Positions 1 through 64,000 of a stretch of 64,000 bases of DNA are shown in pieces. Position 1 is the stretch's first letter. The number at the start of each line of letters is the position of its first letter. The notes under the pieces were generated by a model. That model saw only the letters and a program-made list of their open reading frames with translations. It made no database searches and was not told where the DNA came from. The position numbers and the translations under genes were made by a program. The stretch is taken from the NCBI GenBank assembly GCA_016791425.1, contig JAEUMQ010000007.1, positions 62,001 through 126,000 of the forward strand, given 5' to 3'. Source of the stretch: Hyphomonadaceae bacterium. GTDB lineage: Bacteria; Pseudomonadota; Alphaproteobacteria; Caulobacterales; Aquidulcibacteraceae.

Positions 1-1105
1 TCGTGAACGCCTCGAATTCCTGGTCGAGATAATCGGCGGCCTTCTCCAGCATGCCCGAGAGGTCGCCCGCGTTCTCGCCCGAAGCGGCCATGTACGCCAC
101 CATCGGCGGAATGAGCCCGCTGCGGCGCATCGCTGCCGACAACGGCTCGCCCTCCTCGATCCGCGCGCCCATCTCGCCGATCGCCTTCGCCACGACCCGA
201 TTATCGACCGCCTCGCGCCCCTGGCGCACGCTGTCGAGCACCGTGAGCCCCGACGCCGTCAGCGTCGAGACCGCGCGCGCAAACCGGCTCGCGTTCACCG
301 CCGCCGTCCACCGCCCGATGATCGGCGCGCGCAGCATGAACGCGTCGATCGCGAAGCGCACCGGCTCCCGCTTCATGAGCACACGGAGGAAATATCCTCC
401 CCCAAGCAGCGCCGCGAGCAGGATCGCCCAATAGGTCGCCAGGAAGGTGGATGTGCCGATCAGGATCTGCGTCAGCAGCGGCAGCCGCGCCTGGAAGCTC
501 TTGAACTGCTCCGCCAGGCTCGGCACCACGAAGATCATCAGGCAGGTGACGACCGTGATCGCCACCAGGCTGAGCGCGGCGGGATAGACCATCGCGGTCG
601 TGACCTTCGAGCGCAGCGCCTCCGCGCGCGCCAGGTAATCGCCCATCCGCACAAGCACCGGCCCAAGCTGGCCGGAGCGCTCCCCGCCCGCGACCGCGCT
701 GCGATAAAGCCCCGGGAAGCTCTTCGGGTGCCGTCCCAGCGCTTCGGCGAGCCGCGCGCCTTCGACCACCGCGACCTGCACGTCCGCCATCACCCGCTTC
801 GCGGTCGGCGTCTCCTGTTGCGCTGCGATCATGCCGAGCGCTTCGTCCACCGGCACCGCGGCCTCGACCAGCGTCGAGAGCTGCCGCGTCACCAGCAGCC
901 GCTCCTTGTGCGTGAGCGTGGCGCGCACCCGGCCGCGCTTCGGCTCGGCCGTTTCGACCGCCGCCGCGCCCGCGCTTGCGATCTGCACCGGCAGGAGATT
1001 GCGCTTCTGCAGGCCCTCGCGCGCGGCGAACTCGCTCGCCGCGTCGATCCCGCCGCTGCGTTTCTTGCCCGCGGTGTCGAGCGCGACATAATTGTAGCGC
1101 GGCAT
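1..1105 (-). CDS. gspF: Type II secretion inner-membrane protein GspF (3' end missing)
   Basis: The reverse strand is open from the left edge to an ATG at 1105. The protein begins MPRYNYVALDTAGKKRSG, the usual GspF N-terminus (a short beta segment before the first cytoplasmic helical domain). Hydrophobic segments near 'AALSLVAITVVTCLMIFVV' and 'TYWAILLAALLGGGYF' separate two T2SSF repeats; the second ends at the window edge after an 'SGENAGDLSGML' motif typical of the family. GspF is the polytopic platform protein that couples the GspE ATPase to pseudopilus assembly. Its ATG overlaps the gspE stop by one base (TGATG), so it is translationally coupled and last of the visible C-D-E-F order. The C-terminus and any pseudopilin genes lie outside the window. 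Confidence 0.93.
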   Translation of the reverse strand, partial: MPRYNYVALDTAGKKRSGGIDAASEFAAREGLQKRNLLPVQIASAGAAAVETAEPKRGRVRATLTHKERLLVTRQLSTLVEAAVPVDEALGMIAAQQETPTAKRVMADVQVAVVEGARLAEALGRHPKSFPGLYRSAVAGGERSGQLGPVLVRMGDYLARAEALRSKVTTAMVYPAALSLVAITVVTCLMIFVVPSLAEQFKSFQARLPLLTQILIGTSTFLATYWAILLAALLGGGYFLRVLMKREPVRFAIDAFMLRAPIIGRWTAAVNASRFARAVSTLTASGLTVLDSVRQGREAVDNRVVAKAIGEMGARIEEGEPLSAAMRRSGLIPPMVAYMAASGENAGDLSGMLEKAADYLDQEFEAFT

Positions 1106-2610
1106 CAGATCATCGCTTCGGCGCTGGTGAGCCGGAGCACGTCGCTGAGCGAGGTCACGCCCGCCGCCGCGCAGCGCAGGCCGCTCTTCAGCAGCGGATC
1201 GGAGCCGCGGAACGCGTGCGCCGCCATCTCTTGCTCGGTCGCGTTCGCATGAATGAGCCGCCGGATCTCGTCGTCGATGGTCACGAACTCGTAGAGCCCG
1301 ATGCGCCCGACATAGCCCGAATTGCTGCAGCGCGAGCACCCGACCGCCTCGAACACCCGCGCATTGTGTGCGCCAACCGTCGCCAGCATCCGCGTCTCCG
1401 CCGGGCCCAGCACCGCCGGTCGCTTGCATTCGTTGCAGAGCCGCCGCGCCAGCCGCTGCGCCGCGATCGCGCGCAGCGTCGAGGCAAGGAGATAAGGCGC
1501 CACGCCCATGTCCTTCAGCCGCGTGATCGCCGAGACCGCATCATTGGTGTGCACCGTGGAGAAGACGAGGTGCCCCGTGAGGCTCGCCTGCACCGCGATC
1601 TGCGCGGTCTCCACGTCGCGGATTTCCCCGACCATCACGATGTCCGGGTCTTGCCGCAGGATCGCCCTGAGGCCCGCCGCGAACGTCATGCCGATCTTCG
1701 GATTGACCTGGGTCTGCCCGATCCCCTCCACCGCGTACTCGATCGGATCCTCCACCGTGAGGATGTTCCGTGTACGGTCGTTCAGCAGATTGAGCGCGGC
1801 GTAGAGCGTCGTCGTCTTGCCCGATCCGGTCGGCCCGGTGACGAGGATCACGCCGTTCGGATAGGCCAGCGCCTGCTTGAACTTCTCGTGGATGTCGCTG
1901 GACATGCCCAAGGCGTCGAGCTGCCTGAGCCCCTGATCCTTGTCGAGCAGCCGCATCACCACCCGCTCGCCGTGCCGTGAGGGCAGCGTCGAGATCCGCA
2001 CATCGACGCCCCGTCCGCCGAGCGATAGCGACACCCGCCCGTCCTGCGGCAGCCGCTTCTCGGCGATATCGAGCCGCGCCATCACCTTGATCCGCGACAC
2101 CAACCTGGCTTTCGCCTGCGACGGAACCTGCAGGATCTCCCGCAAGACGCCGTCGATCCGCAGGCGGATGATCACGGCGTTCTCGTACGGCTCCACATGG
2201 ATGTCCGATGCGCCCTGGCTGATCGCTTCAGAGATGAGCCCGTTGATCAGCCGGATGACCGGCGCGTCGTCTGCGGTGTCGAGCAGGTCCGCGGTTGCGC
2301 CCGCGCCTTCCGCCAGCGCATCGAGCGCGCCTTCGGCGTGGAATTCCTGCGCGATCGACCGCGCCGCCTCGCCGCTCACCGCATAGCGCTGCGACAGGGC
2401 CTCGTCGAAGCCTTGCCCATTGAGCTCCACCACCTCGAACGGCCCGCCGAGCAGGCGGCGCACTTCCATCAGCGCCATCGGATCGGCGCCGGCCCGCACC
2501 CCGACGCGCCACGGCGCGGCGTCGGTCAACAGCACCACGCCCTTCGACTTGGCGAAGGCGTATTCGATGCTCGGCGGCGCACTGCGGGCGGAAACGACTG
2601 GCTCTGTCAT
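1105..2610 (-). CDS. gspE: Type II secretion ATPase GspE
   Basis: 501 residues, full length for GspE/PilB-family hexameric secretion ATPases that power pseudopilus assembly at the cytoplasmic face. Walker A GPTGSGKTTT lies at about 259-268. An Asp box ('IVMVGEIRDVETAQ'), a His box ('TGHLVFSTVHTNDA') and two CxxC pairs (CNEC ... CSRC) forming the tetracysteine Zn-binding module follow in the usual order. The N-terminal domain is compact. It follows gspD by 22 bases and overlaps gspF, so it belongs to one operon. PilB is the main alternative, excluded by the secretin and GspC neighbours. Confidence 0.96.
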   Translation of the reverse strand: MTEPVVSARSAPPSIEYAFAKSKGVVLLTDAAPWRVGVRAGADPMALMEVRRLLGGPFEVVELNGQGFDEALSQRYAVSGEAARSIAQEFHAEGALDALAEGAGATADLLDTADDAPVIRLINGLISEAISQGASDIHVEPYENAVIIRLRIDGVLREILQVPSQAKARLVSRIKVMARLDIAEKRLPQDGRVSLSLGGRGVDVRISTLPSRHGERVVMRLLDKDQGLRQLDALGMSSDIHEKFKQALAYPNGVILVTGPTGSGKTTTLYAALNLLNDRTRNILTVEDPIEYAVEGIGQTQVNPKIGMTFAAGLRAILRQDPDIVMVGEIRDVETAQIAVQASLTGHLVFSTVHTNDAVSAITRLKDMGVAPYLLASTLRAIAAQRLARRLCNECKRPAVLGPAETRMLATVGAHNARVFEAVGCSRCSNSGYVGRIGLYEFVTIDDEIRRLIHANATEQEMAAHAFRGSDPLLKSGLRCAAAGVTSLSDVLRLTSAEAMI

Positions 2611-2632
2611 GGGAAGGCGCTTCTAGCGCGGA

Positions 2633-5098
2633 TTATCTCCCCGCGCTGGCGGTTTGTCTCGTCGGCGCCCAAAGTTCGCTTCTGGGCTCGCTTCGCATTT
2701 GCTCCGTCGTCGGCATCCAGCCGCCATATTGCGAGAGATCGTCGTCGCTTTCGGCCGGCGGCTGCGGCAGTCGCGGCGCCACCCGCTGCCGCGGCCGCCG
2801 CTCTGGACGCGCGATTTCGATCGTCGCGACCGCATGCGTGACGCCGCCCTCGCCCGCCGTCGCCTGCGGCCGCCAGGCCGCCTCCTGGACGGCCGGCGCG
2901 CGGGCCAGCATCGCCGCCTCGCGCCGCTGCGATTCCGCCGTCGGGGTCCAGAGCGGCGAATCCGAGCGCGGTGTCGAGGCCGGGCGCCAGAAGGGCTCGG
3001 CGTCCGCGCGCCGCGGCTGCGGCGGCGCGATCGGGACCGGCGCGGCTTCCCCCTGCGAGCGCTGTTGCGGACGCGGCGCTTCCGCGCGCGGCTCCGGCAG
3101 CGGCGCGGGCGGCGCCTGCGGCGCCCGCATCATCTCCTGCACCTGCGTGTCGATACTGCGGTCGAGTCCCCCGCGATTGCGGAGCAATTCATATTGCCGC
3201 TCGGTGACCGCGCCGGCCTGCTCGGCCGTGTTCACCAGGCTCGGCCGCAGGAACACCATGAGATTGGTGCGCTTGCGCGTCCGCCCTTCGCTGCTGAACA
3301 GCCGCCCGACAAGCGGAAGCTTGCGCAGCACCGGAATGCCGGAATTCGAACGCTGCACATCCTCCTGGATGAGCCCGCCGAGCACGATGATCTGGCCGGC
3401 GTCCACCTGCACGACCGTCTCGATCGCCCGGCGATTGGTGATGAGGTCGGTGGAATCGTCGATGATCTGCCCGAAGATGCTCGACACTTCCTGCTTGATC
3501 GCCAGCCGGATCGCACCGCCTTCGCTCACCTGCGGGCGCACTTCGAGCTGCACGCCCACATCCTCGCGCCGCACGGTGCGGAACGGGTTGGTGTTCGAAT
3601 CCGACAGCGTCTCGCCGGTCGTGACCGGAATCTGCTGCCCGACCAGGATCGACGCCGTCTCGTTGTCGAGCGTCATCACCTTCGGCGTCGAAAGGACGTT
3701 GGATTCCTGGTCTTCGGCGAGCGCGTTGAGGATGAGACCGAACATGGTCCCGTCGCCGTTCTGCCCCGCGACCCCGCCGAGCGCGCCATTGTAATTGACC
3801 AGCGAGCTGACCGCCGCGCGCTGCAGGTCCTGCAGCGCCGGATTGTCCCTGTTGCCGTTGCTGGTCGAGCCGAGCAGCGCGCCCGTCACGGCAAGCAGGT
3901 TGGGCGCGCTGTTGGCGAAGCTCGTCGATAGGAACGGGACGGCGCTGTCCTCGTTGCCCGAGACGATGAATTGCAGCCCGAGCTCCTTCGCGGCGGTGTC
4001 CGACACCTCCACGATGATGGCCTCGACCATCACCTGCTGGCGCCGGATGTCGAGCGATTGCACGACATTGGCCAGCGATTCCTGCGTCTCGCGGTCGGCG
4101 CTGATGATGAGCGCGTTCGTCGCCCGGTGCGCCGCGATGTTCGCCCGCCGGTTCGCTCCCCCGGCGCCTTCCGCCGGCCCGGTCATCGAGCTGGAGATCT
4201 GCTGCAGGATCGGGACGAGGTCTTCGGCCACCGCGTACTTGAGCGGAATGACCTTCACGCCGGCCTGCATGTCGGCGTTGGAATCGAGCTGCGTGAGCAG
4301 CGGGATGATCTGGTCGAGCGTGCGCCGGTCTCCGCGCAGCACGAGCGTGTTGGAAGACGCGATCGGTGTCGCGGTGACGAGCGCCCGTCCCTGCGCGTCT
4401 CCGGACGCCTGCGACAGCGAGGTCGCCACCCGCGCCATTTCCGCCGCCGAAGTGTTCCGTAGACGGAGCGTTCGATAGCTTGACGTGTCCTGGTCGAGGT
4501 TCGACACGATCTGCCGCAGCCGCGTGATCGTCGAGCCGTAATCGACCACCACCACTGAATTGCCGCGCGCGTTCGCCGTCACCTGGCCGCGCTGCGACAG
4601 CATGGGCCGCAGCGCCGAAGCGACGCTCTCCGCGTCGGCGAACCTCAGCCGGAAAACCTGCGAAACATAGCGGTCCGCGCTCGGACCGCCTTCGGGCGAA
4701 GGCTCCCGCGCCGCCACCTCGTCCGGCACGATGCGGTAGGCGCCCTGCGCGGTCGGCACCGCGACATAGCCGTGCACGCGGAGCGTGGAGAGGAAGACGT
4801 CGAAAAGCTCGCTCTCCGACAGCGCCTGGTGCGCCATCACCGTGACGCGGCCGCTGACCCGCGGATCGACGATGAACGTCCGCCCGGTGGCGTTGGAGAC
4901 GTCCTCGATGAACGCGCGGATATCGACTTCGCGCATCGCGGTCGCGCCGCCGCGCTGTCCGCCCTGCGGCTGCGGCGCCTGCTGCGCGAAGGCCGTGGAG
5001 ACCGCCGCCGCGGAAAGCCCGCAGGCAAGCGCCAGCGCCAAGCGTGTGCGGCGTGGAGTCCGGCTCATGCCGCCATTTTTCATCTGGGCGAGTTTCAT
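2633..5098 (-). CDS. gspD: Type II secretion outer-membrane secretin GspD
   Basis: 821 residues. It forms the multimeric outer-membrane channel through which folded T2SS substrates leave. A signal sequence follows MSRTPRRTRLALALACGL. N0-N3 periplasmic repeats come next, then the secretin core with 'VGQQIPVTTGE' and a C-terminal 'SGIPVLRKLPLVGRLFSSEGRTRKRTNLMVFLRPSLV' signature. After about residue 620 there is an unusually long Pro/Ala/Arg-rich tail of roughly 200 residues with no recognised domain, possibly for pilotin or cell-envelope contact. The ATG at 5098 overlaps the gspC stop (ATGA); an internal ATG at 5068 gives a more standard signal peptide and is a credible alternative. Confidence 0.95.
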   Translation of the reverse strand: MKLAQMKNGGMSRTPRRTRLALALACGLSAAAVSTAFAQQAPQPQGGQRGGATAMREVDIRAFIEDVSNATGRTFIVDPRVSGRVTVMAHQALSESELFDVFLSTLRVHGYVAVPTAQGAYRIVPDEVAAREPSPEGGPSADRYVSQVFRLRFADAESVASALRPMLSQRGQVTANARGNSVVVVDYGSTITRLRQIVSNLDQDTSSYRTLRLRNTSAAEMARVATSLSQASGDAQGRALVTATPIASSNTLVLRGDRRTLDQIIPLLTQLDSNADMQAGVKVIPLKYAVAEDLVPILQQISSSMTGPAEGAGGANRRANIAAHRATNALIISADRETQESLANVVQSLDIRRQQVMVEAIIVEVSDTAAKELGLQFIVSGNEDSAVPFLSTSFANSAPNLLAVTGALLGSTSNGNRDNPALQDLQRAAVSSLVNYNGALGGVAGQNGDGTMFGLILNALAEDQESNVLSTPKVMTLDNETASILVGQQIPVTTGETLSDSNTNPFRTVRREDVGVQLEVRPQVSEGGAIRLAIKQEVSSIFGQIIDDSTDLITNRRAIETVVQVDAGQIIVLGGLIQEDVQRSNSGIPVLRKLPLVGRLFSSEGRTRKRTNLMVFLRPSLVNTAEQAGAVTERQYELLRNRGGLDRSIDTQVQEMMRAPQAPPAPLPEPRAEAPRPQQRSQGEAAPVPIAPPQPRRADAEPFWRPASTPRSDSPLWTPTAESQRREAAMLARAPAVQEAAWRPQATAGEGGVTHAVATIEIARPERRPRQRVAPRLPQPPAESDDDLSQYGGWMPTTEQMRSEPRSELWAPTRQTASAGR

Positions 5099-6141
5099 GC
5101 AGGCCCGTCGGCGGCGAGCCTGAGCGTCACGCGCTCGCCCCCGCGCATGACGGAAAGCTGCACATCGCCGGTCGTCGCGGCGCGCATGGCGTCCATCAGC
5201 TGGTCGGGACCGGCGCCGTTCACGTCGAGGATGAAGTCGCCCTTGGCGACGCCGGCCGTCTCGGCCGCCGCCGGCGGCGACGCGACCGACCAGCCGTCAT
5301 GCCCATCGATGCTCACCGGAACCGCGAGGGTCGTCGGCAGCCAGTCGAGGCTCTCCGGGGTCACCACCGTCGGCGCCACCGGCTCGAAATACGTCGTTTG
5401 TTGCGGCTCGGCCTCAAGCGCCTCTGCTGCTGGCGCGCGCGCCGCGGCCCGCATGGCAGGCGCCGGGGCAATCTCTTCCACCTCCGCGATCGCCGGCGGC
5501 CCGACCGGCTCGCCGTCAAGCGCCTCGGCCGGCGGCGCGGCCTCTTCGGCCTCCTCGTCCTGGTACTCGGCAGGCGCGTCGGAATATTCCAATTGATCGA
5601 CGCCCATCAGCGCCCGCGCGAACGAGAAGCTCGGCCGCTCCTCCAGCGTCAGCTGCGCCTGCCCGCCGTCGTGTGCGAGCAGCACGAAATCGGGCGTCAC
5701 CTCGGCCAGCGTCACCCCGGCCATGATCTCCTGGCCGATCAGGAATGCGTGCTGGGCGCCGTCTTCCAGGGTGAGGATGCAGCCGCTGCGCGCCGGATCG
5801 TCCGCCACTCGGACGCCGGCCAGCTTGACGTTGGCCAACAGCGCCGAGGCCGCATTCGAGGTCGATCCATCGAGCGCCGGCGAGAACGGCGAGCCGACTG
5901 CTTCTGCCTGCGGGGCGATCGCGACGACATCCGGCCCCGGCGTTTCCGGCGATGCATAGGACACGTGCGGCGTCAGCGCATTCCAGCCGGCCTGCGCAGT
6001 TCCCAGCGCGACCGCCGCAAGCAGCAGCGCCTCGACGCCGGGGCGCAGCGCCCCAAGCGCCCGCTCGCGCAGGTCCGCGCGTTCCGGAAGGCGCGCGCCG
6101 GACGCCAAAGCCCGTTTCAGCTTGCTCATGAACGTCACCAT
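5095..6141 (-). CDS. gspC: Type II secretion protein GspC with C-terminal PDZ-like domain
   Basis: 348 residues. A short cytoplasmic N-terminus is followed by one membrane helix ('ALLLAAVALGTAQAGW', near 35-50), a periplasmic homology region ('GVRVADDPARSGCILTLEDGAQHAFLIGQEIMAGVTLAEV'), an acidic Ala/Pro/Glu-rich linker, and a C-terminal PDZ-like domain ('AETAGVAKGDFILDVNGAGPDQL'). GspC links the inner-membrane platform to the secretin and helps select substrates. It is the first T2SS gene of the run and starts about 155 bases after the TonB receptor. ATG 6141 has a GGAAGG site five bases upstream; ATG 6129 is the alternative. Confidence 0.85.
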   Translation of the reverse strand: MVTFMSKLKRALASGARLPERADLRERALGALRPGVEALLLAAVALGTAQAGWNALTPHVSYASPETPGPDVVAIAPQAEAVGSPFSPALDGSTSNAASALLANVKLAGVRVADDPARSGCILTLEDGAQHAFLIGQEIMAGVTLAEVTPDFVLLAHDGGQAQLTLEERPSFSFARALMGVDQLEYSDAPAEYQDEEAEEAAPPAEALDGEPVGPPAIAEVEEIAPAPAMRAAARAPAAEALEAEPQQTTYFEPVAPTVVTPESLDWLPTTLAVPVSIDGHDGWSVASPPAAAETAGVAKGDFILDVNGAGPDQLMDAMRAATTGDVQLSVMRGGERVTLRLAADGPA

Positions 6142-6295
6142 CGCCGCCTTCCGCCCAGACCCCGCGCGGCGGCGACTTCCTCTATAGCCAAAACATTACG
6201 CGCCACAATTGCCCTTGTCATTTCAGAACCGTCAGAAAGCGCCGCGTTCGCGTGCATCCACAGGCTTTTGGCGACGCGGCTTTGTGACAAGAAGT

Positions 6296-8950
6296 TCAGA
6301 ACTTCGCAGTCAGGCTCGCCGAGAAGCTCCGTCCACGTGCGTAGGTGTTGAAGTCCGTCTCTCCGAGCGTGGGCGACAGCTGGTATTCCTTGTGATCGAT
6401 GTCCGCGAGATTGCGCCCGCTGAGCCCCAGCGAGATCGTCGAGCCGCCCACCGCGAAATCCTGACGGAACGTCAGATCGACGTTCACGCCCGGATCCTCG
6501 TAGACCGTCGGCAGCCCCCCGAGGCCCCGCCGCGAGATCCGCTCCGAGACATAGCCGACCAGCAGCGTCATCTGCGTCGCGTCGGTCTGGAACCCGAACT
6601 GCACGTTCCCGATGTGCTTGGGCGTGCCCTGCAGCTGCGAACCGTCGAGCTGGAATTGCGACGCCGGCACGAAGGTGAGGTTGGGCAGCACCGTGGGGTT
6701 CACCACCAGCGCGCCCGCGTCGGCCTGAACTTCGGAGAACGTGTACGTGTAGTTCACCCCGAAGATCCATTCCGCGCCGCCGAGGAACGGCAGCTCGAAC
6801 GGCATCGCGAACGTCGTGCGGTACTCCGCCTCCGCGCCATAGAGCACCGCCTCCGGCGCATTGAGGAAGCGGGTCTTCACCCGGTCCGCCTTGATCAGCA
6901 CTTCCTCGATCGGATTCTCGATCTGCTTGTAGAACACGCCGCCCGTGATGAACTGGCCGCGCCCGAAATACCATTCGAGCCGCGCGTCGTAGTTCTGGAA
7001 CTCGCTGTCGACGAGGTACGGATTGCCCTCATAGATGCGGTCCGTCTCCGGATCGACATAGGGCGTGAACGCGAGCTCGCGGAATTGCGGGCGCGCGATG
7101 GTCTGCGAATAGCCGAGCCGGAGCTGCAGGTCCTCCGCGAAATTCCAGGTGAGCGTGGCCGCCGGCAGCCAATAGGTGTTGGCCAGCGTCACCGGCGCCG
7201 CGAACGGCGTCTCCCCGAAGCGATTCCCCGTGCGCACGAGCTGGCTGGCGTCCTCGTAGCGCACGCCGACGGAAGCGCGCACCAGCGGCAGGATGTCGAT
7301 ATCCGCCGCGACATAGGCCGCCATGTTCGTCAGCCGCGCCTTGTAGGCGTCGTCGCGCCCGGTGAATTCCGTGATCTCGAACCGGAACGGATCGATATTG
7401 TCCGGCGAGAAGAGGAAGTCGGGCCGCGCCTTCAGCACGTCGCTCGGGATCTGCGTGATCGCGTTGCGGAACGCGAACGACAGCAGCGAATAGTCCCGCA
7501 CCGAATTCGAATACGCCGCGCCCGCTGAGAGCACCAGGTCGCGCTCCTCCGAGAGCGGGATCGTGTAGGCGCCGTCCACGCCCCCGGAGAGCACTTCATC
7601 CGTCAGCTCCGAGAAGCGCGTGATGTTGGCGTCCGCCGTGCCCGGATACGACGCCGCGCCATTGACCACGAAATATGTGATCCCGCGCTCATAGGGCGCA
7701 TCGCGCGTTGATTGCGCGAACGCCGTGCGCCAATCGATTTCCAGCGCCCCGAACGTGTGCTCGCCGGACAATTGCACCGACGCGAGCTGCCTCTCGTACC
7801 AGCTCGTCGTTTCGTTGTGGATCGAGGTCGCGCAAGCAGGATCGACGTCCACATCGCACCCGTCCTCGAGCTCGGTGTCCTTGGTCGAGCTGCGCACCAG
7901 CAACCCCGTGAGCGCGATCTCGTGATCCTCGGTGGAATAGCTCGCGCTGCCGAACAGGTTGAACACGATGTCCCACGCGCTCGACACCGCATCGAAATCG
8001 GTCTGCAGCGCATCCCCTTGAACGCCGATCCGCTTCGCGCGCCGCGTCCGCCAGGAGCTGTCGTAGCCGATGACGCCGACCAGGCCGACATTGGCCCCGT
8101 TGTCGAGATCGAGCGACGTTCCCATCGTCGCCTCGCCCTCGAAGTCCGGATCGAGAGGGCCGCTCTGCACCACCGTCAGCGGCGAATTGGTCAGGCTCTC
8201 GCCGATCGTCTCGAGCTGCGCGCCGGTGAAGTTCGTCGAATTGATCCGCCGCCCTGTGCCGATCGCCGCCGCCAGCGGCCCCGGGATGTCGCGCGCGCCG
8301 TCCGCGATGCCTGACCAATCGCTGTCTTCGCCATAATAGAAGACGCCGCGCTTGTCGGTGCTCTCCGTATTGCCGTCCGTTCCGACTTTCAGCGTCAGGA
8401 ACGGCGCGCTCGGCAGCCTGAGCGTGCGCAGATCGATGATGCCGCCGCCGAACTCGCCCGGATAATTCGGCGAGAACGTCTTCTGCACCGTCGCCCCGTC
8501 GAGGATGTTCGACGGAAAGAGATCGAGCGGCACTTGCCGCCGCAGCGGCTCGGGGCTCGGCAGCGGCGAGCCGTTGAGCAGCGCCGAGGAATAGCGGTCC
8601 CCAAGCCCCCGCACATAGACGAACCGCCCCTGCACCACCGAAAGCCCGGTGAGCCGGGTCAGCGCCAGCGCCGCGTTGTCATCCCCCTGCCGCGAAAGAT
8701 CCTCCGCGGAGAGGAAAGTCGCGACTTCGGAGGTCTGCTGCATCGGCTGCGGGATGAACCGCCCGAGCACGGTGACTTCGCCGGAAGCGTCGATCGCGGC
8801 GTCATCGTCCGCAGGCGGAACATCGGCGGGCGGCGCCGCCTCCTGCGTGGCCGCGGGCGCGGCCGCGTCTTGCGCGTAGGCCGCGGTCGGCATCACCAGC
8901 ATCGTGGTGAGCAGCAGCAGCTTCTGAAAGGTGAGCGGAAAGAGTTTCAT
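6296..8950 (-). CDS. TonB-dependent outer-membrane receptor
   Basis: 884 residues from ATG 8950, chosen because it begins a clean signal peptide (MKLFPLTFQKLLLLTTML ... AYAQ); the longer reading frame upstream is Arg/Pro-rich and lacks protein character. A plug domain ('EVTVLGRFIPQPMQQTSEVATF ... VYVRGLGDRYSSALLNG ... NYPGEFGGGIIDLRT') precedes a 22-strand-type barrel ending in a terminal Phe (SASLTAKF). The family takes up ligands across the outer membrane using TonB energy. It sits between the secreted lipoprotein and gspC on the same strand. In Caulobacter the ElpS lipoprotein, a TonB receptor and gsp genes are, to my recollection, neighbours in the same way, which suggests a phosphate-source uptake role; the ligand is not visible here. 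Confidence 0.93.
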   Translation of the reverse strand: MKLFPLTFQKLLLLTTMLVMPTAAYAQDAAAPAATQEAAPPADVPPADDDAAIDASGEVTVLGRFIPQPMQQTSEVATFLSAEDLSRQGDDNAALALTRLTGLSVVQGRFVYVRGLGDRYSSALLNGSPLPSPEPLRRQVPLDLFPSNILDGATVQKTFSPNYPGEFGGGIIDLRTLRLPSAPFLTLKVGTDGNTESTDKRGVFYYGEDSDWSGIADGARDIPGPLAAAIGTGRRINSTNFTGAQLETIGESLTNSPLTVVQSGPLDPDFEGEATMGTSLDLDNGANVGLVGVIGYDSSWRTRRAKRIGVQGDALQTDFDAVSSAWDIVFNLFGSASYSTEDHEIALTGLLVRSSTKDTELEDGCDVDVDPACATSIHNETTSWYERQLASVQLSGEHTFGALEIDWRTAFAQSTRDAPYERGITYFVVNGAASYPGTADANITRFSELTDEVLSGGVDGAYTIPLSEERDLVLSAGAAYSNSVRDYSLLSFAFRNAITQIPSDVLKARPDFLFSPDNIDPFRFEITEFTGRDDAYKARLTNMAAYVAADIDILPLVRASVGVRYEDASQLVRTGNRFGETPFAAPVTLANTYWLPAATLTWNFAEDLQLRLGYSQTIARPQFRELAFTPYVDPETDRIYEGNPYLVDSEFQNYDARLEWYFGRGQFITGGVFYKQIENPIEEVLIKADRVKTRFLNAPEAVLYGAEAEYRTTFAMPFELPFLGGAEWIFGVNYTYTFSEVQADAGALVVNPTVLPNLTFVPASQFQLDGSQLQGTPKHIGNVQFGFQTDATQMTLLVGYVSERISRRGLGGLPTVYEDPGVNVDLTFRQDFAVGGSTISLGLSGRNLADIDHKEYQLSPTLGETDFNTYARGRSFSASLTAKF

Positions 8951-8986
8951 CTGCGGGAACCTTGAAAGGGCGGGCGGAGGGAAACG

Positions 8987-9011
8987 GGGCGGCGGATTTC
9001 TCCCGCCGCCC
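8987..9011 (-). terminator. Hairpin between lipoprotein and TonB receptor genes
   Basis: A perfect 9-bp GC stem (GGGCGGCGG / CCGCCGCCC, 7-base loop) begins ten bases after the lipoprotein stop at 9021. Reading the minus strand, it is followed by CGTTT, a weak T tract. It could partly terminate or stabilise the 3' end, giving high lipoprotein and lower receptor expression from one promoter. Function is inferred. Confidence 0.5.
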
Positions 9012-9020
9012 GCTTCACGA

Positions 9021-11846
9021 TCAGCAGGTCGAGCCGGACGCGAGGCCGCAGCTCCAGGACTGCCACCAGGTGTCGCTCGCATCCCGCACCGCGCCGATCC
9101 AGGTGGTCGCCGTGAAGAACGCATCCACCGTGTTCGGATTGATCGCGGTGCGCGCCGCTTCATTGGCGCCGTTGATGAACGAGCCGGTCAGCGTGTTCAC
9201 CGTGGCGGTCGAGTTGTTGGTCCCCGCATTGACGATCGCCTGCGCCGAAGCGCCGAGCGCGCCGGAGCAATCGAGCAGCGTGGAGTCCATCTGCGGCGCG
9301 GGCGAAGTGTTGGCCGTGTCTGCGAAGAGACAGACCGACGAGCCCGTCACCACGCCGTTGAGGTACCGCCCCGAGCTGCCCGGCGCGCCGCCGGTATTGT
9401 TCAGTTCGATGCCGCGGATGGCGGCGGCGGAGCTGTTCTGCGCCAGCCCGATCATCGTGAAGTTCGCGATCGTCGGATTGGTGTTGAGCGTGCCGCCGGA
9501 GCTGGAGACCACGCGGTTGGACGCCTCCACCAGCCGGTCGGGACCGCCCGTGAGCGCCGTCTGCCGGATGATCAGGAACTGCACCTTGCCGGTCCAGCCC
9601 TCGTCGTAATCGAGGCTGTCGTCGAGCGCGCCGGTGATCACGATGTTCTTCATGTTCACCGCGCCGCCGAAGATCTCGATCCCGTCGTCGCCGGAATTGT
9701 GCACTTGGACGTTCTGGATCACCGTGCCGGAGCCGACGCCGCCGAGGGTGAGACCGTTGAGGTCGTCGCCCGCCGCCGCCGAAGTCAGGAACGCGCCCGG
9801 ATAGCGGATCTGCAGGTTGTTGAGCCGGCCGCTATTGTCGGCGGCCGTCGCGCCGCCATAGAGCGCCTGGTTGCCGGTGGCCGCCGTCACGCCTTCGATG
9901 GCGTTCTGGCAATCCACGGTTCCTTGCGTCACCGCCGTGTTGCAGCCGCGGATCGGCGCCCGGCCGAGCACGATGAGGCCGCCCCATTCGCGGTTGATGG
10001 CGTTGGTGTCGCTCCGCGACGGGTTCGCCACATCGCCGACCGAGGTCATGATCACCGGCTGCGCGGTCGTGCCGTTCACGAAGATCTGCGAGCCGCGGTT
10101 CACGATGATCATGTCTCCGGGGTTGGTCCCTGCGATCGTCACGCCCGGATCGATCGTCAGCGAAGCCGCTGTGCCGCCGGTTCCGGCCGCGCCGCGATCG
10201 ACGCCGACATCCACCCGCCCTTGCAGCTGATAGAGATTGCCTTGCGTGAGTCGCACGCTGGCCGGGATCGAGCCCGATCCGATCACGCCCGCGATGAGGC
10301 AGCGCGGCATCGGCGTGGACGCGCCGGACACCGTCAGCGGCGTTCCTTGCGTGGTGCCGGCCGGACAGCCCGTCGCCGTGAAGAGCTGCAGCGTCCACCC
10401 GCTCGCCCAGTTCGTCGTCGCCGTCTCGGTCGGCGAGAACGCGCCGACATAATTGGCCGTCGAGAAGAACGAGTTGACGCTCGTCGGATTCACCGCCGTG
10501 CGCGCGATCTCGTTCGAGCCGGGCATGAGGCCGTTGAGCGTCGTAGGCGTCGCGGTCGAATTGTTCGCGCCCGCATTGATGATCGTCGTCGCGACCGAAC
10601 CGTACGCGCCGGCGCAGTCGAACAGCGTCGAATCGAACCGCGGCGCCGGGCTGCCGTTCGAGTTCTGCGCCGAGAGGCAGGTCGTCGAGCCTGTCACGAC
10701 GCCGTTCAGAAAGCGCCCTGAGCTGCCCGGCGTGCCCCCGGTATTGTTGAGATCGATGCCGAGGATGTTGGCGTTCGAGCTGTTCGTCGGCAGGCCGACC
10801 ATCGTGAAGTTAGAGATCGTCGGATTGGTCTGGACTGTGCCCGGCGCGGTGCTCGCGACGACGCGGTTCGAGGCCTCCACGAGCCGATCAGGCCCGCCCG
10901 TGAGCGCCGTCTGGCGGATCACCAGGAACTGCACTGCGCCTTGCCAGCCCTCGTCGTAGTCCAGGCTGTCGTCGAGCGCGCCGGTGATCGCGACATACTT
11001 CATGTTCACCGCGCCGCCGAACACCTCGATGCCGTCGTCGCCGGAATTGTGCACCTGCACATGGTCGATCGTCGTGCCCGAGCCCACGCCGCCGAGCGAA
11101 ATGCCGTTGAGGTCGTCGCCCGCCGCCGCCGATGTCAGGAATGCGCCCGGATAGCGCACCTGCACGTATTGCAGCGTGCCGGAATTGTCGCTCGAGACCG
11201 CGCCGCCATAGAGCGCTTGCGCGCCCGTCGCCGCGGTAACGCCTTCGATCGCGTTCTGGCAATCGACGCTGCCCTGCGCGACTGCGGTGTTGCAGCCGCG
11301 GATCGGCGCGCGCCCGAGCAGGATGAGCCCGCCCCATTGCCGCGACGCGGTCGCCGGATCGTTCTGCCCAAGCACGTCTTCGCGGCTGGTGAAGATGATC
11401 GGCGCGCTCGCCGTGCCGACCGCCTGGATGCGCGAGCCGCGATTGATGATCAGCATGTCGCCCGGCTCATCGCCATAGAGCGTCACGCCGGCGGCGATCG
11501 ACAGCGTCGCCGCCTGCCCGCCTGAGCCGGCCGCGCCGACATCCTGGCCGACGTCCACCCGTCCGTTGAGCCGATAGACGACCCCGGTCACCGCCGGCAG
11601 CGAGAGGTTCGTCAGGATCGCGCCCGAGAGCTGACACACCGTCTGCGAGCCGAGCGCGCCCTGGTTCGTGGTGCCCGACGGGCAGCTCGCCGATCCCCCG
11701 CCGCTCGATCCGCCGCCGCTTGATCCGCCGCCGCCCGGCGCCGTGCCAGGATTTGTCGCCCCCGGCGACGCGATCTCCGAACCGCTCGAACAAGCCGCCA
11801 GAAGCAGCGCGACAAAGGCTGCGCGCCAGGAACGCGTATTTCTCAT
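9021..11846 (-). CDS. Large internally duplicated secreted lipoprotein (ElpS-like)
   Basis: 941 residues from ATG 11846, where MRNTRSWRAAFVALLLAACSSG gives a lipobox with Cys19. A Gly/Ser linker follows, then two copies of a ~430-residue module. Matching segments include 'PGDMLIINRGS/PGDMIIVNRGS', 'WGGLILLGRAPIRGCNTAV', 'IEGVTAATG', 'VQVHNSGDDGIEVFGGAVNMK' and 'ITGALDDSLDYDEGW', typical of a right-handed parallel beta-helix. It is encoded directly before a TonB receptor and T2SS genes, with a Pho box upstream. This matches my recollection of Caulobacter ElpS, an extracellular lipoprotein secreted by T2SS on phosphate starvation. Activity (surface hydrolase, adhesin or phosphate-ester binding) is not readable from the sequence. 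Confidence 0.85.
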   Translation of the reverse strand: MRNTRSWRAAFVALLLAACSSGSEIASPGATNPGTAPGGGGSSGGGSSGGGSASCPSGTTNQGALGSQTVCQLSGAILTNLSLPAVTGVVYRLNGRVDVGQDVGAAGSGGQAATLSIAAGVTLYGDEPGDMLIINRGSRIQAVGTASAPIIFTSREDVLGQNDPATASRQWGGLILLGRAPIRGCNTAVAQGSVDCQNAIEGVTAATGAQALYGGAVSSDNSGTLQYVQVRYPGAFLTSAAAGDDLNGISLGGVGSGTTIDHVQVHNSGDDGIEVFGGAVNMKYVAITGALDDSLDYDEGWQGAVQFLVIRQTALTGGPDRLVEASNRVVASTAPGTVQTNPTISNFTMVGLPTNSSNANILGIDLNNTGGTPGSSGRFLNGVVTGSTTCLSAQNSNGSPAPRFDSTLFDCAGAYGSVATTIINAGANNSTATPTTLNGLMPGSNEIARTAVNPTSVNSFFSTANYVGAFSPTETATTNWASGWTLQLFTATGCPAGTTQGTPLTVSGASTPMPRCLIAGVIGSGSIPASVRLTQGNLYQLQGRVDVGVDRGAAGTGGTAASLTIDPGVTIAGTNPGDMIIVNRGSQIFVNGTTAQPVIMTSVGDVANPSRSDTNAINREWGGLIVLGRAPIRGCNTAVTQGTVDCQNAIEGVTAATGNQALYGGATAADNSGRLNNLQIRYPGAFLTSAAAGDDLNGLTLGGVGSGTVIQNVQVHNSGDDGIEIFGGAVNMKNIVITGALDDSLDYDEGWTGKVQFLIIRQTALTGGPDRLVEASNRVVSSSGGTLNTNPTIANFTMIGLAQNSSAAAIRGIELNNTGGAPGSSGRYLNGVVTGSSVCLFADTANTSPAPQMDSTLLDCSGALGASAQAIVNAGTNNSTATVNTLTGSFINGANEAARTAINPNTVDAFFTATTWIGAVRDASDTWWQSWSCGLASGSTC

Positions 11847-11940
11847 CAGGAGTGCCCCCACTCGGAACGTCGATGGGAGCGGGGTAACGGCCGAACGCGA
11901 CGCTGCTGTATCGCGAGCGTGAAAGTCTCTTGTCGATTGG

Positions 11941-11958
11941 ATGACGCTAGGATGACAG
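11941..11958 (-). promoter_or_regulatory. Pho box (PhoB site) upstream of the secreted lipoprotein
   Basis: On the minus strand the sequence is CTGTCATCCTAGCGTCAT: two 7-base half-sites separated by four bases. The first matches the PhoB half-site CTGTCAT exactly; the second (GCGTCAT) has two changes. It lies about 95 bases before the lipoprotein ATG (11846) in the right orientation. It predicts induction of lipoprotein, receptor and perhaps T2SS genes on phosphate starvation. Confidence 0.75.
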
Positions 11959-11978
11959 CCCAATGGGCCGGCGCGGCC

Positions 11979-12176
11979 TTAGCGCAGCGCGCGCATCTCT
12001 CCCGCGATGACCGCGACGAGGCCCGCTTCGCCCGGCGCTGGGTCGAAAGGCGCCTCCCCCTCATCGGCCGCGGCGATCTCTTCGGCCCAGTCGGGCAGGA
12101 ACGCGGCCTCCGCGGCCTCCGAGAACGATCTCGGCGCGGCCGTGATCACGCTTCTGGCGCGCACACGGGTCGTCAT
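11979..12176 (-). CDS. Possible 65-residue protein with its own Pho box
   Basis: ATG 12176 to TAA 11979. The product, MTTRVRARSVITAAPRSFSE ... LVAVIAGEMRALR, has a basic N-terminus and an acidic middle (FLPDWAEEIAAADEGEAPFD), no signal peptide and no transmembrane segment. I do not recognise it. It ends 20 bases before the lipoprotein Pho box, on the same strand, and a second Pho box lies about 80 bases before its start, so it would be the first gene of a phosphate-starvation unit. The ribosome site is weak (AGGG). A competing plus-strand frame exists but has no comparable context. Coding status is uncertain. Confidence 0.45.
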   Translation of the reverse strand: MTTRVRARSVITAAPRSFSEAAEAAFLPDWAEEIAAADEGEAPFDPAPGEAGLVAVIAGEMRALR

Positions 12177-12254
12177 GAGCCCTGCCCCCCAAGGCAGCTT
12201 CCAAGCTTACGACTCTGTCATAGAAGCGCAACGCAACGTTTTCGCTGCGCTTCG

Positions 12255-12272
12255 ATGACGTCTGGATGACGC
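12255..12272 (-). promoter_or_regulatory. Second Pho-box-like site
   Basis: Minus-strand GCGTCATCCAGACGTCAT repeats the 7-4-7 spacing and the GCGTCAT half-site of the box at 11941-11958. It precedes the possible 65-residue ORF (start 12176) by about 80 bases. A further lone CTGTCAT half lies on the plus strand at 12215-12221, and an 8-bp hairpin GAAGCGCA/TGCGCTTC (12223-12253) lies between the box and the ORF. Confidence 0.6.
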
Positions 12273-12288
12273 CCGCTCGGCGGCCCAA

Positions 12289-12432
12289 GCCCGCCTCGAT
12301 CGGGCTTAAGGAAAAATTAGCCTGTTTCGTCCACGAAACGCCCAGCGGGGAAAGTCAGGAGCGGCCGGGGCGGGCGAAGGAAAACCCAGGTGAGTCTCAC
12401 CTGGAAAAATCGGCCCCTTGGGCCGGATTTTT
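12289..12432 (+). terminator. Divergent intergenic region with operator-like palindrome and terminator-type hairpins
   Basis: This stretch before the speF leader holds three dyads. A perfect GTTTCGT-CC-ACGAAAC palindrome is at 12324-12339 (a possible operator). A perfect 9-bp hairpin CCAGGTGAG-T-CTCACCTGG is at 12386-12404. Directly after it, AAAAATCGGCCC-CTT-GGGCCGGATTTTT (12405-12432, one bulge) is a GC stem flanked by A and T tracts on both sides, so it could stop transcription in either direction. No protein is supported here. The AT-rich patch near 12310-12320 may hold a promoter. Confidence 0.55.
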
Positions 12433-12435
12433 CCT

Positions 12436-12650
12436 TTACATCCCGGACGAACCTTCCTATCTGCGCGCGTACCGGCGGACCTGGAAACAGCGTCCACTAA
12501 CGCCCCCTCGGCCCAGGCCACTACGGGGAACCGATCTGAAGGCGAGGCTCCCAGCTTCGCATGAAGAAACGGCCCCCGGCGTAAGCTCCCAAGGGCGGAC
12601 CTGACATTTAGCATGTCCGACTAACGCCGGCCTGGGTTCATAGCGTCGAG
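12436..12650 (+). ncRNA. speF-type leader RNA (ornithine decarboxylase 5' regulatory element)
   Basis: It is placed directly before a fold-III ornithine decarboxylase, the genomic context of the speF RNA motif known in alphaproteobacteria. It contains two copies of one hairpin: GGCGGAC (12474-12480) pairing with GTC...CGCC (12492-12504), and GGCGGAC (12594-12600) pairing with GTCC...CGCC (12615-12628). Each has CTAA just before its closing CGCC. A long-range stem CCCAGGCC (12512-12519) / GGCCTGGG (12629-12636) encloses the second copy. TTCC/GGAA bases flank the first. The family assignment rests on context and on my memory of conserved segments such as GGACCTGGAAAC; a covariance-model search would settle it. 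Confidence 0.75.
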
Positions 12651-12652
12651 AT

Positions 12653-12685
12653 GGGGTCGCCCCGCTCGTTCGCATTGTTTGGGGG
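12653..12685 (+). promoter_or_regulatory. Candidate expression platform and ribosome site of the decarboxylase
   Basis: CCCC at 12660-12663 can pair either with GGGG at 12653-12656 (3-base loop) or with the GGGGG at 12681-12685 that serves as Shine-Dalgarno sequence for ATG 12694. The choice could expose or hide the ribosome site depending on the folding of the leader upstream. The pairings are visible; switching is inference. Confidence 0.4.
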
Positions 12686-12693
12686 TACGCCGG

Positions 12694-13923
12694 ATGGACT
12701 CTGTCCTTTCGCCCCTGGATGTGGTCAAGCGCGGAGCGCCGGAAGGTCCGGTTGCGATTGCGCGTCCACACCGGGTCGCTGCCGCCGCGGGCTGGTTCCA
12801 AGCGAACTTCCCCGGCGACATCTTCTACGCCGTGAAGGCCAACCCCTCGCCTTGGGTGCTCGACGCGCTTTGGGCCGCGGGCGTGCGCGCCTTCGACGTC
12901 GCCTCCGAGAACGAAGTGGCCCTCGTCGCCGATCGCTTCCCTGACGCGAAGCTCGCCTTCATGCACCCGGTGAAGTCGCGCCGCGCGATCGCGCGCGCCT
13001 ACCACGATTACGGCGTGCGCGCCTTCGCGCTCGATTGCGAGGCCGAGCTCGACAAGATCCTGGCCGAGACGGGCGCCGCCCGCGATCTCACGCTGATGGT
13101 GCGTCTCGCCGTCTCCAATGACGGCGCCTCGCTGCCGCTCGCCAACAAGTTCGGCGCTTCCTCTCTCGAAGCGCCCGAGCTTCTGCGCCGCGCGCGCGCC
13201 GCCACCGAGGAGGAGATGGGAATCTCCTTCCATGTCGGCAGCCAGTGCATGCGCCCGCTCGCCTATCGCGCCGCCATGATGGACGCCAACCGCGCCATCG
13301 TGAAAGCCGGGATCGTCGCCGACATCGTCAATGTTGGCGGCGGCTTCCCCGCGATCTATCCGGGCATGCAGCCGCCGGAAATGTCCGCCTACGTGCATGA
13401 GATCAAGACCGCGTTCGAAGAGATGTTCGTGACCGAGAACGCCAGGCTCTGGGCCGAGCCCGGCCGCGCGCTCGTCGCCGAAGCTGGCTCCATCCTTACG
13501 CGCGTCGAGCTCCGCAAGGGCGACGCCCTCTATCTCAATGACGGCGCCTACGGAAACCTGTTCGACGCCGCCCACGTGAAGTGGCCGTTCCCGGTGAAGC
13601 TGATGCGCGCCAGCCGCGCCAAGGCCGCGCCGTTCCGCTTCTACGGGCCCACCTGCGACAGCATCGACGCCGCGCAGGGCCCCTTCATGTTGCCCGCCGA
13701 CATCGCCGAAGGCGATCACATCGAGATCGGCATGCTCGGCGCCTACGGCGTCGCGATGGGCACGCGCTTCAACGGCTTCGGCGAAACCGAGCTCGTCGTC
13801 TCCAAGGACGCGCCCTTCCCCTCGATGTTCGAGGAGCGGCCCGAATCCAAGGAAAGCGCCGCCGAGCAGGCCAACGTCGTTGACCTCTCCAAGCGTCAGC
13901 GCCGTCCCCGCCGCACGAAGTAA
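12694..13923 (+). CDS. Ornithine (lysine/ornithine) decarboxylase, PLP fold III
   Basis: 409 residues from ATG 12694, preferred over a TTG at 12679 because a GGGGG site lies eight bases upstream. It decarboxylates ornithine to putrescine, the entry to polyamine synthesis. FYAVKANP places the PLP lysine at 48; 'HVGSQC', 'NVGGGFPAIYPG' and 'EPGRALVAEAG' form the phosphate- and substrate-binding loops of the alanine-racemase-like barrel; GPTCDSID carries the catalytic Cys at about 321. The C-terminus is short and basic (RQRRPRRTK). The speF leader suggests feedback by ornithine or polyamine. Lysine as co-substrate cannot be excluded. Confidence 0.93.
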   Translation: MDSVLSPLDVVKRGAPEGPVAIARPHRVAAAAGWFQANFPGDIFYAVKANPSPWVLDALWAAGVRAFDVASENEVALVADRFPDAKLAFMHPVKSRRAIARAYHDYGVRAFALDCEAELDKILAETGAARDLTLMVRLAVSNDGASLPLANKFGASSLEAPELLRRARAATEEEMGISFHVGSQCMRPLAYRAAMMDANRAIVKAGIVADIVNVGGGFPAIYPGMQPPEMSAYVHEIKTAFEEMFVTENARLWAEPGRALVAEAGSILTRVELRKGDALYLNDGAYGNLFDAAHVKWPFPVKLMRASRAKAAPFRFYGPTCDSIDAAQGPFMLPADIAEGDHIEIGMLGAYGVAMGTRFNGFGETELVVSKDAPFPSMFEERPESKESAAEQANVVDLSKRQRRPRRTK

Positions 13924-13930
13924 GAAGAGG

Positions 13931-13976
13931 CTCCCCCTCTCCCCTTGAGGGGGAGAGGATAGGGTGAGGGGGCAGC
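13931..13976. repeat. Intergenic hairpin repeat copy 1
   Basis: CTCTCCCC-TTGAG-GGGGAGAG hairpin followed by a G-rich GGGTGAGGGGG tail, between the decarboxylase and acetyltransferase genes. It belongs to the window-wide family described in the findings; this copy lacks the second hairpin. Confidence 0.7.
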
Positions 13977-14000
13977 GCCTCCGTCACCAAGCGAACCGCC

Positions 14001-14534
14001 ATGTCCCTCACCATCCGCCCCTGCACGTCCGCGGACGCCGCGATGCTCTCGCTCATCGCGCAGGCGACGTTCCTCGAGACCTTCGCGGACTTCCTCGACG
14101 GCGACGATCTCCACGCGCATTGCCGCACCAAACTCGGCGAGGACGCCCACGCCAAATGGCTGGCGCAGCCCGACGCACGCCTCTGGCTCGCCCTGCCCGC
14201 CCCCGGCCAGGGGCCGGTCGGCTATGCCGGCCTCGCCCCGCCCGATCTCCCGATCCCAACGCACCCGGACGATATCGAGCTGAAGCGCATCTACGTCCTC
14301 TCGCGCTTCCACGGCGCCAAGGTCGGCCCGGCCCTGATCGAGACCGCGATTGCCGAGGCGCGCGCCATGGGCCGCGCGCGCCTTCTTCTTGGCGTACATT
14401 CCGAAAACGCCCGCGCCATCGCCTTCTACCGCCGTTCCGGCTTCACCAACGCAGGCGTGCGCAAGTTCCTCGTCGGCGCCACGCTGCACGACGATTTGGT
14501 GATGGCCAAAGACCTGACTAAGACTTTGGATTAA
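14001..14534 (+). CDS. GNAT-family N-acetyltransferase (polyamine cluster)
   Basis: 177 residues with a complete GNAT fold. 'IELKRIYVLSRFHGAKVGPALIETAI' forms the acetyl-CoA-binding V/I-x-x-x-x-[RQ]-x-x-G-x-[GA] region, here degenerate (RFHGAKVGPAL). 'LLLGVHSENARAIAFYRRSGF' is the typical motif B ending in FY-x-x-GF. It transfers acetyl from acetyl-CoA to an amine. Lying between ornithine decarboxylase and the deoxyhypusine-synthase-like gene, 77 and 92 bases from each, it may acetylate a polyamine (a SpeG-like role), but the sequence does not fix the substrate. Confidence 0.85.
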   Translation: MSLTIRPCTSADAAMLSLIAQATFLETFADFLDGDDLHAHCRTKLGEDAHAKWLAQPDARLWLALPAPGQGPVGYAGLAPPDLPIPTHPDDIELKRIYVLSRFHGAKVGPALIETAIAEARAMGRARLLLGVHSENARAIAFYRRSGFTNAGVRKFLVGATLHDDLVMAKDLTKTLD

Positions 14535-14551
14535 AGCCCTCCGATCTTCAG

Positions 14552-14582
14552 CATCTCGCGTCGGCGGAGCGTCCGCGAGATG
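14552..14582 (+). other. Perfect 9-bp hairpin between acetyltransferase and DHS-like gene
   Basis: CATCTCGCG at 14552-14560 pairs perfectly with CGCGAGATG at 14574-14582 over a 13-base loop. No T tract follows, so it is more likely an mRNA-processing or attenuation element than a simple terminator. Confidence 0.45.
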
Positions 14583-14626
14583 AGCTTCCTTCGACGCCGC
14601 CAGAGAAACTGGAAAGAGTCCAAGAA

Positions 14627-15712
14627 ATGGCCCAAGCGCCCGCGAAGAAAGCAAAGCAACCTGCGCCGAAGAAGCGCGACAACAGGAAGGCCGAGCTCCT
14701 CTCGGCCCCCGTCGAGCACATCGACATCAAATCGTTCGACGCCCGCCCGCTCGTCGAAGCCTGGGGCAAGATGAGCTTCACCTCGCGCGACGCCGCACGC
14801 GCCGCCGAGATCCTAAACATGGCGCTGGCGGACAAAGCCTGCTCCACCTGGCTCACCCTCGCCGGCTCCACCAGCGCCGGCGGCTGCATGCATGTGTGGC
14901 GCGACATGGTCGAGAACGACATGGTCGACGCCATCGTCGCCACCGGCGCCTCGATCATCGACATGGATTTCCTCGAAGCGCTCGGCTTCAAGCACTACCA
15001 GGCGAAGGAAATCCCCGACGACAACACGCTGCGCGCGCTCTACATCGACCGCATCTACGACACCTATATCGACGAGGAGGAGCTGCAGGCCGTCGACATG
15101 ACGATCAACAAGATCGCCGAGTCGCTGCCGCCAAAGCCGTATTCCTCGCGCGCCTTCATCCACGAGCTCGGGCGTTGGCTCGCCGACGGCAACGCCCGCA
15201 AGAAAGGCTCGCTCATCGAGACCTGCTACAGGAAAGGCGTGCCGATCTTCTGCCCAGCCTTCAGCGATTCCTCCGCCGGCTTTGGCCTCGTGAAGCACCA
15301 GGTCGATCGCGCGAAGGCGAAGAAGCCCTACATGACGATCGATTCCGTCGCCGACTTCCGCGAGCTCACCGAGATCAAGCTCGCGGCCGGCACCACCGCG
15401 CTCTTCATGATCGGCGGCGGCGTGCCGAAGAACTTCGCGCAGGACACCGTCGTCTGCGCCGAGATCCTCGGCCACGAGGACGTCGAGATGCACAAATACG
15501 CCGTGCAGATCACGGTTGCAGACGTGCGCGACGGCGCCTGCTCGTCGTCAACGCTCAAGGAGGCCGCCTCCTGGGGCAAGGTGGAAACGGTGCACGAGCA
15601 GATGGTCTTCGCCGAGGCCGGCAGCGTCGTCCCGATCATCGTCTCCGACGCCTACCACCGCGGCCACTGGAAAAAGCGCAAGGCCCGCAACTGGGCCAAG
15701 CTCTTCGACTGA
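14627..15712 (+). CDS. Deoxyhypusine-synthase-like enzyme (probable homospermidine/spermidine-type polyamine synthase)
   Basis: 361 residues. Bacterial members of this family do not modify eIF5A; characterised ones transfer an aminobutyl group between polyamines, for example to make homospermidine from putrescine or spermidine with NAD. The NAD-binding core is seen in 'TLAGSTSAGGCMHVWRDMVENDMVDAIVATGASIIDMD' and 'LFMIGGGVPKNFAQD', and the catalytic lysine is in EAASWGKVE (Lys318). A lysine-rich N-terminal tail of about 20 residues precedes the domain. A GGAAAGAG site supports ATG 14627. With the decarboxylase it forms a putrescine-to-triamine pathway. The exact product needs assay. Confidence 0.88.
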   Translation: MAQAPAKKAKQPAPKKRDNRKAELLSAPVEHIDIKSFDARPLVEAWGKMSFTSRDAARAAEILNMALADKACSTWLTLAGSTSAGGCMHVWRDMVENDMVDAIVATGASIIDMDFLEALGFKHYQAKEIPDDNTLRALYIDRIYDTYIDEEELQAVDMTINKIAESLPPKPYSSRAFIHELGRWLADGNARKKGSLIETCYRKGVPIFCPAFSDSSAGFGLVKHQVDRAKAKKPYMTIDSVADFRELTEIKLAAGTTALFMIGGGVPKNFAQDTVVCAEILGHEDVEMHKYAVQITVADVRDGACSSSTLKEAASWGKVETVHEQMVFAEAGSVVPIIVSDAYHRGHWKKRKARNWAKLFD

Positions 15713-15803
15713 GCAACCGAACCGGGCGCGCGCGCTGCCGCGCCCGGTTCCCGCCGCCGCGCTCGCGATGCTATGCCTCGCGCTCGCAAATTGGAGGACG
15801 CGC

Positions 15804-17378
15804 ATGGCGGTGCTGCCCGGACCCGATCGGCCTGAGCCTGCATCGCCGCTGCAGCTGCACGTCATCGCCACCGCCGCGGACGCCGAGCTCGGCAACCAGG
15901 TGGCGGCCACCTTGCGGGCGATGGGCGCCCCCGCGATCGCGACGCTCGCGCGCCAGCGCGACTTTCCGCCGACGCAACGCACGGTGTTCTGCCTCTCGGC
16001 GGCGGCTTTGGCCGACGCCGTGTTCATGGCGGTCGTGCGCGAGCACGCGCCTGCGGCGGCGCCGCACGCGCGCGCGTTCTTTCTTCGCTTCGACGAAGCC
16101 CCCGCCCAGGACCCGACGCTGGCGCCGCTTCTGGCCGTCTATCCCCATGCGCGCGCCGGCGACCTAAGCGCCATCCTCGCCTGGTTCAACGCCGAGGCCG
16201 ACGCCTATCTCGGCGGCGCGCCCGAGCCGCCAACCGAGCAGCCAACCGAACCGCCGCCCGAAGCCCCGCGGGAAACCACCGACGACAGAAGGGTGTTGCC
16301 GAGCCCGAGCACGCAGAGCCGCGACCATGCCATGCTGAGCTCTCCACCGACTTATCGCCCGCGCTTCGAACCCGCGCCGCGACCCTCTGCGCCTGCGCCG
16401 AAGCAGGCAGAGCAACCACAACCCTTCGAAACGAAGTACGCGATCCGTCCCGAAGCGAAGCGGAGTCAGCCGCAATCAGAAGCGTTTGAGCGCGAGCCCC
16501 TGGACAATGGCTACGCCGCCCCGCGCCGCACCGCCAAGCAAGCCAAGCGCGACCGCGTCGATGCGCGCGCCTACTGTCCGAAGAAACTGCGCGCCGGCGC
16601 CCACGAATTGATCCGCGTCGCGCTCTTCCGCCCGAAGGACCGCGACCGCGCCGCGCAAGCGGCGCGCAGGGCCGATCCGAGCGCACGCCGCGCCGGCGCG
16701 CCGCAGGCCCTGGGCAGGATCGCGCGCGGTGTGACGCTATCGGCCGTCATCGAATCCCATGGCGCCGTGTGCGCGACCCAGCGCCTCGACGCGACCTGGA
16801 CCGGCGCGCCGCTCGACTTCGACTTCATCGTCGAGGTAGACCCGCGCGCGCCGCGCGCCGCTTTCATCATCCGCATTCTTTCCGAAGACGCGCAGATCGG
16901 GATCATCACCTTCGTCCGCGACGTGCGCGCCCAGAAGCGCCGGCGCGACCGGGCCGACCCGATGCACGAGGAAAAGCTGCGCCGCGTCGAGCGCGTGTTC
17001 CTCTCCTATTCGAGTCAGGACCGGCAGACCGTCTCGCTCATCGCCAGCGCCTATCATCGCGCCGGCATTCCATGTTTCTTCGATCGCGCCAGCTTGAAGA
17101 GCGGCGAGGAATGGTCGCCCAGGCTCAAGCGCGAGATCGACCGCGCCGACCTCTTCCATCTCTGCTGGTCGAAATCGGCCGCCGCCTCGCGCTGGGTGCA
17201 CACCGAGGCCGAGCACGCGCTGAAGCGGCGCCGCAAATCTTGGTCGAGCCTGCCCGACATCACCATCCAGATGCTCGACGGCCCGCCCTGGGCGCCGCAT
17301 CCCGCCCGCCTCGACGCCCTGAACTTCGACGATTACGCCCGCGCCGCCATCGTCGGCTACGCCCGCGGCGAGGGCTGA
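15804..17378 (+). CDS. TIR-domain protein with Pro-rich linker and central beta-rich domain
   Basis: 524 residues from ATG 15804, which has GGAGG six bases upstream; upstream frame in the DHS-like gene is a shadow. Three parts are visible. The N-terminal ~145-residue alpha/beta domain ('LQLHVIATAADAELGNQVAATLRAMG ... VFCLSAAALADAVF') itself resembles a degenerate TIR/Rossmann fold. A Pro/Glu/Gln-rich linker follows. A domain starting YCPKKLRAGAHELIRVALF and ending QIGIITFVRDV looks beta-rich. A C-terminal TIR domain (about 397-524) has 'RVFLSYSSQDRQ' and 'SRWVHTEAE', the W464...E468 pattern that carries the catalytic Glu of NAD-cleaving TIRs. No Thoeris or SIR2 partner is adjacent. It may be a NADase effector; function unproven. 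Confidence 0.8.
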   Translation: MAVLPGPDRPEPASPLQLHVIATAADAELGNQVAATLRAMGAPAIATLARQRDFPPTQRTVFCLSAAALADAVFMAVVREHAPAAAPHARAFFLRFDEAPAQDPTLAPLLAVYPHARAGDLSAILAWFNAEADAYLGGAPEPPTEQPTEPPPEAPRETTDDRRVLPSPSTQSRDHAMLSSPPTYRPRFEPAPRPSAPAPKQAEQPQPFETKYAIRPEAKRSQPQSEAFEREPLDNGYAAPRRTAKQAKRDRVDARAYCPKKLRAGAHELIRVALFRPKDRDRAAQAARRADPSARRAGAPQALGRIARGVTLSAVIESHGAVCATQRLDATWTGAPLDFDFIVEVDPRAPRAAFIIRILSEDAQIGIITFVRDVRAQKRRRDRADPMHEEKLRRVERVFLSYSSQDRQTVSLIASAYHRAGIPCFFDRASLKSGEEWSPRLKREIDRADLFHLCWSKSAAASRWVHTEAEHALKRRRKSWSSLPDITIQMLDGPPWAPHPARLDALNFDDYARAAIVGYARGEG

Positions 17379-17384
17379 TCGAGC

Positions 17385-18329
17385 TCAGCCGTCGTGCTCG
17401 CGTAGGAATGCCCGCACGATCGCATTCGTGGCGTCCGGCGCATCGATGGTCGTGAGGTGCGCTGCCCCGGCGACCACTTCAACCCGCGCGCCCGGCGTTT
17501 GCGCTGCGTACTGGCGCGCAGCATCGGGCGTGCAGGTGTCGAACTCGCCGCTCAGATAAAGAAGCGGCGTGCGGATGCGGCCAAGCTCGGCCTCACGCTC
17601 GTAGGTCTTGAGCGACCCGAGGATGGAGAATTCCGAGGGCCCGTTCATCGCCACATAGCTCTCCTCTCCGAGCCCCCCGAACGCGCGTTCGAGCAGCGGC
17701 CCGGTCACCGCCGTCGGCGCGCGCGCGATATGCAGGGCGTAGAAGGCCTCCGTCGCCGCTTTGTAGGCCGGCGATGCGAAGTCGCCCGTGCGCTCGGCCT
17801 CCGCGACCGCGGCCTGTTGTTCGGCGGAAAGCTCGCCCAGCATGCGACGCGTATCTTCGATATAGCGGCGCGCGCTCATGATCGGGCCCGCGAGCACGAC
17901 GCTCTTCACGCCCGCTTCGCCGCGCCGCAACAGATAATCGACCGTGAGCATCGTGCCCCAGGATTGGCCGAGAACATGCACGCGCCGCAGGCCGAGCGCC
18001 GTGCGCACGCGCGCCATTTCATCGACGAAGCGCTCGATCGTCCACAAGCTCGCATCGCTCGGTCGGTCGGATCGGCCGCAGCCCAGCTGATCCCAAACAT
18101 AAACCGCCCGCTCGTCGCCCAGCGCGCCCAACGGCTCCAGATAATCGCTCGGCGCGCCCGGGCCTCCGTGCACGACGAGCAATGGAGTGCGCGGTCCATC
18201 CCCGAAGCGGCGCCAAACGACGCTGCCGCCGATCACCGCGACGCGGCCCTCTGTTGCGCTCGCCGTCTGATGCGCGCAGCCCGCCGCAGCGACGGCGCCG
18301 AAGAACGCGCTTCGTCTTGTCAGGCCCAT
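17385..18329 (-). CDS. Exported alpha/beta hydrolase, proline iminopeptidase-like (S33)
   Basis: 314 residues. The N-terminus MGLTRRSAFFGAVAAAGCAHQ combines a twin-arginine-like start with a lipobox (AAAGC), suggesting an exported lipoprotein. The hydrolase domain shows the oxyanion motif HGGPG, the 'VWDQLGCGRSDRP' strand-turn typical of proline iminopeptidases, the nucleophile elbow GQSWG, an acid in 'LSGEFDTCTP' and a terminal His in 'GAAHLTTID'. It likely removes N-terminal proline from peptides or cleaves a related amide or ester. It converges on the TIR gene (stop codons 6 bases apart) and diverges from the phosphatase gene. Confidence 0.88.
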   Translation of the reverse strand: MGLTRRSAFFGAVAAAGCAHQTASATEGRVAVIGGSVVWRRFGDGPRTPLLVVHGGPGAPSDYLEPLGALGDERAVYVWDQLGCGRSDRPSDASLWTIERFVDEMARVRTALGLRRVHVLGQSWGTMLTVDYLLRRGEAGVKSVVLAGPIMSARRYIEDTRRMLGELSAEQQAAVAEAERTGDFASPAYKAATEAFYALHIARAPTAVTGPLLERAFGGLGEESYVAMNGPSEFSILGSLKTYEREAELGRIRTPLLYLSGEFDTCTPDAARQYAAQTPGARVEVVAGAAHLTTIDAPDATNAIVRAFLREHDG

Positions 18330-18471
18330 CTTGTCCTCCCGCGTCTTGTTAAGCCCAGTCTACAGCTTCCGGTGCGACCCGATAGCGCGAGCCGATCCCC
18401 CAACGACGCCGTTCACGCCGCAGCGCCGAGGCTGTACTGGGTTCGTCAACCCCGAGGCGCTCCCTGCAATC

Positions 18472-19188
18472 ATGAGGAAGCTGATGAAACTCCTGAGTGC
18501 TCTTGCCTTCGCCGCCGCGCTGGCGACCTCGCTCGCCTTCGCCCAACCCGCGTCGGCGCCCGCGCCGATCCTCGACGGCGCCGCCATCGTCGGCCCGCCG
18601 CCCGCCGCCGGCTCGCCCGCCGCCGCCGCCGACCGGCTCGCCTTCCGCCCCGCGATCTCCGAGGCGCGCCTCGCCCAGGCCCGCGCCGACCAGCCCTTCG
18701 ATCCGTTCGTCGCGCTGCGTCCCGCGCTTGGCGAGCGCTTCACCGCGACCGCCCTGCCGCGCACCAAGAAGGTGTTCGACGATGTGCTCGTCGCGCTCGG
18801 CCCCGGCATCGGCGCCGGCAAGGACGCCTACGCGCGCCGCCGCCCCTATCTCGACGACGCGCGCATCCTGCAATGCGACATCCCCGCCGCGTCCGGCGCC
18901 GACAGCCCGTCCTACCCTTCCGGCCACGGCGCCGGCGGCTGGGCCTGGGCGCTCGTCATGGCCGAGCTTCTGCCCGCGCATGCCGACGCCATCCTCGTCC
19001 GCGGCCGCGATTACGGCGACAGCCGCGTCATCTGCGGCTTCCACTATCCGAGCGATATCGAGTCAGGACGCATCCTCGCGGCCGGAACCATCGCCCGCCT
19101 GCACGCCGATCCGGCCTTCCGCCGCGATCTCGACGCCGCGCGCCGTGAGCTCCGCCGCTTCACGATCGTTCGCGCCAATGCTCCGTAA
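18472..19188 (+). CDS. Secreted PAP2-family (class A) acid phosphatase
   Basis: 238 residues from ATG 18472 (ATG 18484 possible). A signal peptide (LMKLLSALAFAAALATSLAFAQ) directs it to the periplasm. The three PAP2 motifs are present: K-x6-RP as 'KDAYARRRPY', PSGH as 'SYPSGHGAGGWAWAL', and SR-x5-H-x3-D as 'SRVICGFHYPSD'. They form the vanadate-haloperoxidase-type active site, with His nucleophile, that releases phosphate from phosphomonoesters. Length and order match PhoN-like enzymes, but the Thr usual after PSGH is replaced by Gly. No Pho box was seen upstream. Confidence 0.92.
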   Translation: MRKLMKLLSALAFAAALATSLAFAQPASAPAPILDGAAIVGPPPAAGSPAAAADRLAFRPAISEARLAQARADQPFDPFVALRPALGERFTATALPRTKKVFDDVLVALGPGIGAGKDAYARRRPYLDDARILQCDIPAASGADSPSYPSGHGAGGWAWALVMAELLPAHADAILVRGRDYGDSRVICGFHYPSDIESGRILAAGTIARLHADPAFRRDLDAARRELRRFTIVRANAP

Positions 19189-19197
19189 CCGGATGAA

Positions 19198-21189
19198 TTA
19201 CTCGCAGACCAGCCGCTCGCGCCCCTGCCCCTGATAGAGGCATGACACCTGCCCGCTCACGGTGCAGCGGAAAAGCCCGGGCGCGCCGGCCGGATCCGCC
19301 TCCGCCGCCTGGCATTCCGTGAACGTACCATTGTCCCGCGCCGGCCCCTGGATCGTCCCGGCAAGCTTGGCGTTCGCCGTCGTCCCCAGATTGCCGCACG
19401 CGCTCGCCCAATTGCGCACATAGCCGAGCCCGGCCGCGCCGGCGTTCGTCCGCGCATCGAGATTGGCCGCCGCGCAGCATTCCGCGCGCGAGCTCGATTC
19501 CGCCGCCCCGCTCACCGGCCTGCGGAACGACATCTCCCGCGCCCCGCCGCGCTCTGTCCGGCAGCTTTCCAGCGCCGAGGCGCGCCGCAGCAGCGCCTCC
19601 GACGGCCTCCCCGTCGCCCGGACGCCTATCGCCGCCTGCAACGCACGCACCGACTCCGTCGATCGCCGCCCGAGCACGCCCTCGCCTCCGTCCACCGCGA
19701 GCCCCAACCGCCGAAGCTCCGTCTTCAGACGATCGACCACCGGGTCGCGCTCGCCCGCGCCGCTTCGCGCTTCAACAGGGCTTCGCGCCGGCGCCGCTGC
19801 AACCGGCGCCGGGCCGGGCCGCGGGACCGCCGCAGCCGCCGTCCGCGTCGGATTTGGCGCCGCGGCGGGCGCGGCGCGCTCGGCGGGCGCCGCACGGTCC
19901 GCCGGCGGCGACGCAAGCTCCGCCAGCCCCTGATCGATCCCGCCCTCGCCCGCGTTGGCGCCGGCATCGGCGCCCGGCACTTTCTCGGAGCTGACGAGAT
20001 CGGTCAGCGAGAAGTCGGCGCCCTGCGTGAGATACGTCGTCCCGAAATACGCCGCGCCGAACACGCACGCTCCGATCACCGCGAGCGCGCCGATGATCAT
20101 CGCGACCCGCCCGCCTCCGCCGCCGTCGCGACCGGGCGGACGCCGCCGGGGCTTGGGACGCTCCTTGTCCCGATAGCCTGCCGCCGCCGCCGCGAAGAAA
20201 TCTGTCCCCTTCGGATCGCTGCGGGGCGCATCGTCTGGATCGCGCGTCGTCGGCTCGGCGTCAGCCTCGCCCGACCCCGTGAACCAATCCGTCGGCTTGG
20301 CCGACGCTTGCGGCGTGGAGAAGCTGAATTCCCCGCCCCGCCGCGGCTCCTCCCGGCGCCCCCGGCCCCGATCAGCATCGCGATCCGCGTCCCTGTCGCG
20401 CTTGCCGTCGCCCCGCGCCGGCTTCTCGATGCCGAAACTGATCTTGAGCCCGCCCGGCCCGTTGATCTCCGGCGCCGGCTCGGGGTCTTCGCGCGTGCGG
20501 ACGATCGGGGGCCCTTCAGGCTCCGACGCGCGCGGCGGCGGCGGCGGAGGCGGAGACGCGGCCGTCCGTTCGCTGCCCGGGTTTGGCCGTCGCGCCCAGG
20601 TGTCGCCCCAGGGATCCGCGCCACGCTTCCCGGGCGCGCGTGCGCCCTGCGGCTCCGAGGTCCGGGTCTCGAACGGCGGCGGCGGCTCGTGCCGCTGCGG
20701 TTCCTGACGGGGCGGCTCATGCCGAGGGGGCTCGTGCCGAGGGGGCTCGTGCCGAGGGGGCTCGTGCCGAGGCGGTTCTGGCCGGCGCTCGGCGAACGGC
20801 GGCGGCGCGGCCGCGCGTGCGCCCCCCGCCAGATCCGACCGCCCGAGGCGCTCCCCGATGCGCTGCAGCAGCCGCGACCAACCGGGATGGTCGTCTTGCC
20901 CGTTCCAGTTGACCAGATTTTCCGTCTGCGGCGGCGACAGCGCGACCTGCTCCAGATAGCACCCGAGCAGCTTCTGCCCGCGCTGTCCGATCGCAACCTC
21001 GTCGCGCACCAGCTCCGAGCTTGTCGCCGCCTTCGTCCAGCACACCAGGACGACCTTGGCCTTCTGCGCCTCCTCCGGACGCGCGCGCACGTCGAACCAG
21101 ACGTCGATCTTGAGCTGCCGCAGTTTCACCGCGATGAGCGCGGCCGCGTCGTGCGCCACGCGATCGTAACTGATGAAGACCTCCGCCAT
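19198..21189 (-). CDS. Transmembrane TIR protein with peptidoglycan-binding domain
   Basis: 663 residues. Residues 1-115 form a TIR-like domain (MAEVFISYDRVAHDAAALIA ... VVLVCWTKAATSSELVRDEVAIG). It is shorter than usual because the stretch between strands B and C is reduced to 'RARPEEAQKA'; Glu64 could be the NADase residue. Then follow five PPRHE/PPRQE repeats, a long Arg/Asp/Gly-rich disordered region, one membrane helix (about 362-385, MIIGALAVIGACVFGAAYF), a putative peptidoglycan-binding domain ('VVDRLKTELRRLGLAVDGGEGVLGRRSTESVRALQAAIG') and a Cys-containing C-terminal domain. The order implies an N-in, C-out topology: cytosolic TIR coupled to a periplasmic wall sensor. Function is inferred. 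Confidence 0.8.
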   Translation of the reverse strand: MAEVFISYDRVAHDAAALIAVKLRQLKIDVWFDVRARPEEAQKAKVVLVCWTKAATSSELVRDEVAIGQRGQKLLGCYLEQVALSPPQTENLVNWNGQDDHPGWSRLLQRIGERLGRSDLAGGARAAAPPPFAERRPEPPRHEPPRHEPPRHEPPRHEPPRQEPQRHEPPPPFETRTSEPQGARAPGKRGADPWGDTWARRPNPGSERTAASPPPPPPPRASEPEGPPIVRTREDPEPAPEINGPGGLKISFGIEKPARGDGKRDRDADRDADRGRGRREEPRRGGEFSFSTPQASAKPTDWFTGSGEADAEPTTRDPDDAPRSDPKGTDFFAAAAAGYRDKERPKPRRRPPGRDGGGGGRVAMIIGALAVIGACVFGAAYFGTTYLTQGADFSLTDLVSSEKVPGADAGANAGEGGIDQGLAELASPPADRAAPAERAAPAAAPNPTRTAAAAVPRPGPAPVAAAPARSPVEARSGAGERDPVVDRLKTELRRLGLAVDGGEGVLGRRSTESVRALQAAIGVRATGRPSEALLRRASALESCRTERGGAREMSFRRPVSGAAESSSRAECCAAANLDARTNAGAAGLGYVRNWASACGNLGTTANAKLAGTIQGPARDNGTFTECQAAEADPAGAPGLFRCTVSGQVSCLYQGQGRERLVCE
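20714..20773 (-). repeat. 15-bp tandem repeat encoding PPRHE
   Basis: Four tandem copies of GGCTCGTGCCGAGGG (plus-strand reading; the first and last differ by one base) encode the PPRHE units of the TIR-transmembrane protein. Near-perfect identity suggests recent copy-number change, so linker length may vary between strains. Confidence 0.85.
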
Positions 21190-21381
21190 TCGGCCACTAT
21201 AGCGGTGCGTGCAAGCGCTTCAACGCGCCGTTCCCGTGAGGTGCAGCGCCCTCGCCCGTCCCACCCGTCCCTGGATGGTCGCGTCAGGCGCCGGCGCGCC
21301 GGCGCCCCCGCCCTTGGCGCGGGCCGCAAGCCCCGCTCGCGCCCGCCGCGAAAACGGCGACAGAATTCCGCACACGGATGA

Positions 21382-23040
21382 TCAAAGCGCCGAATGCGTG
21401 ATGCGGCCCTCCGACATCGTGAGCACGGCCCGAGCCTTCGGTATCGCATCGAACGGCGCGCTCATCAGGTCGGCGGAGAACACCGAGATGTCCGCTCGCT
21501 TGCCCGGTTCGATCGTCCCACGCGTCCGCTCCTGGAACGTCGCATAGGCGCCCGCCGTCGTCAGCATCGCCAGCGCCTCGGTGCGGCTGACGGTCTCCTG
21601 CAGCCGCCAGTCCGGTCCCGCAAAGCCGTCGAGCGAGTGCCGCCACGTCGCCGCATAGAACTCGATCAGCGGATCGCCTTTCTCGACCGGCGCGTCGCTG
21701 CCGCCGCAGATCGTCGCGTGATAATTGAGCAGGGACTTCCACGCATAGGCGCCCGAAAGCCGCGCATCGCCCAGTCGCGACGGCGCGAAATAGAGATCGC
21801 TGATCGCGTGCGACGGCTGCATCGACGCGATCACCCCCATCCGCCCGAACCGCGGCAGGTCGCGGTGGTCGATCACCTGCGCATGCTCGATCCTCCACCG
21901 CGCCGCGCGCAGCGCCTCGGGAGCGTCCGCGAAGGTCTCGGCGAAGAAGTCCAGTCCCAGACGATTTGCCCGATCCCCGATCGCGTGCAGCGCGATCTGG
22001 GCGTTGGCGACGCGCGCGCGAGCCATCACGTCCTTCAGCCGCTCCGGCGGCGTCACGATGAGCCCGTCGCCAGGAGCGTCCGCATACGGAAGAAGCAGCG
22101 CCGCCCCGCGCGAGCCGAGCGCGCCGTCCATGTAGAGCTTGATCCCGCGGCGGTTGACGAGCCCCGTCGCATCGACGCTAGGTCCCGCCGCCAGGAACGC
22201 ATCCGCCTCCGCCTCCCCGATATAGAGATCGGCCTTGAGCGGCAGCTCGCCGGCCGCCGCCAGCGCGTCGAAATCCTCCGCCTGCGCCAGGCTTGCGCCC
22301 ATGTTGGCGACCCCCGTCCAGCCCCGCGACGCATAGAGCCGCGCCGCCGCCTTCAGCGCCTCGCGTTCGTCCGCGCGCGACACCGGCGGCAGCCTCCCCC
22401 GAACAAGCGCAGTCGCTGCATCGATCAGCATGCCCGTGGCGCGCCGCCTGGCGTCGCGCTCGATCCGCCCGCCAGCAGGATCAGGCGCGCCATCGCCGAT
22501 CCCCGCCAGCGCCAGCGCCGCGCTGTTCGCCGCCGCCGCGTGCCCATCCGCGCGTTCGAGGAACACCGGCCGCTCGCGCACGACGGCGTCCAGATCATCA
22601 CGCGTCGGGAACCGCGCTTCTGGCCAATGCGTCTCGATCCAGCCGGCGCCGACGATCGGCCCCTCCGGCCGCGCGGCCGCATAGCTGGCCAGCCGCGTCT
22701 TCAGCTCCGCCACGGACCCAACGCCGGTGAGGTCGAGCCGCATCGACATGAGCCCGACGTCCGGCAGATGAACGTGCGAATCCACAAAGCCGGGAAACGC
22801 CGCCGCCTCCCCGATCTCGATCACCTGCGCGCCCGCCGCCCGCCGCCGCGCCGCATCGAACGCGCCGACGAACGCGATATCCTTGCCGCGCACCAGCACG
22901 GCTTCCGCAAGCGGCCGCGCGGCGACGCCGGTATGGATCCTCCCCCGCAGGATGATTCCAGCTTCATCCGCCTGCGGAGTAACGCACCCCGCCGCGAACG
23001 CGGCCGACGAAAGCGCAAAAGCCCGGCGCGAAAGCAACAT
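21382..23040 (-). CDS. Exported amidohydrolase, YtcJ-like (amidohydrolase_3)
   Basis: 552 residues, full length. MLLSRRAFALSSAAFAAGCVTP has a twin-arginine-like start and lipobox (AAGC). The metal-dependent TIM-barrel domain shows 'FPGFVDSHVHLPDVG', 'YMDGALGSRGAAL', 'ALHAIGDRAN', 'RIEHAQVID' and 'CGGSDAPVEKGDPLIEFYAA', the family's metal and catalytic positions. These enzymes hydrolyse amides or imides; the substrate is unknown. Export is unusual for the superfamily but common in this lipobox-bearing subgroup. The ribosomal sigma-factor gene follows 25 bases upstream on the same strand and may be cotranscribed. Confidence 0.9.
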   Translation of the reverse strand: MLLSRRAFALSSAAFAAGCVTPQADEAGIILRGRIHTGVAARPLAEAVLVRGKDIAFVGAFDAARRRAAGAQVIEIGEAAAFPGFVDSHVHLPDVGLMSMRLDLTGVGSVAELKTRLASYAAARPEGPIVGAGWIETHWPEARFPTRDDLDAVVRERPVFLERADGHAAAANSAALALAGIGDGAPDPAGGRIERDARRRATGMLIDAATALVRGRLPPVSRADEREALKAAARLYASRGWTGVANMGASLAQAEDFDALAAAGELPLKADLYIGEAEADAFLAAGPSVDATGLVNRRGIKLYMDGALGSRGAALLLPYADAPGDGLIVTPPERLKDVMARARVANAQIALHAIGDRANRLGLDFFAETFADAPEALRAARWRIEHAQVIDHRDLPRFGRMGVIASMQPSHAISDLYFAPSRLGDARLSGAYAWKSLLNYHATICGGSDAPVEKGDPLIEFYAATWRHSLDGFAGPDWRLQETVSRTEALAMLTTAGAYATFQERTRGTIEPGKRADISVFSADLMSAPFDAIPKARAVLTMSEGRITHSAL

Positions 23041-23064
23041 CCTCGAACCCCCAGCGATGCGCGC

Positions 23065-24261
23065 CTATAAAGCAGCCCGGCGCTCGGAGAGGAAGCGGAT
23101 CACCGCAGCGTCTCTTTCGCGCGCGATCGCCTCGTCATAGGCGCCGCGCGCTTCCTCGCTTCGTCCCAGTTTCGCAAGCAGATCCGCCCTAAGCGCCCAA
23201 TAGGGCTGATAGCTGCGCAACACCGGCGCTTCGAGCGCCTCCAGCGCCGCGAACCCCGCCTCCGGCCCCCGCGTCCGCGCGATCGCCGCCGCCCGGTTGA
23301 GCGCCACCACCGGCGACGGCGCAATCGCCATCAGGCCGTCATAGAGCAGCGCGATCGCCTTCCAGTCCGCCGCGCCGCACCGCCGCCGCATCTCGTGCGC
23401 CGACTGGATCGCCGCCTCCAGCTGGAACCGCCCCATCCGCCTGAAAGCCGCCGCCTGCCGCAGCAGCGCCTCCGCCTCCTCGATCAGATCGCCACGCCAA
23501 AGCGCGACGTCCTGCTCTTCGAGCGGCACGAAGCGCCCCTCCACGCGTCGCGCCGGCCGCCGCGCCTCGAGGTGCAGCACGAGCGCGAGCAGCCCCAGGG
23601 CCTCCGGCTCTTCCGGCAACTGGCTCGCCAGCACGCGGCAAAGCCACGCCCCTTCCGCCGCCATCGAGACTTGGGCGTCGTCCGCCCAGCCCTCCGCATA
23701 CGTCGCATAGATCGCTTCCAGCACCGCCGCCACGCGCGCCGGCCATTCATCCGGTCCCGGCGCTTCGAACGCGATGCCCGCCTCCGCGATCCCCTTCTTC
23801 GCGCGCACGAGGCGCTGGCTCATCGTCGCGGGCGGAACCAGGAACGCCGCCGCGATCCGCTCCGCGGAGAAGCCGAGCACGCTCTGCAGCATGAGCGGCG
23901 TGCGCGCGCCCTCCTCGATCTCGGGATGCGCGCACGCGAAGAGCAGCGCCAGGCGCCGGTCCGGCAGCGCCTCCCGCGCGCCCTCCAGCTCCTCGGCGAT
24001 AAGCGCGAGCGCGCGCTCCGCATCGCTCGCCGTGCGCGCGCGGCGCGCCGCATCGATCAGCTTCCGCTTTGCCGCCGCGAAGAGCCACGCCTCGGGCCTC
24101 TCCGGCGCGCCCGTGCGCGGCCATGCATGCAGCGCCGCCGCGAAAGCTTCCGCGAGCGCGTCCTCCGCCGCCGCGATGTCGCGCGTGCGCGCCGCGAGCA
24201 AAGCCAGGAGCCGTCCATAGCTTTCGCGCGCGACGCGCTCGGCGACGAGCGCCCCGTTCAA
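23065..24261 (-). CDS. ECF sigma factor with long C-terminal extension (ECF42 type)
   Basis: 398 residues. Sigma region 2 ('ESYGRLLALLAARTRDIAAAEDALAEAFAAAL ... PEAWLFAAAKRKLIDAARR') and region 4 ('TPLMLQSVLGFSAERIAAAFLVPPATMSQRLVRAKKGI') precede a ~220-residue TPR-like helical extension, a hallmark of the ECF42 group. That group lacks an anti-sigma factor and is linked to DGPF/YCII proteins, exactly the upstream gene here. In-frame stops leave TTG 24261 as the first plausible start. It probably directs transcription of its own DGPF operon. It is not the housekeeping or stress sigma. Confidence 0.9.
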   Translation of the reverse strand: MNGALVAERVARESYGRLLALLAARTRDIAAAEDALAEAFAAALHAWPRTGAPERPEAWLFAAAKRKLIDAARRARTASDAERALALIAEELEGAREALPDRRLALLFACAHPEIEEGARTPLMLQSVLGFSAERIAAAFLVPPATMSQRLVRAKKGIAEAGIAFEAPGPDEWPARVAAVLEAIYATYAEGWADDAQVSMAAEGAWLCRVLASQLPEEPEALGLLALVLHLEARRPARRVEGRFVPLEEQDVALWRGDLIEEAEALLRQAAAFRRMGRFQLEAAIQSAHEMRRRCGAADWKAIALLYDGLMAIAPSPVVALNRAAAIARTRGPEAGFAALEALEAPVLRSYQPYWALRADLLAKLGRSEEARGAYDEAIARERDAAVIRFLSERRAAL

Positions 24262-24274
24262 AGCGTCACGCCGC

Positions 24275-24622
24275 TCAACGCATCACAATCGGCCGCACTT
24301 CAACGGATCCGTGCGACGCGGCCGGGCATTTCGCCGCCCATTCGAGCGCCTCAGCTTCGCTGTCGGCCTCGATGAGATAATAGCCCCCGAGCGCTTCCTT
24401 GATGTCGACGTAGGGGCCATCGACGACGCGCCTCTTGCCGCCGTCGATCTTCACCGTCTTCGCCGTCGATGTGGGCTGCAGCTCGTCGCCGCTGACGAGC
24501 TTGCCGGCCTTCTTCAGCTCTTCGGTATAGGCGAAATAGGCCGCCATGCCCTGCGCCGCCTGGTCCGGCGTCATCGAGGCCCAGATCTTCTCGTCGCCGA
24601 AGAGCAGCAGCATGTATCGCAT
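24275..24622 (-). CDS. DGPF-domain (YCII-related) protein
   Basis: 115 residues beginning MRYMLLLFGDEKIWASMTPD, with the usual 'VVDGPYVDIKEALGGYYLIEADSEAEALEWA' signature that names the DGPF group and a C-terminal 'GSVEVRPIV'. The fold is a ferredoxin-like dimer related to YciI. The biochemical role is unknown, but genes of this family are the conserved partners of ECF42 sigma factors, and here the sigma gene starts 13 bases downstream. Confidence 0.92.
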   Translation of the reverse strand: MRYMLLLFGDEKIWASMTPDQAAQGMAAYFAYTEELKKAGKLVSGDELQPTSTAKTVKIDGGKRRVVDGPYVDIKEALGGYYLIEADSEAEALEWAAKCPAASHGSVEVRPIVMR

Positions 24623-24712
24623 GGGATGTTCCTCATGGTCGCGCGGAGCCGATCCTCCGCAGCCCTATGACGGCCGGCGCCCCGCCATTTCGACACGCCC
24701 GAAGATTTTCCG

Positions 24713-25120
24713 CTAGATCGCCGCCCGCACATCCGTCCGTCGAAAATCCTCTCCGACGAAGAGCAGCGCATCGTTCCGCTCCTTCGCCAGCGCGTACGAG
24801 AAGCAATCCCCGAAATTGAGCGCTCCCCCGCCCGTCCCCTTGCCGTACCGTGCGAACCCCTCGATCGCCAGCCGCGCCTGCGCAGGCGTGACCGGCTCAA
24901 TGTCGAACCGGTACTCTGTAACGAGATCATCCAACAACGCAGACATTCGCGCGCTGTGTGGCAGCGCATGACGCCTGCGCACGACGACGTGCGCCTCCAC
25001 TAGAGAGGCCGCTGAGATCACCTGGGCGCCAGAACTCTGATCTTGCAGGGCGCCTCTGATCGCACCCTTTTCCGGCCCGCCGAACAGAAGCTCGATCAAG
25101 GCGGACGTATCGACGACCAC
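24713..25120 (-). CDS. vapC: VapC-type PIN-domain toxin
   Basis: 135 residues: MVVDTSALIELLFGGPEKGA carries the first conserved Asp. 'SAASLVEAHVVV' has the conserved Glu, and 'LNFGDCFSYALAKERNDALLFVGEDFRRTDV' gives the GD and ED/TD acidic cluster of the PIN RNase fold. VapC toxins cleave tRNA or rRNA until bound by VapB. Its start overlaps the antitoxin stop, so synthesis is coupled. Confidence 0.93.
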   Translation of the reverse strand: MVVDTSALIELLFGGPEKGAIRGALQDQSSGAQVISAASLVEAHVVVRRRHALPHSARMSALLDDLVTEYRFDIEPVTPAQARLAIEGFARYGKGTGGGALNFGDCFSYALAKERNDALLFVGEDFRRTDVRAAI

Positions 25121-25353
25121 TATCGGGGCTCGTCGTCGGCCATGAGTTCATCGATCGGCCGGGGGTCGGTAACGGGAATAGTGCTCGCCTCGGCCAGGAT
25201 CTCATCGATCCGCCGCTCGCGCTCCTCCTCACTGCGCCGGTCCAGCTCCGCCTGGCCAGCCAGCTTGACCGCCTCCGTCAGCCCAACATCCAGCTTCTCC
25301 GCCAGCTTGCGGATAATCGCCTCGGTCTCTGGATCCTTGATGCTGATACCCAT
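25120..25353 (-). CDS. vapB: VapB antitoxin (PSK/Rv0623-like)
   Basis: 77 residues from the internal ATG (about 25353): MGISIKDPETEAIIRKLAEKLDVGLTEAVKLAG is the standard VapB N-terminal DNA-binding region. An acidic C-terminus (DPRPIDELMADDEPR) would wrap the toxin. A longer TTG-initiated form reaching 25407 would be read through the operator, so the shorter form is preferred. It neutralises VapC and represses its own promoter. Confidence 0.9.
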   Translation of the reverse strand: MGISIKDPETEAIIRKLAEKLDVGLTEAVKLAGQAELDRRSEEERERRIDEILAEASTIPVTDPRPIDELMADDEPR

Positions 25354-25382
25354 TTCTAGAAATCCGCTCTCGGTTTCTAGAA
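25354..25382 (-). promoter_or_regulatory. Probable VapBC operator
   Basis: Two perfect TTCTAGAA palindromes separated by 13 bases, so their centres are 21 bp (two helical turns) apart, abut the vapB ATG. Paired palindromes on one DNA face at the start codon fit cooperative binding of the VapBC complex. Coordinates may be off by one base. Confidence 0.7.
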
Positions 25383-25390
25383 TACGCCCC

Positions 25391-26434
25391 TCAAGCCGGC
25401 TGTGCAACCTTGACGAGCCCCAGTCGGATGAGGCTGTCAGCCGTCGCCACGATCGCCTCTTCGTCCGAGCGCGGCCGCCAGCCGAGCATCCGCCGGGCCT
25501 TCTCGTTGGACGCCGGCTTCGCCAGCCCCAGCTCCGGCGCGATCATCGCCAGCGCCGGATCGCCGAGCGCCGCCAGCCGCACCATGAGATCCGGGATCGC
25601 CCGGCTCGGCACGCGCGCCGCCGCCTCGCCCATGCGCTCCTTCAGCACCCGCGCGATGTCGCGCACCCACATGAAGCCACCATTGGTCGCCAGGAAGCGC
25701 TGCCCCGCGGCTTCCGGCTGCGTCATTGCGCGCAGATGCAACTCCGCCACGTCGCGCACATCGACAAGCCCGAACGCGAAGCGCGGCAGTCCCGGCATCG
25801 CGCCTTCGAGCAGCCGCTTGATGAGCTGGATCGAGGTGGAGAAATCCTGCCCCAGCACCGGCCCCAGCACCGCGACCGGATTGATCACGGACAGCTCCAT
25901 CGCCCCGCCGTCGCGTGCAATGAAATCCCACGCCGCCGCTTCCGCGATCGTCTTCGATTTGACGTACGCGGACAGATGCCGCCCCTTGAGATTGGTCCAG
26001 TCCGCTTCGGTGAAGGGCCGCCCGCGCGGCGCGTGCCCATACCCGATCGCCGCGAACGACGATGTCATCACCACGCGCTTCACGCCGCCGAGCTTCGCCG
26101 CGCGCAGCACGCGCAGCGCCCCTTCGCGCGCGGGAACGATAAGTTCGTCCTCGTGCTTGGGCACGCCCGGCGGAAACGGCGACGCCACGTGCAGAACGTA
26201 GTCGCAGCCCGCCGCCGCCACGTTCCACCGCAAGTCATCTTCCAGATCCGCCTCGATGAAAGTGAGCCTGTCGGCCGCGTCGGCGCCGCCGACCGCAACC
26301 ATGGCGCGTACTTCGTTCTCGCGCCTGAGCGACCGCACGCTCGCCCGCACCCAACGCCCCGACTGCAACAGCTGAATAATGCAGTGCGTCGCGATGAAGC
26401 CCGACCCGCCGGTGACCAGAACCGTCTCGCTCAT
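25391..26434 (-). CDS. NAD(P)-dependent reductase/epimerase, dihydroflavonol-4-reductase-like
   Basis: 347 residues of the extended SDR type. The N-terminal VLVTGGSGFIATHCI matches the TGxxGxxG nucleotide-binding motif, 'DYVLHVASPFPPGVPKHEDELIVPAREGALRVLRAA' is typical of DFR/cinnamoyl-CoA-reductase-like proteins, and the YxxxK is 'YVKSK'. It probably reduces an aldehyde or ketone using NADPH; the substrate is unknown. It is not obviously in an operon with fliJ (48 bases away) or vapBC. Its last bases overlap the region just upstream of vapB. Confidence 0.88.
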   Translation of the reverse strand: MSETVLVTGGSGFIATHCIIQLLQSGRWVRASVRSLRRENEVRAMVAVGGADAADRLTFIEADLEDDLRWNVAAAGCDYVLHVASPFPPGVPKHEDELIVPAREGALRVLRAAKLGGVKRVVMTSSFAAIGYGHAPRGRPFTEADWTNLKGRHLSAYVKSKTIAEAAAWDFIARDGGAMELSVINPVAVLGPVLGQDFSTSIQLIKRLLEGAMPGLPRFAFGLVDVRDVAELHLRAMTQPEAAGQRFLATNGGFMWVRDIARVLKERMGEAAARVPSRAIPDLMVRLAALGDPALAMIAPELGLAKPASNEKARRMLGWRPRSDEEAIVATADSLIRLGLVKVAQPA

Positions 26435-26482
26435 CTTCTAAAAAGGCCACGCGCGCAGCGCGAATGTCAATCGCTCGCTATC

Positions 26483-26911
26483 TTAGGACCGGCTCGCTCT
26501 GTCCCTTCCCGCGCGCATCGTCGCGATCTCGTCGAGCTCGGCCTGCTCGCGCATGCGCTCCGCCTCCGCTTCGCGCGCCTCCTCCAACTCGATCAGCCGC
26601 TCGAATTTCTTCATTTCCTGGTGCGCGGCAACGAGTTCGGCGCGCAACGCGTCGGCCTGCGCCGCGAACGCCCGCTCGTCGGCGTTGAGCACGCGCCGAT
26701 CCTCCGCCCGCGCCGCCGCATAGGGCCCGTAGGCCGGGCGTGCGATATCGCTCCGCGCCGCCACACCCTGCTCCTCGATCAATCCCGCCTCCAGAAGCGC
26801 GATCCGCGACAGCGCCCGCACGTGCGCGTCCTGCGCCTCCGCCAGCCGCGCGCGCACCGCGTCCGCCTCCGCGCGCGCCAGCCGCATGAGCGTCCTCAGC
26901 GCCTTACTCAT
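26483..26911 (-). CDS. fliJ: Flagellar export protein FliJ
   Basis: 142 residues, almost wholly alpha-helical coiled coil rich in Ala, Glu and Arg (MSKALRTLMRLARAEADAVRARLAEAQDAH ... FERLIELEEAREAEAERMREQAELDEIAT). FliJ acts as the stalk of the flagellar type III export ATPase and as a chaperone-escort factor. It lies directly downstream of fliI on the same strand, separated by an inverted pair of hairpin repeats (26925-27068). Sequence alone would be weak; the fliI neighbour makes the call. Confidence 0.85.
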   Translation of the reverse strand: MSKALRTLMRLARAEADAVRARLAEAQDAHVRALSRIALLEAGLIEEQGVAARSDIARPAYGPYAAARAEDRRVLNADERAFAAQADALRAELVAAHQEMKKFERLIELEEAREAEAERMREQAELDEIATMRAGRDRASRS

Positions 26912-26924
26912 CCGCGGCCCCTTT

Positions 26925-27068
26925 CCCTCCCCTGCAAGGAGAGGGTGTCAGTCCGCGGACATCGTCCGTGGACTGACGGGTGGGGTGAAGGCGCAAGCGC
27001 GCGCAGGATGGCGTCCCCGCCCCGCCCGTCGCCGCTGCGCCGCGACACCCTCCCCTTGCGGGGAGAGA
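26925..27068. repeat. Two inverted copies of the intergenic hairpin repeat
   Basis: One copy runs forward (CCTCCCCTGCAAGGAGAGGGTGTC, then a hairpin GTCAGTCC/GGACTGAC, then GGGTGGGG). A second runs in reverse (ending CGACACCCTCCCCTTGCGGGGAG). Together they form a large dyad between fliI and fliJ that could fold in the mRNA. Confidence 0.75.
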
Positions 27069-27081
27069 AGGCCGTCGCGCC

Positions 27082-28413
27082 CTACTCACTCAGCCCCTTC
27101 GCCAGCATCGCGAAGCATTCCTTGAAGGTCGACCGCTCCGCCCGGTCCTGCGCCAGCACCGCCTCCAGCGCCGGGCGCCGCCGGATCGCTTCGTCGATAT
27201 CGGCGTCCGCCCCGAGCTTGTAGGCCCCGATGCGGATAAGCTCCTCCATCTCGACATAGACGCTCATCAGCGCGCGCGCCCGCGTGATGAGCGCGTTCTC
27301 GTCCGGCCCATGACATCCCGGCATCAGCCGCGACACGGACTTGAGCACATTGATCGCCGGAAACCGCCCGCGCTCCGCGATGCTCCGCTCCATGACGATG
27401 TGCCCGTCGAGAATGCCGCGCACCGCGTCCGCGATCGGCTCGTTGTGATCGTCGCCATCGACGAGCACTGTGAAGAGCCCGGTGATGGCGCCGGCCTTCT
27501 CCCCCATCCCGGGACCCGCGCGCTCCAGGAGCTTCGGCAGCTCGGCGAACACCGAGGGCGTATAGCCCTTCGTCGTCGGCGGCTCGCCGGCCGCGAGCCC
27601 GATCTCGCGCTGCGCCATCGCGAACCGCGTCACGCTGTCGAGCATGAGGAACACGCTTCGGCCCTCGTCGCGGAAATGCTCGGCGACCGCGCACGCCAGC
27701 TGCGAGGCAAGCCTGCGCCGCGCCGCCGGTTCATCGGATGTCGCCACCACCACGACCGCGCGCTTGCGCCCCTCCTCCCCGAGCGTCTCCTCGATGAATT
27801 CCTTCACCTCGCGCCCGCGCTCGCCGATGAGCCCGATCACGATCACGTCGGCGTCGGCGTTGCGCGCCAGCATCGACATCAGGATCGACTTGCCGACGCC
27901 GCTCCCCGCGAACACCCCCATCCGCTGGCCTTTGCACATCGGCGCGAAGATATTCAGCGCCCGCACGCCAAGATCCAGGCGCGCCCCGACCCGCGCACGC
28001 GCATGCGCCGAAGGCGGCGCGCTGCGGATCAGGCGCGCCATCGCGCCCTCCGCCGGCGCCGGCCCGCCGTCCAGCGGCGCGCCGAACGCATCGACCACGC
28101 GCCCAAGCCACGCCGCCGACGGCCGCACGCTGTGCGCCGATCCGCGGAAGAGCACGCGCGCGCCCGGATGAATGGCGTCCGGCGCATCGAACGGCAGCAG
28201 GAGCGCGCGCGTGCCTTCGAACCCAACGATCTCCGCGCGCGTCGGCTTGGCGCCCGCGATTGTCGCGTGCGCGCCGATCGCCAGCGCCTCCGCCGGCCCC
28301 GTGACCTCGATCGCGAGCCCCTTGAGGCCCGTGACCCTGCCCTCGAGCCTTCTCGGATCGAGCGACTCGATGTCACTCTTCAGTCGGGCAAGTGCAGTGC
28401 TCAAATCATCCAC
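27082..28413 (-). CDS. fliI: Flagellum-specific export ATPase FliI
   Basis: 443 residues, full length. It hydrolyses ATP at the flagellar type III export gate. Walker A is AGSGVGKS (169-176); '[15 protein letters not shown]' and '[37 protein letters not shown]' are the F1-beta-like catalytic segments. The start is GTG 28413, because no ATG occurs in frame upstream. It diverges from ctrA across 257 bases and precedes fliJ. CtrA regulates flagellar class II genes in Caulobacter, so the shared control region is noteworthy. Confidence 0.96.
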
Positions 28414-28466
28414 ATGAAATGCTAGGGTGCACGGTCGCGGCGCATGGTGAATGATTTGCTAATATA

Positions 28467-28607
28467 GAATCCCCATCATTTTGGGACCGGAACCAAAGCG
28501 CCTGCGAAATTCGTTGAATTAAACCTTTCGACCGTATTGCGGCCGCAGCCGAACCAGATTCATCTCCGCGTTAACGACTCAGATACTTCCTTAAGAGACT
28601 CTGAGTC
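28467..28607 (+). promoter_or_regulatory. ctrA promoter region with GANTC cluster and dyad
   Basis: Five GANTC (CcrM methylation) sites lie within about 140 bases: 28467, 28557, 28576, 28597 and 28603. Two of them sit in the arms of an inverted repeat CGACTCAGA (28575-28583) / TCTGAGTCG (28600-28608) with a 16-base loop. In Caulobacter, ctrA transcription depends on GANTC methylation state and GcrA, so this arrangement points to the same cell-cycle control. Confidence 0.7.
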
Positions 28608-28670
28608 GGAGCGATTTACCGATTAACCGGGGGCGACGCCGTTCAGGCGCGCATTGCGGAGAGGGCGCAC

Positions 28671-29366
28671 ATGCGGGTTTTGCTGATCGAGGATGACAGC
28701 GCCACCGCGCAGGGCATTGAGCTTATGCTCAAGTCCGAGGGGCTGAACGTCTACTCGACCGATCTTGGCGAGGAAGGCATCGACCTCGGCAAGCTCTACG
28801 ATTACGACATCATCCTGCTCGATCTCACGTTGCCGGACATGAACGGCTTCGACGTGCTGAAGCAGCTGCGCGTCGCGCGCGTGAACACGCCGATCCTGAT
28901 CCTCTCCGGCGATGCGCACATCGAGACGAAGGTGAAGGGTCTCGGCGGCGGCGCCGACGATTACATGACCAAGCCCTTCAACAAGGACGAGCTCGTCGCG
29001 CGCATCAACGCGATCGTGCGCCGCTCGAAGGGCCACGCCCACGCGCTGATCAAGACCGGCGACGTCTGCGTCAATCTCGACGCCAAGACCGTCGAAGTGA
29101 ATTCCCAGCGCGTGCACCTCACGGGCAAGGAATACCAGATGCTGGAGCTCCTCTCGCTCCGCAAAGGCACCACGCTCACCAAGGAGATGTTCTTGAACCA
29201 TCTCTATGGCGGCATGGACGAGCCGGAACTCAAGATCATCGACGTGTTCATCTGCAAGCTCCGCAAGAAGCTGGCGGCAGCCACCGGCGGCGAACACTAT
29301 ATCGAGACCGTCTGGGGCCGCGGCTACGTGCTCCGCGACCCGCAGGAAGCCAACGTCGCCGCGTGA
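28671..29366 (+). CDS. ctrA: Cell-cycle response regulator CtrA
   Basis: 231 residues with the near-invariant CtrA sequence. The receiver has Asp51 as phosphoacceptor ([13 protein letters not shown]), with acidic pocket residues in LLIEDD and Lys in '[10 protein letters not shown]'. The OmpR-type winged-helix DNA-binding domain spans about 125-225 ('[54 protein letters not shown]'). It ends in NVAA, retaining the C-terminal Ala-Ala that signals ClpXP proteolysis in Caulobacter. It controls division, flagellar and DNA-methylation genes and blocks replication initiation. ATG 28671 follows a GAGAGG site. It is transcribed divergently from fliI. Confidence 0.98.
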
Positions 29367-29399
29367 GGAGCGCGGGCCTCCAGGCCCGCACTCTCCGCA

Positions 29400-30263
29400 C
29401 TACGCCAACGCGTTCACCGGCAGCTTGAGATATGTCCGTCCGTCCGCTTCCGCGGGCGGCATAGCCCCGGCGCGGATGTTCACCTGCAGCGACGGCAGGA
29501 TCAGCGTCGGCGCCGCGAGCGTCTTGTCGCGCGCTTGGCGCATCGCCACGAACGACGCCTCGCTCACGCCGTCGCGCACGTGCACGTTGCCGACGCGCTC
29601 TTCGGCCACGCTGGTCTCCCACGCTGGCTTGTCGCGGCCTTCCGACAGATAATCGTGCCCAACAAAGATCCGCGTCTCGGCAGGTAGGTCCAGAATGCGT
29701 CGAATGGAGCGGTAGAGCGTTGCAGCGTCGCCGCCGGGGAAGTCGGCGCGCGCAGTGCCGTAATCGGGCATGAACAGCGTGTCGCCGACGAACGCCGCGC
29801 CCCCGATCACATAGGTGACGCAAGCGGGCGTATGGCCGGGCGTGTGCAACACGCGCCCTTCCACTTGGCCGATTGCGAACCGCGCCTCGTCCTCGAACAA
29901 TGCGTCGAACACATGCCCATCGGGAATGACGTCCGTCGCGTTGAAGAGCGGCTTGAAGGCCTCCTGCACTTCCGTGATCCGCGCGCCTATTCCGAGCTTG
30001 GCGCCCGTCCGCTTCCGCACCACGTCCGCGGCCGAGAGGTGGTCCGCGTGCGCATGCGTCTCGAGCGCCCATCGCACTTGGAGGCCCCCCGCCTCGGCCG
30101 CCGCCAGGACGCCGTCCACGGACCCTGTGCTCAGTCGAGCCGTCTTGGGGTCGAAATCGAGCACCGGATCGATGATCGCCGCCTCTTTGGTCGCGCGATC
30201 CCAGACCAGATACGTCGTCGTCGCGGTCGCGGGGTCGAAGAAGGCTTGGACGCTGACTTTCAT
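29400..30263 (-). CDS. blh: Blh/ETHE1-like metallo-beta-lactamase hydrolase (persulfide dioxygenase type)
   Basis: 287 residues of the MBL fold. THAHADHL supplies HxHxDH, and further metal ligands are in 'VLHTPGHTPACV', 'FVGDTLF' and 'IFVGHDY'. A single ferrous iron in this subfamily oxidises glutathione persulfide to sulfite. It is divergent from a BigR-type regulator with a shared operator, the arrangement known for bigR-blh in Xylella and Agrobacterium. The rhodanese and sulfite exporter opposite support a sulfide/persulfide detoxification role. Confidence 0.92.
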   Translation of the reverse strand: MKVSVQAFFDPATATTTYLVWDRATKEAAIIDPVLDFDPKTARLSTGSVDGVLAAAEAGGLQVRWALETHAHADHLSAADVVRKRTGAKLGIGARITEVQEAFKPLFNATDVIPDGHVFDALFEDEARFAIGQVEGRVLHTPGHTPACVTYVIGGAAFVGDTLFMPDYGTARADFPGGDAATLYRSIRRILDLPAETRIFVGHDYLSEGRDKPAWETSVAEERVGNVHVRDGVSEASFVAMRQARDKTLAAPTLILPSLQVNIRAGAMPPAEADGRTYLKLPVNALA

Positions 30264-30302
30264 GGCGCTGGCTCCTGACTGCTCAGGCCAATATATTCGC
30301 TA

Positions 30303-30317
30303 TTGCTAAATTAGCAA
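30303..30317. promoter_or_regulatory. Probable BigR operator
   Basis: A perfect TTGCTAA-A-TTAGCAA palindrome lies in an AT-rich stretch between blh and bigR, 20 bases before the bigR ATG (30337). Its position lets one dimer repress both divergent promoters. ATATAT runs on both sides may be the promoter -10 elements. Confidence 0.8.
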
Positions 30318-30336
30318 GCACTGATATATAGACGCC

Positions 30337-30666
30337 ATGCTTTCTCTAGCCCTCAACGACCGCGTCCTTTTCGAAGCCCAGGCCGCCAAGGCCGCCCGGC
30401 TCCTGCGCGCGCTGTCCAACGAGAGGCGGCTGATGATCCTGTGCCAGCTCGGCGAGGGCGAATTGTCGGTCGGCGCGCTGCAGACGCGCGTCAGCCTTTC
30501 GCAATCGGCGCTCTCCCAGCACCTGGCCCTGCTGCGGGCCGAAGGCCTCGTCGCCACCCGGCGCGAAGCGCAGACGATCTTCTATTCCATCGCTGATCCG
30601 GCCGCGGTGCGCGTCATCGCGACCCTTGCCGACATCTTCTGCCCCGAACCCAAGGAGAACCCGTGA
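30337..30666 (+). CDS. bigR: BigR/SqrR-type persulfide-sensing ArsR repressor
   Basis: 109 residues, ArsR-family winged helix ('ARLLRALSNERRLMILCQLGEGELSVGALQTRVSLSQSALSQHLALLRAEGLV'). Cys36 and Cys102, 66 residues apart, match the spacing of the paired sensing cysteines of BigR/SqrR, which form a tetrasulfide link and release DNA on exposure to sulfane sulfur. The metal-binding ELCVCD motif of ArsR/SmtB is absent. It starts an operon: its TGA overlaps the rhodanese ATG. Confidence 0.93.
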   Translation: MLSLALNDRVLFEAQAAKAARLLRALSNERRLMILCQLGEGELSVGALQTRVSLSQSALSQHLALLRAEGLVATRREAQTIFYSIADPAAVRVIATLADIFCPEPKENP

Positions 30667-31193
30667 TGACCACGCTCACCCCCATCAAGCCAACCGATCT
30701 GGCTGAGCGCCTGCGCCGCGGCCAAGTCACGCTCGTCGATATCCGCGAGCCCGACGAATTCGCGCGCGAGCACATCGCCGGCGCGGTTTCTGTGCCGCTC
30801 TCGCGTCTGGAACAGGGCCGCCTTCTTATCGAGACGAAAGGCGACGTCGTCTTTCACTGCCGTTCCGGCAAACGCACCGACGCCAATTGCGCACGCCTCG
30901 CCGCACACATTGACGGCCCGGCCTTCATGCTCGAAGGCGGCCTCGACGCATGGAAGGCCGCCGCCGAGCACGTCGTGCAAGACCGCAACGCGCCGCTCGA
31001 ATTGAACCGCCAGGTGCAGATCGCCGCGGGCTTGCTCATCCTCTCCGGCGTGATTGCCGGAGCGCTTCTGCATCCGGCCTTCTATGCGCTGTCGGCCTTC
31101 GTCGGCGCCGGCCTCACGTTCGCGGGCGTGAGCGGCTGGTGCGGCATGGCGCACCTGCTGGCGATCGCGCCCTGGAACCGGCGCGCGGCGTGA
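30666..31193 (+). CDS. Membrane rhodanese (sulfurtransferase plus DUF2892)
   Basis: 175 residues from ATG 30666 (TGATG overlap with bigR). An N-terminal rhodanese domain has the active-site loop HCRSGKRT, with the persulfide-forming Cys near residue 66. A C-terminal YgaP-like pair of membrane helices follows ('IAAGLLILSGVIAGALL', 'FYALSAFVGAGLTFAGVSGWCGMAHLLA'). It moves sulfane sulfur at the membrane, between persulfide oxidation and sulfite export. Confidence 0.93.
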   Translation: MTTLTPIKPTDLAERLRRGQVTLVDIREPDEFAREHIAGAVSVPLSRLEQGRLLIETKGDVVFHCRSGKRTDANCARLAAHIDGPAFMLEGGLDAWKAAAEHVVQDRNAPLELNRQVQIAAGLLILSGVIAGALLHPAFYALSAFVGAGLTFAGVSGWCGMAHLLAIAPWNRRAA

Positions 31194-31972
31194 TCGAGCT
31201 GACCGCCTCCGTCGTTGCAGCGGCGCTTTCAAGCGGCGCCGTCGTCGGCCTCTTCCTCGCAATCTTCGGCGGCGGCGGCTCGGTGCTCGCCGCGCCGCTC
31301 CTCATCTACCTGGTCGGCGTCCGCGATCCGCACGTCGCGATCGGTACATCGGCGGCGGCCGTCGCCGCCAACGCAGTCTTCAATCTGATGGGCCATTGGC
31401 GAAGCGGCCGCGTGCGCTGGCCCTGCGCGAGCGTCTTCGCGTTCTCAGGCCTCGCCGGCTCGCTTGTCGGCTCCACCATCGCCCAATTGATCGACGGCCG
31501 CGCCCTGCTCTTCGCCTTCGCGCTGGCCATGGCCGCAATCGCGCTCTCGATGCTTCGCCCGAACGCCGAGACCGGCAGCCCCGACGTGCGCATCGACTGG
31601 CTGAAGGCCCGGCGTCTCGCCCCGCTTGGCCTCGCGACCGGCTTCGCGGCGGGCTTCTTCGGCATCGGCGGCGGCTTCCTCATCGTGCCTGGGCTCATGC
31701 TCGCAACCGGCATGACCCTCGCCAACGCCTCGGCGTCCTCGCTCGTGTCCGTCGCGGTCTTCGGCGCTGCGACCTCAAGCAACTACGCCGTCTCCGGCCT
31801 GGTCGACTGGCGCCTCGTCGTGCTCCTTCTGATCGGCGGAATCGCCGGCGGCGCCGTTGGCCTCAAGATCGCGCACCAGATGGCCGCCCGCGCGTCCCTC
31901 GCCCGCAAGCTGTTTGCGGCGCTCGTCCTCTGCGTCGCATTCTATGTCGGCGCCCGTGCGCTCGTCGGCTAG
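31190..31972 (+). CDS. TauE/SafE-type sulfite (sulfur compound) exporter
   Basis: 260 residues from GTG 31190, which overlaps the rhodanese stop (GTGA); the longer frame upstream is a shadow. Seven to eight membrane helices and two family half-repeats are visible ('AIFGGGGSVLAAPLLIYLVGV' and 'GFFGIGGGFLIVPGLMLATG'). In bigR operons this protein is the expected exporter of sulfite or a related sulfur anion generated by Blh. Third and last gene of the operon. Confidence 0.93.
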   Translation: MIELTASVVAAALSSGAVVGLFLAIFGGGGSVLAAPLLIYLVGVRDPHVAIGTSAAAVAANAVFNLMGHWRSGRVRWPCASVFAFSGLAGSLVGSTIAQLIDGRALLFAFALAMAAIALSMLRPNAETGSPDVRIDWLKARRLAPLGLATGFAAGFFGIGGGFLIVPGLMLATGMTLANASASSLVSVAVFGAATSSNYAVSGLVDWRLVVLLLIGGIAGGAVGLKIAHQMAARASLARKLFAALVLCVAFYVGARALVG

Positions 31973-32014
31973 CGCCAAGACTACCGGCTCACAACCAACC
32001 GCTTGTCGTGGCCG

Positions 32015-33334
32015 TCACCGCCGCAGGATTCTGCGTCGCGCAGTTGCGACGACGCGGCTACCCACTCTCTGGGCCTTGCCCGTCAAACCCGTCACTCGTC
32101 CGACAACAAAATTTGCAGCCTCCACGGAAAAGGTGACAAGTGTGCCCAGGGGTTCACGGACCAAGATGCTCGTCATTACACTGACCGCGTCGAAAATTGG
32201 CTTTCGGTAGGCCTCAATTCCTTCCATGACGGGCGAGGGATCGGGCACATGAGCCTTCTCCTTATCCATTGCCACGATGATCTTTTCCACGGCGCGCTGA
32301 AGCGAGGAGAAATCGTCAGAAGAATACCATTTGCGAAGTTCCGAGTCCGCTCGCTTGCATAGCCGGCTAAACTGAGTGGGACGTATCTGTCCCATAGCCG
32401 CAATGACGCCAGTCGGAATCTCCGCAAAAGCCCGACGATGCTCGGACGACAGGTTAGGGTCTGCAGCCACCGATAACTTGTCGATGTGATCTCGCTCCGG
32501 CGTAAACGCGTGCGCGCCATAGATGTCTGACACTTCCTTGGTGTCGCACAAATGGTGAGTGCCCCGCGAAATGCTGTAGGCTTCATGGAACCAGCTTTCC
32601 ACTGTGGCAATGTCGGCTAGCTCCGCTGCGTCGCTTGTCTCTGAACGCTTCTTCGCAAGTATGCCATTTACCCGATTTCTGCTTTGCCTAGCCTCCCAAA
32701 CCTCGCGAAGCGTCTCCGAGCCGGCTTCTGTGCGGAAGGACGAGATCAGATTTGCCTTTGTTAAGTTGAGCTCGATATCGCATCGCTCCTGGAAGGCGAA
32801 GTCCGGGCTCCATAGCTCAATAAGGCCAGGCCGCTTCTGGCACGCCTCAACCCAATACGCCCATCCACTGTCCATCAGGTCCGCGTGCACTTCATCGACG
32901 CCACACTGTCGGAAGGCGCGCTTGATGCTGCGCCAATCAGGAATCTCGCGGGCCGGAAATGTCGCTAGCCCCTCGTGGAGAGCACGCCTCTGATCATGCG
33001 GAAGTCCCGCGAAGTCACACTGTCTGGCGTATTGGCTGTTCGGATCGACCGCGGTGAGTCGGAACGACTCTCCTAGATCACGAGCACGTGCTCGGATAAT
33101 TACGCGATCGAGTGGCAAGTCTTCCGGCCGGGTCGTCAGGAACAAACCGCTGTAAAAAAGGTCGGAGTCGGGAATTACGATCTTCTCGTGTAAAAGCGTG
33201 TCTATGCGAAAGGCGGCCAGATACTTCGACTTGAGTTCCGCCTCCTGCCAATCCAGGAATTGGCCGTGGCGAGCGTTATCATACACGTCACTGTAGAAGC
33301 GATGCGACGCGCGCCGAGATGCGGACTGAAACAT
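32015..33334 (-). CDS. Unrecognised 439-residue protein, probably horizontally acquired
   Basis: Start MFQSASRRASHRFYSDVYDN, then 'DWQEAELKSKYLAAFRIDTLLHEKIVIPDSDLFYSGLFL'. It is soluble, rich in charged residues, and has no signal peptide or membrane helix. No domain was recognised; Cys/His positions are scattered and show no Zn-binding pattern. Three sample lines of the gene have 52, 55 and 60 percent G+C against about 75 percent in a neighbouring tauE line, and rare codons such as ATA and TTA occur. It has no operon partner. An inverted repeat (33407-33448) lies just upstream. The pattern fits a recently transferred accessory gene, possibly defensive, but nothing in the sequence proves that. 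Confidence 0.8.
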   Translation of the reverse strand: MFQSASRRASHRFYSDVYDNARHGQFLDWQEAELKSKYLAAFRIDTLLHEKIVIPDSDLFYSGLFLTTRPEDLPLDRVIIRARARDLGESFRLTAVDPNSQYARQCDFAGLPHDQRRALHEGLATFPAREIPDWRSIKRAFRQCGVDEVHADLMDSGWAYWVEACQKRPGLIELWSPDFAFQERCDIELNLTKANLISSFRTEAGSETLREVWEARQSRNRVNGILAKKRSETSDAAELADIATVESWFHEAYSISRGTHHLCDTKEVSDIYGAHAFTPERDHIDKLSVAADPNLSSEHRRAFAEIPTGVIAAMGQIRPTQFSRLCKRADSELRKWYSSDDFSSLQRAVEKIIVAMDKEKAHVPDPSPVMEGIEAYRKPIFDAVSVMTSILVREPLGTLVTFSVEAANFVVGRVTGLTGKAQRVGSRVVATARRRILRR

Positions 33335-33406
33335 CTACGGCAAACACAACCACTCCGACAGTTTGCGCGCAACCTCCGCAAAAGTTGCAGTTGCAACCAC
33401 GTGGCG

Positions 33407-33448
33407 GCGTTCACGCCCTTGCAGGCGTGGTCAAGCGTGCGTGAACGC
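33407..33448. other. Inverted repeat between orphan gene and oxidoreductase
   Basis: GCGTTCACGC (33407-33416) and GCGTGAACGC (33439-33448) form 10-bp perfect arms. A nested alternative hairpin CACGCC/GGCGTG (33412-33417, 33424-33429) shares the left arm. It lies in the 5' region of the orphan gene, just past the oxidoreductase stop (33459); it may terminate that gene or mark an insertion boundary. No T tract is present. Confidence 0.45.
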
Positions 33449-33458
33449 CCCGCGTCAG

Positions 33459-34346
33459 CTACCGGAAGAACGCGAGCGACCGCACCTCGATGCTTTCCCG
33501 CACCCGCGCATCCGGAAAGCTCGGATCGCGGAACGCCGTATGCGGCGCGCGCCACGCCACGGAATGATCGCTGTCGTAGAATTTCAGCATGATCGCCTCG
33601 TCGCGAGTCATGTTCGAGAAATACCACCAGCGATGCGCCGGATTGTGCCGGAAGATCGTGGCCGCGACCGCGTCCTCCTCGCCCGGAATCGGCTTCAGCA
33701 TTTCCTCGCGCGACGGAATCTGATCCACCACCACGAGTGTGTTCTGCGCCCCGTCCTCGTCGCGCACGCTGCCGCCCTCGCACAAGGCCAGCGGCGTATC
33801 CTGCGGCGGCGCCGAGAACGTCCGCCACACGCTCGATGCGATGAACCGCCGGTAGGGCGCCGCTCCAGGAAAGCTCTTCGCCCACAGATCCCGCGCCCGC
33901 GCCTCCGCGCAGCGCGGCGTGAAATCCACATGCGCCTCGCCCGCCGGCGGCTGCACGCCGCCCTTGTGCTGGTAGTTCACCACCTTCTGTTTCGGCAGCG
34001 CGCCCGATGTGCGCACCATCCAGCCGAGCCCCAGCACCTCGTCCGCGCCCGTCAGCCGCTTGATCAACGCCACGACTTCCGCCGCATAGACCGCCTCAAT
34101 TCCCGCATTGTCTTTGAAGTCGCGCACCGCGCTCATGTGCTTGGCGAGCGTGAAACCGTGCCGATCGAGGCTGAACGTCCCCGCGATCGGGCGGCCATCA
34201 CGGATGCGCACCCGGTAGGGCTCATACGTCCCGGTGTTCACCTCCACGCCGGGCGCCACATAGCGCCGGTTGATGAACGATCCCGGCGCCAGATACGTGA
34301 TCTCGGCCTCCACCTCGCGAGGCTCGGCGATTGCGGCGGCGCTCAT
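33459..34346 (-). CDS. CmcJ/NvfI-family oxidoreductase (2OG/Fe(II)-like)
   Basis: 295 residues matching the CmcJ/NvfI (gibberellin desaturase-like) family. 'YLAPGSFINRRYVAPGVEVNTGTYEPYRVRIRDGRP' opens the family. 'AHVDFTP' provides an HxD pair of iron ligands, 'VWRTFSAPPQDTPLALCEGGSV' is the family core, and 'DSDHSVAWRAPHTAFRDP' gives the distal His and a 2-oxoglutarate-binding Arg. Such enzymes hydroxylate or desaturate small molecules; the substrate is unknown. It seems monocistronic. Confidence 0.85.
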   Translation of the reverse strand: MSAAAIAEPREVEAEITYLAPGSFINRRYVAPGVEVNTGTYEPYRVRIRDGRPIAGTFSLDRHGFTLAKHMSAVRDFKDNAGIEAVYAAEVVALIKRLTGADEVLGLGWMVRTSGALPKQKVVNYQHKGGVQPPAGEAHVDFTPRCAEARARDLWAKSFPGAAPYRRFIASSVWRTFSAPPQDTPLALCEGGSVRDEDGAQNTLVVVDQIPSREEMLKPIPGEEDAVAATIFRHNPAHRWWYFSNMTRDEAIMLKFYDSDHSVAWRAPHTAFRDPSFPDARVRESIEVRSLAFFR

Positions 34347-34446
34347 GCGCGTTCCTCCGCCGCTTATCTTTCAAGCGAACGGCCGCGCCCGCAAGCGTGC
34401 GCGACCGTTCGGAACGCTCTTGCTTCGCTCAGAGCAAAGGCGCGCG

Positions 34447-34806
34447 TCATTGCTCGTTGATGCAGACGGCGCGCACGGTGCCGTCCTGATCCACCCGCCG
34501 GCAATAATGCGTGGCGTGCGCGCAGAAATCCATGGAATCCTCCTTGACCGTCCCGCCGAGCGTCTCGCATTCGGCGCGGGTCAGCGGCGCCGCGATCGTC
34601 GATTGCGACGCCGCCGCGTTCCGGAAGGGCGATCCGCGCCGCCCCTGCAGAGCGCTTGACGGCGCGACCGTCGAAGGCTGCGTGGTGGCCACGCGATTGT
34701 ACGCGGCCGTGCGCGTGGCTTGCGCCGAAGCCGGCGCGATCGCCGCAAGCGAGCAGGCCGCCGCCGCCAGCGCCGCGACAAGAAGCGGATTGCGATAGCT
34801 TTTCAT
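34447..34806 (-). CDS. Small secreted Cys-containing protein A
   Basis: 119 residues from ATG 34806, which has GGAG at 34816-34819 (an overlapping GTG at 34815 is possible). A signal peptide (MKSYRNPLLVAALAAAACSLAAIAPASAQ) is followed by a low-complexity Ala/Thr/Ser region and a C-terminal motif APLTxxEC-x2-LGG-x-V with four cysteines and 'DQDGTVRAVCINEQ'. The same motif occurs in the preceding gene, so the two are tandem paralogues. Function unknown; the even Cys number suggests disulfides in the periplasm. Confidence 0.75.
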   Translation of the reverse strand: MKSYRNPLLVAALAAAACSLAAIAPASAQATRTAAYNRVATTQPSTVAPSSALQGRRGSPFRNAAASQSTIAAPLTRAECETLGGTVKEDSMDFCAHATHYCRRVDQDGTVRAVCINEQ

Positions 34807-34811
34807 GTCGG

Positions 34812-35165
34812 TCACTCCGGGCTGACTTCATCGATACAGGCGCCGCGCAGCACGCCGTCGCGGTCTTCGGTGTTGCACCAAGAACCGCTGGCGCAGCTGG
34901 GCCAGCTGACCACCTTGCCGCCGAGCCCGACGCATTCTCCCGCCGTCAGCGGCGCGGCGATGTTGGCGCGCGAGAACGTCGCGCCGGTATGGTTCCGCAC
35001 CGTCCGTCGCGCGGTCGTCGTCGTCGCGCCGGAGCGGATCGGCGCGCCATTGACCGCGAAGGCCGAGGTTCGCGCCGCCGATGTGCGCGTGTCCTGGGCC
35101 GATGCATTTGTGAGCAAGAGGACGGACGCGCCGGCCAATGCAAGTACGGTGAGCGCCTTGGGCAT
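34812..35165 (-). CDS. Small secreted Cys-containing protein B
   Basis: 117 residues from ATG 35165; residues upstream lack signal-peptide character. MPKALTVLALAGASVLLLTNASAQ is a clear signal peptide. The C-terminal domain 'APLTAGECVGLGGKVVSWPSCASGSWCNTEDRDGVLRGACIDE' aligns with protein A, keeping the four cysteines, LGG and D-DG-R-CI. The stop lies 5 bases before the start of gene A, so they form a two-gene operon. No known function. Confidence 0.8.
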   Translation of the reverse strand: MPKALTVLALAGASVLLLTNASAQDTRTSAARTSAFAVNGAPIRSGATTTTARRTVRNHTGATFSRANIAAPLTAGECVGLGGKVVSWPSCASGSWCNTEDRDGVLRGACIDEVSPE

Positions 35166-35290
35166 GGTGTGTCTCCTGCAGCCGCCGGGGGGATGGGCGT
35201 TCACTGCAGGAGCCAGGATGGATTGTCCGTGTACGCCTCGCCGCGACGGACGTCACACGCGCCGCGGCGCGCGCTTCAACGGCCGCGCCG

Positions 35291-36778
35291 CTACTCCGCG
35301 AGCCCGCGCGAGGCGCCGCCCTCGCTGACCTGTGTCGCCCGCGCGATCTGCGCCTCGGTCTCCTGCTGGCGCACCTCCCGCAACCGGTCGATCCGCGCCC
35401 GCTCCGCCAGGAAGAGCTGCAGGTCCGCGCCGGTGAGATTGCGCCCGACCTGCACCCTGAGGCCCATCGGATTGATCTGCTGCGCGCCGCGATAGACTTC
35501 GTAATGCAGGTGCGGGCCGGTCGAGGCGCCGGTGGTGCCGACATAGCCGATGATCTGGCCCTGCCGCACGCGGGCGCCCGGCCGGATGCCGCGCGCGAAG
35601 CGCGACATGTGCGCGTAGGCGGTCTCGTAGTTCGACGCGTGCCGGATGCGCACGTAATTGCCATAGCCGCCGAACCGGCCGGCGCGGTCCACCACGCCCT
35701 CGCCCGCCGCCATGATCGGCGTGCCCGACGGCGCGGCGAAATCGACGCCGCGATGCATGCGCGAATAGCCCATGATCGGATGCATCCGGAATCCGAACCC
35801 GGACGAGATCCGCGCGCCGTTGATCGGCGTCTTCATCAGCGCCTTGCGGGCCGAATTGCCGTCGAGGTCGTACCATTGCGGACTGCGGTCGCCCGGCGCC
35901 TGGAAGCGGTAATATTCCCGCTTCCGGTCGTTGGTGGAGAGCGAGACATAGAGCAGCTCGCCCGTGCGCACGGTCTCGCCCTTGTCGTCGTAGAAGCGAT
36001 GGAACACGAACTCGAACGGGTCGCCCGGATGGATGTCGCGCTGGAAGTCGACGTCGTAGGAGAACACGTCCGCCATCTGCGCGATGATTTCGCTGGTCGC
36101 GCCCTGCCGCTGCGCGGCGTCATAGAGGCTGGTGTCCACCCGCGCCGCCACGCGCGCGATCTCGAAGGTCAGCGGCATGAGCACGGTGCGCGCGGTGAAA
36201 TCCCCGCTCGCCACCCGGTTCACCGTCACCGACGCGCCCGGCGCCGAACGGAACGCGAAGCCGGTCAGCTCCACCCGCTCGGGGCTCCGGCGCTGGAAAT
36301 AGAGACTGATCGGCTGCCCCGGCCGGATCGAGCGCGGATTGAACACGTTCGAGACCGACGTGAGCGCCGCGTTGGCGTCGCCCGGGGTCGCGCCGGCGCG
36401 GGTCAGGATGTTCGCCAGGGTCTCGCCCTGCGCGACCCGGATCTCCTGGGATTCCTGCCCCAGATAAGGCGCCGTGAACGCACGGTGCTCCGCGCGCCGC
36501 TCGGCCGCCTCGCGCGACGCGATCGTCCGCGGCGACTCCAGCGCCGGCATGTTCGGCAGCGCCGTCGCGGCCCATACCCCGCCGACGCCGGCCGCCAGGG
36601 CCATGAGCCCGACCGCCAGCGGCCAGGGAAACCGGGGCCGCGCAACGCTGGCCGCCGGTCTGGCCTTGCCGAAGGCGCCCGACGATTGACTCGCGGCGGC
36701 GCGCCCCGCGGCCGGAGCGGCGGCGGCTGGCCGCCTTGCCGCGGCGGCCGGAAAGGATCTGCCCGGTCCTGTCGCCAT
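35291..36778 (-). CDS. M23 (LytM-type) zinc metallopeptidase, membrane anchored
   Basis: 495 residues from ATG 36778; the upstream extension of the frame looks non-coding. A basic Ala/Pro-rich N-terminus is followed by one membrane helix ('PWPLAVGLMALAAGVGGVWAA'), a LysM/OapA-like region ('IRVAQGETLANILTRAGATPGDANAALTSV ... IRPGQPISLYF') and the M23 domain with 'MHRGVDFAAPSGTPI' (HxxxD ligands) and 'GPHLHYEVYRG' (HxH). It cuts peptidoglycan cross-links or activates amidases at division. A paralogue of the same architecture lies at 58037-59449. Confidence 0.92.
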   Translation of the reverse strand: MATGPGRSFPAAAARRPAAAAPAAGRAAASQSSGAFGKARPAASVARPRFPWPLAVGLMALAAGVGGVWAATALPNMPALESPRTIASREAAERRAEHRAFTAPYLGQESQEIRVAQGETLANILTRAGATPGDANAALTSVSNVFNPRSIRPGQPISLYFQRRSPERVELTGFAFRSAPGASVTVNRVASGDFTARTVLMPLTFEIARVAARVDTSLYDAAQRQGATSEIIAQMADVFSYDVDFQRDIHPGDPFEFVFHRFYDDKGETVRTGELLYVSLSTNDRKREYYRFQAPGDRSPQWYDLDGNSARKALMKTPINGARISSGFGFRMHPIMGYSRMHRGVDFAAPSGTPIMAAGEGVVDRAGRFGGYGNYVRIRHASNYETAYAHMSRFARGIRPGARVRQGQIIGYVGTTGASTGPHLHYEVYRGAQQINPMGLRVQVGRNLTGADLQLFLAERARIDRLREVRQQETEAQIARATQVSEGGASRGLAE

Positions 36779-37110
36779 GAACCCTTCACACCCCGGCGCG
36801 TCCTGCGCCAATTCTTGTTCTTTGCACAAAAAAGCAAAAATCTTCACCACGGCTCTCGAAACGCCCTGGAAGCGAATCCGCGGAGCAAGAGCCGCGCCAA
36901 AAAGGAGCAGAACTGCCGCACCGGGCGAATTAAAGCTTGGAAAGTAAACGCCGAGGCGACCCTCCGCCGCCCCTTTTTCTGGAATGGTCTGGCCGCTCTG
37001 GTCGCTGATCTTGCGCCGGATTGCGGCGATCTCGGGGGCTGCGCTGCGTTCCATTGGCGCATCCCGCCAGCCGCATTGCTGGCCCGGGGGCCCGCCCTTA
37101 CCTTCCCCTG
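36779..37110. promoter_or_regulatory. Divergent intergenic region before M23 peptidase and small membrane protein
   Basis: 332 bases without a supported gene. An A-rich patch (36825-36842, ACAAAAAAGCAAAAATC) and an AT-rich segment near 36928-36950 are likely promoter positions for the divergent genes. One long minus-strand frame crosses it, but its translation is Arg/Gly-rich and joins the M23 gene only by continuity. No repeat or operator stands out. Confidence 0.4.
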
Positions 37111-37356
37111 ATGAAGCGCGCCGTGAAACCAATCCTGACCGGCCTCGCCCTGGGCGCCCTCCTCGTCGGCCTGCTGGTCTACACCTGGGCCGGCGCCCCG
37201 GATTTCGGCTGGGATCTCTCCCTGCATGGCTGGATCGCGATGGGGATCGGCACCCTGCTGACGATCGGCCTGGCGGCCGGCCTCATGGGCCTCGTTTTCT
37301 ATTCCGCCCGCCGCGGCTACGATGAGCGCATTCCGCGCGATGACCCGGACGCCTGA
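37111..37356 (+). CDS. Small inner-membrane protein
   Basis: 81 residues from ATG 37111: MKRAVKPILTGLALGALLVGLLVYTWAGAPDF, a short loop, then 'IAMGIGTLLTIGLAAGLMGLVFYSARRGYDERIPRDD'. Two membrane helices with both ends in the cytoplasm are predicted, and the C-terminus is acidic. Unrecognised. It lies 69 bases upstream of hldE on the same strand, with a dispersed repeat between them. Confidence 0.7.
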   Translation: MKRAVKPILTGLALGALLVGLLVYTWAGAPDFGWDLSLHGWIAMGIGTLLTIGLAAGLMGLVFYSARRGYDERIPRDDPDA

Positions 37357-37393
37357 TCGGAAAAGTCGGAACCGGTTTTCTGTGAATCAGGCG
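37352..37393 (+). repeat. Dispersed hairpin repeat (copy 1)
   Basis: CCTGATCGGAAAAGT ... GTGAATCAGG, with outer arms CCTGAT/ATCAGG and inner GGAAAA/TTTTC complementarity. It overlaps the stop of the small membrane protein gene. A second copy with changed outer arms is at 57184-57226. The type is common between alphaproteobacterial genes and may act as a terminator or REP-like element. Confidence 0.6.
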
Positions 37394-37425
37394 TCCAGCC
37401 AAAAAGAAGCTAAGCTCCTCCCAAC

Positions 37426-38889
37426 ATGTCGGACTCCCCCCTCCTCGAGCGCCTTGCCGGCGCCCGCGTCGCCATCGTGGGCGACGTCATGCTCGACAAT
37501 TACGTCGTCGGGCGCGTCAGCCGCATCTCGGACGAAGCCCCCGTCCCGGTCCTGCTCGTCCAGTCCGAGCGCCGCACCTTGGGCGGCGCAGCCAACGTCG
37601 CGGCCAACATCGCCGCGCTCGGCGGCAAGGTGACCCTCGTCGGCATGATCGGCGCCGACCCGGCCGCCAACCTCCTGCTCGATATGATCGATGCGCTGGG
37701 CCCCTCGGTGGACCCCAAGCTCGTCACGGTCCGCGACCGGCCCACCGTGGAAAAGACCCGCTTCCTCGGCGGCCACCAGCAACTCGTCCGCGTCGATCGC
37801 GAGTTCGCCATGCCCGCCGCGCCGGCCATCGAGGCGCAGCTCATCGAGGAGATCGAGGAAGCCGTCGCCAGCTGCGACCTCGTCGTCGCCTCCGACTACG
37901 GCAAGGGCGTCCTCACCGACAATGTCCTCAAGGCGCTCTTCTCGCTCTGCGCGCGCGCGCAGCGCCGCTGCATCGTCGATCCCAAGCGCCCGCGCTTCGC
38001 CGATTACAGGGGCGCCACCCTGATCACGCCGAACCGCAAGGAGCTTTCCCTCGCCGTCGGCCTGCCGACCGAAACCGACGAGGAGGCGAAGGCCGCCGCA
38101 TCCGCCGCCATCGCCGAGAGCGGCGCCGCGATCCTGCTCACCCGCTCGGAGAAAGGCATGACGCTTTACCGCGCCGATCTCCCGCCCGTGCATCTGAAAG
38201 CGCAGACGCGCGAGGTCTTCGACGTGTCCGGCGCAGGCGACACCGTGGTCGCCAGCGTCGCGCTTGGCCTCGCCTCCGGCCTCTCCTTCGAGCAATCCAT
38301 GCGCGTCGCCAACGCCGCCGCCGGCATCGTCGTCGGCAAGCTCGGCGCCGCGGTCGCAACGCAGGAGGAGCTTTCCGCCGCGCTCAAGAACAAGCCCATC
38401 GCCAGGCCGGACGCGCGCGGCGCATCGCCGCTGGCCGCCGCGCTGCAGCAGCGCGATCAATGGCGCGCCGAGGGGCTGATCGTCGGCTTCACCAACGGCT
38501 GCTTCGATCTTCTGCATTCGGGCCACGTCTCGCTCGTCACCCAGGCGGCCGAGGCCTGCGACCGCCTCATCGTCGCGCTCAACAGCGATTCATCCGTACG
38601 CAGATTGAAAGGCCCGGCCCGGCCGATGCAGCCGCTGGACTCCCGCGCCGCCATCATCGGCGCCTTGAAAGGCGTCGATCTTGTCGTCTCCTTCGAGGAG
38701 GACACCCCGCTCTCGCTGATCGAGGCCCTCTCCCCCGACGTGCTGATCAAGGGCGCCGACTACAACGAGGACCAGGTCGTCGGCGGCGACATCGTGAAGG
38801 CCCGCGGCGGGCGCGTCGTCCTTGCACGCCTCACCGAGGGCCAATCCACCTCCGCCCTCGTCGAGCTCGTCCAGAACCGCGCCAGCTGA
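37426..38889 (+). CDS. hldE: Bifunctional heptose-7-phosphate kinase / heptose-1-phosphate adenylyltransferase HldE
   Basis: 487 residues, full length and fused. The N-terminal PfkB-type kinase (about 1-315) has 'GDVMLDNYVVGRVSRISDEAPVPVL', 'GGAANVAANIAALGG' and the catalytic 'DVSGAGDTVVA' near 267. The C-terminal nucleotidyltransferase begins 'FTNGCFDLLHSGHVSLV' (HxGH, near 354) and has 'IKGADYNEDQVVGGDIV'. It phosphorylates D-glycero-beta-D-manno-heptose 7-phosphate and activates it with ATP for LPS inner core. No other LPS gene is adjacent. Confidence 0.97.
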   Translation: MSDSPLLERLAGARVAIVGDVMLDNYVVGRVSRISDEAPVPVLLVQSERRTLGGAANVAANIAALGGKVTLVGMIGADPAANLLLDMIDALGPSVDPKLVTVRDRPTVEKTRFLGGHQQLVRVDREFAMPAAPAIEAQLIEEIEEAVASCDLVVASDYGKGVLTDNVLKALFSLCARAQRRCIVDPKRPRFADYRGATLITPNRKELSLAVGLPTETDEEAKAAASAAIAESGAAILLTRSEKGMTLYRADLPPVHLKAQTREVFDVSGAGDTVVASVALGLASGLSFEQSMRVANAAAGIVVGKLGAAVATQEELSAALKNKPIARPDARGASPLAAALQQRDQWRAEGLIVGFTNGCFDLLHSGHVSLVTQAAEACDRLIVALNSDSSVRRLKGPARPMQPLDSRAAIIGALKGVDLVVSFEEDTPLSLIEALSPDVLIKGADYNEDQVVGGDIVKARGGRVVLARLTEGQSTSALVELVQNRAS

Positions 38890-38890
38890 G

Positions 38891-38925
38891 GGCGCCTTTC
38901 TCCCGCGTTTAGGGGGAAGGCGTCC
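38891..38925 (+). terminator. Terminator-like hairpin after hldE
   Basis: CGCCTTTCTCCC pairs with GGGGGAAGGCG across a short GCGTTTAG loop two bases after the hldE stop. There is no good T run, so it may be a decayed member of the hairpin-repeat family serving as 3' end. Confidence 0.5.
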
Positions 38926-38970
38926 CCGCCGGCGAAGGCGCTACCTCCGCAACCCTCCGGGATCGGACAG

Positions 38971-39441
38971 TCACGCCGCCATCCCGAACGTCTTCTTCCA
39001 GTTCGCCTTGGTCATCGACGCCTTGTAGGCGGCCGTCTGCGCCGGATCGAGAAACTCGATCAGGAAAGCGTTCTCCACCCACACTTCCGCGAGCTTGAAG
39101 AACCCGCCGCGATCATACTCGCCGGTCGTCCAGCCCGCGCGCCGCGCGATCTCCATGATTTCCGAGAGCGGCCGCTCCACCGCGATCGCCAGGTGCGCCT
39201 CCGATCCGCGCGGCAGTCCGGTGCGCTGGTCGCGCCAATTGGCGCCTTCGGCCGCATCGGTCGTCATCAGCCGCCCGCGCGGCGCGATCTCGAGCTCGAT
39301 CGCTTCATCGCCCGACCACGCCATCCAGGTATCCGGCCCGCCGGGCGGAAACGGCAGCGCCTCTCCCCCCATGATCTCGGCGAGCACGCCGGCGACATGT
39401 TTCGGATTGTCCGCCGGCAACGAGGCATGTGCGATCATCAT
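38971..39441 (-). CDS. VOC/glyoxalase-like small protein
   Basis: 156 residues from ATG 39441 (ATG 39438 adjacent). 'AHASLPADNPKHVAGVLAEIMGGEALPFPPGG' and 'EAHLAIAVERPLSEIMEIARRAGW ... NAFLIEFLDP' suggest two beta-alpha-beta units of a vicinal-oxygen-chelate fold with His ligands, though no specific family was recognised. Its start overlaps the TetR stop (ATGA), so it is the regulated target of the TetR gene. It may handle a small toxic compound or act as a binding protein. Confidence 0.7.
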   Translation of the reverse strand: MMIAHASLPADNPKHVAGVLAEIMGGEALPFPPGGPDTWMAWSGDEAIELEIAPRGRLMTTDAAEGANWRDQRTGLPRGSEAHLAIAVERPLSEIMEIARRAGWTTGEYDRGGFFKLAEVWVENAFLIEFLDPAQTAAYKASMTKANWKKTFGMAA

Positions 39442-40085
39442 GAGTGTCTCCCTTGCTTGGATGACGCTTTGTCCGTGTACGCCCGAGCGAGCAGCGTCGC
39501 GATCGCTTCGGAGGCGGCCCTTCCGGCTTCCTCGCCGTCGAGCCCCCAATAATCCTTCATGGCGCTCCAGGTGAACGCGCTGTCGAGCAGCTGCACCGTG
39601 GCGCACAGTCGCGTGAATTCCGGTTCCTTGAGATCCGGCCGCGCGGTGCGCACCGCCTTGCGCATCGCCGCCTGTCGCGCGTCGTTCACGCGCATGCGCA
39701 TTTCGTGGCCCTGCTGGCTGAACACGATCGCGCGGATCACCGCTGCTTGCTTGTCAAAATCCGGAAACATATGCCGCGGCTGCTCGACGAGTTCCTCCGT
39801 CGTCGCAGGCATGTGATACTTGAGCCCGGAATTCACCTTCTCCCACACCGCCGTCATCAAGTCGTCGCGGGTGGAGAAGTGCCGGTAGATCGTCCGGTCC
39901 GTCATGCCCGCCCGCGCCGCGACCGCCGCGATCGTGATCTCCACACCCTCCCCGATCAGCGCCAGCGCCGCATCGAGGATCCGTCCGCGCGTCAGGTCCT
40001 TGTGCGCGTCCCGCAGATTTTGCGCATCCCGGAGATCGGGCGCTTCCCGCGCCGGACTCGATCCTGTCTTGGTAACCGCCTTCAT
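39438..40085 (-). CDS. TetR-family transcriptional repressor
   Basis: 215 residues. The helix-turn-helix is 'ILDAALALIGEGVEITIAAVAARAGMTDRTIYRHFSTRDDLMTAVWEKV', followed by a helical ligand domain. An N-terminal extension contains a repeated 'LRDAQNLRDAHKD'. It is first gene of an operon with the VOC-like protein and overlaps the operator 40085-40101, so autorepression is likely. Ligand unknown. Confidence 0.92.
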   Translation of the reverse strand: MKAVTKTGSSPAREAPDLRDAQNLRDAHKDLTRGRILDAALALIGEGVEITIAAVAARAGMTDRTIYRHFSTRDDLMTAVWEKVNSGLKYHMPATTEELVEQPRHMFPDFDKQAAVIRAIVFSQQGHEMRMRVNDARQAAMRKAVRTARPDLKEPEFTRLCATVQLLDSAFTWSAMKDYWGLDGEEAGRAASEAIATLLARAYTDKASSKQGRHS

Positions 40086-40101
40086 GTCAGTATTAATGAC
40101 A
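40085..40101. promoter_or_regulatory. Probable TetR operator
   Basis: TGTCA-GTATTAA-TGACA inverted repeat overlaps the tetR ATG; more TGTCA/GTCA half-sites continue to about 40121. The AT-rich centre also suits a -10 element. Confidence 0.6.
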
Positions 40102-40213
40102 ATAAGTCAGCGCACGTGTCAATCGTCCCTTTGCGGGCCCCCAATCTCCAATCTTCCTTGCCTCGCCGCTCCACTCGGCCTATCTTAGAAATGCTCCCGC
40201 GGAGCATAAGCTG

Positions 40214-42265
40214 ATGCCGCCAGTCTTCCAATCGCTCTACACGCACGGCTTCGTCCGCGCGGCCGCCGCCGCGCCGGTCGTGCGCCTCGCCGACCCCGCC
40301 GCCAACGCCGCCGCCATCCTCGACCTCGCGAAAGCAGCCGACAAAGAGCGCGCGACCCTCCTCCTCACGCCCGAGCTTTCGCTCTCCGGCTACTCAATCG
40401 ACGATCTCCTGCATCAGCAGACGCTGCTCGACGCCGTCGAAGCAGCGATCGCGACGCTGAAGGAAAAGTCGAAAGCGCTCTTCCCGATGCTCATGGTTGG
40501 CGCGCCGCTGCGCCGCGCCGAAGCGCTCTACAACACCGCGATCGTCATCCATCGCGGCGCCATCCTCGGCGTCGCCGTGAAGAGCTTCCTCCCCACCTAT
40601 CGCGAATATTATGAGCGCCGCCACTTCGCCGCCGCTTCGGAGAGCCCGCTCCGCGAAATCACGCTCTGCGGCGAAACCGTTCCGTTCGGCGCCGATCTCG
40701 TCTTCGAAGCAACCGATCTCCGCGACGCCGCGATCCATGTCGAGATCTGCGAAGACATCTGGTCGCCGACCCCGCCCTCGACCTTGGGCGCGCTTGCCGG
40801 CGCGACCATCCTCTGCAATCTCTCCGCCTCGAACATCACCATCGGCAAGGCGCGCGAGCGCGACGCGCTCTGCGACGCCCAATCGCGCCGCTGCGTCGCC
40901 GCTTATCTCTACGCCGCCGCCGGCCGCGGCGAATCCACCACCGATCTCGCGTGGGACGGCCAGCTCGTCGCCTTCGAGATGGGCGAGAAGATCGCCGAAA
41001 GCGCGCGCTTCTCGCGCGAAGCGTCTTTGCTCTTCGCCGACATCGATGTTGAAAGGCTCGCCCAGGAGCGCCGCCGCCTCAACACCTTCCGCGACGCCGC
41101 CGCCCACGAGAAGGACAGGCTCGGCCGTTTCCGCCGCATCCCCTTCACCGTTTCTCCTCCCGCCGAGCCGATCGCACTGAAGCGCAGCATCGATCGCTTC
41201 CCCTTCGTCCCCGACGATCCCGCCCGCCTCGATCTCGATTGCTACGAGGCCTACAACATCCAGGTCTCCGCGCTCGCCACGCGCCTCGAAGCCACGAAGT
41301 CCAAGCGCGTCGTGATCGGCGTCTCCGGCGGCCTCGATTCCACCCACGCCCTCATCGTCGCCGCCCGCGCCATGGACCTGATGAACCGTCCGCGCACGGA
41401 CATCATCGGAATCACGCTCCCCGGCTTCGCCACCAGCGACGGCACGAAATCGAACGCCTGGGCGCTGATGAAGGCCCTCCGCATCGACGCGCGCGAGAAG
41501 AGCATCGATCCCCTCGCCGCGCTGATGCTCAAGGAGCTCGATCATCCCGCATCGCGCGGCGAGAAAGTCTACGACGTCACCTACGAGAACGTTCAGGCCG
41601 GCATCCGCACCGATTATCTCTTCCGCCTCGCCAACCAGGAAGGCGGCCTCGTCCTCGGCACCGGCGACCTCTCCGAGCTCGCGCTCGGCTGGGCCACCTT
41701 CGGCGTCGGCGACCATATGAGCCATTACAACGTCAATTGCGGCGCGGCCAAAACGCTGATCCAGCACCTCATCCGCTGGGTCGCCGCGCAGAACCTCTTC
41801 GACAAGAGCGCCAGCGCCACCCTCCTCAAGATCCTCGACACCGAGATCTCGCCGGAGCTCGTTCCGTCTACGGACGGTCAGCTCCAATCCACCGAAGATC
41901 GCGTCGGCCCCTATGCGCTGCAGGATTTCAACCTGCACTGCACCGCCCGCTGGGGCTTCCGCCCCTCCAAGACGCTCTTCCTCGCCTGGTCCGCCTGGGC
42001 GGACGCGAATGCCGGCGCCTGGCCGCCGAACATCCCGGCCAAGGATCGCCGCGCCTTTTCCTACGAAGAGATCCGTTCCTGGCTGAACGTCTTCCTGACG
42101 CGCTTCTTCACCAACCAGTTCAAGCGCTCGACCATCCCGAACGGCCCCAAGCTCACCTCCGCCGGCGCGCTCTCCCCGCGCGGCGACTGGCGCGCCCCCA
42201 GCGACGTCTCACCCGCGCCCTGGCTCGACGAGCTCAAGCGCAACTCACCCGAGACGTTGAGCTGA
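40214..42265 (+). CDS. nadE: Glutamine-dependent NAD+ synthetase
   Basis: 683 residues, the long two-domain form. The N-terminal nitrilase-type glutaminase has catalytic Glu in 'LLLTPELSLSGYSIDDLLHQ', Lys in 'AVKSFLPTYREYYERRHF' and Cys in 'VEICEDIWSP'. The C-terminal synthetase has the ATP pyrophosphatase loop 'VIGVSGGLDSTHA' near 370 and 'GTGDLSELALGWATFG'. It amidates nicotinate adenine dinucleotide to NAD+ with ammonia channelled from glutamine. It contains one copy of the TCCGTnnACGGA palindrome (41863-41874). Standing alone, it has no regulator nearby. Confidence 0.97.
   Translation: MPPVFQSLYTHGFVRAAAAAPVVRLADPAANAAAILDLAKAADKERATLLLTPELSLSGYSIDDLLHQQTLLDAVEAAIATLKEKSKALFPMLMVGAPLRRAEALYNTAIVIHRGAILGVAVKSFLPTYREYYERRHFAAASESPLREITLCGETVPFGADLVFEATDLRDAAIHVEICEDIWSPTPPSTLGALAGATILCNLSASNITIGKARERDALCDAQSRRCVAAYLYAAAGRGESTTDLAWDGQLVAFEMGEKIAESARFSREASLLFADIDVERLAQERRRLNTFRDAAAHEKDRLGRFRRIPFTVSPPAEPIALKRSIDRFPFVPDDPARLDLDCYEAYNIQVSALATRLEATKSKRVVIGVSGGLDSTHALIVAARAMDLMNRPRTDIIGITLPGFATSDGTKSNAWALMKALRIDAREKSIDPLAALMLKELDHPASRGEKVYDVTYENVQAGIRTDYLFRLANQEGGLVLGTGDLSELALGWATFGVGDHMSHYNVNCGAAKTLIQHLIRWVAAQNLFDKSASATLLKILDTEISPELVPSTDGQLQSTEDRVGPYALQDFNLHCTARWGFRPSKTLFLAWSAWADANAGAWPPNIPAKDRRAFSYEEIRSWLNVFLTRFFTNQFKRSTIPNGPKLTSAGALSPRGDWRAPSDVSPAPWLDELKRNSPETLS
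41863..41874. repeat. TCCGTCTACGGA palindrome inside nadE
   Basis: Exact copy of the 12-base palindrome TCCGTnnACGGA, read through by the gene in frame. See the finding on its excess. Confidence 0.6.
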
Positions 42266-42270
42266 GCGTA

Positions 42271-42315
42271 GATCACGCCTCCCCCTGCAAGGGGGAGGTA
42301 AGGAGGGGGTCATAA
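42271..42315. repeat. Intergenic hairpin repeat (short copy)
   Basis: CCTCCCCCTGCAAGGGGGAGG hairpin then GGAGGGGGTC, in the convergent gap after nadE and before the epimerase stop. It lacks the second hairpin of the family. Confidence 0.65.
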
Positions 42316-42326
42316 GGGCGGCGCCC

Positions 42327-43298
42327 TCAGAAATCCCAGCCCTTCCGCCAGGAAACAAAGCGCGCGATGCCTTCGCTCAGCGGAATTTCCGGCTTGAACC
42401 CGTAGAGCGCCGCGGCCTTCGTGATGTCCGCGTACGTCGCTTCCACTTCCACCGCATTGCGCGGCGCAAGCTCGCACACCGCCTTCTTGCCGGTCGCCTT
42501 CTCCACCGCCGCGACGAGCTCCAGCACGGTCGCAGGCTTGTTGTTCCCCAGATTGACGATCGTGTGGGGCACAAGGCTCTCCGGCGGCGTGAAGAGCGCG
42601 CGCACCACCGCCGGCGCCATGTCGTCGATGAACGTGAAATCGCGCGCCAGCTTCCCCTCGCCGTAAAGCGTCAGCGTCTCGCCCTTCATCACCTTGTCGG
42701 TGAACTGCCAATAAGCCATGTCCGGCCGCCCGAACGGCCCGTACACGGTGAAGAAGCGCATGCCCGTCTGCTTGATGCCGAACAGCCGCGCATAGGTCTC
42801 GCTCATCAGCTCGCACGAGCGCTTCGTCGCCGCATAGAGCGAGGCGGGCGCATCGCAGCGGTCCTCCTCGCGGAACGGCCCGTCCTTTCGGTCTCCGTAC
42901 ACGGACGAAGACGACGCGTAGGCGAGGTGCTGAAGCTTCGGCGCCTTGCGGCAATATTCCAGCACGCGCAGGTGCCCCGCGAGGTTCGACCGTTCGTAAT
43001 CGAACGGCGCCGTCAGCGAATGCCGCACGCCCGCCTGCGCCGCCAGATGCAGCACATGGCTCGCCTCTTTCGGATTGAGCGCGGCTTCAAGGGCGCCCTC
43101 CTCCGCCAGGTCGGCCTCCACGAAGCGGAAATTCGCCCCCCCGCCGATGTCTTCGAGCACCTGCAGGCGCGTTCGTTTCAGCCGCGGATCGTAATAGGCA
43201 TTGACCGCGTCGATCCCAACCACGGCGTGGCCCTGAGAGAGCAGCCGCCGACAGATATGGTAACCGATGAATCCGGCCGCGCCGGTGACCAGGATCAT
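42327..43298 (-). CDS. UDP-glucuronate 4-epimerase-type NAD-dependent epimerase
   Basis: 323 residues from ATG 43298, where MILVTGAAGFIGYHICRRLL places the TGxxGFIG motif at the N-terminus. 'VNAYYDPRLKRTRL', 'HLAAQAGVRHSLTAPFDYERSNLAGHLRVLEYCR', 'YASSSSVYGDRKDGPFREED' and the YxxxK 'YAATKRSCE' are characteristic of UDP-glucuronate 4-epimerases (CapI/LpsL type), which make UDP-galacturonate for LPS or capsule. 'SSSSVYG' carries the catalytic Ser. A TCCGTACACGGA palindrome lies inside (42894-42905). Confidence 0.9.
   Translation of the reverse strand: MILVTGAAGFIGYHICRRLLSQGHAVVGIDAVNAYYDPRLKRTRLQVLEDIGGGANFRFVEADLAEEGALEAALNPKEASHVLHLAAQAGVRHSLTAPFDYERSNLAGHLRVLEYCRKAPKLQHLAYASSSSVYGDRKDGPFREEDRCDAPASLYAATKRSCELMSETYARLFGIKQTGMRFFTVYGPFGRPDMAYWQFTDKVMKGETLTLYGEGKLARDFTFIDDMAPAVVRALFTPPESLVPHTIVNLGNNKPATVLELVAAVEKATGKKAVCELAPRNAVEVEATYADITKAAALYGFKPEIPLSEGIARFVSWRKGWDF
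42894..42905. repeat. TCCGTACACGGA palindrome inside the epimerase gene
   Basis: Exact copy of the TCCGTnnACGGA palindrome family. Confidence 0.6.
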
Positions 43299-43403
43299 GG
43301 CAAACCCTTTGCCTGCGGGACGCCGCTCGTCAAAGCAAATCGCGCGTCGACACAAATCGTCTCATTGACCGGACGCACTCTCGCGCCCAGTTTGAAAAAC
43401 GAG

Positions 43404-44258
43404 ATGAATGCAAACACTGCGCCGAAATTGGGGGGAGCGGGAGATATTCCGCTTCACGACTTGGTTACGCTCGCCGTCGCCGCCGGCCGCGAGATCATGA
43501 CCATCCGCGACGCCGGCTTCTCCGCCGTGAAGAAGGCCGACGGCTCGCCGGTCACCGTCGCCGACCAGCGCGCCGAGGCCGTCATCCTCGAAGGCCTCGC
43601 CCGCCTTGCGCCCGGCGTGCCGGTGATCGCCGAGGAGGAAGCCGCCGCCGGCCGCGTTCCCGCGCTCGACGACGTCTTCTTCTGCGTCGATCCGCTCGAC
43701 GGCACACGCGACTTCATCGAAGGCGATAGCGGCGAGTTTACCGTGAACATTGCGCTCGTGCGCGCACGCACGCCCATCGTCGGCGTGATCTACGCGCCCG
43801 CCACCGGTGCGCTCTACGCCGGCGAGCCCGGCCGCGCGCTCAAGGGCGCATGGGACGCACGCACCGGCGAGCGCGTCGCGCCGCTGGCGCCGATCTCGGT
43901 CGCGCCCGCCGGCGATGTCTGGCGCGTCACCGCAAGCCGCCGCTCCACCGGCAAGCGCATCCAGAGCTTTATCGAAGCGCTGAAGGGCGAATCCGAGGTG
44001 CTGCGCTCCAGCTCCTCGATCAAGTTCGGCATGCTCGCCGAGGGCGTCGCCGATCTCTATCCGCGCTTCGGCGACGTGTCGGAATGGGACGCCGCCGCCG
44101 GCCACGCCATCCTCGCCGCAGCGGGCGGCGATCTCATGCGCCTCGACGCCTCGCCCGTCCGCTACGGCCGCGCCGACCGCGGCTTCATCATCGACGGCTT
44201 CGTCGCCTTCGGCTCACCCGCCGCCGCCGCCGAAGCGCTCCGCATCCTCAACGCTTAG
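43404..44258 (+). CDS. cysQ: 3'(2'),5'-bisphosphate nucleotidase CysQ (inositol monophosphatase family)
   Basis: 284 residues from ATG 43404, matching the usual CysQ length; the upstream frame is a shadow of the epimerase. Metal-binding motifs are 'VIAEEEAAA', 'CVDPLDGTRDFIEGDSGEFTVNIALV' and 'DVSEWDAAAGHAILAAAGG'. It removes the 3'-phosphate of PAP left by sulfate assimilation and sulfotransfer. Inositol-phosphate activity is possible in this superfamily, but 'DPLDGTRDF' favours CysQ. No cys genes are adjacent. Confidence 0.92.
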   Translation: MNANTAPKLGGAGDIPLHDLVTLAVAAGREIMTIRDAGFSAVKKADGSPVTVADQRAEAVILEGLARLAPGVPVIAEEEAAAGRVPALDDVFFCVDPLDGTRDFIEGDSGEFTVNIALVRARTPIVGVIYAPATGALYAGEPGRALKGAWDARTGERVAPLAPISVAPAGDVWRVTASRRSTGKRIQSFIEALKGESEVLRSSSSIKFGMLAEGVADLYPRFGDVSEWDAAAGHAILAAAGGDLMRLDASPVRYGRADRGFIIDGFVAFGSPAAAAEALRILNA

Positions 44259-44346
44259 CTCCGCCCAGATCCCGCGGATCACTTACGCTCCCCGGCTCTC
44301 GCGCTGCGCGCTCGGCCGGGGAGCGTGAACCAGCAGCAGCGCTCGT

Positions 44347-44388
44347 CCCTACTCCCTACTCCCTACTCCCTACTCCCTACTCCCTACC
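44347..44388 (-). repeat. Heptamer tandem repeat with G-quadruplex potential
   Basis: Five exact CCCTACT units plus a sixth CCCTACC lie between cysQ and the MFS gene, ending two bases before the MFS stop codon. On the minus (MFS mRNA) strand they read GGGAGTA repeats, that is GGG runs separated by four bases, which satisfies the G-quadruplex pattern. It may influence the 3' end of the MFS transcript. Confidence 0.85.
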
Positions 44389-44390
44389 GC

Positions 44391-45695
44391 TCACCCGCTC
44401 GCGTTCGCCTTGTCGAGCCTTGCCATGAGAATGAGCGCGGCGCCCACGAGCGAAGCCATTCCGATCGTCACCGACACGGTGAAGAGGTTGAGCCCCGCCT
44501 GAAAGAGGAAGCCCGCCAGGATCGGCGCCAGCAGCGCGCCCGCTCTCCCCGCGCCGATGACGAAGCCGGTGCCCGCCGCGCGCGCGTACGCCGGAAACGC
44601 CTCCGCCGTGATCGTGTAGATTCCGACGATGCCGGCCTGGATGACGACGCCCGTCGCCGCCGCCACCAGCGACAGATGCTGCAGGTCCTTGGCGCCCTGC
44701 CCGTAGACGAAGAGCATGCCCGTCGTCAGCGCGAGCACGATCGCGGTCAGCGCCTTGAGCGACGTTCGTTGCGCGACGATCCCGAAGAGCCCGCCGCCGA
44801 TCACCCCGCCGATGCTGAGCCACACCAGCACGCCGGCGGCTTGCGACGGCTGAAAGCCCATGTCCACGACCACCGACGGCGTCCACTTCGCCACATAATA
44901 GAAGACGACGATGTGTCCGAAATAGCCGAGCGTCACGAGCAGCGTCGTCGCGAAGAGGTTCTTGCTGAACAGCGACGCCAGCGGCAGCGCCGCAGTCTTC
45001 GCCTGCGCCGCCGGCAGCTCCGAGATCGTCGCCAGCTTCATCCGCGCCAGCTGCTTGTTGATCTTCTCCAGCGCGTTCGGCCCCCGCCGCGCCGCAAGCG
45101 CCTGCGGCGTCTCCTGCAGCAGGAAGAAGACGAGCGGAATGAAGAGCGCCGTCACCAGCGCGCCGAAATGGAAGACGTCGCGCCATCCCCCGTCCTTGAG
45201 CAGCAGCGCCGCGATCGTTCCCCCGAGCACCACGCCGCCCGGATACCCGATCACCATCAGCGACAGCGCCAGGCGCCGGTTCCTGCCGTTGGAATATTCC
45301 GCCGCCATCGCATTGAGGCAGGGGATCATGCCGCCGATCCCCACCCCGGTCAGAACCCGCCAGAGCGACAGCTCCACGATGCTCGATGTGTACGTCACCG
45401 CCATCATCCCGATCGCCATCAGCACCAGCGAAGCGAGGATCATCACCCGCCGCCCGATCCGGTCCGCGACGCCCCCGAGCAGGATCGACCCGAACGCCAT
45501 CCCCACGAGCTCCATCGAGAGCACGATCCCGAGCGCCCCGCGCTCGATCCCCCATTCCGCCGCGATGCCCGGCGAGGCGAACGAGATCGCCAGCACGTCG
45601 AACCCGTCGAGCGCGTTCAAGCCGACCGTGATCGCCACCGCCGCGATCTGCACCGCGGACATCCGCCCGTCATTGATGATTTGCCGCGGATCCAT
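44391..45695 (-). CDS. MFS transporter, aromatic acid:H+ symporter (AAHS) type
   Basis: 434 residues from ATG 45695; the longer frame upstream is non-protein-like. Twelve membrane helices are visible. Helix 1 'LNALDGFDVLAISFASPGIA' contains the DGFD motif typical of AAHS (PcaK/BenK) carriers, and loop 2-3 has 'GGVADRIGRRVMILASLV'. It probably imports an aromatic or other organic acid with protons. It follows argE-type, FKBP and GST genes on the same strand. Sialic-acid or metabolite carriers of related MFS groups are the alternatives. Confidence 0.9.
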   Translation of the reverse strand: MDPRQIINDGRMSAVQIAAVAITVGLNALDGFDVLAISFASPGIAAEWGIERGALGIVLSMELVGMAFGSILLGGVADRIGRRVMILASLVLMAIGMMAVTYTSSIVELSLWRVLTGVGIGGMIPCLNAMAAEYSNGRNRRLALSLMVIGYPGGVVLGGTIAALLLKDGGWRDVFHFGALVTALFIPLVFFLLQETPQALAARRGPNALEKINKQLARMKLATISELPAAQAKTAALPLASLFSKNLFATTLLVTLGYFGHIVVFYYVAKWTPSVVVDMGFQPSQAAGVLVWLSIGGVIGGGLFGIVAQRTSLKALTAIVLALTTGMLFVYGQGAKDLQHLSLVAAATGVVIQAGIVGIYTITAEAFPAYARAAGTGFVIGAGRAGALLAPILAGFLFQAGLNLFTVSVTIGMASLVGAALILMARLDKANASG

Positions 45696-45733
45696 GCGCC
45701 CTCCCCGGCGCTTCCAAGCAAGGGCGCCTCTCG

Positions 45734-46900
45734 TTAGGCCGCAAGATGCGCGATGAGCCGCCGCATGAAAAGAGCGCCCGCCTCGATCTGCGCCAACGTG
45801 ATCCATTCGTCCGGCTGGTGCGCCTGCAGGATCGAGCCTGGCCCGCACAGCACCGCCGGCACGCCCGCGCGCTGGAAGAGTCCCGCCTCCGCCGCATAGG
45901 CCGCGCCCGTGACGCCATTATCGCCGGTGAGCGCCCGCGCCAGCACTTCGGCCGCGCTGTTCGGCGTGGCCTTGAGCGGCGGCGGCGGGATCGGCCGGCG
46001 CACCAATGTCACCCCGCCCTCTGGCGCGCGCGCCTTGATCTCCTTGTCGAGCGCGGCGGCCGCCTCGAACACGCGCTTGGCCATCGCTTCGGTTTCCTCC
46101 GGATCCGGAGACCGGAGGTCGAACCCGAACGAGCAGCGCTTGGCGAGGATGTTGAGCGCCGTGCCGCCCTCAACGAGGCCGATCGTCATCGTCGCGCCTG
46201 GCGGCGAGAAGAGCCCGTCGTCCTGCGCCTTCGCGCGCGCCTGCGCCTCGGCGCTGAGCTCCGTCACGAAATTCATCAGCTTGAGCGCTTCCCCGATCGC
46301 GGAGACGCCCTGGTTGATCTGGCTCGAATGCGCCTCGCGCCCTTCCACCGTCGCCGTGAACGAGGTGATCCCCTTGTGCGCCGACACCACCTTCATGTCC
46401 GTCGGCTCGCCGATGATCGCGGCGGACGGCGCCGGAAGCGTCTTCATCAGCTCACGGATCATCCCCGGCGCGCCGAGGCACCCGATCTCCTCGTCGTAGG
46501 AGAATGCGAGAATGATCGGCCGCTTCAGCTTCGCGGCCAGCATCTCGTCCACATGCGCGAGCGCGATCGCGATGAAGCTCTTCATGTCCGCCACGCCGCG
46601 GCCATAGAGCTTGCCGTCGCGCTCCTCCACCGTCCACGGATCGCTCGCCCACGCCTGCCCGTCCACCGGCACGACATCGGTGTGCCCGGAGAGCACGACG
46701 CCGCCCTCCACTTGAGGCCCCACCAGCGCCATGAGATTGGCCTTGCCCCCGGCCTCATCCGCCACGCGCACCGACGCGACGCCCCGCGCGCGCAGATAAT
46801 CCTCCACCCAATCGATGAGCTGCAGGTTGGAGTTGCGCGACGTGGTGTCGAACGCGATCAGCCGCTTGAGCGCCTCGAGCGTCGGCGCGATCCCGCTCAT
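45734..46900 (-). CDS. argE: M20 peptidase, acetylornithine deacetylase (ArgE) type
   Basis: 388 residues, full length for ArgE/DapE-family di-zinc hydrolases. 'VVLSGHTDVVPVDGQAW' has the first His and Asp; 'YGRGVADMKSFIAIAL' the bridging Asp; 'FSYDEEIGCLGAPGMI' the Glu-Glu catalytic pair; 'IIGEPTDMKVVSAHKG' and 'AHQPDEWITL' further ligands. It likely removes acetyl from N2-acetylornithine (arginine synthesis), supplying ornithine used by the decarboxylase elsewhere in the window. It starts by overlap with the FKBP stop (ATGA). Confidence 0.92.
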   Translation of the reverse strand: MSGIAPTLEALKRLIAFDTTSRNSNLQLIDWVEDYLRARGVASVRVADEAGGKANLMALVGPQVEGGVVLSGHTDVVPVDGQAWASDPWTVEERDGKLYGRGVADMKSFIAIALAHVDEMLAAKLKRPIILAFSYDEEIGCLGAPGMIRELMKTLPAPSAAIIGEPTDMKVVSAHKGITSFTATVEGREAHSSQINQGVSAIGEALKLMNFVTELSAEAQARAKAQDDGLFSPPGATMTIGLVEGGTALNILAKRCSFGFDLRSPDPEETEAMAKRVFEAAAALDKEIKARAPEGGVTLVRRPIPPPPLKATPNSAAEVLARALTGDNGVTGAAYAAEAGLFQRAGVPAVLCGPGSILQAHQPDEWITLAQIEAGALFMRRLIAHLAA

Positions 46901-47439
46901 CGCTGCGGCGCCGCGACGGTGCGCCCGTCCGCGCGCGCGAACGCGAGCAAGCGGATGCGGAACGCCAGCGCCGCGTTCGGCGGGATCGCCGGCGGCGATC
47001 CGCGCGCGCCGTACGCCAGCTCCGGCGGCATGTACGCGATCACTTCCTGTCCAGGTCGCATGAGCTGCAGCATCTCCGAGAATCCCGGCACCACTTCGCT
47101 GACGCCGAACTGCGCCGGCCCGCCGTGCGCCGCGGACGAATCGAACACCGTCCCGTCCGCGAGCCGCCCCTCATACTCCACCAGCACCTGCCCGTCGCGC
47201 GGCGGACTGGGCAGCGCCGGGTCCGGCGCCCGCCTGGTCGTTTCATAGGCAAGCCCCGACGCCCGCGTCTCCACCCCTGTGCGCGCGCGCTGCTGCTCCA
47301 TGAACCGCGCGGCGTCCGCCTGGTTGCGCGCCGCCGTTTCCGCGTTCCGGCGCTCCACGCGTGCGATCTCGTCCATCACGCTCGACTCGCGCGAGCACGC
47401 GCCGACGATCAGCGCCAGGACAATGACGAGCGCTCTCAC
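46897..47439 (-). CDS. Lipoprotein FKBP-type peptidyl-prolyl isomerase
   Basis: 180 residues. MRALVIVLALIVGACSRES is a lipobox signal (GAC). A helical segment ('MDEIARVERRNAETAARNQADAARFMEQQRA') precedes an FKBP domain with 'DGQVLVEYEGRLADGTVFDSS', 'GVSEVVPGFSEMLQLMRPGQEVIAYMPPELAYGARG' and 'IPPNAALAFRIRLLAF', in the Mip/FkpA layout. It catalyses proline isomerisation during folding of envelope proteins. The start overlaps the GST stop and its stop overlaps argE, so it is the middle of an operon. Confidence 0.92.
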   Translation of the reverse strand: MRALVIVLALIVGACSRESSVMDEIARVERRNAETAARNQADAARFMEQQRARTGVETRASGLAYETTRRAPDPALPSPPRDGQVLVEYEGRLADGTVFDSSAAHGGPAQFGVSEVVPGFSEMLQLMRPGQEVIAYMPPELAYGARGSPPAIPPNAALAFRIRLLAFARADGRTVAAPQR

Positions 47440-48107
47440 CGGTAAAGCTCATCCGCCGAGGCGATCGTCCAGCTCTCCGCTTCCGCGCCGCGCTCCCACG
47501 CCCGGAAACCCTCGTCCGCGAAGATCGTCTCGCAATAGGCCTTCGCGACCTCCGGCGCCGCGACCGCGTAGGTCCGCAGCCGCGTCGCCACCGGCGCGTA
47601 CATCGCATCGGCGATCGATCGCGCGCCCAGAAGATAGGGCCCCTCCTTCGCGTAGCGTCCGCGCAACTCCCCCCAAAGTTCATAGAGCCGCGCCAGATCC
47701 GCGTGCGTGTCTTCCGGGAACGTCGGCGCCGTCTGCATCCGGCGCTTCACGTTCATCGACAGATCGCGCCGCAGCGCCGCGAAGCCCGAATGCATCTCCG
47801 CCGACGCCGAGCGCGCCCGCGCCCGCGTCCCCGCATCCGCAGGCCACAGGGACGGCGCCTGTTCGGCCGCCCATTCGCAGATCGCCAGGGAATCGTAGAT
47901 CACGAGGTCCCCGACGTGCAGCGCCGGCACCCGCCCGCTGGGCGATACGCGCAGGACCTCCCCGATCTTCGACTTTCCATAGCCCGGCCCGCCGAGCGCG
48001 ATCACGCGCTCCTCGAACGCGATCCCGGCCCACGTGAGCGCGAGCCACGGCCGCATCGACCACGACGAGTAATTCTTGTTGCCGACATAGAGGATGGGCT
48101 TCGCCAT
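47436..48107 (-). CDS. Glutathione S-transferase
   Basis: 223 residues from ATG 48107, which has AAGGAG seven bases upstream; an in-frame GTG just before it is not favoured. The thioredoxin-like N-domain carries 'YSSWSMRPWLAL' (active-site Ser region) and 'SGRVPALHVGDLVIYDSLAICEWAAE' (cis-Pro and E/DS glutathione contact); the C-domain is helical. It conjugates glutathione or reduces electrophiles. First gene of the GST-FKBP-argE-MFS run. Confidence 0.93.
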   Translation of the reverse strand: MAKPILYVGNKNYSSWSMRPWLALTWAGIAFEERVIALGGPGYGKSKIGEVLRVSPSGRVPALHVGDLVIYDSLAICEWAAEQAPSLWPADAGTRARARSASAEMHSGFAALRRDLSMNVKRRMQTAPTFPEDTHADLARLYELWGELRGRYAKEGPYLLGARSIADAMYAPVATRLRTYAVAAPEVAKAYCETIFADEGFRAWERGAEAESWTIASADELYR

Positions 48108-48209
48108 CACACATCTCCTTCGGAGCCGCGTCTCTTACCCCACCTGCGCGTCCAGGCAAAACCCGCCACGCTGCGGCGGCGGCCCCTCCGATCAAAGGCG
48201 GCATGAACC

Positions 48210-48285
48210 TCCGCTCACGGACGATCACCTGTGAGGCTGGACGCGCGCCCCTCCCCTTGAGGGGAGGGGGGGCGTCTTACTCCGC
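48210..48285. repeat. Palindrome variant and hairpin repeat upstream of GST
   Basis: TCCGCTCACGGA (48210-48221, one change from TCCGTnnACGGA), then a CCCCTCCCCTTGAGGGGAGGGG hairpin at about 48246-48267 of the intergenic family. Confidence 0.6.
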
Positions 48286-48327
48286 ATAAGGAGCAACACT
48301 CCCGTCGCCGCCTCGCTCGAAAAGAAA

Positions 48328-48353
48328 CGCCCGCCGGCCAGGGCCGGCGGGCG
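48328..48353 (-). terminator. Strong Rho-independent terminator of the CsgG-like gene
   Basis: A 12-bp stem CGCCCGCCGGCC/GGCCGGCGGGCG with a two-base loop is followed on the minus strand by TTTCTTTTCG. It starts 24 bases after the CsgG-like stop (48377). Confidence 0.85.
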
Positions 48354-48376
48354 CCCATTTTCATCGAAACCGATGC

Positions 48377-49300
48377 TTACCGCGCCGGCTCCAGATTGCT
48401 GTTCTGGATCCAGCCGCGATTGTCGTTCTCGTCGGTCGCGGCCCACCACATGCCTTCCCGCTCGCCCGACGGATAGATCATCGCGCCGGCCGGCAGCGTG
48501 CGCACGACGCGCGAGCTCGTGGAGGGACCCGAGCGCAGATTGGTCCGCGTCGTCGTGCGATAGGCGCGCGGGGCGGCGTCCGCCGCCGGCGTATCGGAGA
48601 CGCCGCCGAGCTGGTTCACCAATTGCGTATAGGCATCGATAAAGGCCATCGACACCACGCGGCCGACTTCGGTGTCGGCATAGGCGCCGCCGCCGAGCCC
48701 GCCGCCGCCGAGCCATCCGCCGGCGCCCCAGCTGATGTCGCGGTTCGCCGCGTTGCCTTCGGTGACCGCGACCGTCTCGGTCGTGCGAACGTCGGTGAGC
48801 GACAGGATCGCCTGCGCATTCTGGTTGCGCACGCGCAGGCCGCTGGCCAGCGCGCCGAAGCGCCCGCCAACGATGCCGCCGATCGCGCCCGCGACCGCGC
48901 CGCCGCCGGAGTTCGCATCCTGCGCCGCGACTTCCGCGATCAGCATGTAATCGGCCGCGCGCATCTGCCCGCGCCCGACATTCGAACCGCGCTGCAGATC
49001 GCCGCCGCCTGCAAGGCTGCGCTCCTGCTGCGCCACTTCAAGCCCGACGCCGCGTTCCACGATGCGGAAGCAGCCCGAGCGCTGGATCATCGGCCGCAGG
49101 ACCGTGATCGGCCCCGGCAGCCCCATCGTCTCCCAGCCTTTGCGCTGTCCATCGACGATCGTGATCGCGCCGAGCTGCCGGCTGCAGCGCGGCGGCTCCG
49201 GCGTGGTGCTCGCCACTGCGCGCGGCGCGGCCAACGCACTCCCCGCGCTCACGGCCGCGAGTCCCGCCGCCAATACTAACGTTTTGAAAATTCGAGCCAT
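48377..49300 (-). CDS. CsgG-like envelope protein with C-terminal SH3 domain
   Basis: 307 residues. A signal peptide (MARIFKTLVLAAGLAAVSAGSALA) is followed by a CsgG/HfaB-like region ('AITIVDGQRKGWETMGLPGPITVLRPMIQRSGCFRIVERG ... AADYMLIAEVAAQDANSGGGAVAGAIGGIVGG ... ILSLTDVRTTETVAVTEGNA'). A bacterial SH3 domain ends the protein ('RTTTRTNLRSGPSTSSRVVRTLPAGAMIYPSGEREGMWWAATDE'). CsgG forms an outer-membrane export pore for curli; HfaB does so for holdfast anchoring. The lipobox of true CsgG is absent, so pore formation is uncertain and the SH3 tail is atypical. Confidence 0.8.
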   Translation of the reverse strand: MARIFKTLVLAAGLAAVSAGSALAAPRAVASTTPEPPRCSRQLGAITIVDGQRKGWETMGLPGPITVLRPMIQRSGCFRIVERGVGLEVAQQERSLAGGGDLQRGSNVGRGQMRAADYMLIAEVAAQDANSGGGAVAGAIGGIVGGRFGALASGLRVRNQNAQAILSLTDVRTTETVAVTEGNAANRDISWGAGGWLGGGGLGGGAYADTEVGRVVSMAFIDAYTQLVNQLGGVSDTPAADAAPRAYRTTTRTNLRSGPSTSSRVVRTLPAGAMIYPSGEREGMWWAATDENDNRGWIQNSNLEPAR

Positions 49301-49541
49301 TTCCCGCTCCTAAAGGCAGGCCGCAGCCCGTCTGCCGCCGCCAAATCGACCCTCTCGCACGCCCGATTAGCATGGGACTATGTCGCCCGTCACGCACCGT
49401 GCGGCGGCGGTCCACCGCTCGCGCATCCGCCCTGCCTCGCTGCGCCGGGACGCCCCCGCGGCAACCCGCCGCCGTCGCGCTTGATCTGGATCAATTCCGC
49501 CCATTCCGGCGGTGCTGCTCTTTCCTCCGAGGGAGCAGCCC

Positions 49542-50453
49542 ATGGCCGTCGTCTACATCAACAGCCCGCACGCGGACGATATCCGCCGCGGCAATCTCTT
49601 CCGCGGCGACCTTTATCTCTCCACGCCCACGAGGAACGGCGTCGCGCTCATCGAGCACGCCCGCGCCATGATCGAGGAGGCGTTCGCGCCGCGCGCCCCC
49701 GAAACCGCGCAATACGAGATGGCGGTCGAGGATTACGCAGCGCTCCTCGGCAAGCTGAAACCCGCCTTCATCCATCACCCGCGCTGCAAGGATCTCATCC
49801 GCGCGATCCTGGAGGAGCATGGCGCCGATCCGGAGAAGACGTATTTCGACGTCCCCAAGCTCCGCTCCTCCACCAGCGACGCCTACCTCACCACCGGCAT
49901 CGCCCTCGCCTTCCCGCCGCATCGCGACACCTGGTACTCGGCCCCGCAGGCGCAGATCAATTTCTGGACGCCCGTCTACGACATCACCTCCGACAACGGA
50001 ATGAGCTTCTATCCCGGCTATATCGATCGTCCGGTCCCGAACAATTCCGCCGCCTACAATTATTATCAATGGAACAAGACCCGCGCATCGACCGCCGAAA
50101 TGATCGGCGCGAAGAGCACGCGCGTCGCCCCCGGAACCACCGCGCCCATCGAAGGCGAGGATGCGCGCTACGTCACAGGGTGCGGCGGCTTCACCATCTT
50201 CGCCGCCGCCCAATTGCACGCCAGCCTGCCCAACACCTCCGGCCGCACGCGCTTCTCCATCGATTTCCGCGTCGTCAACATCGACGATCTCCGCTCAGGC
50301 GCCGGCGCCCCCAATGTCGATGCCGCCTGCACCGGCACCGCGCTGCGCGATTTCATGCGCGCGACCGATCATGCCCGCCTCCCGGAGGACCTCGTCCGCC
50401 GCTACGATTCCGGCGAGGTTGGCGACGGCCTCCTCGTCTACGAGCCCGCCTGA
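49542..50453 (+). CDS. 2-oxoglutarate/Fe(II) dioxygenase-like protein
   Basis: 303 residues from ATG 49542, which has GGGAG ten bases upstream. 'ALAFPPHRDTWYSAPQAQINFWTPVYDITSDNGMSFYPG' resembles the HxD iron-binding turn and following strand of phytanoyl-CoA-type dioxygenases, and 'GGFTIFAAAQLHASLPNTSGRTRFSIDFRVV' holds a distal His and Arg. I also recall similarity to streptomycin-cluster StrG proteins, with low certainty. The substrate is unknown. It seems monocistronic and is followed by a hairpin repeat. Confidence 0.75.
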   Translation: MAVVYINSPHADDIRRGNLFRGDLYLSTPTRNGVALIEHARAMIEEAFAPRAPETAQYEMAVEDYAALLGKLKPAFIHHPRCKDLIRAILEEHGADPEKTYFDVPKLRSSTSDAYLTTGIALAFPPHRDTWYSAPQAQINFWTPVYDITSDNGMSFYPGYIDRPVPNNSAAYNYYQWNKTRASTAEMIGAKSTRVAPGTTAPIEGEDARYVTGCGGFTIFAAAQLHASLPNTSGRTRFSIDFRVVNIDDLRSGAGAPNVDAACTGTALRDFMRATDHARLPEDLVRRYDSGEVGDGLLVYEPA

Positions 50454-50479
50454 CGTTCACCCGCAGAACGAAGCTCCAT

Positions 50480-50550
50480 TCTCTCCCCTGTTAGGGGAGG
50501 GTGTCGCCGCGCAGCGGCGACGGGTGGGGTGAGCTTCATCCGTCTACGGA
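50480..50550. repeat. Full hairpin repeat plus TCCGTCTACGGA palindrome
   Basis: CTCTCCCCTGTTAGGGGAG, then GTGTCGCCGCGCAGCGGCGAC and GGGTGGGG: the complete two-hairpin form. It runs into TCCGTCTACGGA at 50539-50550, which encodes the last residues of the AI-2E transporter. Confidence 0.75.
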
Positions 50551-51633
50551 AGAAGCCGCCTCTTTCTTCGCAGCGCCGTTGGTCGCCGGCTTCCCGTCGT
50601 CGCTGAGCATGATCGCCATCCACAGCGTGTGCCGCGACTGCGCCAGGATCACCATCGCCGTCACCGTCAGCGGCGTGGAGAGGAACGCCCCCACCGGCCC
50701 CAGCAGCGCGCCCCACAGCGCCAGCGACAGCAGCACCACGATCGGATCGATATTCAGGCTCCGGCTCTGCATGCGCGGCTGCACGATGTTGCCGATCGCC
50801 GCCTGCACGATCTGCAGCCCGACGAGCAGAAGCAGCGCCGTGCGCCAGTCGCCCGACACCGCCAGGAAGAAGATCGGCGGCGCCAGGATGCCGACCGCGC
50901 CCCCGACGATCGGCACATAGCTCGCGATGAAGATCACGAACGCCCAAAACAGCGGCTGCGGAACCCCGCACGCCCACATCAGCGCCCACGACAGCACGCC
51001 GAGCATGATCCCGGTCGCGGTCTGCACCCACACATAGCTTTCCACCGCCCCGCGGATGCGCTCGAAGAACGCCTCCGCCTCGGCGAGTCCCGCGCGCGCG
51101 CCCGTCAGCGCCAGGAGCTTGCGCGAGAATGAGCGCCGCGACGCCATCATGAAGCCGAGATAGAGGATCACCAGCCCCGCGGTCCCCGCCGCCGAGCGCA
51201 GCCAGCCCGCCACCACCCCGATGATCGCCGAGATGTTGAGCTCGCCGGAGAACCGCTCCCATCCCGCCGGCAGGCTCACCCCGAACATCCGCTGCAGCGA
51301 CGCGGTCACGCCCTGGAAGCGCTGCTCGTAGGTCTCCACGTCCGCCGCGATGTCCGCGACATTCTCCGCCACGATCCACACGATCGCGCCGAACGCCCCG
51401 AGGATGACCACGATCGCCGCCGCCATCGCCAGCGGCCGCGGCGTCTTCGGCCATGCGCGCCGGATCATCCGCGACAGGCCGCCGATGACCACCAGGAGGA
51501 AGAGCGCCAGCAGGAACGGCGCCAGGATGTCCCGCAGCAGATAGATCGCCGCCGCCGACGCGATCACCGCGAGCACGATCGCGGAATTTTCGCCCGCGCT
51601 CGCCCGCGCCTCGCCGTCTTCCGCCGCGCTCAT
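50536..51633 (-). CDS. AI-2E family (PerM-like) transporter
   Basis: 365 residues from ATG 51633. About eight membrane helices occur in the family pattern: 'AIVLAVIASAAAIYLLRDILAPFLLALFLLVVIGGLSRMI', a cytoplasmic helical region and the conserved 'FVIFIASYVPIVGGAVGILAPPIFFLAVSGDWRTALLLLVGLQIVQAAIGNIVQPRMQSRSLNIDPIVVLLSLALWGALLGPVGAFLSTPLTV'. Members move autoinducer-2 or cations; no ligand is indicated here. The C-terminus is short and hydrophilic. Confidence 0.92.
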   Translation of the reverse strand: MSAAEDGEARASAGENSAIVLAVIASAAAIYLLRDILAPFLLALFLLVVIGGLSRMIRRAWPKTPRPLAMAAAIVVILGAFGAIVWIVAENVADIAADVETYEQRFQGVTASLQRMFGVSLPAGWERFSGELNISAIIGVVAGWLRSAAGTAGLVILYLGFMMASRRSFSRKLLALTGARAGLAEAEAFFERIRGAVESYVWVQTATGIMLGVLSWALMWACGVPQPLFWAFVIFIASYVPIVGGAVGILAPPIFFLAVSGDWRTALLLLVGLQIVQAAIGNIVQPRMQSRSLNIDPIVVLLSLALWGALLGPVGAFLSTPLTVTAMVILAQSRHTLWMAIMLSDDGKPATNGAAKKEAASSVDG

Positions 51634-51713
51634 GCCTCGTCCTCCCCGCCATTGAAGCAAACCCGCTTCAGAAGGCTACGGAGAACGCCGCCTGCACGAA
51701 CGCGGTTGCGTCC

Positions 51714-52118
51714 TCAGCAGGGTGCGCGGCGCTCGACGATCACCGGGCGGTCATAATAGGGATCGTAGCGCCGCTCGCGCACGATGCAGGTCCGCGGACG
51801 ATCATAATAGCCGCGCCGACCATACGAGCGATCGCCGTAATAGCCGTCCCGGTAAGGCACGTCACGGTAATAGCCGTCTTCGTAATAGCCGCGGTCGCGT
51901 CGGCTGCTGGTGAGCGCCGAGCCGAGGATCGCCCCAAGCGCCAGCCCGACCACGCCCGCCGCCACGGCGTCATCGTTTCTGTGGTCCCGGCGCCCGTCAT
52001 GATGCCTGTCGTAGCGCCGCTCGTAATGCCGCCCGCGGTCGTCCGCGAACGCCGTACCCGGCGCGACGCTGGTCGCCATGATCGCCGCGGCCAAAACTGC
52101 CCCGATCGCCTTCTTCAT
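51714..52118 (-). CDS. Secreted Tyr/Arg/Asp-rich protein with glycine-zipper segment
   Basis: 134 residues from ATG 52118, with MKKAIGAVLAAAIMATSVAPGTAFA as signal peptide. A His/Arg/Asp-rich region is followed by one hydrophobic stretch (VAAGVVGLALGAILGSALT) with GxxxG spacing typical of glycine-zipper (RcnB/17-kDa-antigen-like) envelope proteins, then a 'YYxxGYY' repetitive tail and a final Cys. It may insert in the outer membrane. Function unknown. Confidence 0.75.
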   Translation of the reverse strand: MKKAIGAVLAAAIMATSVAPGTAFADDRGRHYERRYDRHHDGRRDHRNDDAVAAGVVGLALGAILGSALTSSRRDRGYYEDGYYRDVPYRDGYYGDRSYGRRGYYDRPRTCIVRERRYDPYYDRPVIVERRAPC

Positions 52119-52259
52119 CGATGCTCTCCCTGGAGCTTGCAGGCTGCCAGGGTCTGCCTGAACCGCGCCTGAACGGGGCCCTCCGCGGGCGCCGGCCTTG
52201 ATGCGGCTCAAGTCGCCGGCTCCAGCGCCCCGCTACGCTGGCTGAAGCGAGGAACAGCC

Positions 52260-52646
52260 TTGTCGACAGCGACCGAAACCCCCTTTGACCTGCTCGGCGG
52301 GCGCGACACGATGCAGGCCATCGTCGATCGCTTCTATGACCTGATGGACTCCGATCCAGCCTATGCCGAGCTGCGCGCCATGCACGCGCCCGACCTGACC
52401 AAGATGCGCCGCTCGCTCGCCGGCTTCCTCACCGCCTGGGCCGGCGGCCCGCGCGACTGGTTCGAGGAGAACCCGGGCAAGTGCATGATGAGCGCGCACG
52501 ACCCCTTCGCCATCTCGCCCGCGATCGCCGGCCAATGGGCCGAGGCCATGCGGCGCGCGATCGCCGATGTCGCGCCGGCCAATGCAGCGCTGGCCGCTCA
52601 GATGGGAGAGATCCTCGCAAAGATGGCCCAAGGCATGGCCCGCTAA
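52260..52646 (+). CDS. Group II truncated hemoglobin
   Basis: 128 residues. 'TPFDLLGGRDTMQAIVDRFYDLMDSDPAYAELRAMHAPDLTKMRRSLAGFLTAWAGGP' is the N-terminal part of group II globins (phenylalanine/tyrosine in helix B, 'LRAMHAPDL' before E helix). 'CMMSAHDPFAISPAIAGQWAEAMRRA' includes the haem-proximal His and Trp of helix G. It binds O2 or NO. The start is TTG 52260 (GAGGA seven bases upstream). Confidence 0.92.
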   Translation: MSTATETPFDLLGGRDTMQAIVDRFYDLMDSDPAYAELRAMHAPDLTKMRRSLAGFLTAWAGGPRDWFEENPGKCMMSAHDPFAISPAIAGQWAEAMRRAIADVAPANAALAAQMGEILAKMAQGMAR

Positions 52647-52993
52647 CGCGGCTCCTGATCGCCCTTGCCCATCGCCAGCCGTGCGATGTGGCCGTCTTTG
52701 ATCGTGTAGATCGCCACGACCTCGAAGCGCTCGCCGCCGGGCGCCCGCTCGCCTTCCTCGTGGTCCACCACGATGTTCCCGAGCACGATCCGGTTCTTCG
52801 ACCACGCCCGGTTCTGCGGGAATTCCGCGAAAGTCTTCGCAAACCGCGCCTGGAACGCTTCCCGCCCCTTCAGCGTCAAGTTCCCCGCCAGGTCCGTGAT
52901 CTCCACGTCCGCCGCATAGAAGCTCGCGAGCAGCTCCGCGTCGCCGGCATTGTACGCCGCGTATTGCGCGTCCACGATCTCGTTCGGACTCAT
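52643..52993 (-). CDS. NTF2/SnoaL-like small protein
   Basis: 116 residues from ATG 52993. 'VDAQYAAYNAGDAELLASFYAADVEITDLAGNLTLKGREAFQARFAKTFAEFP' is a typical SnoaL/NTF2-like cone fold with a hydrophobic pocket, and 'VVAIYTIKDGHIARL' ends it. Proteins of this fold act as isomerases, hydrolases or subunits; the function cannot be assigned. It overlaps the hemoglobin gene's stop on the opposite strand by four bases. Confidence 0.85.
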   Translation of the reverse strand: MSPNEIVDAQYAAYNAGDAELLASFYAADVEITDLAGNLTLKGREAFQARFAKTFAEFPQNRAWSKNRIVLGNIVVDHEEGERAPGGERFEVVAIYTIKDGHIARLAMGKGDQEPR

Positions 52994-53079
52994 GGCTCCG
53001 ACCAAGCGCCTCCCCCCGAGCAGGGTCAAGCGCCTCCAGCTACCTTGCACCCCGCCGCCTCCGGCCGATACCTTCACTC

Positions 53080-54132
53080 ATGAAACGCCTCCTCCCGCTG
53101 CTCGTTCTCGCCCTCGCGGCATGCGCGACACCCTCGGCGCGTCCGCACACCGACCGGCTCGGCCTCGACGCCCTAACCGCCGCCGTCGAGACCGGCGCCT
53201 ATCAGCGCATCGAGGCGATAATCGTCGAACGCGACGGCGCCATCCTCTACGAGCGCTATTTCGGAGAGGCCGGCCCCGACACCCGCATCGACGCGCGCTC
53301 GGCCGGCAAGTCGATCACCGCGCTCGCACTCGGCGCCGCGATCGACGACGGCATGATCGCAAGCGTCGATGCCCCCGCGTTAGCATATTTCGACGCCGAG
53401 GCCCCGATCGCGCACGACAGCCCCGTCAAGCGCGCGGTCACGCTGCGCGATCTTCTCACTATGTCGTCCGCGCTCGATTGCGACGACTGGCGTGAGGAGA
53501 GCCCCGGCAACGAGGAGCGCATGTACGAGACACGCGACTGGACCCGTTTCGCGCTCGATATTCCGGCCACGGACGGATACGTCCGCGACGCGCAGGGATA
53601 CGGCCGTTTCTCCTATTGCACGGCCGGCGCCTTCCTGCTCGGCCGGATTGTGGAGCGCGCCGCCGGCGAGCCGTTCGACGCCTACGTCGAGCGCCGCCTC
53701 TTCGCTCCGCTCGGAATCGTCGCGCCGGAATGGCGCCGCTCACCCCTCGGGCAGGTCCAATCAGGCGGCCAGCTCGGCCTCCGCGCGCGCGATTTCCAGG
53801 CGCTCGGTCGCCTCGTTCTCGACGACGGCGTCGCGCCGGACGGCCGCCGCCTCGTCTCCGCGCAATGGCTGCGCGAGATGACGACGCCCGTCCGCCAGGC
53901 CAATAGCGACGACGGCTACGGCTATCTCTGGTGGACGCGATCGTTCTCCGCCGCCGGTGCGCGCCGCTACCACAGCGCCTACATGTCCGGCAACGGCGGC
54001 AACAAGGTCGTTGTCGTCCCGGAGCTCGACGCGGTCGTCGTCGTCCTGAGCACGGTCTACAATCAGCCGACCATGCACCGCCAATCGACCGACCTGATCG
54101 AGCGCCACATCCTCCCCACGCTGCGACTTTAG
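53080..54132 (+). CDS. Lipoprotein serine hydrolase, beta-lactamase class C/DD-peptidase type
   Basis: 350 residues. MKRLLPLLVLALAACAT is a lipobox signal. The SxxK motif is SAGKSITA, and the second YxN-like motif is 'FSYCTAG' (Tyr kept, Asn replaced by Thr). The third HTG/KTG-like element lies in 'MSGNGGNKVVVV', where the usual basic residue is missing. The family includes esterases and peptidases as well as beta-lactamases; the altered motifs favour an esterase-like role. It seems to be monocistronic. Confidence 0.87.
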   Translation: MKRLLPLLVLALAACATPSARPHTDRLGLDALTAAVETGAYQRIEAIIVERDGAILYERYFGEAGPDTRIDARSAGKSITALALGAAIDDGMIASVDAPALAYFDAEAPIAHDSPVKRAVTLRDLLTMSSALDCDDWREESPGNEERMYETRDWTRFALDIPATDGYVRDAQGYGRFSYCTAGAFLLGRIVERAAGEPFDAYVERRLFAPLGIVAPEWRRSPLGQVQSGGQLGLRARDFQALGRLVLDDGVAPDGRRLVSAQWLREMTTPVRQANSDDGYGYLWWTRSFSAAGARRYHSAYMSGNGGNKVVVVPELDAVVVVLSTVYNQPTMHRQSTDLIERHILPTLRL

Positions 54133-54145
54133 CTCACCGAGCGCC

Positions 54146-54304
54146 TCACACGTCTGAGACATGAAAGGTCGGCGCGTCCCTCATTTCCGCATTGACCTGC
54201 TCGGCGTGCTTGTTGATCACGGCCGCATCGCTCGCATGCCGACGCATCCGCGTAATCGACTCCAGGAAGTCGCGCAGAGTCCGACCAAACGAAAGCAAGA
54301 GCAC
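54146..54304 (-). CDS. Possible small ORF resembling an antitoxin C-terminus
   Basis: GTG 54304 to TGA 54146 would encode 52 residues. It ends 'RRHASDAAVINKHAEQVNAEMRDAPTFHVSDV', which looks like the toxin-binding tail of short antitoxins ('NxxAExLNxEaxDvl'). The start region (VLLLSFGRTLRDFLE) is ordinary coding-like sequence. No toxin gene is next to it; the gene lies in the gap between the serine hydrolase and methyltransferase. It could be a remnant or a chance ORF; there is no clear ribosome site. Confidence 0.35.
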   Translation of the reverse strand: MLLLSFGRTLRDFLESITRMRRHASDAAVINKHAEQVNAEMRDAPTFHVSDV

Positions 54305-54305
54305 C

Positions 54306-55184
54306 CTAGCCCGGCTTCACGAACTTGAGCGTCATGCGGTCGCTCTCGCCGATCGCGTCATATTCCGTGCGGTCGAAGGCCGGATTGTCCGGTTGCCCAA
54401 GCGGCGAGGTGCGCCGCACCGGGGCCAGCGTCCATACGCCAAAGGGATGATCGCGATCGTCGCGCACATTGGCGTTGATCTCGCTCCGCCCCGCGAACCT
54501 CAGCCCCGCGCGCTCCGCCGCCGCGATGATGAACGCCTCCGGCACGTACCCCTTCGGCGCGGTCGCCGAAACGTCCGCGCCCTCCGCCGCGCGATGCTGC
54601 TCCACCGCCAGCACCCCGCCCGGCTTCAGCACGCGCGCAAACTCCGCCATGAACCGATCCGTGCGCCCTTCCGTGCGCGCCCAGCCATGGAACGTGCGCG
54701 CGGCAAGAATGAAATCCGCGCTGGCGTCCGCCGCGCCGAGCCCCGAATGCGGCCCGAAATCCACCACCGCCACGTCGCCATAGATCGTCTCGTCGGCCCA
54801 TTCCCCCTGGAACCCCGCGCGCGCCTCGCGCGCCCGCTGCGACACGGCCGGATCGCCGAGATCGACGAACCCGGCGATGTAGCGCCCGCCCGTCTCCTTC
54901 GCGTACGGGGCCAGGATCGGCGTCCACCACGCGCCCGCGCCCGGCTCGATGTCGATGATCGTCATCCCGGGCTTCAGCCCCCAGAACGTCAGCGACTCCA
55001 CAGGATGGCGCTGCGCGTCGCGCGCTCGCGCTTCCGGCGTCCGCCACGCCCCATCGACCGCGCGCTGCAGCGCCGCATCGCGCGCCGGCGCCTCGATCGA
55101 GGCCGCGCCGGGCCCGCCGCTCGCGCAACCCGCCGCAATCACGCCCGCAAACACCGCCGCGATCGCCGCTCTCAGTCCCGACAT
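54306..55184 (-). CDS. Lipoprotein-signal class I SAM methyltransferase
   Basis: 292 residues from ATG 55184. MSGLRAAIAAVFAGVIAAGCASGG gives a lipobox. The Rossmann domain shows 'KPGMTIIDIEPGAGAWWTPILAPYAKETGGRYIAGFVD' (motif I-like), 'ADFILAARTFHGWARTEGRTDRFMAEFARVLKPGGVLAVEQHRA' (motifs IV-V). A SAM-dependent enzyme outside the cytoplasm lacks an obvious methyl donor, so the export signal is odd; this COG4798-like family is known to carry signals, and its role is unclear. Confidence 0.85.
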   Translation of the reverse strand: MSGLRAAIAAVFAGVIAAGCASGGPGAASIEAPARDAALQRAVDGAWRTPEARARDAQRHPVESLTFWGLKPGMTIIDIEPGAGAWWTPILAPYAKETGGRYIAGFVDLGDPAVSQRAREARAGFQGEWADETIYGDVAVVDFGPHSGLGAADASADFILAARTFHGWARTEGRTDRFMAEFARVLKPGGVLAVEQHRAAEGADVSATAPKGYVPEAFIIAAAERAGLRFAGRSEINANVRDDRDHPFGVWTLAPVRRTSPLGQPDNPAFDRTEYDAIGESDRMTLKFVKPG

Positions 55185-55288
55185 GCCGTCCCTCCGCGCT
55201 CCCGTTTCGACGTACACGGAGCTTCGCGGGCGACCTAGCACGCGCCCCTCGGCGCGGCCAATTCACGGATGCGACATTGAAAGCGGGT

Positions 55289-55465
55289 CTAGCGCGCGCC
55301 GGGCCATAGCTGCGCGACCGCGCCGAGCGCGTGCACGAACACGTTCGCGACGAGCTTGGGCGCGATCAAATAGGTCGCCGCAAGCGCCGCCGCGACGATG
55401 CATGCGCCGCCGATCGCGAGCGCCACCCCGGAATCGCTCCGCGAAGAGGGCGCGTCCGCCGCCAT
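55289..55465 (-). CDS. 58-residue single-pass membrane protein
   Basis: ATG 55465 to TAG 55289, eight bases after the threonine dehydratase stop on the same strand, so probably cotranscribed. MAADAPSSRSDSGVALAIGG is followed by one hydrophobic helix ('IGGACIVAAALAATYLIA') and a hydrophobic C-terminus 'VFVHALGAVAQLWPGAR'. Unrecognised; it could be a small membrane regulator or a non-essential accessory. Confidence 0.65.
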   Translation of the reverse strand: MAADAPSSRSDSGVALAIGGACIVAAALAATYLIAPKLVANVFVHALGAVAQLWPGAR

Positions 55466-55473
55466 GCGCGTCT

Positions 55474-56727
55474 CTAAAGCCGCCGCGGCGGATACCCGCA
55501 CGCCGAAAGCGCATCGACCACTTCCTGCGTGTGCTGCGCGTCGCGCGTCTCGATGAGGATATCGAACTCCGCGCCCTTCGCCGGCACATCGAGCGCCAGG
55601 CGATTGTGCGCCACCTCGATGATGTTGGCGCCGAGATCGCCGATCACCTTCGACACCTTCGCTAAGAGCCCCGGCCGGTCGTCGCCGATGATGCGCAGCC
55701 GCGAGATCCGCCCTTCGCGCACCAGCCCGCGCGTCAGCACCGACGCCAGCAGCCTGGGATCGATGTTCCCGCCGCAGAGGATGAGCCCAACCTTGCGCCC
55801 CGCGAACCGCGTCGGATGCGCCAGCAATGCCGCCAGCGCCGCCGCGCCCGCGCCTTCCGCCACCGTCTTCTCGACATTGGCGAACAGCGTCACCGCCTGC
55901 TCCAGATGCGGCTCGTCCACCAGCACCACGTCGTTCACCAGCGCCCGGCAGATCTCCAGATTGAGCCGTCCGCATTGCTTGACCGCGATGCCTTCCGCGA
56001 TCGTCTGCCCGCCGGTGATCGGCGTCTCGCCGCGCAGCTCGGCATAGAGCGAAGGATACATCCGCGCTTCCACCCCGACGATCTCGATCCCGGCTTTGAG
56101 ATGCTTCGCCGCGATCGCGTTGCCGGAAATGAGCCCCCCGCCGCCGACCGGAATAACGAGCATGTCGAGATCGGCATTGTCCTCCATCATCTCGAGCGCG
56201 ATCGTGCCTTGCCCGGCGATGATGTGCGGATCGTCGAACGGATGGATGAGCGTCAGCCCCTCGCGCTCCTTCAGCTGATAGCCGTAGGTGAACGAGTCCG
56301 CGATGCTCTCCCCGTGCAGCAGCACCCGCGCGCCATGCTTGCGCGTGTGCTCCACCTTCACGAACGGCGTGCCGATCGGCATCACGATCGTCGAGGGGAT
56401 CCCGAGCCGCGTCGCGTTGTACGCCACGCCCTGCGCGTGATTGCCGGCCGAGATCGCGATCACGCCCGCCCGCCGCTCCGCCTCGGTCAGCGTCATCAGC
56501 TTGTTGAGCGCGCCGCGCTCCTTGAACGAGGCCGTGAACTGCAGGTTCTCGAACTTGATCCAGACCTCCGCGCCGGTGATCTCGGACAGCGTCCGCGAAT
56601 GCCTGAGCGGCGTCCGCTCCACCTTGCCCATAATCCGCGCCTTGGCCTCCAGCACGTCTTCGTACCGGACCGGCAGCCCTTTCGAGACGGCGGCGAGCTT
56701 GGGTTTGGTTGCGGTTTGTTCTGCCAT
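55474..56727 (-). CDS. ilvA: Threonine dehydratase (threonine ammonia-lyase) with ACT domain
   Basis: 417 residues. PLP lysine in 'FTASFKERGALNKL', cofactor loops 'AISAGNHAQGVAY' and 'IPVGGGGLISGNAIAAKHL', and 'LSGGNIDP'-type 'LILCGGNIDPRLL' complete a fold-II lyase. A C-terminal ACT domain ('SRLRIIGDDRPGLLAKVSKVIGDLGANIIEVAHNRLALDVPAKGAEFDI') provides allosteric control. It converts threonine to 2-oxobutanoate, the first step to isoleucine. The long allosteric IlvA has two ACT-like repeats; this single-ACT form resembles TdcB/IlvA2. No other ilv genes are adjacent. Confidence 0.93.
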   Translation of the reverse strand: MAEQTATKPKLAAVSKGLPVRYEDVLEAKARIMGKVERTPLRHSRTLSEITGAEVWIKFENLQFTASFKERGALNKLMTLTEAERRAGVIAISAGNHAQGVAYNATRLGIPSTIVMPIGTPFVKVEHTRKHGARVLLHGESIADSFTYGYQLKEREGLTLIHPFDDPHIIAGQGTIALEMMEDNADLDMLVIPVGGGGLISGNAIAAKHLKAGIEIVGVEARMYPSLYAELRGETPITGGQTIAEGIAVKQCGRLNLEICRALVNDVVLVDEPHLEQAVTLFANVEKTVAEGAGAAALAALLAHPTRFAGRKVGLILCGGNIDPRLLASVLTRGLVREGRISRLRIIGDDRPGLLAKVSKVIGDLGANIIEVAHNRLALDVPAKGAEFDILIETRDAQHTQEVVDALSACGYPPRRL

Positions 56728-56782
56728 GATCCGTTGCTTCTAAAGGACTTCCCCGCCGCCGCAAAGCGGTGGCGGGAAGGCC

Positions 56783-56820
56783 CCTCCCCTTGAGGGGAGG
56801 GGGTAGGGGGTGGGCTGAGC
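56783..56820. repeat. Intergenic hairpin repeat copy
   Basis: CCCCTCCCCTTGAGGGGAGGGG and then GTAGGGGGTGGG, between threonine dehydratase and the microprotein pair. First hairpin only. Confidence 0.65.
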
Positions 56821-56943
56821 CTCAACCTCGCCAACGGAGGCTCCCGCACACCCCGTGCCCGCGGTCACAGCGCCAGGGTCAACGGCGCATTAGGTTCCAT
56901 TCATCGCAACGACGCGATGAGCCAAATGCCTGGAGCCAAACCG

Positions 56944-57036
56944 ATGACCCGCTTCGTTTCCCTGATCGCCGCCTGCTTCGTGGTCGCCGCCATCGCCACG
57001 CCGATCCTGACGCAAGCCGCGGCCATCGTCGCCTGA
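56944..57036 (+). CDS. 30-residue hydrophobic microprotein, copy 1
   Basis: ATG 56944 to TGA 57036: MTRFVSLIAACFVVAAIATP then ILTQAAAIVA. One hydrophobic segment fills nearly the whole length. A GGAG lies upstream (56932-56935). It is 18/30 identical to the next microprotein, with the same length, the same MTRF start and the same PILT...IVA end; the difference is spread through conservative positions. That pairing is the evidence that it is expressed. Function unknown; it could act as a membrane-associated small protein or leader. Confidence 0.65.
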   Translation: MTRFVSLIAACFVVAAIATPILTQAAAIVA

Positions 57037-57065
57037 CGCCCCAACCCTTTCCCAGGACACCCGCC

Positions 57066-57158
57066 ATGACCCGCTTCCTCTCCCTCACCGTCGCCGCCCT
57101 CGCTTTCGCAGTGGTCGCCTACCCGATCCTCACCACGGCCGCCGGCATCGTCGCCTGA
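57066..57158 (+). CDS. 30-residue hydrophobic microprotein, copy 2
   Basis: ATG 57066 to TGA 57158: MTRFLSLTVAALAFAVVAYP then ILTTAAGIVA. It follows copy 1 by 29 bases, with AGGA at 57054-57057. A terminator follows at 57237-57268, so the pair makes a short transcript. Tandem duplication with equal lengths suggests selection on both. They do not resemble any toxin I recognise. Confidence 0.65.
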   Translation: MTRFLSLTVAALAFAVVAYPILTTAAGIVA

Positions 57159-57481
57159 GCGACCCCTACATCGGCCCCTGTCGCGTGATCGGAAAAGTGC
57201 GAAACCGTTTCCGTGAATTGCGCGACAAAAAGAGAGAAGGGCGCGGAGTTGGCTCGCTCCGCGCCCTTTTCCTTTTCTCTAGAGATGAAGCTCTTTCCTC
57301 CCCCGTTCACGGGGGAGGTGGCGCGCGTAGCGCGACGGAGGGGGCGCAGCCGCGCTGACACAATCACAATTCGAATACGGACTATCCCCACCGGATTTTT
57401 GCGCCTAAGGCTGCGGCGGGCGGGATCACCACGCATCTTTTCCCGCCCCATCGACGGCTCAATGCTGCAGGGGAGGAAATC
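57159..57481 (+). terminator. Intergenic region: dispersed repeat, terminator and hairpin repeat
   Basis: 323 bases without a gene. The dispersed repeat (57184-57226) shares TGATCGGAAAAGT and GTGAAT with 37352-37393. A strong terminator follows: stem AAGGGCGCGGAG (57237-57248) / CTCCGCGCCCTT (57257-57268), then TTCCTTTTCTCT. Next is a hairpin-repeat variant CCTCCCCCGTTCACGGGGGAGG, then GTGGCGCGCGTAGCGCGAC and GGAGGGGG (57298-57347). The final 100 bases should hold the promoter of the secreted protein at 57482. Confidence 0.8.
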
Positions 57482-57931
57482 ATGTTGAAACATCTGCTTC
57501 TCGCGACTGCGCTTCTCGTCGGAACCGCCGCCGCCGCCCAGGCGCAATCCTTCACCTTCACCTCCGCCAGCACGACGTCGAACGTCGTGTCGGCCCAGCT
57601 CGGCGATACCACGCTCGCCAGCATGACCTTGAGCGGAACCGTGCAAACGACTGTCGAAGGCGCCCGCTCCGCCACGCGCGGAACCTTCACCTGCAACACC
57701 TGGACGACGCCCGGCGAGGACACCGACTCGCGCGGCATCTGCGACGCGTCCGAAGGAACCGCCGACAAGTTCTCCATCGCCTATCGCTGCTCGAACATGG
57801 ATGCGGCGACCCAGCTTGCCTATTGCTGGGGTGTGCTCGTCGGCGAGGCCGGCCGCTATGCCGGCAAGACCGGCACGGTCACCTGGCAAGGCACGCCCAC
57901 CGGCGCAACCGGCCAAGGCGCCTGGCGCTGA
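57482..57931 (+). CDS. Small secreted protein of unknown function
   Basis: 149 residues from ATG 57482 (GGGAGG lies about 11 bases upstream). MLKHLLLATALLVGTAAAAQAQ is a signal peptide. The remainder is Thr/Ser/Gly-rich with four Cys ('TFTCNTWTTPGEDTDSRGICDASEG ... YRCSNMDAATQLAYCWG'), suggesting two disulfides and a beta-rich fold. No family recognised. It is not linked to neighbours. Confidence 0.75.
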   Translation: MLKHLLLATALLVGTAAAAQAQSFTFTSASTTSNVVSAQLGDTTLASMTLSGTVQTTVEGARSATRGTFTCNTWTTPGEDTDSRGICDASEGTADKFSIAYRCSNMDAATQLAYCWGVLVGEAGRYAGKTGTVTWQGTPTGATGQGAWR

Positions 57932-57944
57932 TCCGCGACCTAAT

Positions 57945-58000
57945 CCCTCCCCGTCCCCGGGGAGGGTGTCATCGCGCAGCGATGACGGGTGGGGGGAACA
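57945..58000. repeat. Full hairpin repeat copy
   Basis: CCTCCCCGTCCCCGGGGAGG, then GTGTCATCGCGCAGCGATGAC and GGGTGGGG. Its second stem (GTCATCGC/GCGATGAC) differs from the copies at 50480 and 60932 (GTCGCCGC/GCGGCGAC) at two positions on each arm, both compensated. Confidence 0.75.
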
Positions 58001-58036
58001 CCACGCTCCCCACCCGTCACTTCGCGCACGCGCGCT

Positions 58037-59449
58037 TCAGCCCCGCTGCGGCGCCGCGCCTTCCTCTTCCCGCGCATATCTTCCGATCGGCTCGCGGATC
58101 GGCCCCCGCACCGGCGTCCGCGTCTCTCCGCGCCACAGGTTCGCGCGCATCGTATCGACGCGCTCCACGTCGCGCTGCAGCGCCGCCAACTCCCGGTACG
58201 TCAGGTTCCGCCCGGTCGCGAAATCGATCCCCATCGGATTGATCTGCTGTCCGGCGAGCAGCACTTCGTAATGCAGGTGCGGACCGGTCGAGGCGCCCGT
58301 CGATCCGACATATCCGATCACCTGCCCCTGTCGCACGCGCGCACCCGCGCGCACCGCGATGCGCGACATGTGCCCATACGCCGTCGCGTAATTCTGGCCG
58401 TGCTGGATGCGCACATAATTCCCGTACGATCCGTTCACCCCCGCGCGCTGCACCACGCCGTCGCCCGCCGCCACGATCGGCGCGCCCGACGCCGCCGCGA
58501 AATCGACGCCCCTGTGCATGCGCGTGAACCCCAGGATCGGATGCCGCCGCGCCCCGAAATTGGAGGAGAGCCGCGCCCCGTTCACCGGCGTCTTCATCAG
58601 CATCCGCCGCGCGCTGCGCCCTTGACTGTCGTACCATTGCGCCACGCGCTCGCCCGGCGCCTTGAACGCATAGAACCGCCGCGGCCCTTTCGCGGTGTCG
58701 AGCGCGACGAACAGGAGCTCGCCCGTCTTCACCGTCTTGCCCGCCTCGTCATAGATCCGCTCGAACACCAGCTCGAACCGATCCCTCGGCGTGACGTCGC
58801 GCTGCATGTCGAGCTCGAACCCGCACACGTCCGCGAGCATGTCCACTTCCCGGTCCGTCGCCCCCGCCTCGGTCGCCGTCTGGTAGAGATTGTCGCCCAC
58901 CGCGCCATTGATGCGTGCGATCTCGAACGTGAGCTCCCGCTCCACCGCGGCGCCCTTGAACGCCCCGTCCGGGCCGCGCGTCGCGGTCACATAGACGCTC
59001 GGGTCCGCGATGAAGAAGCCGTTGAGCTTCTCCTCGCCGCGCTTGAAATAGACCGCGACCTCCTGCCCGGCCGCCATCCGCCGCGTGTCGTAGAGCGCTG
59101 CGATCGACGCCGCCGCCGCGCGCGCATCCGCCTGGCTTGCGCCGGCTCGCGTCAGGAGCGCCGCGAAGCCCTCGCGCCGCCGCACGGTGAGCGGCTTCAG
59201 CACATTCCCTTCGCTTGCCGGCGCCGCCGCGACCTCAGCCGTCGCGACGCTCGCAACCGCCGGCGCCGTCGGCGTGCGCGCCATGAACGCCATCGCGCCG
59301 CCGATAGCGACCACGCCGACAAGCGTCGCCGCGATCGCCATCCCGTGCCGCTTCATGAATGGCGGCTTGTAGAGCCGCGCGCCGGATCCGCGCGTCGCTT
59401 GCGTCAGCGGAACCTGAACCACCGTGGGTCGTCGGAAGAACCATCTCAT
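58037..59449 (-). CDS. M23 zinc metallopeptidase, paralogue of 35291-36778
   Basis: 470 residues: MRWFFRRPTVVQ, then a membrane helix ('MAIAATLVGVVAIGGAMAFMA'), an OapA/LysM-like segment ('LTVRRREGFAALLTRAGASQADARAAAASIAALYDTRRMAAGQEVAVYFKRG') and the peptidase domain with 'MHRGVDFAAASGAPI' and 'GPHLHYEVLLAG'. It aligns with the first M23 protein over most of the length ('RTGELLYVSLST' / 'KTGELLFVALDT', 'NGARLSS', 'GASTGPHLHYEV', 'QQINPMG'). Both probably act in peptidoglycan remodelling. Confidence 0.92.
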   Translation of the reverse strand: MRWFFRRPTVVQVPLTQATRGSGARLYKPPFMKRHGMAIAATLVGVVAIGGAMAFMARTPTAPAVASVATAEVAAAPASEGNVLKPLTVRRREGFAALLTRAGASQADARAAAASIAALYDTRRMAAGQEVAVYFKRGEEKLNGFFIADPSVYVTATRGPDGAFKGAAVERELTFEIARINGAVGDNLYQTATEAGATDREVDMLADVCGFELDMQRDVTPRDRFELVFERIYDEAGKTVKTGELLFVALDTAKGPRRFYAFKAPGERVAQWYDSQGRSARRMLMKTPVNGARLSSNFGARRHPILGFTRMHRGVDFAAASGAPIVAAGDGVVQRAGVNGSYGNYVRIQHGQNYATAYGHMSRIAVRAGARVRQGQVIGYVGSTGASTGPHLHYEVLLAGQQINPMGIDFATGRNLTYRELAALQRDVERVDTMRANLWRGETRTPVRGPIREPIGRYAREEEGAAPQRG

Positions 59450-59609
59450 TGCGGCGCCCCCTTAGCAGCGTCGATGCGCGCGCGCGACCCCGAACGGACG
59501 CCAGCGCGCCCCCGCGCGGAATACGGCCGCCGTCCGTGTTCCGTTCCGCACAATTGACACGCGCGGCGCCGCGGCGCTCTCTCATGGGCTTCGGGGAGGT
59601 GACGCCACA

Positions 59610-60926
59610 ATGCGAACCATGCTCGTCGCCGCGCTTCTGGCGCTGCTGGTCGCGCTCGGCTGGGGCCTCTTCGCCGGCGCCCAGCCTGCGCCCTCCCGTC
59701 CGCAGGACTTGACCGCGCCCGTCGCCGAGGAATGGCGCGCCGCGCTCCCCCGCGACGCCGATGCCGCCGCCGCCGCCTATCTCGATCGCGTTCCGGCCGA
59801 GATGCGCGCGCGCGGCGAAGCCATCTCCAACACGCGCTATTTCGTCTTCTCCGCGCGCATCGCGCTCACCATCGGCGCGATCCTGCTCTTTCTCTATTCC
59901 GGCGCCGCCGCCGCGCTCGCCGCCTTCCTGGCGCGCCGCACCAAGCTCCTTTGGCTGCAAGACATGGCCTTCGCCGCGATCATGTTCGCGCTCCTCTACC
60001 TCATCGTCCTGCCCGTCGACGTCTATGCCGGTTATGTCCGTTCACGGACGTTCGGCTTCTCCGACCGCCCGTTTTTCGATTGGCTCCGCGACTCCGTCGT
60101 CGGCTGGGCGATCATCACCGCTTTCTACGTCGTCGGCGTCGCAGCCTTCCTCGCGCTCATGCGCCGCAAGCCGCATTCCTGGGTGAACTGGGCCGCCGCC
60201 ATCTATCTCGCGCTCGCCGTCATTTACGTGATCGCCACGCCCACGCTCATCGAGCCGCTCTTCAACAAGTACACGCCCATCGCCGATAGCCCGCTCAAGC
60301 AGGACATCCTCGCGATGGCCCACGCCAACGGCGTCCCCGCCGACGACGTCTATACCGGCGACGCCTCGCGCCAGACGCGCCTCCTGAACGCCCACGTCTC
60401 CGGCCTCTTCGGAACCGCGCGCATCTCCATCGACGACAACACGCTCGCCAACGCCTATCCGCCCGGCGTCCGCTTCGTCGTCGGCCACGAGATCGCCCAT
60501 TACGTGCTCGGGCACATCTTCAACTATGTCGTGATGCTTGCCGCCGTCGCCGCCATCGGCTTCGCGCTCATCGGCTGGGCCGGTCACACGCTGATCAAGA
60601 GCTTCGGCCACCGCTGGAAGATCGCCCACCTCACCGACACCGCCGGCATCGCCGTCTTCTGGCTCATCTTCGCGGCCTACACGTTCGCCTCGCTCCCCGT
60701 GACAAACGCCTATTCCCGCTGGCAGGAACACCAGGCCGATCTCTACGGCCTCAACGCCTCCCAGGAACCGCACGGCATGGCCGAGTTCATGATCCACGAT
60801 GCCGACACCGCACGCCTCTCACCCACGCCGCTCGACGTCTTCCTCTTCTACTCCCACCCGAGCGACAAATCCCGCGTCGAAACCGCCATGCGCTGGCGCG
60901 CCGAACACCTCAACGATTCAAAATGA
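59610..60926 (+). CDS. Ste24/CAAX-prenyl-protease-1-like M48 metallopeptidase
   Basis: 438 residues with several membrane helices, MRTMLVAALLALLVALGWGLF first. 'FVVGHEIAHYVLGHIF' is the HExxH zinc motif, and 'WQEHQADLYGL' supplies the third ligand Glu. The middle loop 'PLFNKYTPIADSPLKQDILAMAHANGVPADDVYTGDASRQTRLLNAHVSGLFGTARISIDDNTL' is characteristic of Ste24. It degrades or processes membrane proteins; prenylated CAAX substrates do not exist in bacteria, so HtpX-like quality control is the likely role. It contains TCCGTTCACGGA (60037-60048). Confidence 0.94.
   Translation: MRTMLVAALLALLVALGWGLFAGAQPAPSRPQDLTAPVAEEWRAALPRDADAAAAAYLDRVPAEMRARGEAISNTRYFVFSARIALTIGAILLFLYSGAAAALAAFLARRTKLLWLQDMAFAAIMFALLYLIVLPVDVYAGYVRSRTFGFSDRPFFDWLRDSVVGWAIITAFYVVGVAAFLALMRRKPHSWVNWAAAIYLALAVIYVIATPTLIEPLFNKYTPIADSPLKQDILAMAHANGVPADDVYTGDASRQTRLLNAHVSGLFGTARISIDDNTLANAYPPGVRFVVGHEIAHYVLGHIFNYVVMLAAVAAIGFALIGWAGHTLIKSFGHRWKIAHLTDTAGIAVFWLIFAAYTFASLPVTNAYSRWQEHQADLYGLNASQEPHGMAEFMIHDADTARLSPTPLDVFLFYSHPSDKSRVETAMRWRAEHLNDSK
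60037..60048. repeat. TCCGTTCACGGA palindrome inside the M48 gene
   Basis: Exact copy of the TCCGTnnACGGA palindrome family. Confidence 0.6.
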
Positions 60927-60931
60927 ACTCC

Positions 60932-60985
60932 TTCCCTCCCCTTCGAGGGGAGGGTGTCGCCGCCCAGCGGCGACGGGTGGGGTGT
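60932..60985. repeat. Full hairpin repeat copy
   Basis: CCCTCCCCTTCGAGGGGAGGG, then GTGTCGCCGCCCAGCGGCGAC and GGGTGGGG, directly after the M48 stop. Confidence 0.75.
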
Positions 60986-61010
60986 CGCCTCAACACTGCA
61001 AGGAAACCCG

Positions 61011-61370
61011 ATGCCAACCACAACCAAGCATCGCGTCTATTCATACAGCTTCGCCAGCGTCTATCCCCACTACATCGCAAAGGCGGAAAAGAAAGGCCGC
61101 ACCAAAGCCGAAGTCGATACGATCATCCGCTGGCTGACGGGCTACACTCAGAAGGGCCTCGAAGCCCAACTGAAGAAGCAATCCACCCTCGAGGCCTTCT
61201 ACGCCGACGCCCCCAAGCTCAATCCGTCGCGCTCCCTGATTAAGGGCCTCATCTGCGGCATCCGCGTCGAAGACATCGAGGAGCCGCTGATGCAGGAAAT
61301 CCGCTACCTCGACAAACTCATCGACGAGCTCGCCAAGGGCAAAGCGATGGAGAAGATCCTGCGGAGCTAG
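61011..61370 (+). CDS. DUF2200 family protein
   Basis: 119 residues from ATG 61011: [111 protein letters not shown]. It is the whole DUF2200 domain: small, helical, cytosolic and of unknown function. RBS AAGGA upstream. It lies close to the next gene on the same strand (33 bases) and may be cotranscribed. Confidence 0.9.
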
Positions 61371-61403
61371 CACTTCGGCGCCTAAACAAGATACACCCAC
61401 CCC

Positions 61404-62636
61404 ATGCTCGATCTCCCTTTCGTCCGCGCCCAATTCCCCGCCTTCTCCGAGCCCTCGCTCCAGAACCAGGCCTTCTTCGAGAACGCCGGCGGCTCCTACA
61501 CCTGCCGCTTCGTCATCGACCGCCTCACGCGCTTCTACCGCGAGCGCAAGGTCCAGCCCTACGCGGCCTATGAAGCCTCGCGCCTCGGCGGCGAGGAGAT
61601 GGACGAGGCCCGCGCGCGCCTCGCCGCGCTCCTCGGCGTCCAGACGGACGAACTCTCCTTCGGCCCCTCCACCTCGCAGAACACCTACGTCCTCGCGCAG
61701 GCCTTCGCCCAGATGCTGAAGCCCGGCGACGCGATCATCGTCACCAATCAGGACCACGAAGCGAACTCAGGCCCCTGGCGCCGCCTCGCCGACCGCGGAC
61801 TGCAAATCCGCGAGTGGAAAATGGATCCCGCTGCCGGCCATCTCGACATCGCGGACCTGAAGAACCTTCTCGACGAACGCGTAAAGCTCGTCTGCTTCCC
61901 GCACTGCTCGAACATCGTCGCCGAGATCAATCCCGTTTCAGAAATAGCAAAGCTCGCGCACGCGAACGGCGCCTATGTCTGCGTCGATGGCGTCTCCTAC
62001 GCGCCGCACGGCCTCCCGAACGTCGCCGCGCTCGGCGCCGACGTCTATCTCTTCTCCGCCTACAAGACCTACGGCCCCCACCAGGGCGTGATGGTCGTGC
62101 GCCGCGCCCTCGCCGACGCGCTCCCCAACCAGGGCCATTTCTTTAACGCCGATAGCCGCGTGAAGCGCCTCACCCCCGCCGGCCCCGACCACGCCCAGAT
62201 CGCCGCCTCCGCCGGCATCGCCGATTACATCGACGCCCTCCACGCCCATCACGCCCAGCCCGCGAAGAGCGATGCTCCGCCCACGGAGAAAGCAGCTTTC
62301 GTCCATGATCTCATGCGCGGCCAGGAAGTCGCCCTCCTCCAGCCGCTCCTCGATTACCTCGCCTCGAAGAATTCCGTCCGCCTCATCGGGCCGACCCGCG
62401 CCGAGGCCCGCGCGCCGACGCTCGCGATGATCCTCAACGAGCCCGCCGAGCCCATCGCCGCCAAGCTCGCCCCCAAAGGCGTCAATATCGGCGGCGGCCA
62501 TTTCTACGGCGCGCGCTGCCTGCAGGGCGTCGGCGTCGATCCCTTCGCCCACGGCGCCCTGCGCGCCAGCTTCGTGCACTACACCTCGCCCGAAGAGATC
62601 CAGAAACTCATCCGCGCTCTCGACGAAATCCTCTGA
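61404..62636 (+). CDS. Class V aminotransferase (cysteine desulfurase-like)
   Basis: 410 residues of the fold-I PLP group. PLP lysine in 'YLFSAYKTYGPHQGVMV', aspartate in 'VCVDGVSYAPHGLPNV', 'NAGGSYTCRFVIDRL' and 'SFGPSTSQNTYVLAQAF' N-terminal motifs, 'QDHEANSGPWRRLADRG' and 'NIGGGHFYGARCLQ' near the end. The mobile catalytic Cys loop of IscS/NifS is missing, so it is likely an aminotransferase, lyase or selenocysteine-lyase-like enzyme. It is not in an iron-sulfur cluster operon. Confidence 0.9.
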   Translation: MLDLPFVRAQFPAFSEPSLQNQAFFENAGGSYTCRFVIDRLTRFYRERKVQPYAAYEASRLGGEEMDEARARLAALLGVQTDELSFGPSTSQNTYVLAQAFAQMLKPGDAIIVTNQDHEANSGPWRRLADRGLQIREWKMDPAAGHLDIADLKNLLDERVKLVCFPHCSNIVAEINPVSEIAKLAHANGAYVCVDGVSYAPHGLPNVAALGADVYLFSAYKTYGPHQGVMVVRRALADALPNQGHFFNADSRVKRLTPAGPDHAQIAASAGIADYIDALHAHHAQPAKSDAPPTEKAAFVHDLMRGQEVALLQPLLDYLASKNSVRLIGPTRAEARAPTLAMILNEPAEPIAAKLAPKGVNIGGGHFYGARCLQGVGVDPFAHGALRASFVHYTSPEEIQKLIRALDEIL

Positions 62637-62895
62637 GCATCGCCAGCACCGCGGCGGTGCAAGCTCCTCCCCCGTTCACGGGGGAGGTGGTCGAGCAGCG
62701 ACCGGAGGGGGCGCAACATCCGCCTACGGACATCACGCTCCCCGGCCAAGTGTGCGGAGCACACGAAGAGCCGGGGCCTAACCCTCGCCTTCCACAACGA
62801 AAGGAGAGTTTGCAATCTCTCTGGGCCCCGGCGCGCCGCTGCGCGGCGCCCGGGGAGCGTTGAACGAGCAACCGCCGCAGCTTAAGACTCCGCGC
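62637..62895. repeat. Intergenic region with hairpin repeats and palindrome
   Basis: CTCCCCCGTTCACGGGGGAG, then GTGGTCGAGCAGCGACC and GGAGGGGG (62666-62711; the second subfamily). TCCGCCTACGGA follows (62719-62730, one change from the palindrome consensus). A third segment GCTCCCCGG ... CCGGGGAGC (about 62738-62858) forms widely spaced arms flanking a non-coding stretch that includes a short Arg-rich frame without support. Confidence 0.6.
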
Positions 62896-63276
62896 ATGCA
62901 CACAGGCTCATGTCTCTGCGGCGCGGTCCGTTTCGAAGTGCAGGGCGATCTCCACCCGCCCGACGCCTGCCATTGCGCGCAATGCCGCAAATGGTCCGGC
63001 CACTACTGGGCCTCCACCGACATCCCGCATTCCGCCTTCACGCTCCACGGCGAAGAGAATGTCGGCTGGTTCCGCTCTTCGGAAAAAATCCGCCGCGGCT
63101 TCTGCAAGTCCTGCGGCTCGGCGCTCTTCTGGGACCGCGTTGCGGGCGACAAGATCGCCATCGCCATGGGCGCCTTCGACGCGCCAACCAACATCCGCCT
63201 GCAGAAGCACATCTTCGTCGCCCACAAGGGCGATTATTACGACATCGGCGCCGACGGCCTCCCGCGCGAAGGCTGA
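62896..63276 (+). CDS. GFA/CENP-V family protein (glutathione-dependent formaldehyde-activating-like)
   Basis: 126 residues from ATG 62896; TTG 62860 would add 12 residues without a clear role. 'GSCLCGAVRFEVQG', 'CHCAQCRKWSGHYWASTDI' and 'RRGFCKSCGSALFWDR' provide the Cys clusters that bind zinc in this family, closing with 'IAIAMGAFDAPTNIRLQKHIFVAHKGDYYDI'. It may bind S-hydroxymethyl-glutathione or another thiol adduct, but most members are uncharacterised. Confidence 0.9.
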   Translation: MHTGSCLCGAVRFEVQGDLHPPDACHCAQCRKWSGHYWASTDIPHSAFTLHGEENVGWFRSSEKIRRGFCKSCGSALFWDRVAGDKIAIAMGAFDAPTNIRLQKHIFVAHKGDYYDIGADGLPREG

Positions 63277-63290
63277 CCAGAAGAGGCTCT

Positions 63291-63336
63291 TCCCTCCCCC
63301 CTTGCGGGGTGTCGCCGAAGGCGACGGGTGGGGGGC
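63291..63336. repeat. Short two-hairpin repeat copy
   Basis: CCCTCCCCCCTTGCGGGG, then GTGTCGCCGAAGGCGAC and GGGTGGGGGG. The second stem is shortened to GTCGCC/GGCGAC with a GAA loop. Confidence 0.7.
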
Positions 63337-63433
63337 GCTTCCTCAACTTCGCAGAAAGCCGCTCACCACCCCCCCCGTTGTCTCAGATCAACAGATCGCG
63401 CATCGTGCATGCAAAGAGCGCAGCGAGGCCCAC

Positions 63434-64000
63434 ATGACCTATGTCCGCAATTGCTGGTACGTCGCGTGCTGGTCGGCCGACATAACAGAAAAGCCCTTCG
63501 CCGCGCACATCCTCTCCGAGCGCATCGTCCTCTACCGCGCGCCCTCCGGCGCCCTCGTCGCGCTGGAAGATCGCTGCGTCCACCGCAACGCGCCGCTCTC
63601 CGTGGGCCGCTGCGAAGGCGCAAACATCCGCTGCCTCTATCACGGCCTCCTCTTCGACGCCGACGGCCGCTGCATCGAGATCCCCGGCCAGGATCTCATC
63701 CCCGAGAAAGCGCGCATCCGCAAATATCCCGTCGCCGACAAGCATGATTGGATCTGGGTGTGGATGGGCGATCCCGCCAAGGCCGAAGAAAATCTCATCC
63801 CGCCGGTCGCTGGCCTCCAGCATCCCGAATGGCTCCTCGGCCACGGCCACATCGACATCGCCGGCGAAGCGCGCCTCATGTGCGACAACCTGCTCGACTT
63901 CACGCACCTCTCCTACGTCCACGCCGCCGGCTTCGCCGCCAGCGACGCCTGGGCCCGCTCGCGCCCCAAATTCACGCAGCTCCCCAACGGCGTTCGCTCC
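63434..64000 (+). CDS. Rieske non-heme iron oxygenase (VanA-like), 3' end missing
   Basis: 189 residues from ATG 63434 to the window edge. The Rieske centre is CVHRNAPLSVGRCEGANIRCLYHGLLF (CxH ... CxxH). The mononuclear-iron site begins in 'CDNLLDFTHLSYVHAAGF' (Asp, His, His). MTYVRNCWYVACWSADI matches vanillate O-demethylase oxygenase subunits. It demethylates or hydroxylates an aromatic acid with a separate reductase partner, which should lie beyond the right edge. Substrate not determinable. Confidence 0.92.
   Translation, partial: MTYVRNCWYVACWSADITEKPFAAHILSERIVLYRAPSGALVALEDRCVHRNAPLSVGRCEGANIRCLYHGLLFDADGRCIEIPGQDLIPEKARIRKYPVADKHDWIWVWMGDPAKAEENLIPPVAGLQHPEWLLGHGHIDIAGEARLMCDNLLDFTHLSYVHAAGFAASDAWARSRPKFTQLPNGVRS

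Follow-up and report, generated by a model that had tools for sequence, protein, structure and literature searches.

An ElpS-type lipoprotein and TonB-dependent receptor gene pair behind Pho boxes in a Caulobacterales genome: a candidate outer-membrane route for phosphate compounds

In Caulobacter crescentus, Le Blastier et al. described the gene order elpS (CC0170), a TonB-dependent receptor (TBDR) gene CC0171 and gspC-N (PMC2996285). ElpS is lipidated and produced in phosphate starvation, and stalk extracts contain both ElpS and CC0171 (PMC2996285). The lipoprotein is found on the surface even in a gspC-N deletion; the type II secretion system (T2SS) is required only for its release, which occurs by proteolysis, probably by a T2SS-secreted protease (PMC2996285). 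Deletion of elpS left alkaline phosphatase activity unchanged and overexpression raised the activity in the medium, while refolded or immunoprecipitated ElpS had no alkaline phosphatase activity (PMC2996285). The receptor gene was reported as constitutive in expression, and its deletion did not affect ElpS production; after a shift to poor medium the intracellular phosphate of C. crescentus was unchanged (PMC2996285). Induction of the elpS promoter is PhoB-dependent (PMC5172544), and the T2SS lies within the PhoB regulon (PMC11208175).

Here we compare this cluster with a locus of a Hyphomonadaceae bacterium, located in a window of 64,000 nucleotides, which is the whole stretch of DNA analysed. 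The gene for a 941-residue lipoprotein is followed by those for a TBDR and gspC-D-E-F, all on the minus strand and in the order given by the original prediction, and Pfam and NCBIfam confirmed every gene of the array except the lipoprotein. The features are as follows.

12255-12270, minus strand: distal Pho box GTCAT-N6-GTCAT (GTCATCCAGACGTCAT), a second 11-bp repeat and one of the seven exact sites of the genome
11979-12176, minus strand: 65-aa ORF between the two Pho boxes, with coding-like codon bias
11941-11958, minus strand: proximal Pho box CTGTCAT-CCTA-GCGTCAT, ending 94 bp 5' of the elpS ATG
9021-11846, minus strand: elpS-like two-module lipoprotein, 941 aa, with lipobox LLAAC (Cys19) and a Gly/Ser-rich linker
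10368-11675, minus strand: elpS module 1 (aa 58-493), a predicted right-handed beta-helix (pLDDT 84.8, pTM 0.89)
9024-10367, minus strand: elpS module 2 (aa 494-941), 65% identical to module 1, with all invariant residues present
6296-8956, minus strand: TBDR paired with elpS, with Plug and beta-barrel domains
5095-6141, minus strand: gspC, with a T2SSC match
2633-5098, minus strand: gspD secretin, TIGR02517 above cut-off
1105-2610, minus strand: gspE ATPase, TIGR02533 above cut-off
1-1111, minus strand: gspF, which continues past the window edge

We prefer the ATG at 11846 as elpS start because a lipobox follows it, whereas a start at TTG 11963 would enclose a Pho box in the gene. For the 65-aa ORF we found no Pfam match and no relative among the fetched loci. 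The adjoining 20 kb beyond the window hold gspG, H, I, J, K, L, M and N, then gspO (prepilin peptidase, peptidase A24) on the opposite strand, pstS-pstC-pstA and a proline dehydrogenase gene. The T2SS core is complete, with gspC-F inside the window and gspG-N and the prepilin peptidase outside it, and the T2SS cluster thus lies between elpS-TBDR and the phosphate transporter. A second secretin and GspE-like ATPase set is present in the same genome (G000 C19:139465-143610, L001); this ATPase scores below the T2SS equivalog cut-off, pointing to another type II or pilus-like system.

The locus shares with the C. crescentus ElpS (CC0170/CCNA_00169) cluster the lipoprotein-TBDR-gspC-N-gspO order, with the lipoprotein gene directly followed by the TBDR gene and gspC-N, along with the lipobox, the Pho-regulated promoter and the phosphate-starvation context (PMC2996285, PMC5172544). 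It differs in having pstSCA directly after the T2SS and in the size of the lipoprotein, as the secreted Caulobacter ElpS band of about 50 kDa fits one module whereas the protein in the window has two modules and 941 aa. Gene order, lipobox and Pho boxes agree with the proposed membership in the ElpS-type phosphate-regulated cluster, and it is well supported that the locus is a relative of the published one, with two modules in its lipoprotein and a link to pst.

The lipoprotein matched no Pfam, NCBIfam or PHROGs family, and no phosphatase domain (PhoA, PhoD, PhoX and others) was recognised in it by Pfam or NCBIfam. It is predicted to be a lipoprotein by the lipobox LLAAC with Cys19, after which the Gly/Ser-rich linker extends as far as residue 55. 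The duplication proposed earlier is evident, the two modules sharing 65% amino acid identity over 435 positions. Each is 44-48% identical to single-module proteins of the order (482-516 aa), whose size fits the 50-kDa ElpS and whose gene neighbours are alike; CC0170 lay outside the alignment. The full-length structure model was of low confidence (pLDDT 65.9) and a one-module model was used in its place (pLDDT 84.8, pTM 0.89). The comparison with beta-helix models that had been proposed as a check gave a predicted right-handed beta-helix for each module; the best alignments of this model to known structures were to such proteins (Z about 21). No single beta-helix family or PDB chain was outstanding, Foldseek gave no module match below E 0.001, and a PDB sequence search found no relative of the lipoprotein.

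An alignment of 57 proteobacterial and two Bacteroidota modules revealed the invariant residues D270, D271, E274, D292, D296, E201, E324, Q306, N346 and N381, with D or E at position D293. In the same modules no His was invariant, and Arg was near-invariant at one position only. The invariant acidic residues suggest a cation-binding or catalytic acidic site, not direct phosphate binding. The predicted fold resembles overall that of many polysaccharide lyases, hydrolases and epimerases (Z about 18-21); both modules carry D270, D271, E274, D292, D293, D296 and E324, and the Bacteroidota relatives carry nearly all of them. The lipoprotein could hence be chiefly an enzyme, a beta-helix hydrolase or lyase, both surface-bound and shed, that acts on a polymer to liberate phosphate or phosphorylated pieces for import by the receptor, and the increased alkaline phosphatase activity in the medium on elpS overexpression (PMC2996285) could be read in the same way. 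However, the fold match is generic, we found no sequence relationship to these enzymes and recognised no catalytic set, and refolded or immunoprecipitated ElpS is without alkaline phosphatase activity, as elpS deletion is without effect (PMC2996285). We regard a chiefly enzymatic role as unlikely.

It was further proposed that the second module could be a separate functional site. This division of labour is not borne out, as both modules of the lipoprotein in the window keep the complete invariant set and modules cluster within proteins. Sister modules within one protein had strong support in G185, G145, L090, L091, G104 and G095, separate groups of first and second modules occur in the window's own family and others, and the module tree forces at least 12 changes. 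Single-module forms, seen in family f3 and G076, cluster with one another. Stretches of 102-130 bp at 96% identity or more between modules (G185, L085 and G064) fit gene conversion, with repeated duplication as the alternative; in the window's protein the stretch of such identity is just 34 bp. The two modules evolve in concert and are probably equivalent. Stops were flagged within some relatives, and these look like alignments overrunning the gene end.

The Pho box at 11941-11958 is present ahead of the lipoprotein gene as originally read. A Pho-box scan of the window gave four matches at three or fewer mismatches against 1.67 expected, which was equalled by 9 of 100 shuffles and is weak by itself. 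In the 4.36 Mb genome, exact GTCATN6GTCAT occurs only seven times and two of these sites are in the 430 bp ahead of the elpS-like gene; given this density, two in 430 bp would be expected by chance with an estimated probability of about 1e-7. Sites with at most one mismatch number 94 genome-wide, close to the estimate from base composition, and one-mismatch sites were hence counted only given fitting position and strand. Such sites precede pstS by 62 bp, a phoR-like gene by 57 bp and pstB by 37 bp, which suggests that the GTCAT-N6-GTCAT pattern is used by the organism's own Pho genes. It should be noted that phoR_proteo was the best-scoring model for the phoR-like gene but fell below cut-off, while PhoB and PstB were above theirs. 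A control with the backwards pattern (9 sites) was an unfair baseline due to base composition.

Expectation-maximisation on 33 orthologous upstream regions, with no Pho box supplied, returned TGTCACaaAACTGTCA with an 11-bp period. Its log-likelihood was 182 against 70 +/- 3 in twelve shuffled sets, a value that is only indicative as some of the upstream regions are of common ancestry. An antisense run of the motif finder was rejected as control because it recovers the reverse complement, and the shuffles were substituted. In other species the Pho boxes are often degenerate and exact matches scarce; of 35 non-redundant regions, 18 had their best sense-strand site between -135 and -95, versus 11 for the opposite strand. 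Judged by sequence, the two exact Pho boxes and the conserved motif mark a predicted PhoB-dependent promoter, and as in the Pho regulon GTCAY-N6-GTCAY repeats precede elpS, pstS, the phoR-like gene and pstB of this genome, with no conflicting feature. Elsewhere in the genome, two exact Pho boxes overlap in tandem (G000 C19:309623-309649, L095) upstream of a 228-aa ORF (L095:9779-10465). Read by eye, this ORF is 2-oxoglutarate/Fe(II) oxygenase-like, and it is a candidate extra Pho-regulon gene.

To see which parts of the cluster are conserved together we set the window's genome beside 20 others, drawn from four further families of the order, giving 21 neighbourhoods. The TBDR gene directly follows elpS in all 21, and gsp genes adjoin in 16. 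Across the phylum the module was found in 47 of 299 genomes, and about 18 of 20 elpS neighbourhoods had an adjacent TBDR, on either side; the evidence beyond Proteobacteria is three loci. Nine genomes have elpS-TBDR without GspE above the equivalog cut-off, namely eight of the sister genus g2 (one of them a single contig) and the 87%-complete G014, and in four of the nine (G004, G008, G011 and G014) GspD matches were likewise below cut-off only. The pair is thus separable from the T2SS, and the comparison suggests that lipoprotein and TBDR are the actual unit, with the T2SS as an optional partner. In genus g2 (L074, L076 and L080) an apparent VirB-type T4SS gene set was seen beside elpS-TBDR, and VirB-like T4SS genes are likewise near elpS in family f9 genomes (L178 and L179).

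These data bear on the claim that the adjoining T2SS has the lipoprotein as its main cargo, which was made with ElpS described as T2SS-secreted. The latter stands as far as release is concerned, as the presence of ElpS in the medium requires the T2SS in Caulobacter (PMC2996285), and the adjacency of gspC-N in 16 of the 21 neighbourhoods also favours a cargo role. It does not stand for arrival at the surface, since ElpS is on the surface in the gspC-N deletion and is freed by proteolysis (PMC2996285). Further, the pair occurs in the nine genomes where GspE, and in four of them GspD, was not detected above cut-off, and the C-terminal end of a Bacteroidota relative (L039) resembles, read by eye, a T9SS sorting domain. 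For the organism of the window the Caulobacter data and the genome comparison are indirect, but both speak against a need for the T2SS in reaching the surface. A lipoprotein that is the main T2SS cargo is very improbable to us.

The link to phosphate acquisition is supported, with pstSCA after the T2SS here and pst or pho genes near the pair in several lineages. In 17 of the 95 genomes having both genes, from 12 genera, pstS is within 30 kb of elpS, where about 1.9 would be expected at random (Poisson 2e-11, uncorrected for phylogeny); the linkage is missing in the other 78. The placement varies, pst genes being found after the T2SS (the window's genome, family f4), directly after the TBDR (G014, L035) and immediately before elpS (G459 and, judged by distance, G278 and G465). 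The order in G459, a gammaproteobacterium-like genome, is phoB-phoR-pstS-elpS-TBDR-DUF3450-ExbB-like-ExbB-ExbD-TonB-TPR, with phoB, phoR and pstS all above cut-offs. In G379 elpS-TBDR is adjoined by phoB-phoR, and in a Bacteroidota MAG TBDR-elpS is about 4 kb from pstS and pstC. The f38-labelled loci of the phylum-wide set appear from their gene content to be of marine gammaproteobacteria.

The discoverers proposed that ElpS activates a separate secreted phosphatase, which would leave the receptor as a bystander or sensor. This would account for the increased supernatant phosphatase activity on overexpression of a protein that is itself inactive (PMC2996285). The recurrent neighbour in the alphaproteobacterial, gammaproteobacterial and Bacteroidota loci is, however, the receptor and not a phosphatase gene, and signal sensing by the receptor is unlikely as its deletion leaves ElpS production unaffected (PMC2996285). 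We give activation of a phosphatase very little credence.

We favour, with moderate confidence, an outer-membrane system under PhoB control, which would capture phosphate or phosphate compounds, bring them in and supply Pst. In low phosphate PhoB would switch on elpS via the Pho boxes, and the two-module beta-helix lipoprotein would be displayed at the cell surface, partnered with its dedicated TBDR. There it would bind, and possibly process, phosphate or a phosphate-containing compound, which the receptor would take in on TonB energy before PstSCAB carries phosphate over the inner membrane. The optional T2SS would export phosphorus-freeing hydrolases and, as in Caulobacter, a lipoprotein-shedding protease, and would not be the means of placing the lipoprotein on the surface. 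We infer the physical pairing of lipoprotein and receptor, the substrate and its import; it is plausible that the receptor takes up the compound handled by the lipoprotein, and import as a hypothesis has good support from the sequence comparisons. The conserved polar residues argue against direct phosphate capture, as they are acidic and form no obvious phosphate site, and a metal or a different substrate would be needed. The constitutive expression reported for the C. crescentus receptor gene and the unchanged intracellular phosphate after a shift to poor medium (PMC2996285) also count against this reading, as does the missing pst linkage in 78 of the 95 genomes.

SusC/SusD-type pairs likewise join the gene of a surface lipoprotein to that of a TBDR, a comparison that concerns working principle only. 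The SusD fold is helical, whereas the module here had no Pfam match to a SusD or TPR helical fold and is predicted as an all-beta, right-handed helix, and the receptor in the window resembles the TonB-Xanth-Caul subfamily, with a score below cut-off.

The question addressed by such a system is how phosphorus passes through the outer membrane in bacteria without phosphate porins. C. crescentus has no general or substrate-specific porins, and OmpW, its one known channel, is cation-selective (PMC4659666), so that anions need another route; active uptake of phosphate compounds across the outer membrane would make sense there. We speculate, as a tentative and rather doubtful generalisation, that beta-helix lipoproteins of the ElpS type and the receptors paired with them are TonB-dependent importers of phosphate or phosphate esters, a class that would be widespread and is so far unnamed. 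Such importers would take the place of phosphate porins in the porin-poor Caulobacterales as well as in Bacteroidota and marine gammaproteobacteria, and T2SS and T9SS would be accessories that can replace each other. The Caulobacter cluster and its PhoB control were known; new is the reassignment of elpS-TBDR as the unit and of the neighbouring T2SS as a separable accessory. Gene pairing and pst/pho linkage give one testable pair, lipoprotein and receptor, in many bacteria, and the comparison suggests why attempts to class ElpS as a phosphatase or as a substrate of the T2SS have not succeeded.

Upstream of the cluster, on the plus strand at 12472-12637, a leader of about 165 nt lies ahead of an ornithine/DAP decarboxylase gene (start 12694). 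Two blocks of 40-50 nt, near-invariant between genera and each with GGCGGACCTG...GTCC.ACTAACGCC, flank a variable hairpin. Of 348 genomes of the order, 39 have the pattern, almost always as a single copy and all within the host's own family, and it is just 5' of the decarboxylase gene in all eight loci examined. Rfam gave no match to the leader even at E 1. The leader may be divergently related, or analogous, to the alphaproteobacterial speF element, which has been described ahead of genes for this class of enzyme (PMC1273637). A deoxyhypusine synthase-family gene (14627-15709, plus strand) is located 3' of the decarboxylase gene and a GNAT acetyltransferase gene, making up a polyamine-related set.

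Follow-up and report, generated by a model that had tools for sequence, protein, structure and literature searches.

Comparison of the region upstream of an ornithine decarboxylase (ODC) gene in the window, by which we mean the whole 64,000-nucleotide stretch of DNA analysed here, with the equivalent regions of related genomes points to a 5' leader of the ODC mRNA whose core would be a junction derived by duplication and which would act in cis on ODC translation; we put the probability of this reading at about two in three. ODC catalyzes the committed step from ornithine to polyamines, and how much of the enzyme is translated is probably set by the leader. An earlier claim that the region is a duplicated, structured leader of an ODC gene, very probably regulatory, is borne out by the comparison with relatives.

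We propose that the leader RNA begins at the likely 5' end of the ODC mRNA and that the internal duplication builds a pseudo-symmetric four-way junction, in which stem P1 would join the 5' half of copy A to the 3' half of copy B (A5'-B3') and stem P2 would join the other two halves (A3'-B5'). Each copy would retain its own GGAC/GUCC arm, an ACUAA strand would lie at each of two corners, and P2 would enclose a variable third stem, P3. A pseudoknot may form between CCCAGG and the CCUGGG that follows P1. Such a fold could govern ribosome access to GGGGG/AUG, and the balance might be tipped by a protein or by a pathway metabolite such as ornithine, putrescine or homospermidine.

The duplicated motif and its conservation upstream of ODC

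The two copies, GGCGGACCTGGAAACAGCGTCCACTAACGCC (copy A, 12474-12504) and GGCGGACCTGACATTTAGCATGTCCGACTAACGCC (copy B, 12594-12628), stand in a register of 120 nucleotides (Table 1). Consistent with the preliminary description, GGCGGACCTG occurs at 12474 and 12594, 120 apart, and ACTAACGCC at 12496 and 12620; the letters of the proposed long-range stem, CCCAGGCC (12512-12519) and GGCCTGGG (12629-12636), form an exact 8-nt inverted repeat, and the runs GGGG (12653-12656), CCCC (12660-12663) and GGGGG (12681-12685) lie where they had been placed. The paired motif is also more than a chance resemblance, as it recurs 5' of ODC in relatives: among the retrieved ODC loci there are 72 leaders with both copies, representing 48 different sequences in the window's family, and every one of them lies 5' of ODC. 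The lengths of the arms differ among these relatives and the junction strands are constant; the loop of arm A is GAAA in 47 of the 48 leaders and GUAA in the remaining one.

Table 1. Coordinates of the ODC leader, its proposed structural elements and the adjacent genes in the window
Feature	Position	Strand	Basis or remark
Inferred promoter CTTTAC ... TATCT, 18-nt spacer	12434..12462	+	Alignment with relatives
P1 5' strand (copy A 5' half), partner 12625-12630	12472..12477	+	98.9% of cells paired, almost invariant
Arm A: GGAC/GUCC, CUG-GAAA-CAG; GNRA-type loop 12484-12487	12478..12494	+	
ACUAA junction strand, copy A	12496..12500	+	Conserved in alignment A1
P2 5' strand (copy A 3' half), partner 12593-12597	12501..12505	+	Own-versus-swapped pairing test
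Possible pseudoknot strand CCCAGG, partner 12631-12636	12512..12517	+	Alignment
P3 stem, variable apical part	12524..12578 (12524-12528/12574-12578, 12531-12533/12570-12572)	+	Two-sided changes
Conserved linker CGUAAGCUCCCAA	12580..12592	+	Alignment
P2 3' strand (copy B 5' half)	12593..12597	+	Own-versus-swapped pairing test
Arm B: GGAC/GUCC, apical loop variable	12598..12617	+	
ACUAA junction strand, copy B	12620..12624	+	Alignment
P1 3' strand (copy B 3' half)	12625..12630	+	
CCUGGG, possible pseudoknot 3' strand	12631..12636	+	Also retained in Caulobacter leaders, without CCCAGG
Spacer hairpin, contains GGGG/CCCC	12643..12673	+	
Ribosome binding site GGGGG	12681..12685	+	
ODC (PLP, Orn/DAP/Arg decarboxylase fold)	12694..13923	+	Pfam PF02784/PF00278
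GNAT acetyltransferase	14001..14534	+	Match to spermidine/spermine acetyltransferase PaiA, below cut-off
Deoxyhypusine-synthase-like polyamine synthase	14627..15712	+	NF002699, over cut-off

An exact pattern for the motif matches in 33 of 61 genomes (that of the window and 60 relatives), and the retrieved loci with the pattern carry the motif 5' of ODC, a gene present in 58 of the 60 genomes of the window's family. Genomes with the leader include Hyphomonadaceae-labelled MAGs, Terricaulis, Aquidulcibacter and Candidatus Phycosocius. The matches of this pattern in G032, G057 and G059 were rejected as true leaders: given that no ODC lies alongside them at 1e-20 and that a reversed control pattern also matches sporadically, we take them to be chance occurrences. 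Among the ODC loci examined, those without the duplicated form are L078, which has a single-arm leader, L081, in which none was found, and L086, a second ODC with none; two more loci, L069 and L090, are cut by contig ends. L078 comes from a genome of the window's own family (G005), and in it a single-arm leader and a Caulobacter-like GUG-AA-UUG start replace the duplicated form. L086 is a second ODC paralogue in the genome of the window (G000:C19:40732-41895), 58% identical to the first.

A covariance model of the leader core built from the leaders of this family (R1) matched 23 of its 25 genomes in a 120-genome sample of the order at E<=1.2e-17, missing G020 and G032. In a 385-genome sample of the class its only strong match was to the genome of the window, and its weak matches there, in G348 and G156, do not adjoin ODC.

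The closest solved sequences to the product of the downstream gene are the lysine/ornithine decarboxylases 5gjm/5gjo, and on the plus strand this gene is followed by those for the GNAT acetyltransferase and the deoxyhypusine-synthase-like polyamine synthase. Alignment reveals TTTAC-N17/18-TATnT at a constant distance 5' of the leader in the relatives, including Caulobacter; a scan with the sigma-70 consensus detected no promoter before the ODC leader. The RNA 5' end would accordingly be placed by this alignment at about 12470, two bases ahead of P1. Directly upstream of the putative -35 box, and touching it, is a near-perfect inverted repeat (12403-12434) with an A-run and a T-run, which is terminator-like on both strands. 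Further upstream, a large ORF on the minus strand (9021-11963) encodes a product with two similar halves, in which the stretch NAIEGVTAATG...ALYGG occurs twice.

Junction and two-hairpin folds

The fold energy of 12436-12720 is only mildly better than that of shuffled sequences (z -2.0, with 6 of 200 shuffles as good), and hence the case for the leader rests on comparison and not on energy. We compared two models on an alignment of 31 leaders (A1): a two-hairpin model, in which each copy closes on itself, and the junction model, in which the copies pair mutually through P1 (A5'-B3') and P2 (A3'-B5'). Among 12 variant combinations of the P2 strands, such as CGUACCC/GGGUGCG, CACCUAA/UUAGGUG and CACUUUG/CAAGGUG, all 12 form 3-7 uninterrupted base pairs. 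On average 6.42 of 7 positions pair when a leader's own strands are combined as against 5.05 when strands are swapped between leaders (p about 1e-4, uncorrected for kinship), and the uninterrupted run falls from 5.58 to 3.59 over the 12 combinations. These changes are found in separate groups (L019, L023/L029, L062 and L082-L085). In P3, two-sided changes affect 7 of 12 pairs, with 72.5% of cells paired in an imperfect alignment of this stem. Comparison bears out P2 and P3, as it does the homology and position of the leaders. Near-invariance makes covariation uninformative for P1, for the two GGAC/GUCC arms and for the CCCAGG/CCUGGG pseudoknot, and we put these forward as proposed elements. 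Both CCCAGG and CCUGGG are kept in 29 of the 31 aligned leaders and both are lost in genus g13; the two-sided changes in the pseudoknot are single cells confined to g13 and provide no real compensation.

The duplication had originally been interpreted as a tandem sensor, cooperative or responding to two ligands, with two independent GGCG/CGCC-closed hairpins and a CCCAGGCC/GGCCUGGG stem around the second. A nested energy model, which leaves the pseudoknot out of its energies, does favor the two hairpins: they score better than the junction in 40 of the 48 leaders, with a mean advantage of 3.3 kcal/mol over all 48, and 97.2% of the cells of the two-hairpin model are able to pair. Two-sided changes nevertheless number 35 cells under the junction model against three under the two-hairpin model, these three being single cells that all fall in the long stem. 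Moreover, the closing pairs of the hairpins fail in variants where P2 stays intact: hairpin A can be closed by just 1 bp in g13, whose P2 is complete, and by 3 bp in L019, L023 and L029, whose P2 pairs fully. Since the copies pair together across all variants, the view of them as two independent sensing hairpins is not supported, and we consider a tandem sensor improbable.

Taken as a whole, the pairing evidence favors the junction, with room for exchange between both folds. If the two were to exchange by branch migration of the GGCG/CGCC strands, with a ligand or translation selecting between them, the leader would be a switch. A5' is indeed able to pair with either A3' or B3', and in most leaders the energies of the two folds differ by no more than a few kcal/mol; against this, g13 is unable to form hairpin A, which indicates that fold exchange is not conserved family-wide, and we regard such a switch as unlikely. 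Far less credible is an explanation at the level of DNA, whereby the copies are transcription factor sites and their direct repetition is due to chance. A direct repeat with dyad character close to a promoter could suggest this, but the copies lie downstream of the inferred start, the arm interiors differ in length, some being short and others reaching about 50 nt, and compensatory changes connect the P2 strands across about 90 bp.

The ribosome site and the shorter leaders of related families

It had been suggested that CCCC in the spacer switches between GGGG and the ribosome site; this fails to generalize, since the spacer contains a CCCC run in just 7 of 48 leaders and forms no hairpin at all in 9. 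The other 39 have a spacer hairpin of -4 kcal/mol or better, with differing sequences. Another candidate is GCUCCCAA (12585-12592, within the CGUAAGCUCCCAA linker), which is complementary to the ribosome site UUGGGGG and forms a striking 8 bp with it in genus g11. As a general anti-ribosome site it is possible but falls short of significance overall (own versus swapped p 0.06; best site in 10 of the 33 leaders), and we do not adopt it. The start region could also pair with the RNA 5' end (GCCGG before AUG), an idea set aside because the duplex energy was computed without a control.

Examination of the Caulobacteraceae reveals a compact ODC leader, absent from Rfam, that shares with the leader of the window the promoter spacing, P1 (here CCGGCG/CGCCGG), a GGAC/GUCC arm and the CUAACGCCGGCCUGGGUU tail; it differs in having a single arm, in lacking P2, P3 and CCCAGG, and in bearing a GUG-NN-UUG start pair. 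A model of the compact leader (R2) detects the window at E 0.0037, the related family f4, whose leader is shorter still, at 8e-7 or better in all eight loci searched, and those of family f2 at 0.15-0.46; odc1-like and speF loci were unmatched by it. Five f2 leaders contain GGCGGAC and ACTAACGCC. In the f2 leaders L269-L272 and L286 the loop CUAACC is, by eye and without a control, complementary to the ribosome-site sequence GGUUAG.

RNAalifold predicts P1 and a ribosome-site stem for 31 compact leaders (30 from Caulobacteraceae and L078); in this stem the ribosome-site GGGG is paired to a CCCC at codon 7, enclosing a hairpin that contains the start codon. The fold displays no covariation, as almost nothing varies among these sequences. 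Synonymous conservation in the ODC genes with compact leaders is highest over the first 20 codons (0.91 versus 0.78; 56 genes), a stretch that ranks 1 of 271 with itself counted, which in Caulobacteraceae points to control at the start of translation; the same test in the window's family had just two usable codons in the start stretch and was uninformative. Also in Caulobacteraceae, a GUG that lies 5 nt upstream of the UUG start of ODC, and out of frame with it, opens an ORF (for example L126:1499-1597), which has 29-31 codons in 43 of 44 unique sequences and 48 codons in one, and which overlaps the synonymously frozen ODC start.

As for the history of these forms, in a tree of 43 ODC proteins the deepest split among these leaders has duplicated forms on either side of it and odc1-like leaders fall outside, such that the single-arm form would be a reduction. 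The converse, that the compact form is ancestral, was not adopted, the tree leaning the opposite way, but a single clade of duplicated forms is not rejected (p-AU 0.16). The tree is without eight wanted rows, whose identical coding sequences are filed under other locus ids, and its leader classes were assigned by regular expressions that left some true members as 'none' (L075, which has both copies with one changed base, and the odc1-like L218 and L277); in a first tree the non-member L222 was classed under odc1.

Relation to odc1, speF and other leaders

Tandem riboswitches and guanidine-II (mini-ykkC) RNAs likewise contain two copies of one motif per leader. The leader of the window resembles them in this respect, and differs in that its copies would pair mutually and in that the junction strands are conserved besides the arms. 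The best reading of the sequences is that it represents a new cis-acting translational ODC leader, akin to odc1 in design and not in sequence. We found it undescribed in open-licence PMC papers on Caulobacter and alphaproteobacterial ODC leaders, polyamine riboswitches and odc1. A paper on C. crescentus genome architecture lists four riboswitch leaders detected through Rfam, and its available text leaves ornithine unmentioned (PMC4117421). The alphaproteobacterial ODC leaders speF and odc1 are given no ligand in the accessible portions of the papers that describe them (PMC1273637, PMC8632094).

The odc1 leader (uORF-25-1) is described as having a pair of start codons separated by 2 nt, a uORF of 11 codons and a 5' pseudoknot, and reporter work in the same source found its conserved bases to be required for expression of the main ORF (PMC8632094). 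It parallels the leader of the window in lying 5' of an alphaproteobacterial ODC, in pairing its 5' end with an enclosed region and in a presumed control of the translation start. The odc1 ribosome site lies on the right shoulder of a long stem formed with the 5' region; in the leader of the window a GCUCCCAA/UUGGGGG pairing may offer a counterpart (own versus swapped p 0.06). Leaders of the order relatives L273-L277 and L218 fit the description of odc1; inspection of L218 by eye shows GGGACUUCCAA/UUGGAGGUCCC, CUGCC/GGCAG, UUG-AA-UUG and an 11-codon uORF. Start pairs 2 nt apart are seen in all six odc1-like loci, in 10 of 10 f4 loci (GUG-NN-UUG) and in 5 of 5 from f2 (GUG-UC-AUG); the compact leaders have GUG, two bases and UUG (once GUG) in 44 of 45 cases by pattern, with GTGAATTG in L178 recognized by eye. 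In contrast, the leader of the window has a junction with duplicated arms and no start codons 2 nt apart, and of the 43 duplicated-type leaders whose start aligns with that of the window, just one possesses such a pair (L021). Neither R1 nor R2 matches any of the six odc1-like loci. Based on the published description and these six loci, the leader thus appears odc1-like in design without being odc1 by the features tested. One might go further and envisage a Holliday-like junction, with interchangeable A5-B3/A3-B5 and A5-A3/B5-B3 pairings, as an ODC switch that replaces the dual-start device of other leaders, with a single-arm version of the RNA in Caulobacteraceae, a scheme that we consider unlikely.

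The leader represents a third, unlisted group of ODC leaders, in Caulobacterales, with a natural series of duplicated, single-arm and minimal forms, the simple one being found in Caulobacter. Caulobacter is a genetic model, and a series that includes it makes both the question of the ligand and the origin of the junction by duplication directly testable.

The preliminary description had assigned the leader to speF, and a covariance search contradicts this: RF00518 has no match at E<=10 within 12200-12760, and over the whole genome none above the cut-off, the best score being 13.9 bits, elsewhere (gathering score 37). No Rfam 15 family reaches its gathering score in the window, and Rfam yielded only a sub-threshold tmRNA match on the loci of six relatives. 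At E<=0.01, RF00518 matches 7 of 142 genomes sampled from the class, that of the window excluded, and the models of the window's family and of Caulobacter leaders do not match any of four speF loci. The two leaders have in common a position 5' of an ODC-like COG0019 gene in alphaproteobacteria, and differ in sequence and in structure (PMC1273637).

In the accessible part of their paper, Corbino et al. report no binding of ornithine, putrescine or spermidine by the speF leader (PMC1273637). Although obtained with another group, this result favors a further alternative, namely that the leader is bound by a repressor protein or by a small RNA and contains no metabolite aptamer. The two near-identical invariant arms would suit a dimer, and the presence of only one arm in Caulobacter also fits; no candidate protein was identified, and we consider this alternative rather unlikely. 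Finally, in L037, L038, L039 and L040, which are all four loci with a speF match >36 bits, a match to the ar45 'sRNA' (RF02347) ends about 8-9 bases 5' of speF on the same strand; given this upstream adjacency in 4 of 4 loci, what is listed as the sRNA ar45 may in fact belong to the speF leader as its 5' part.
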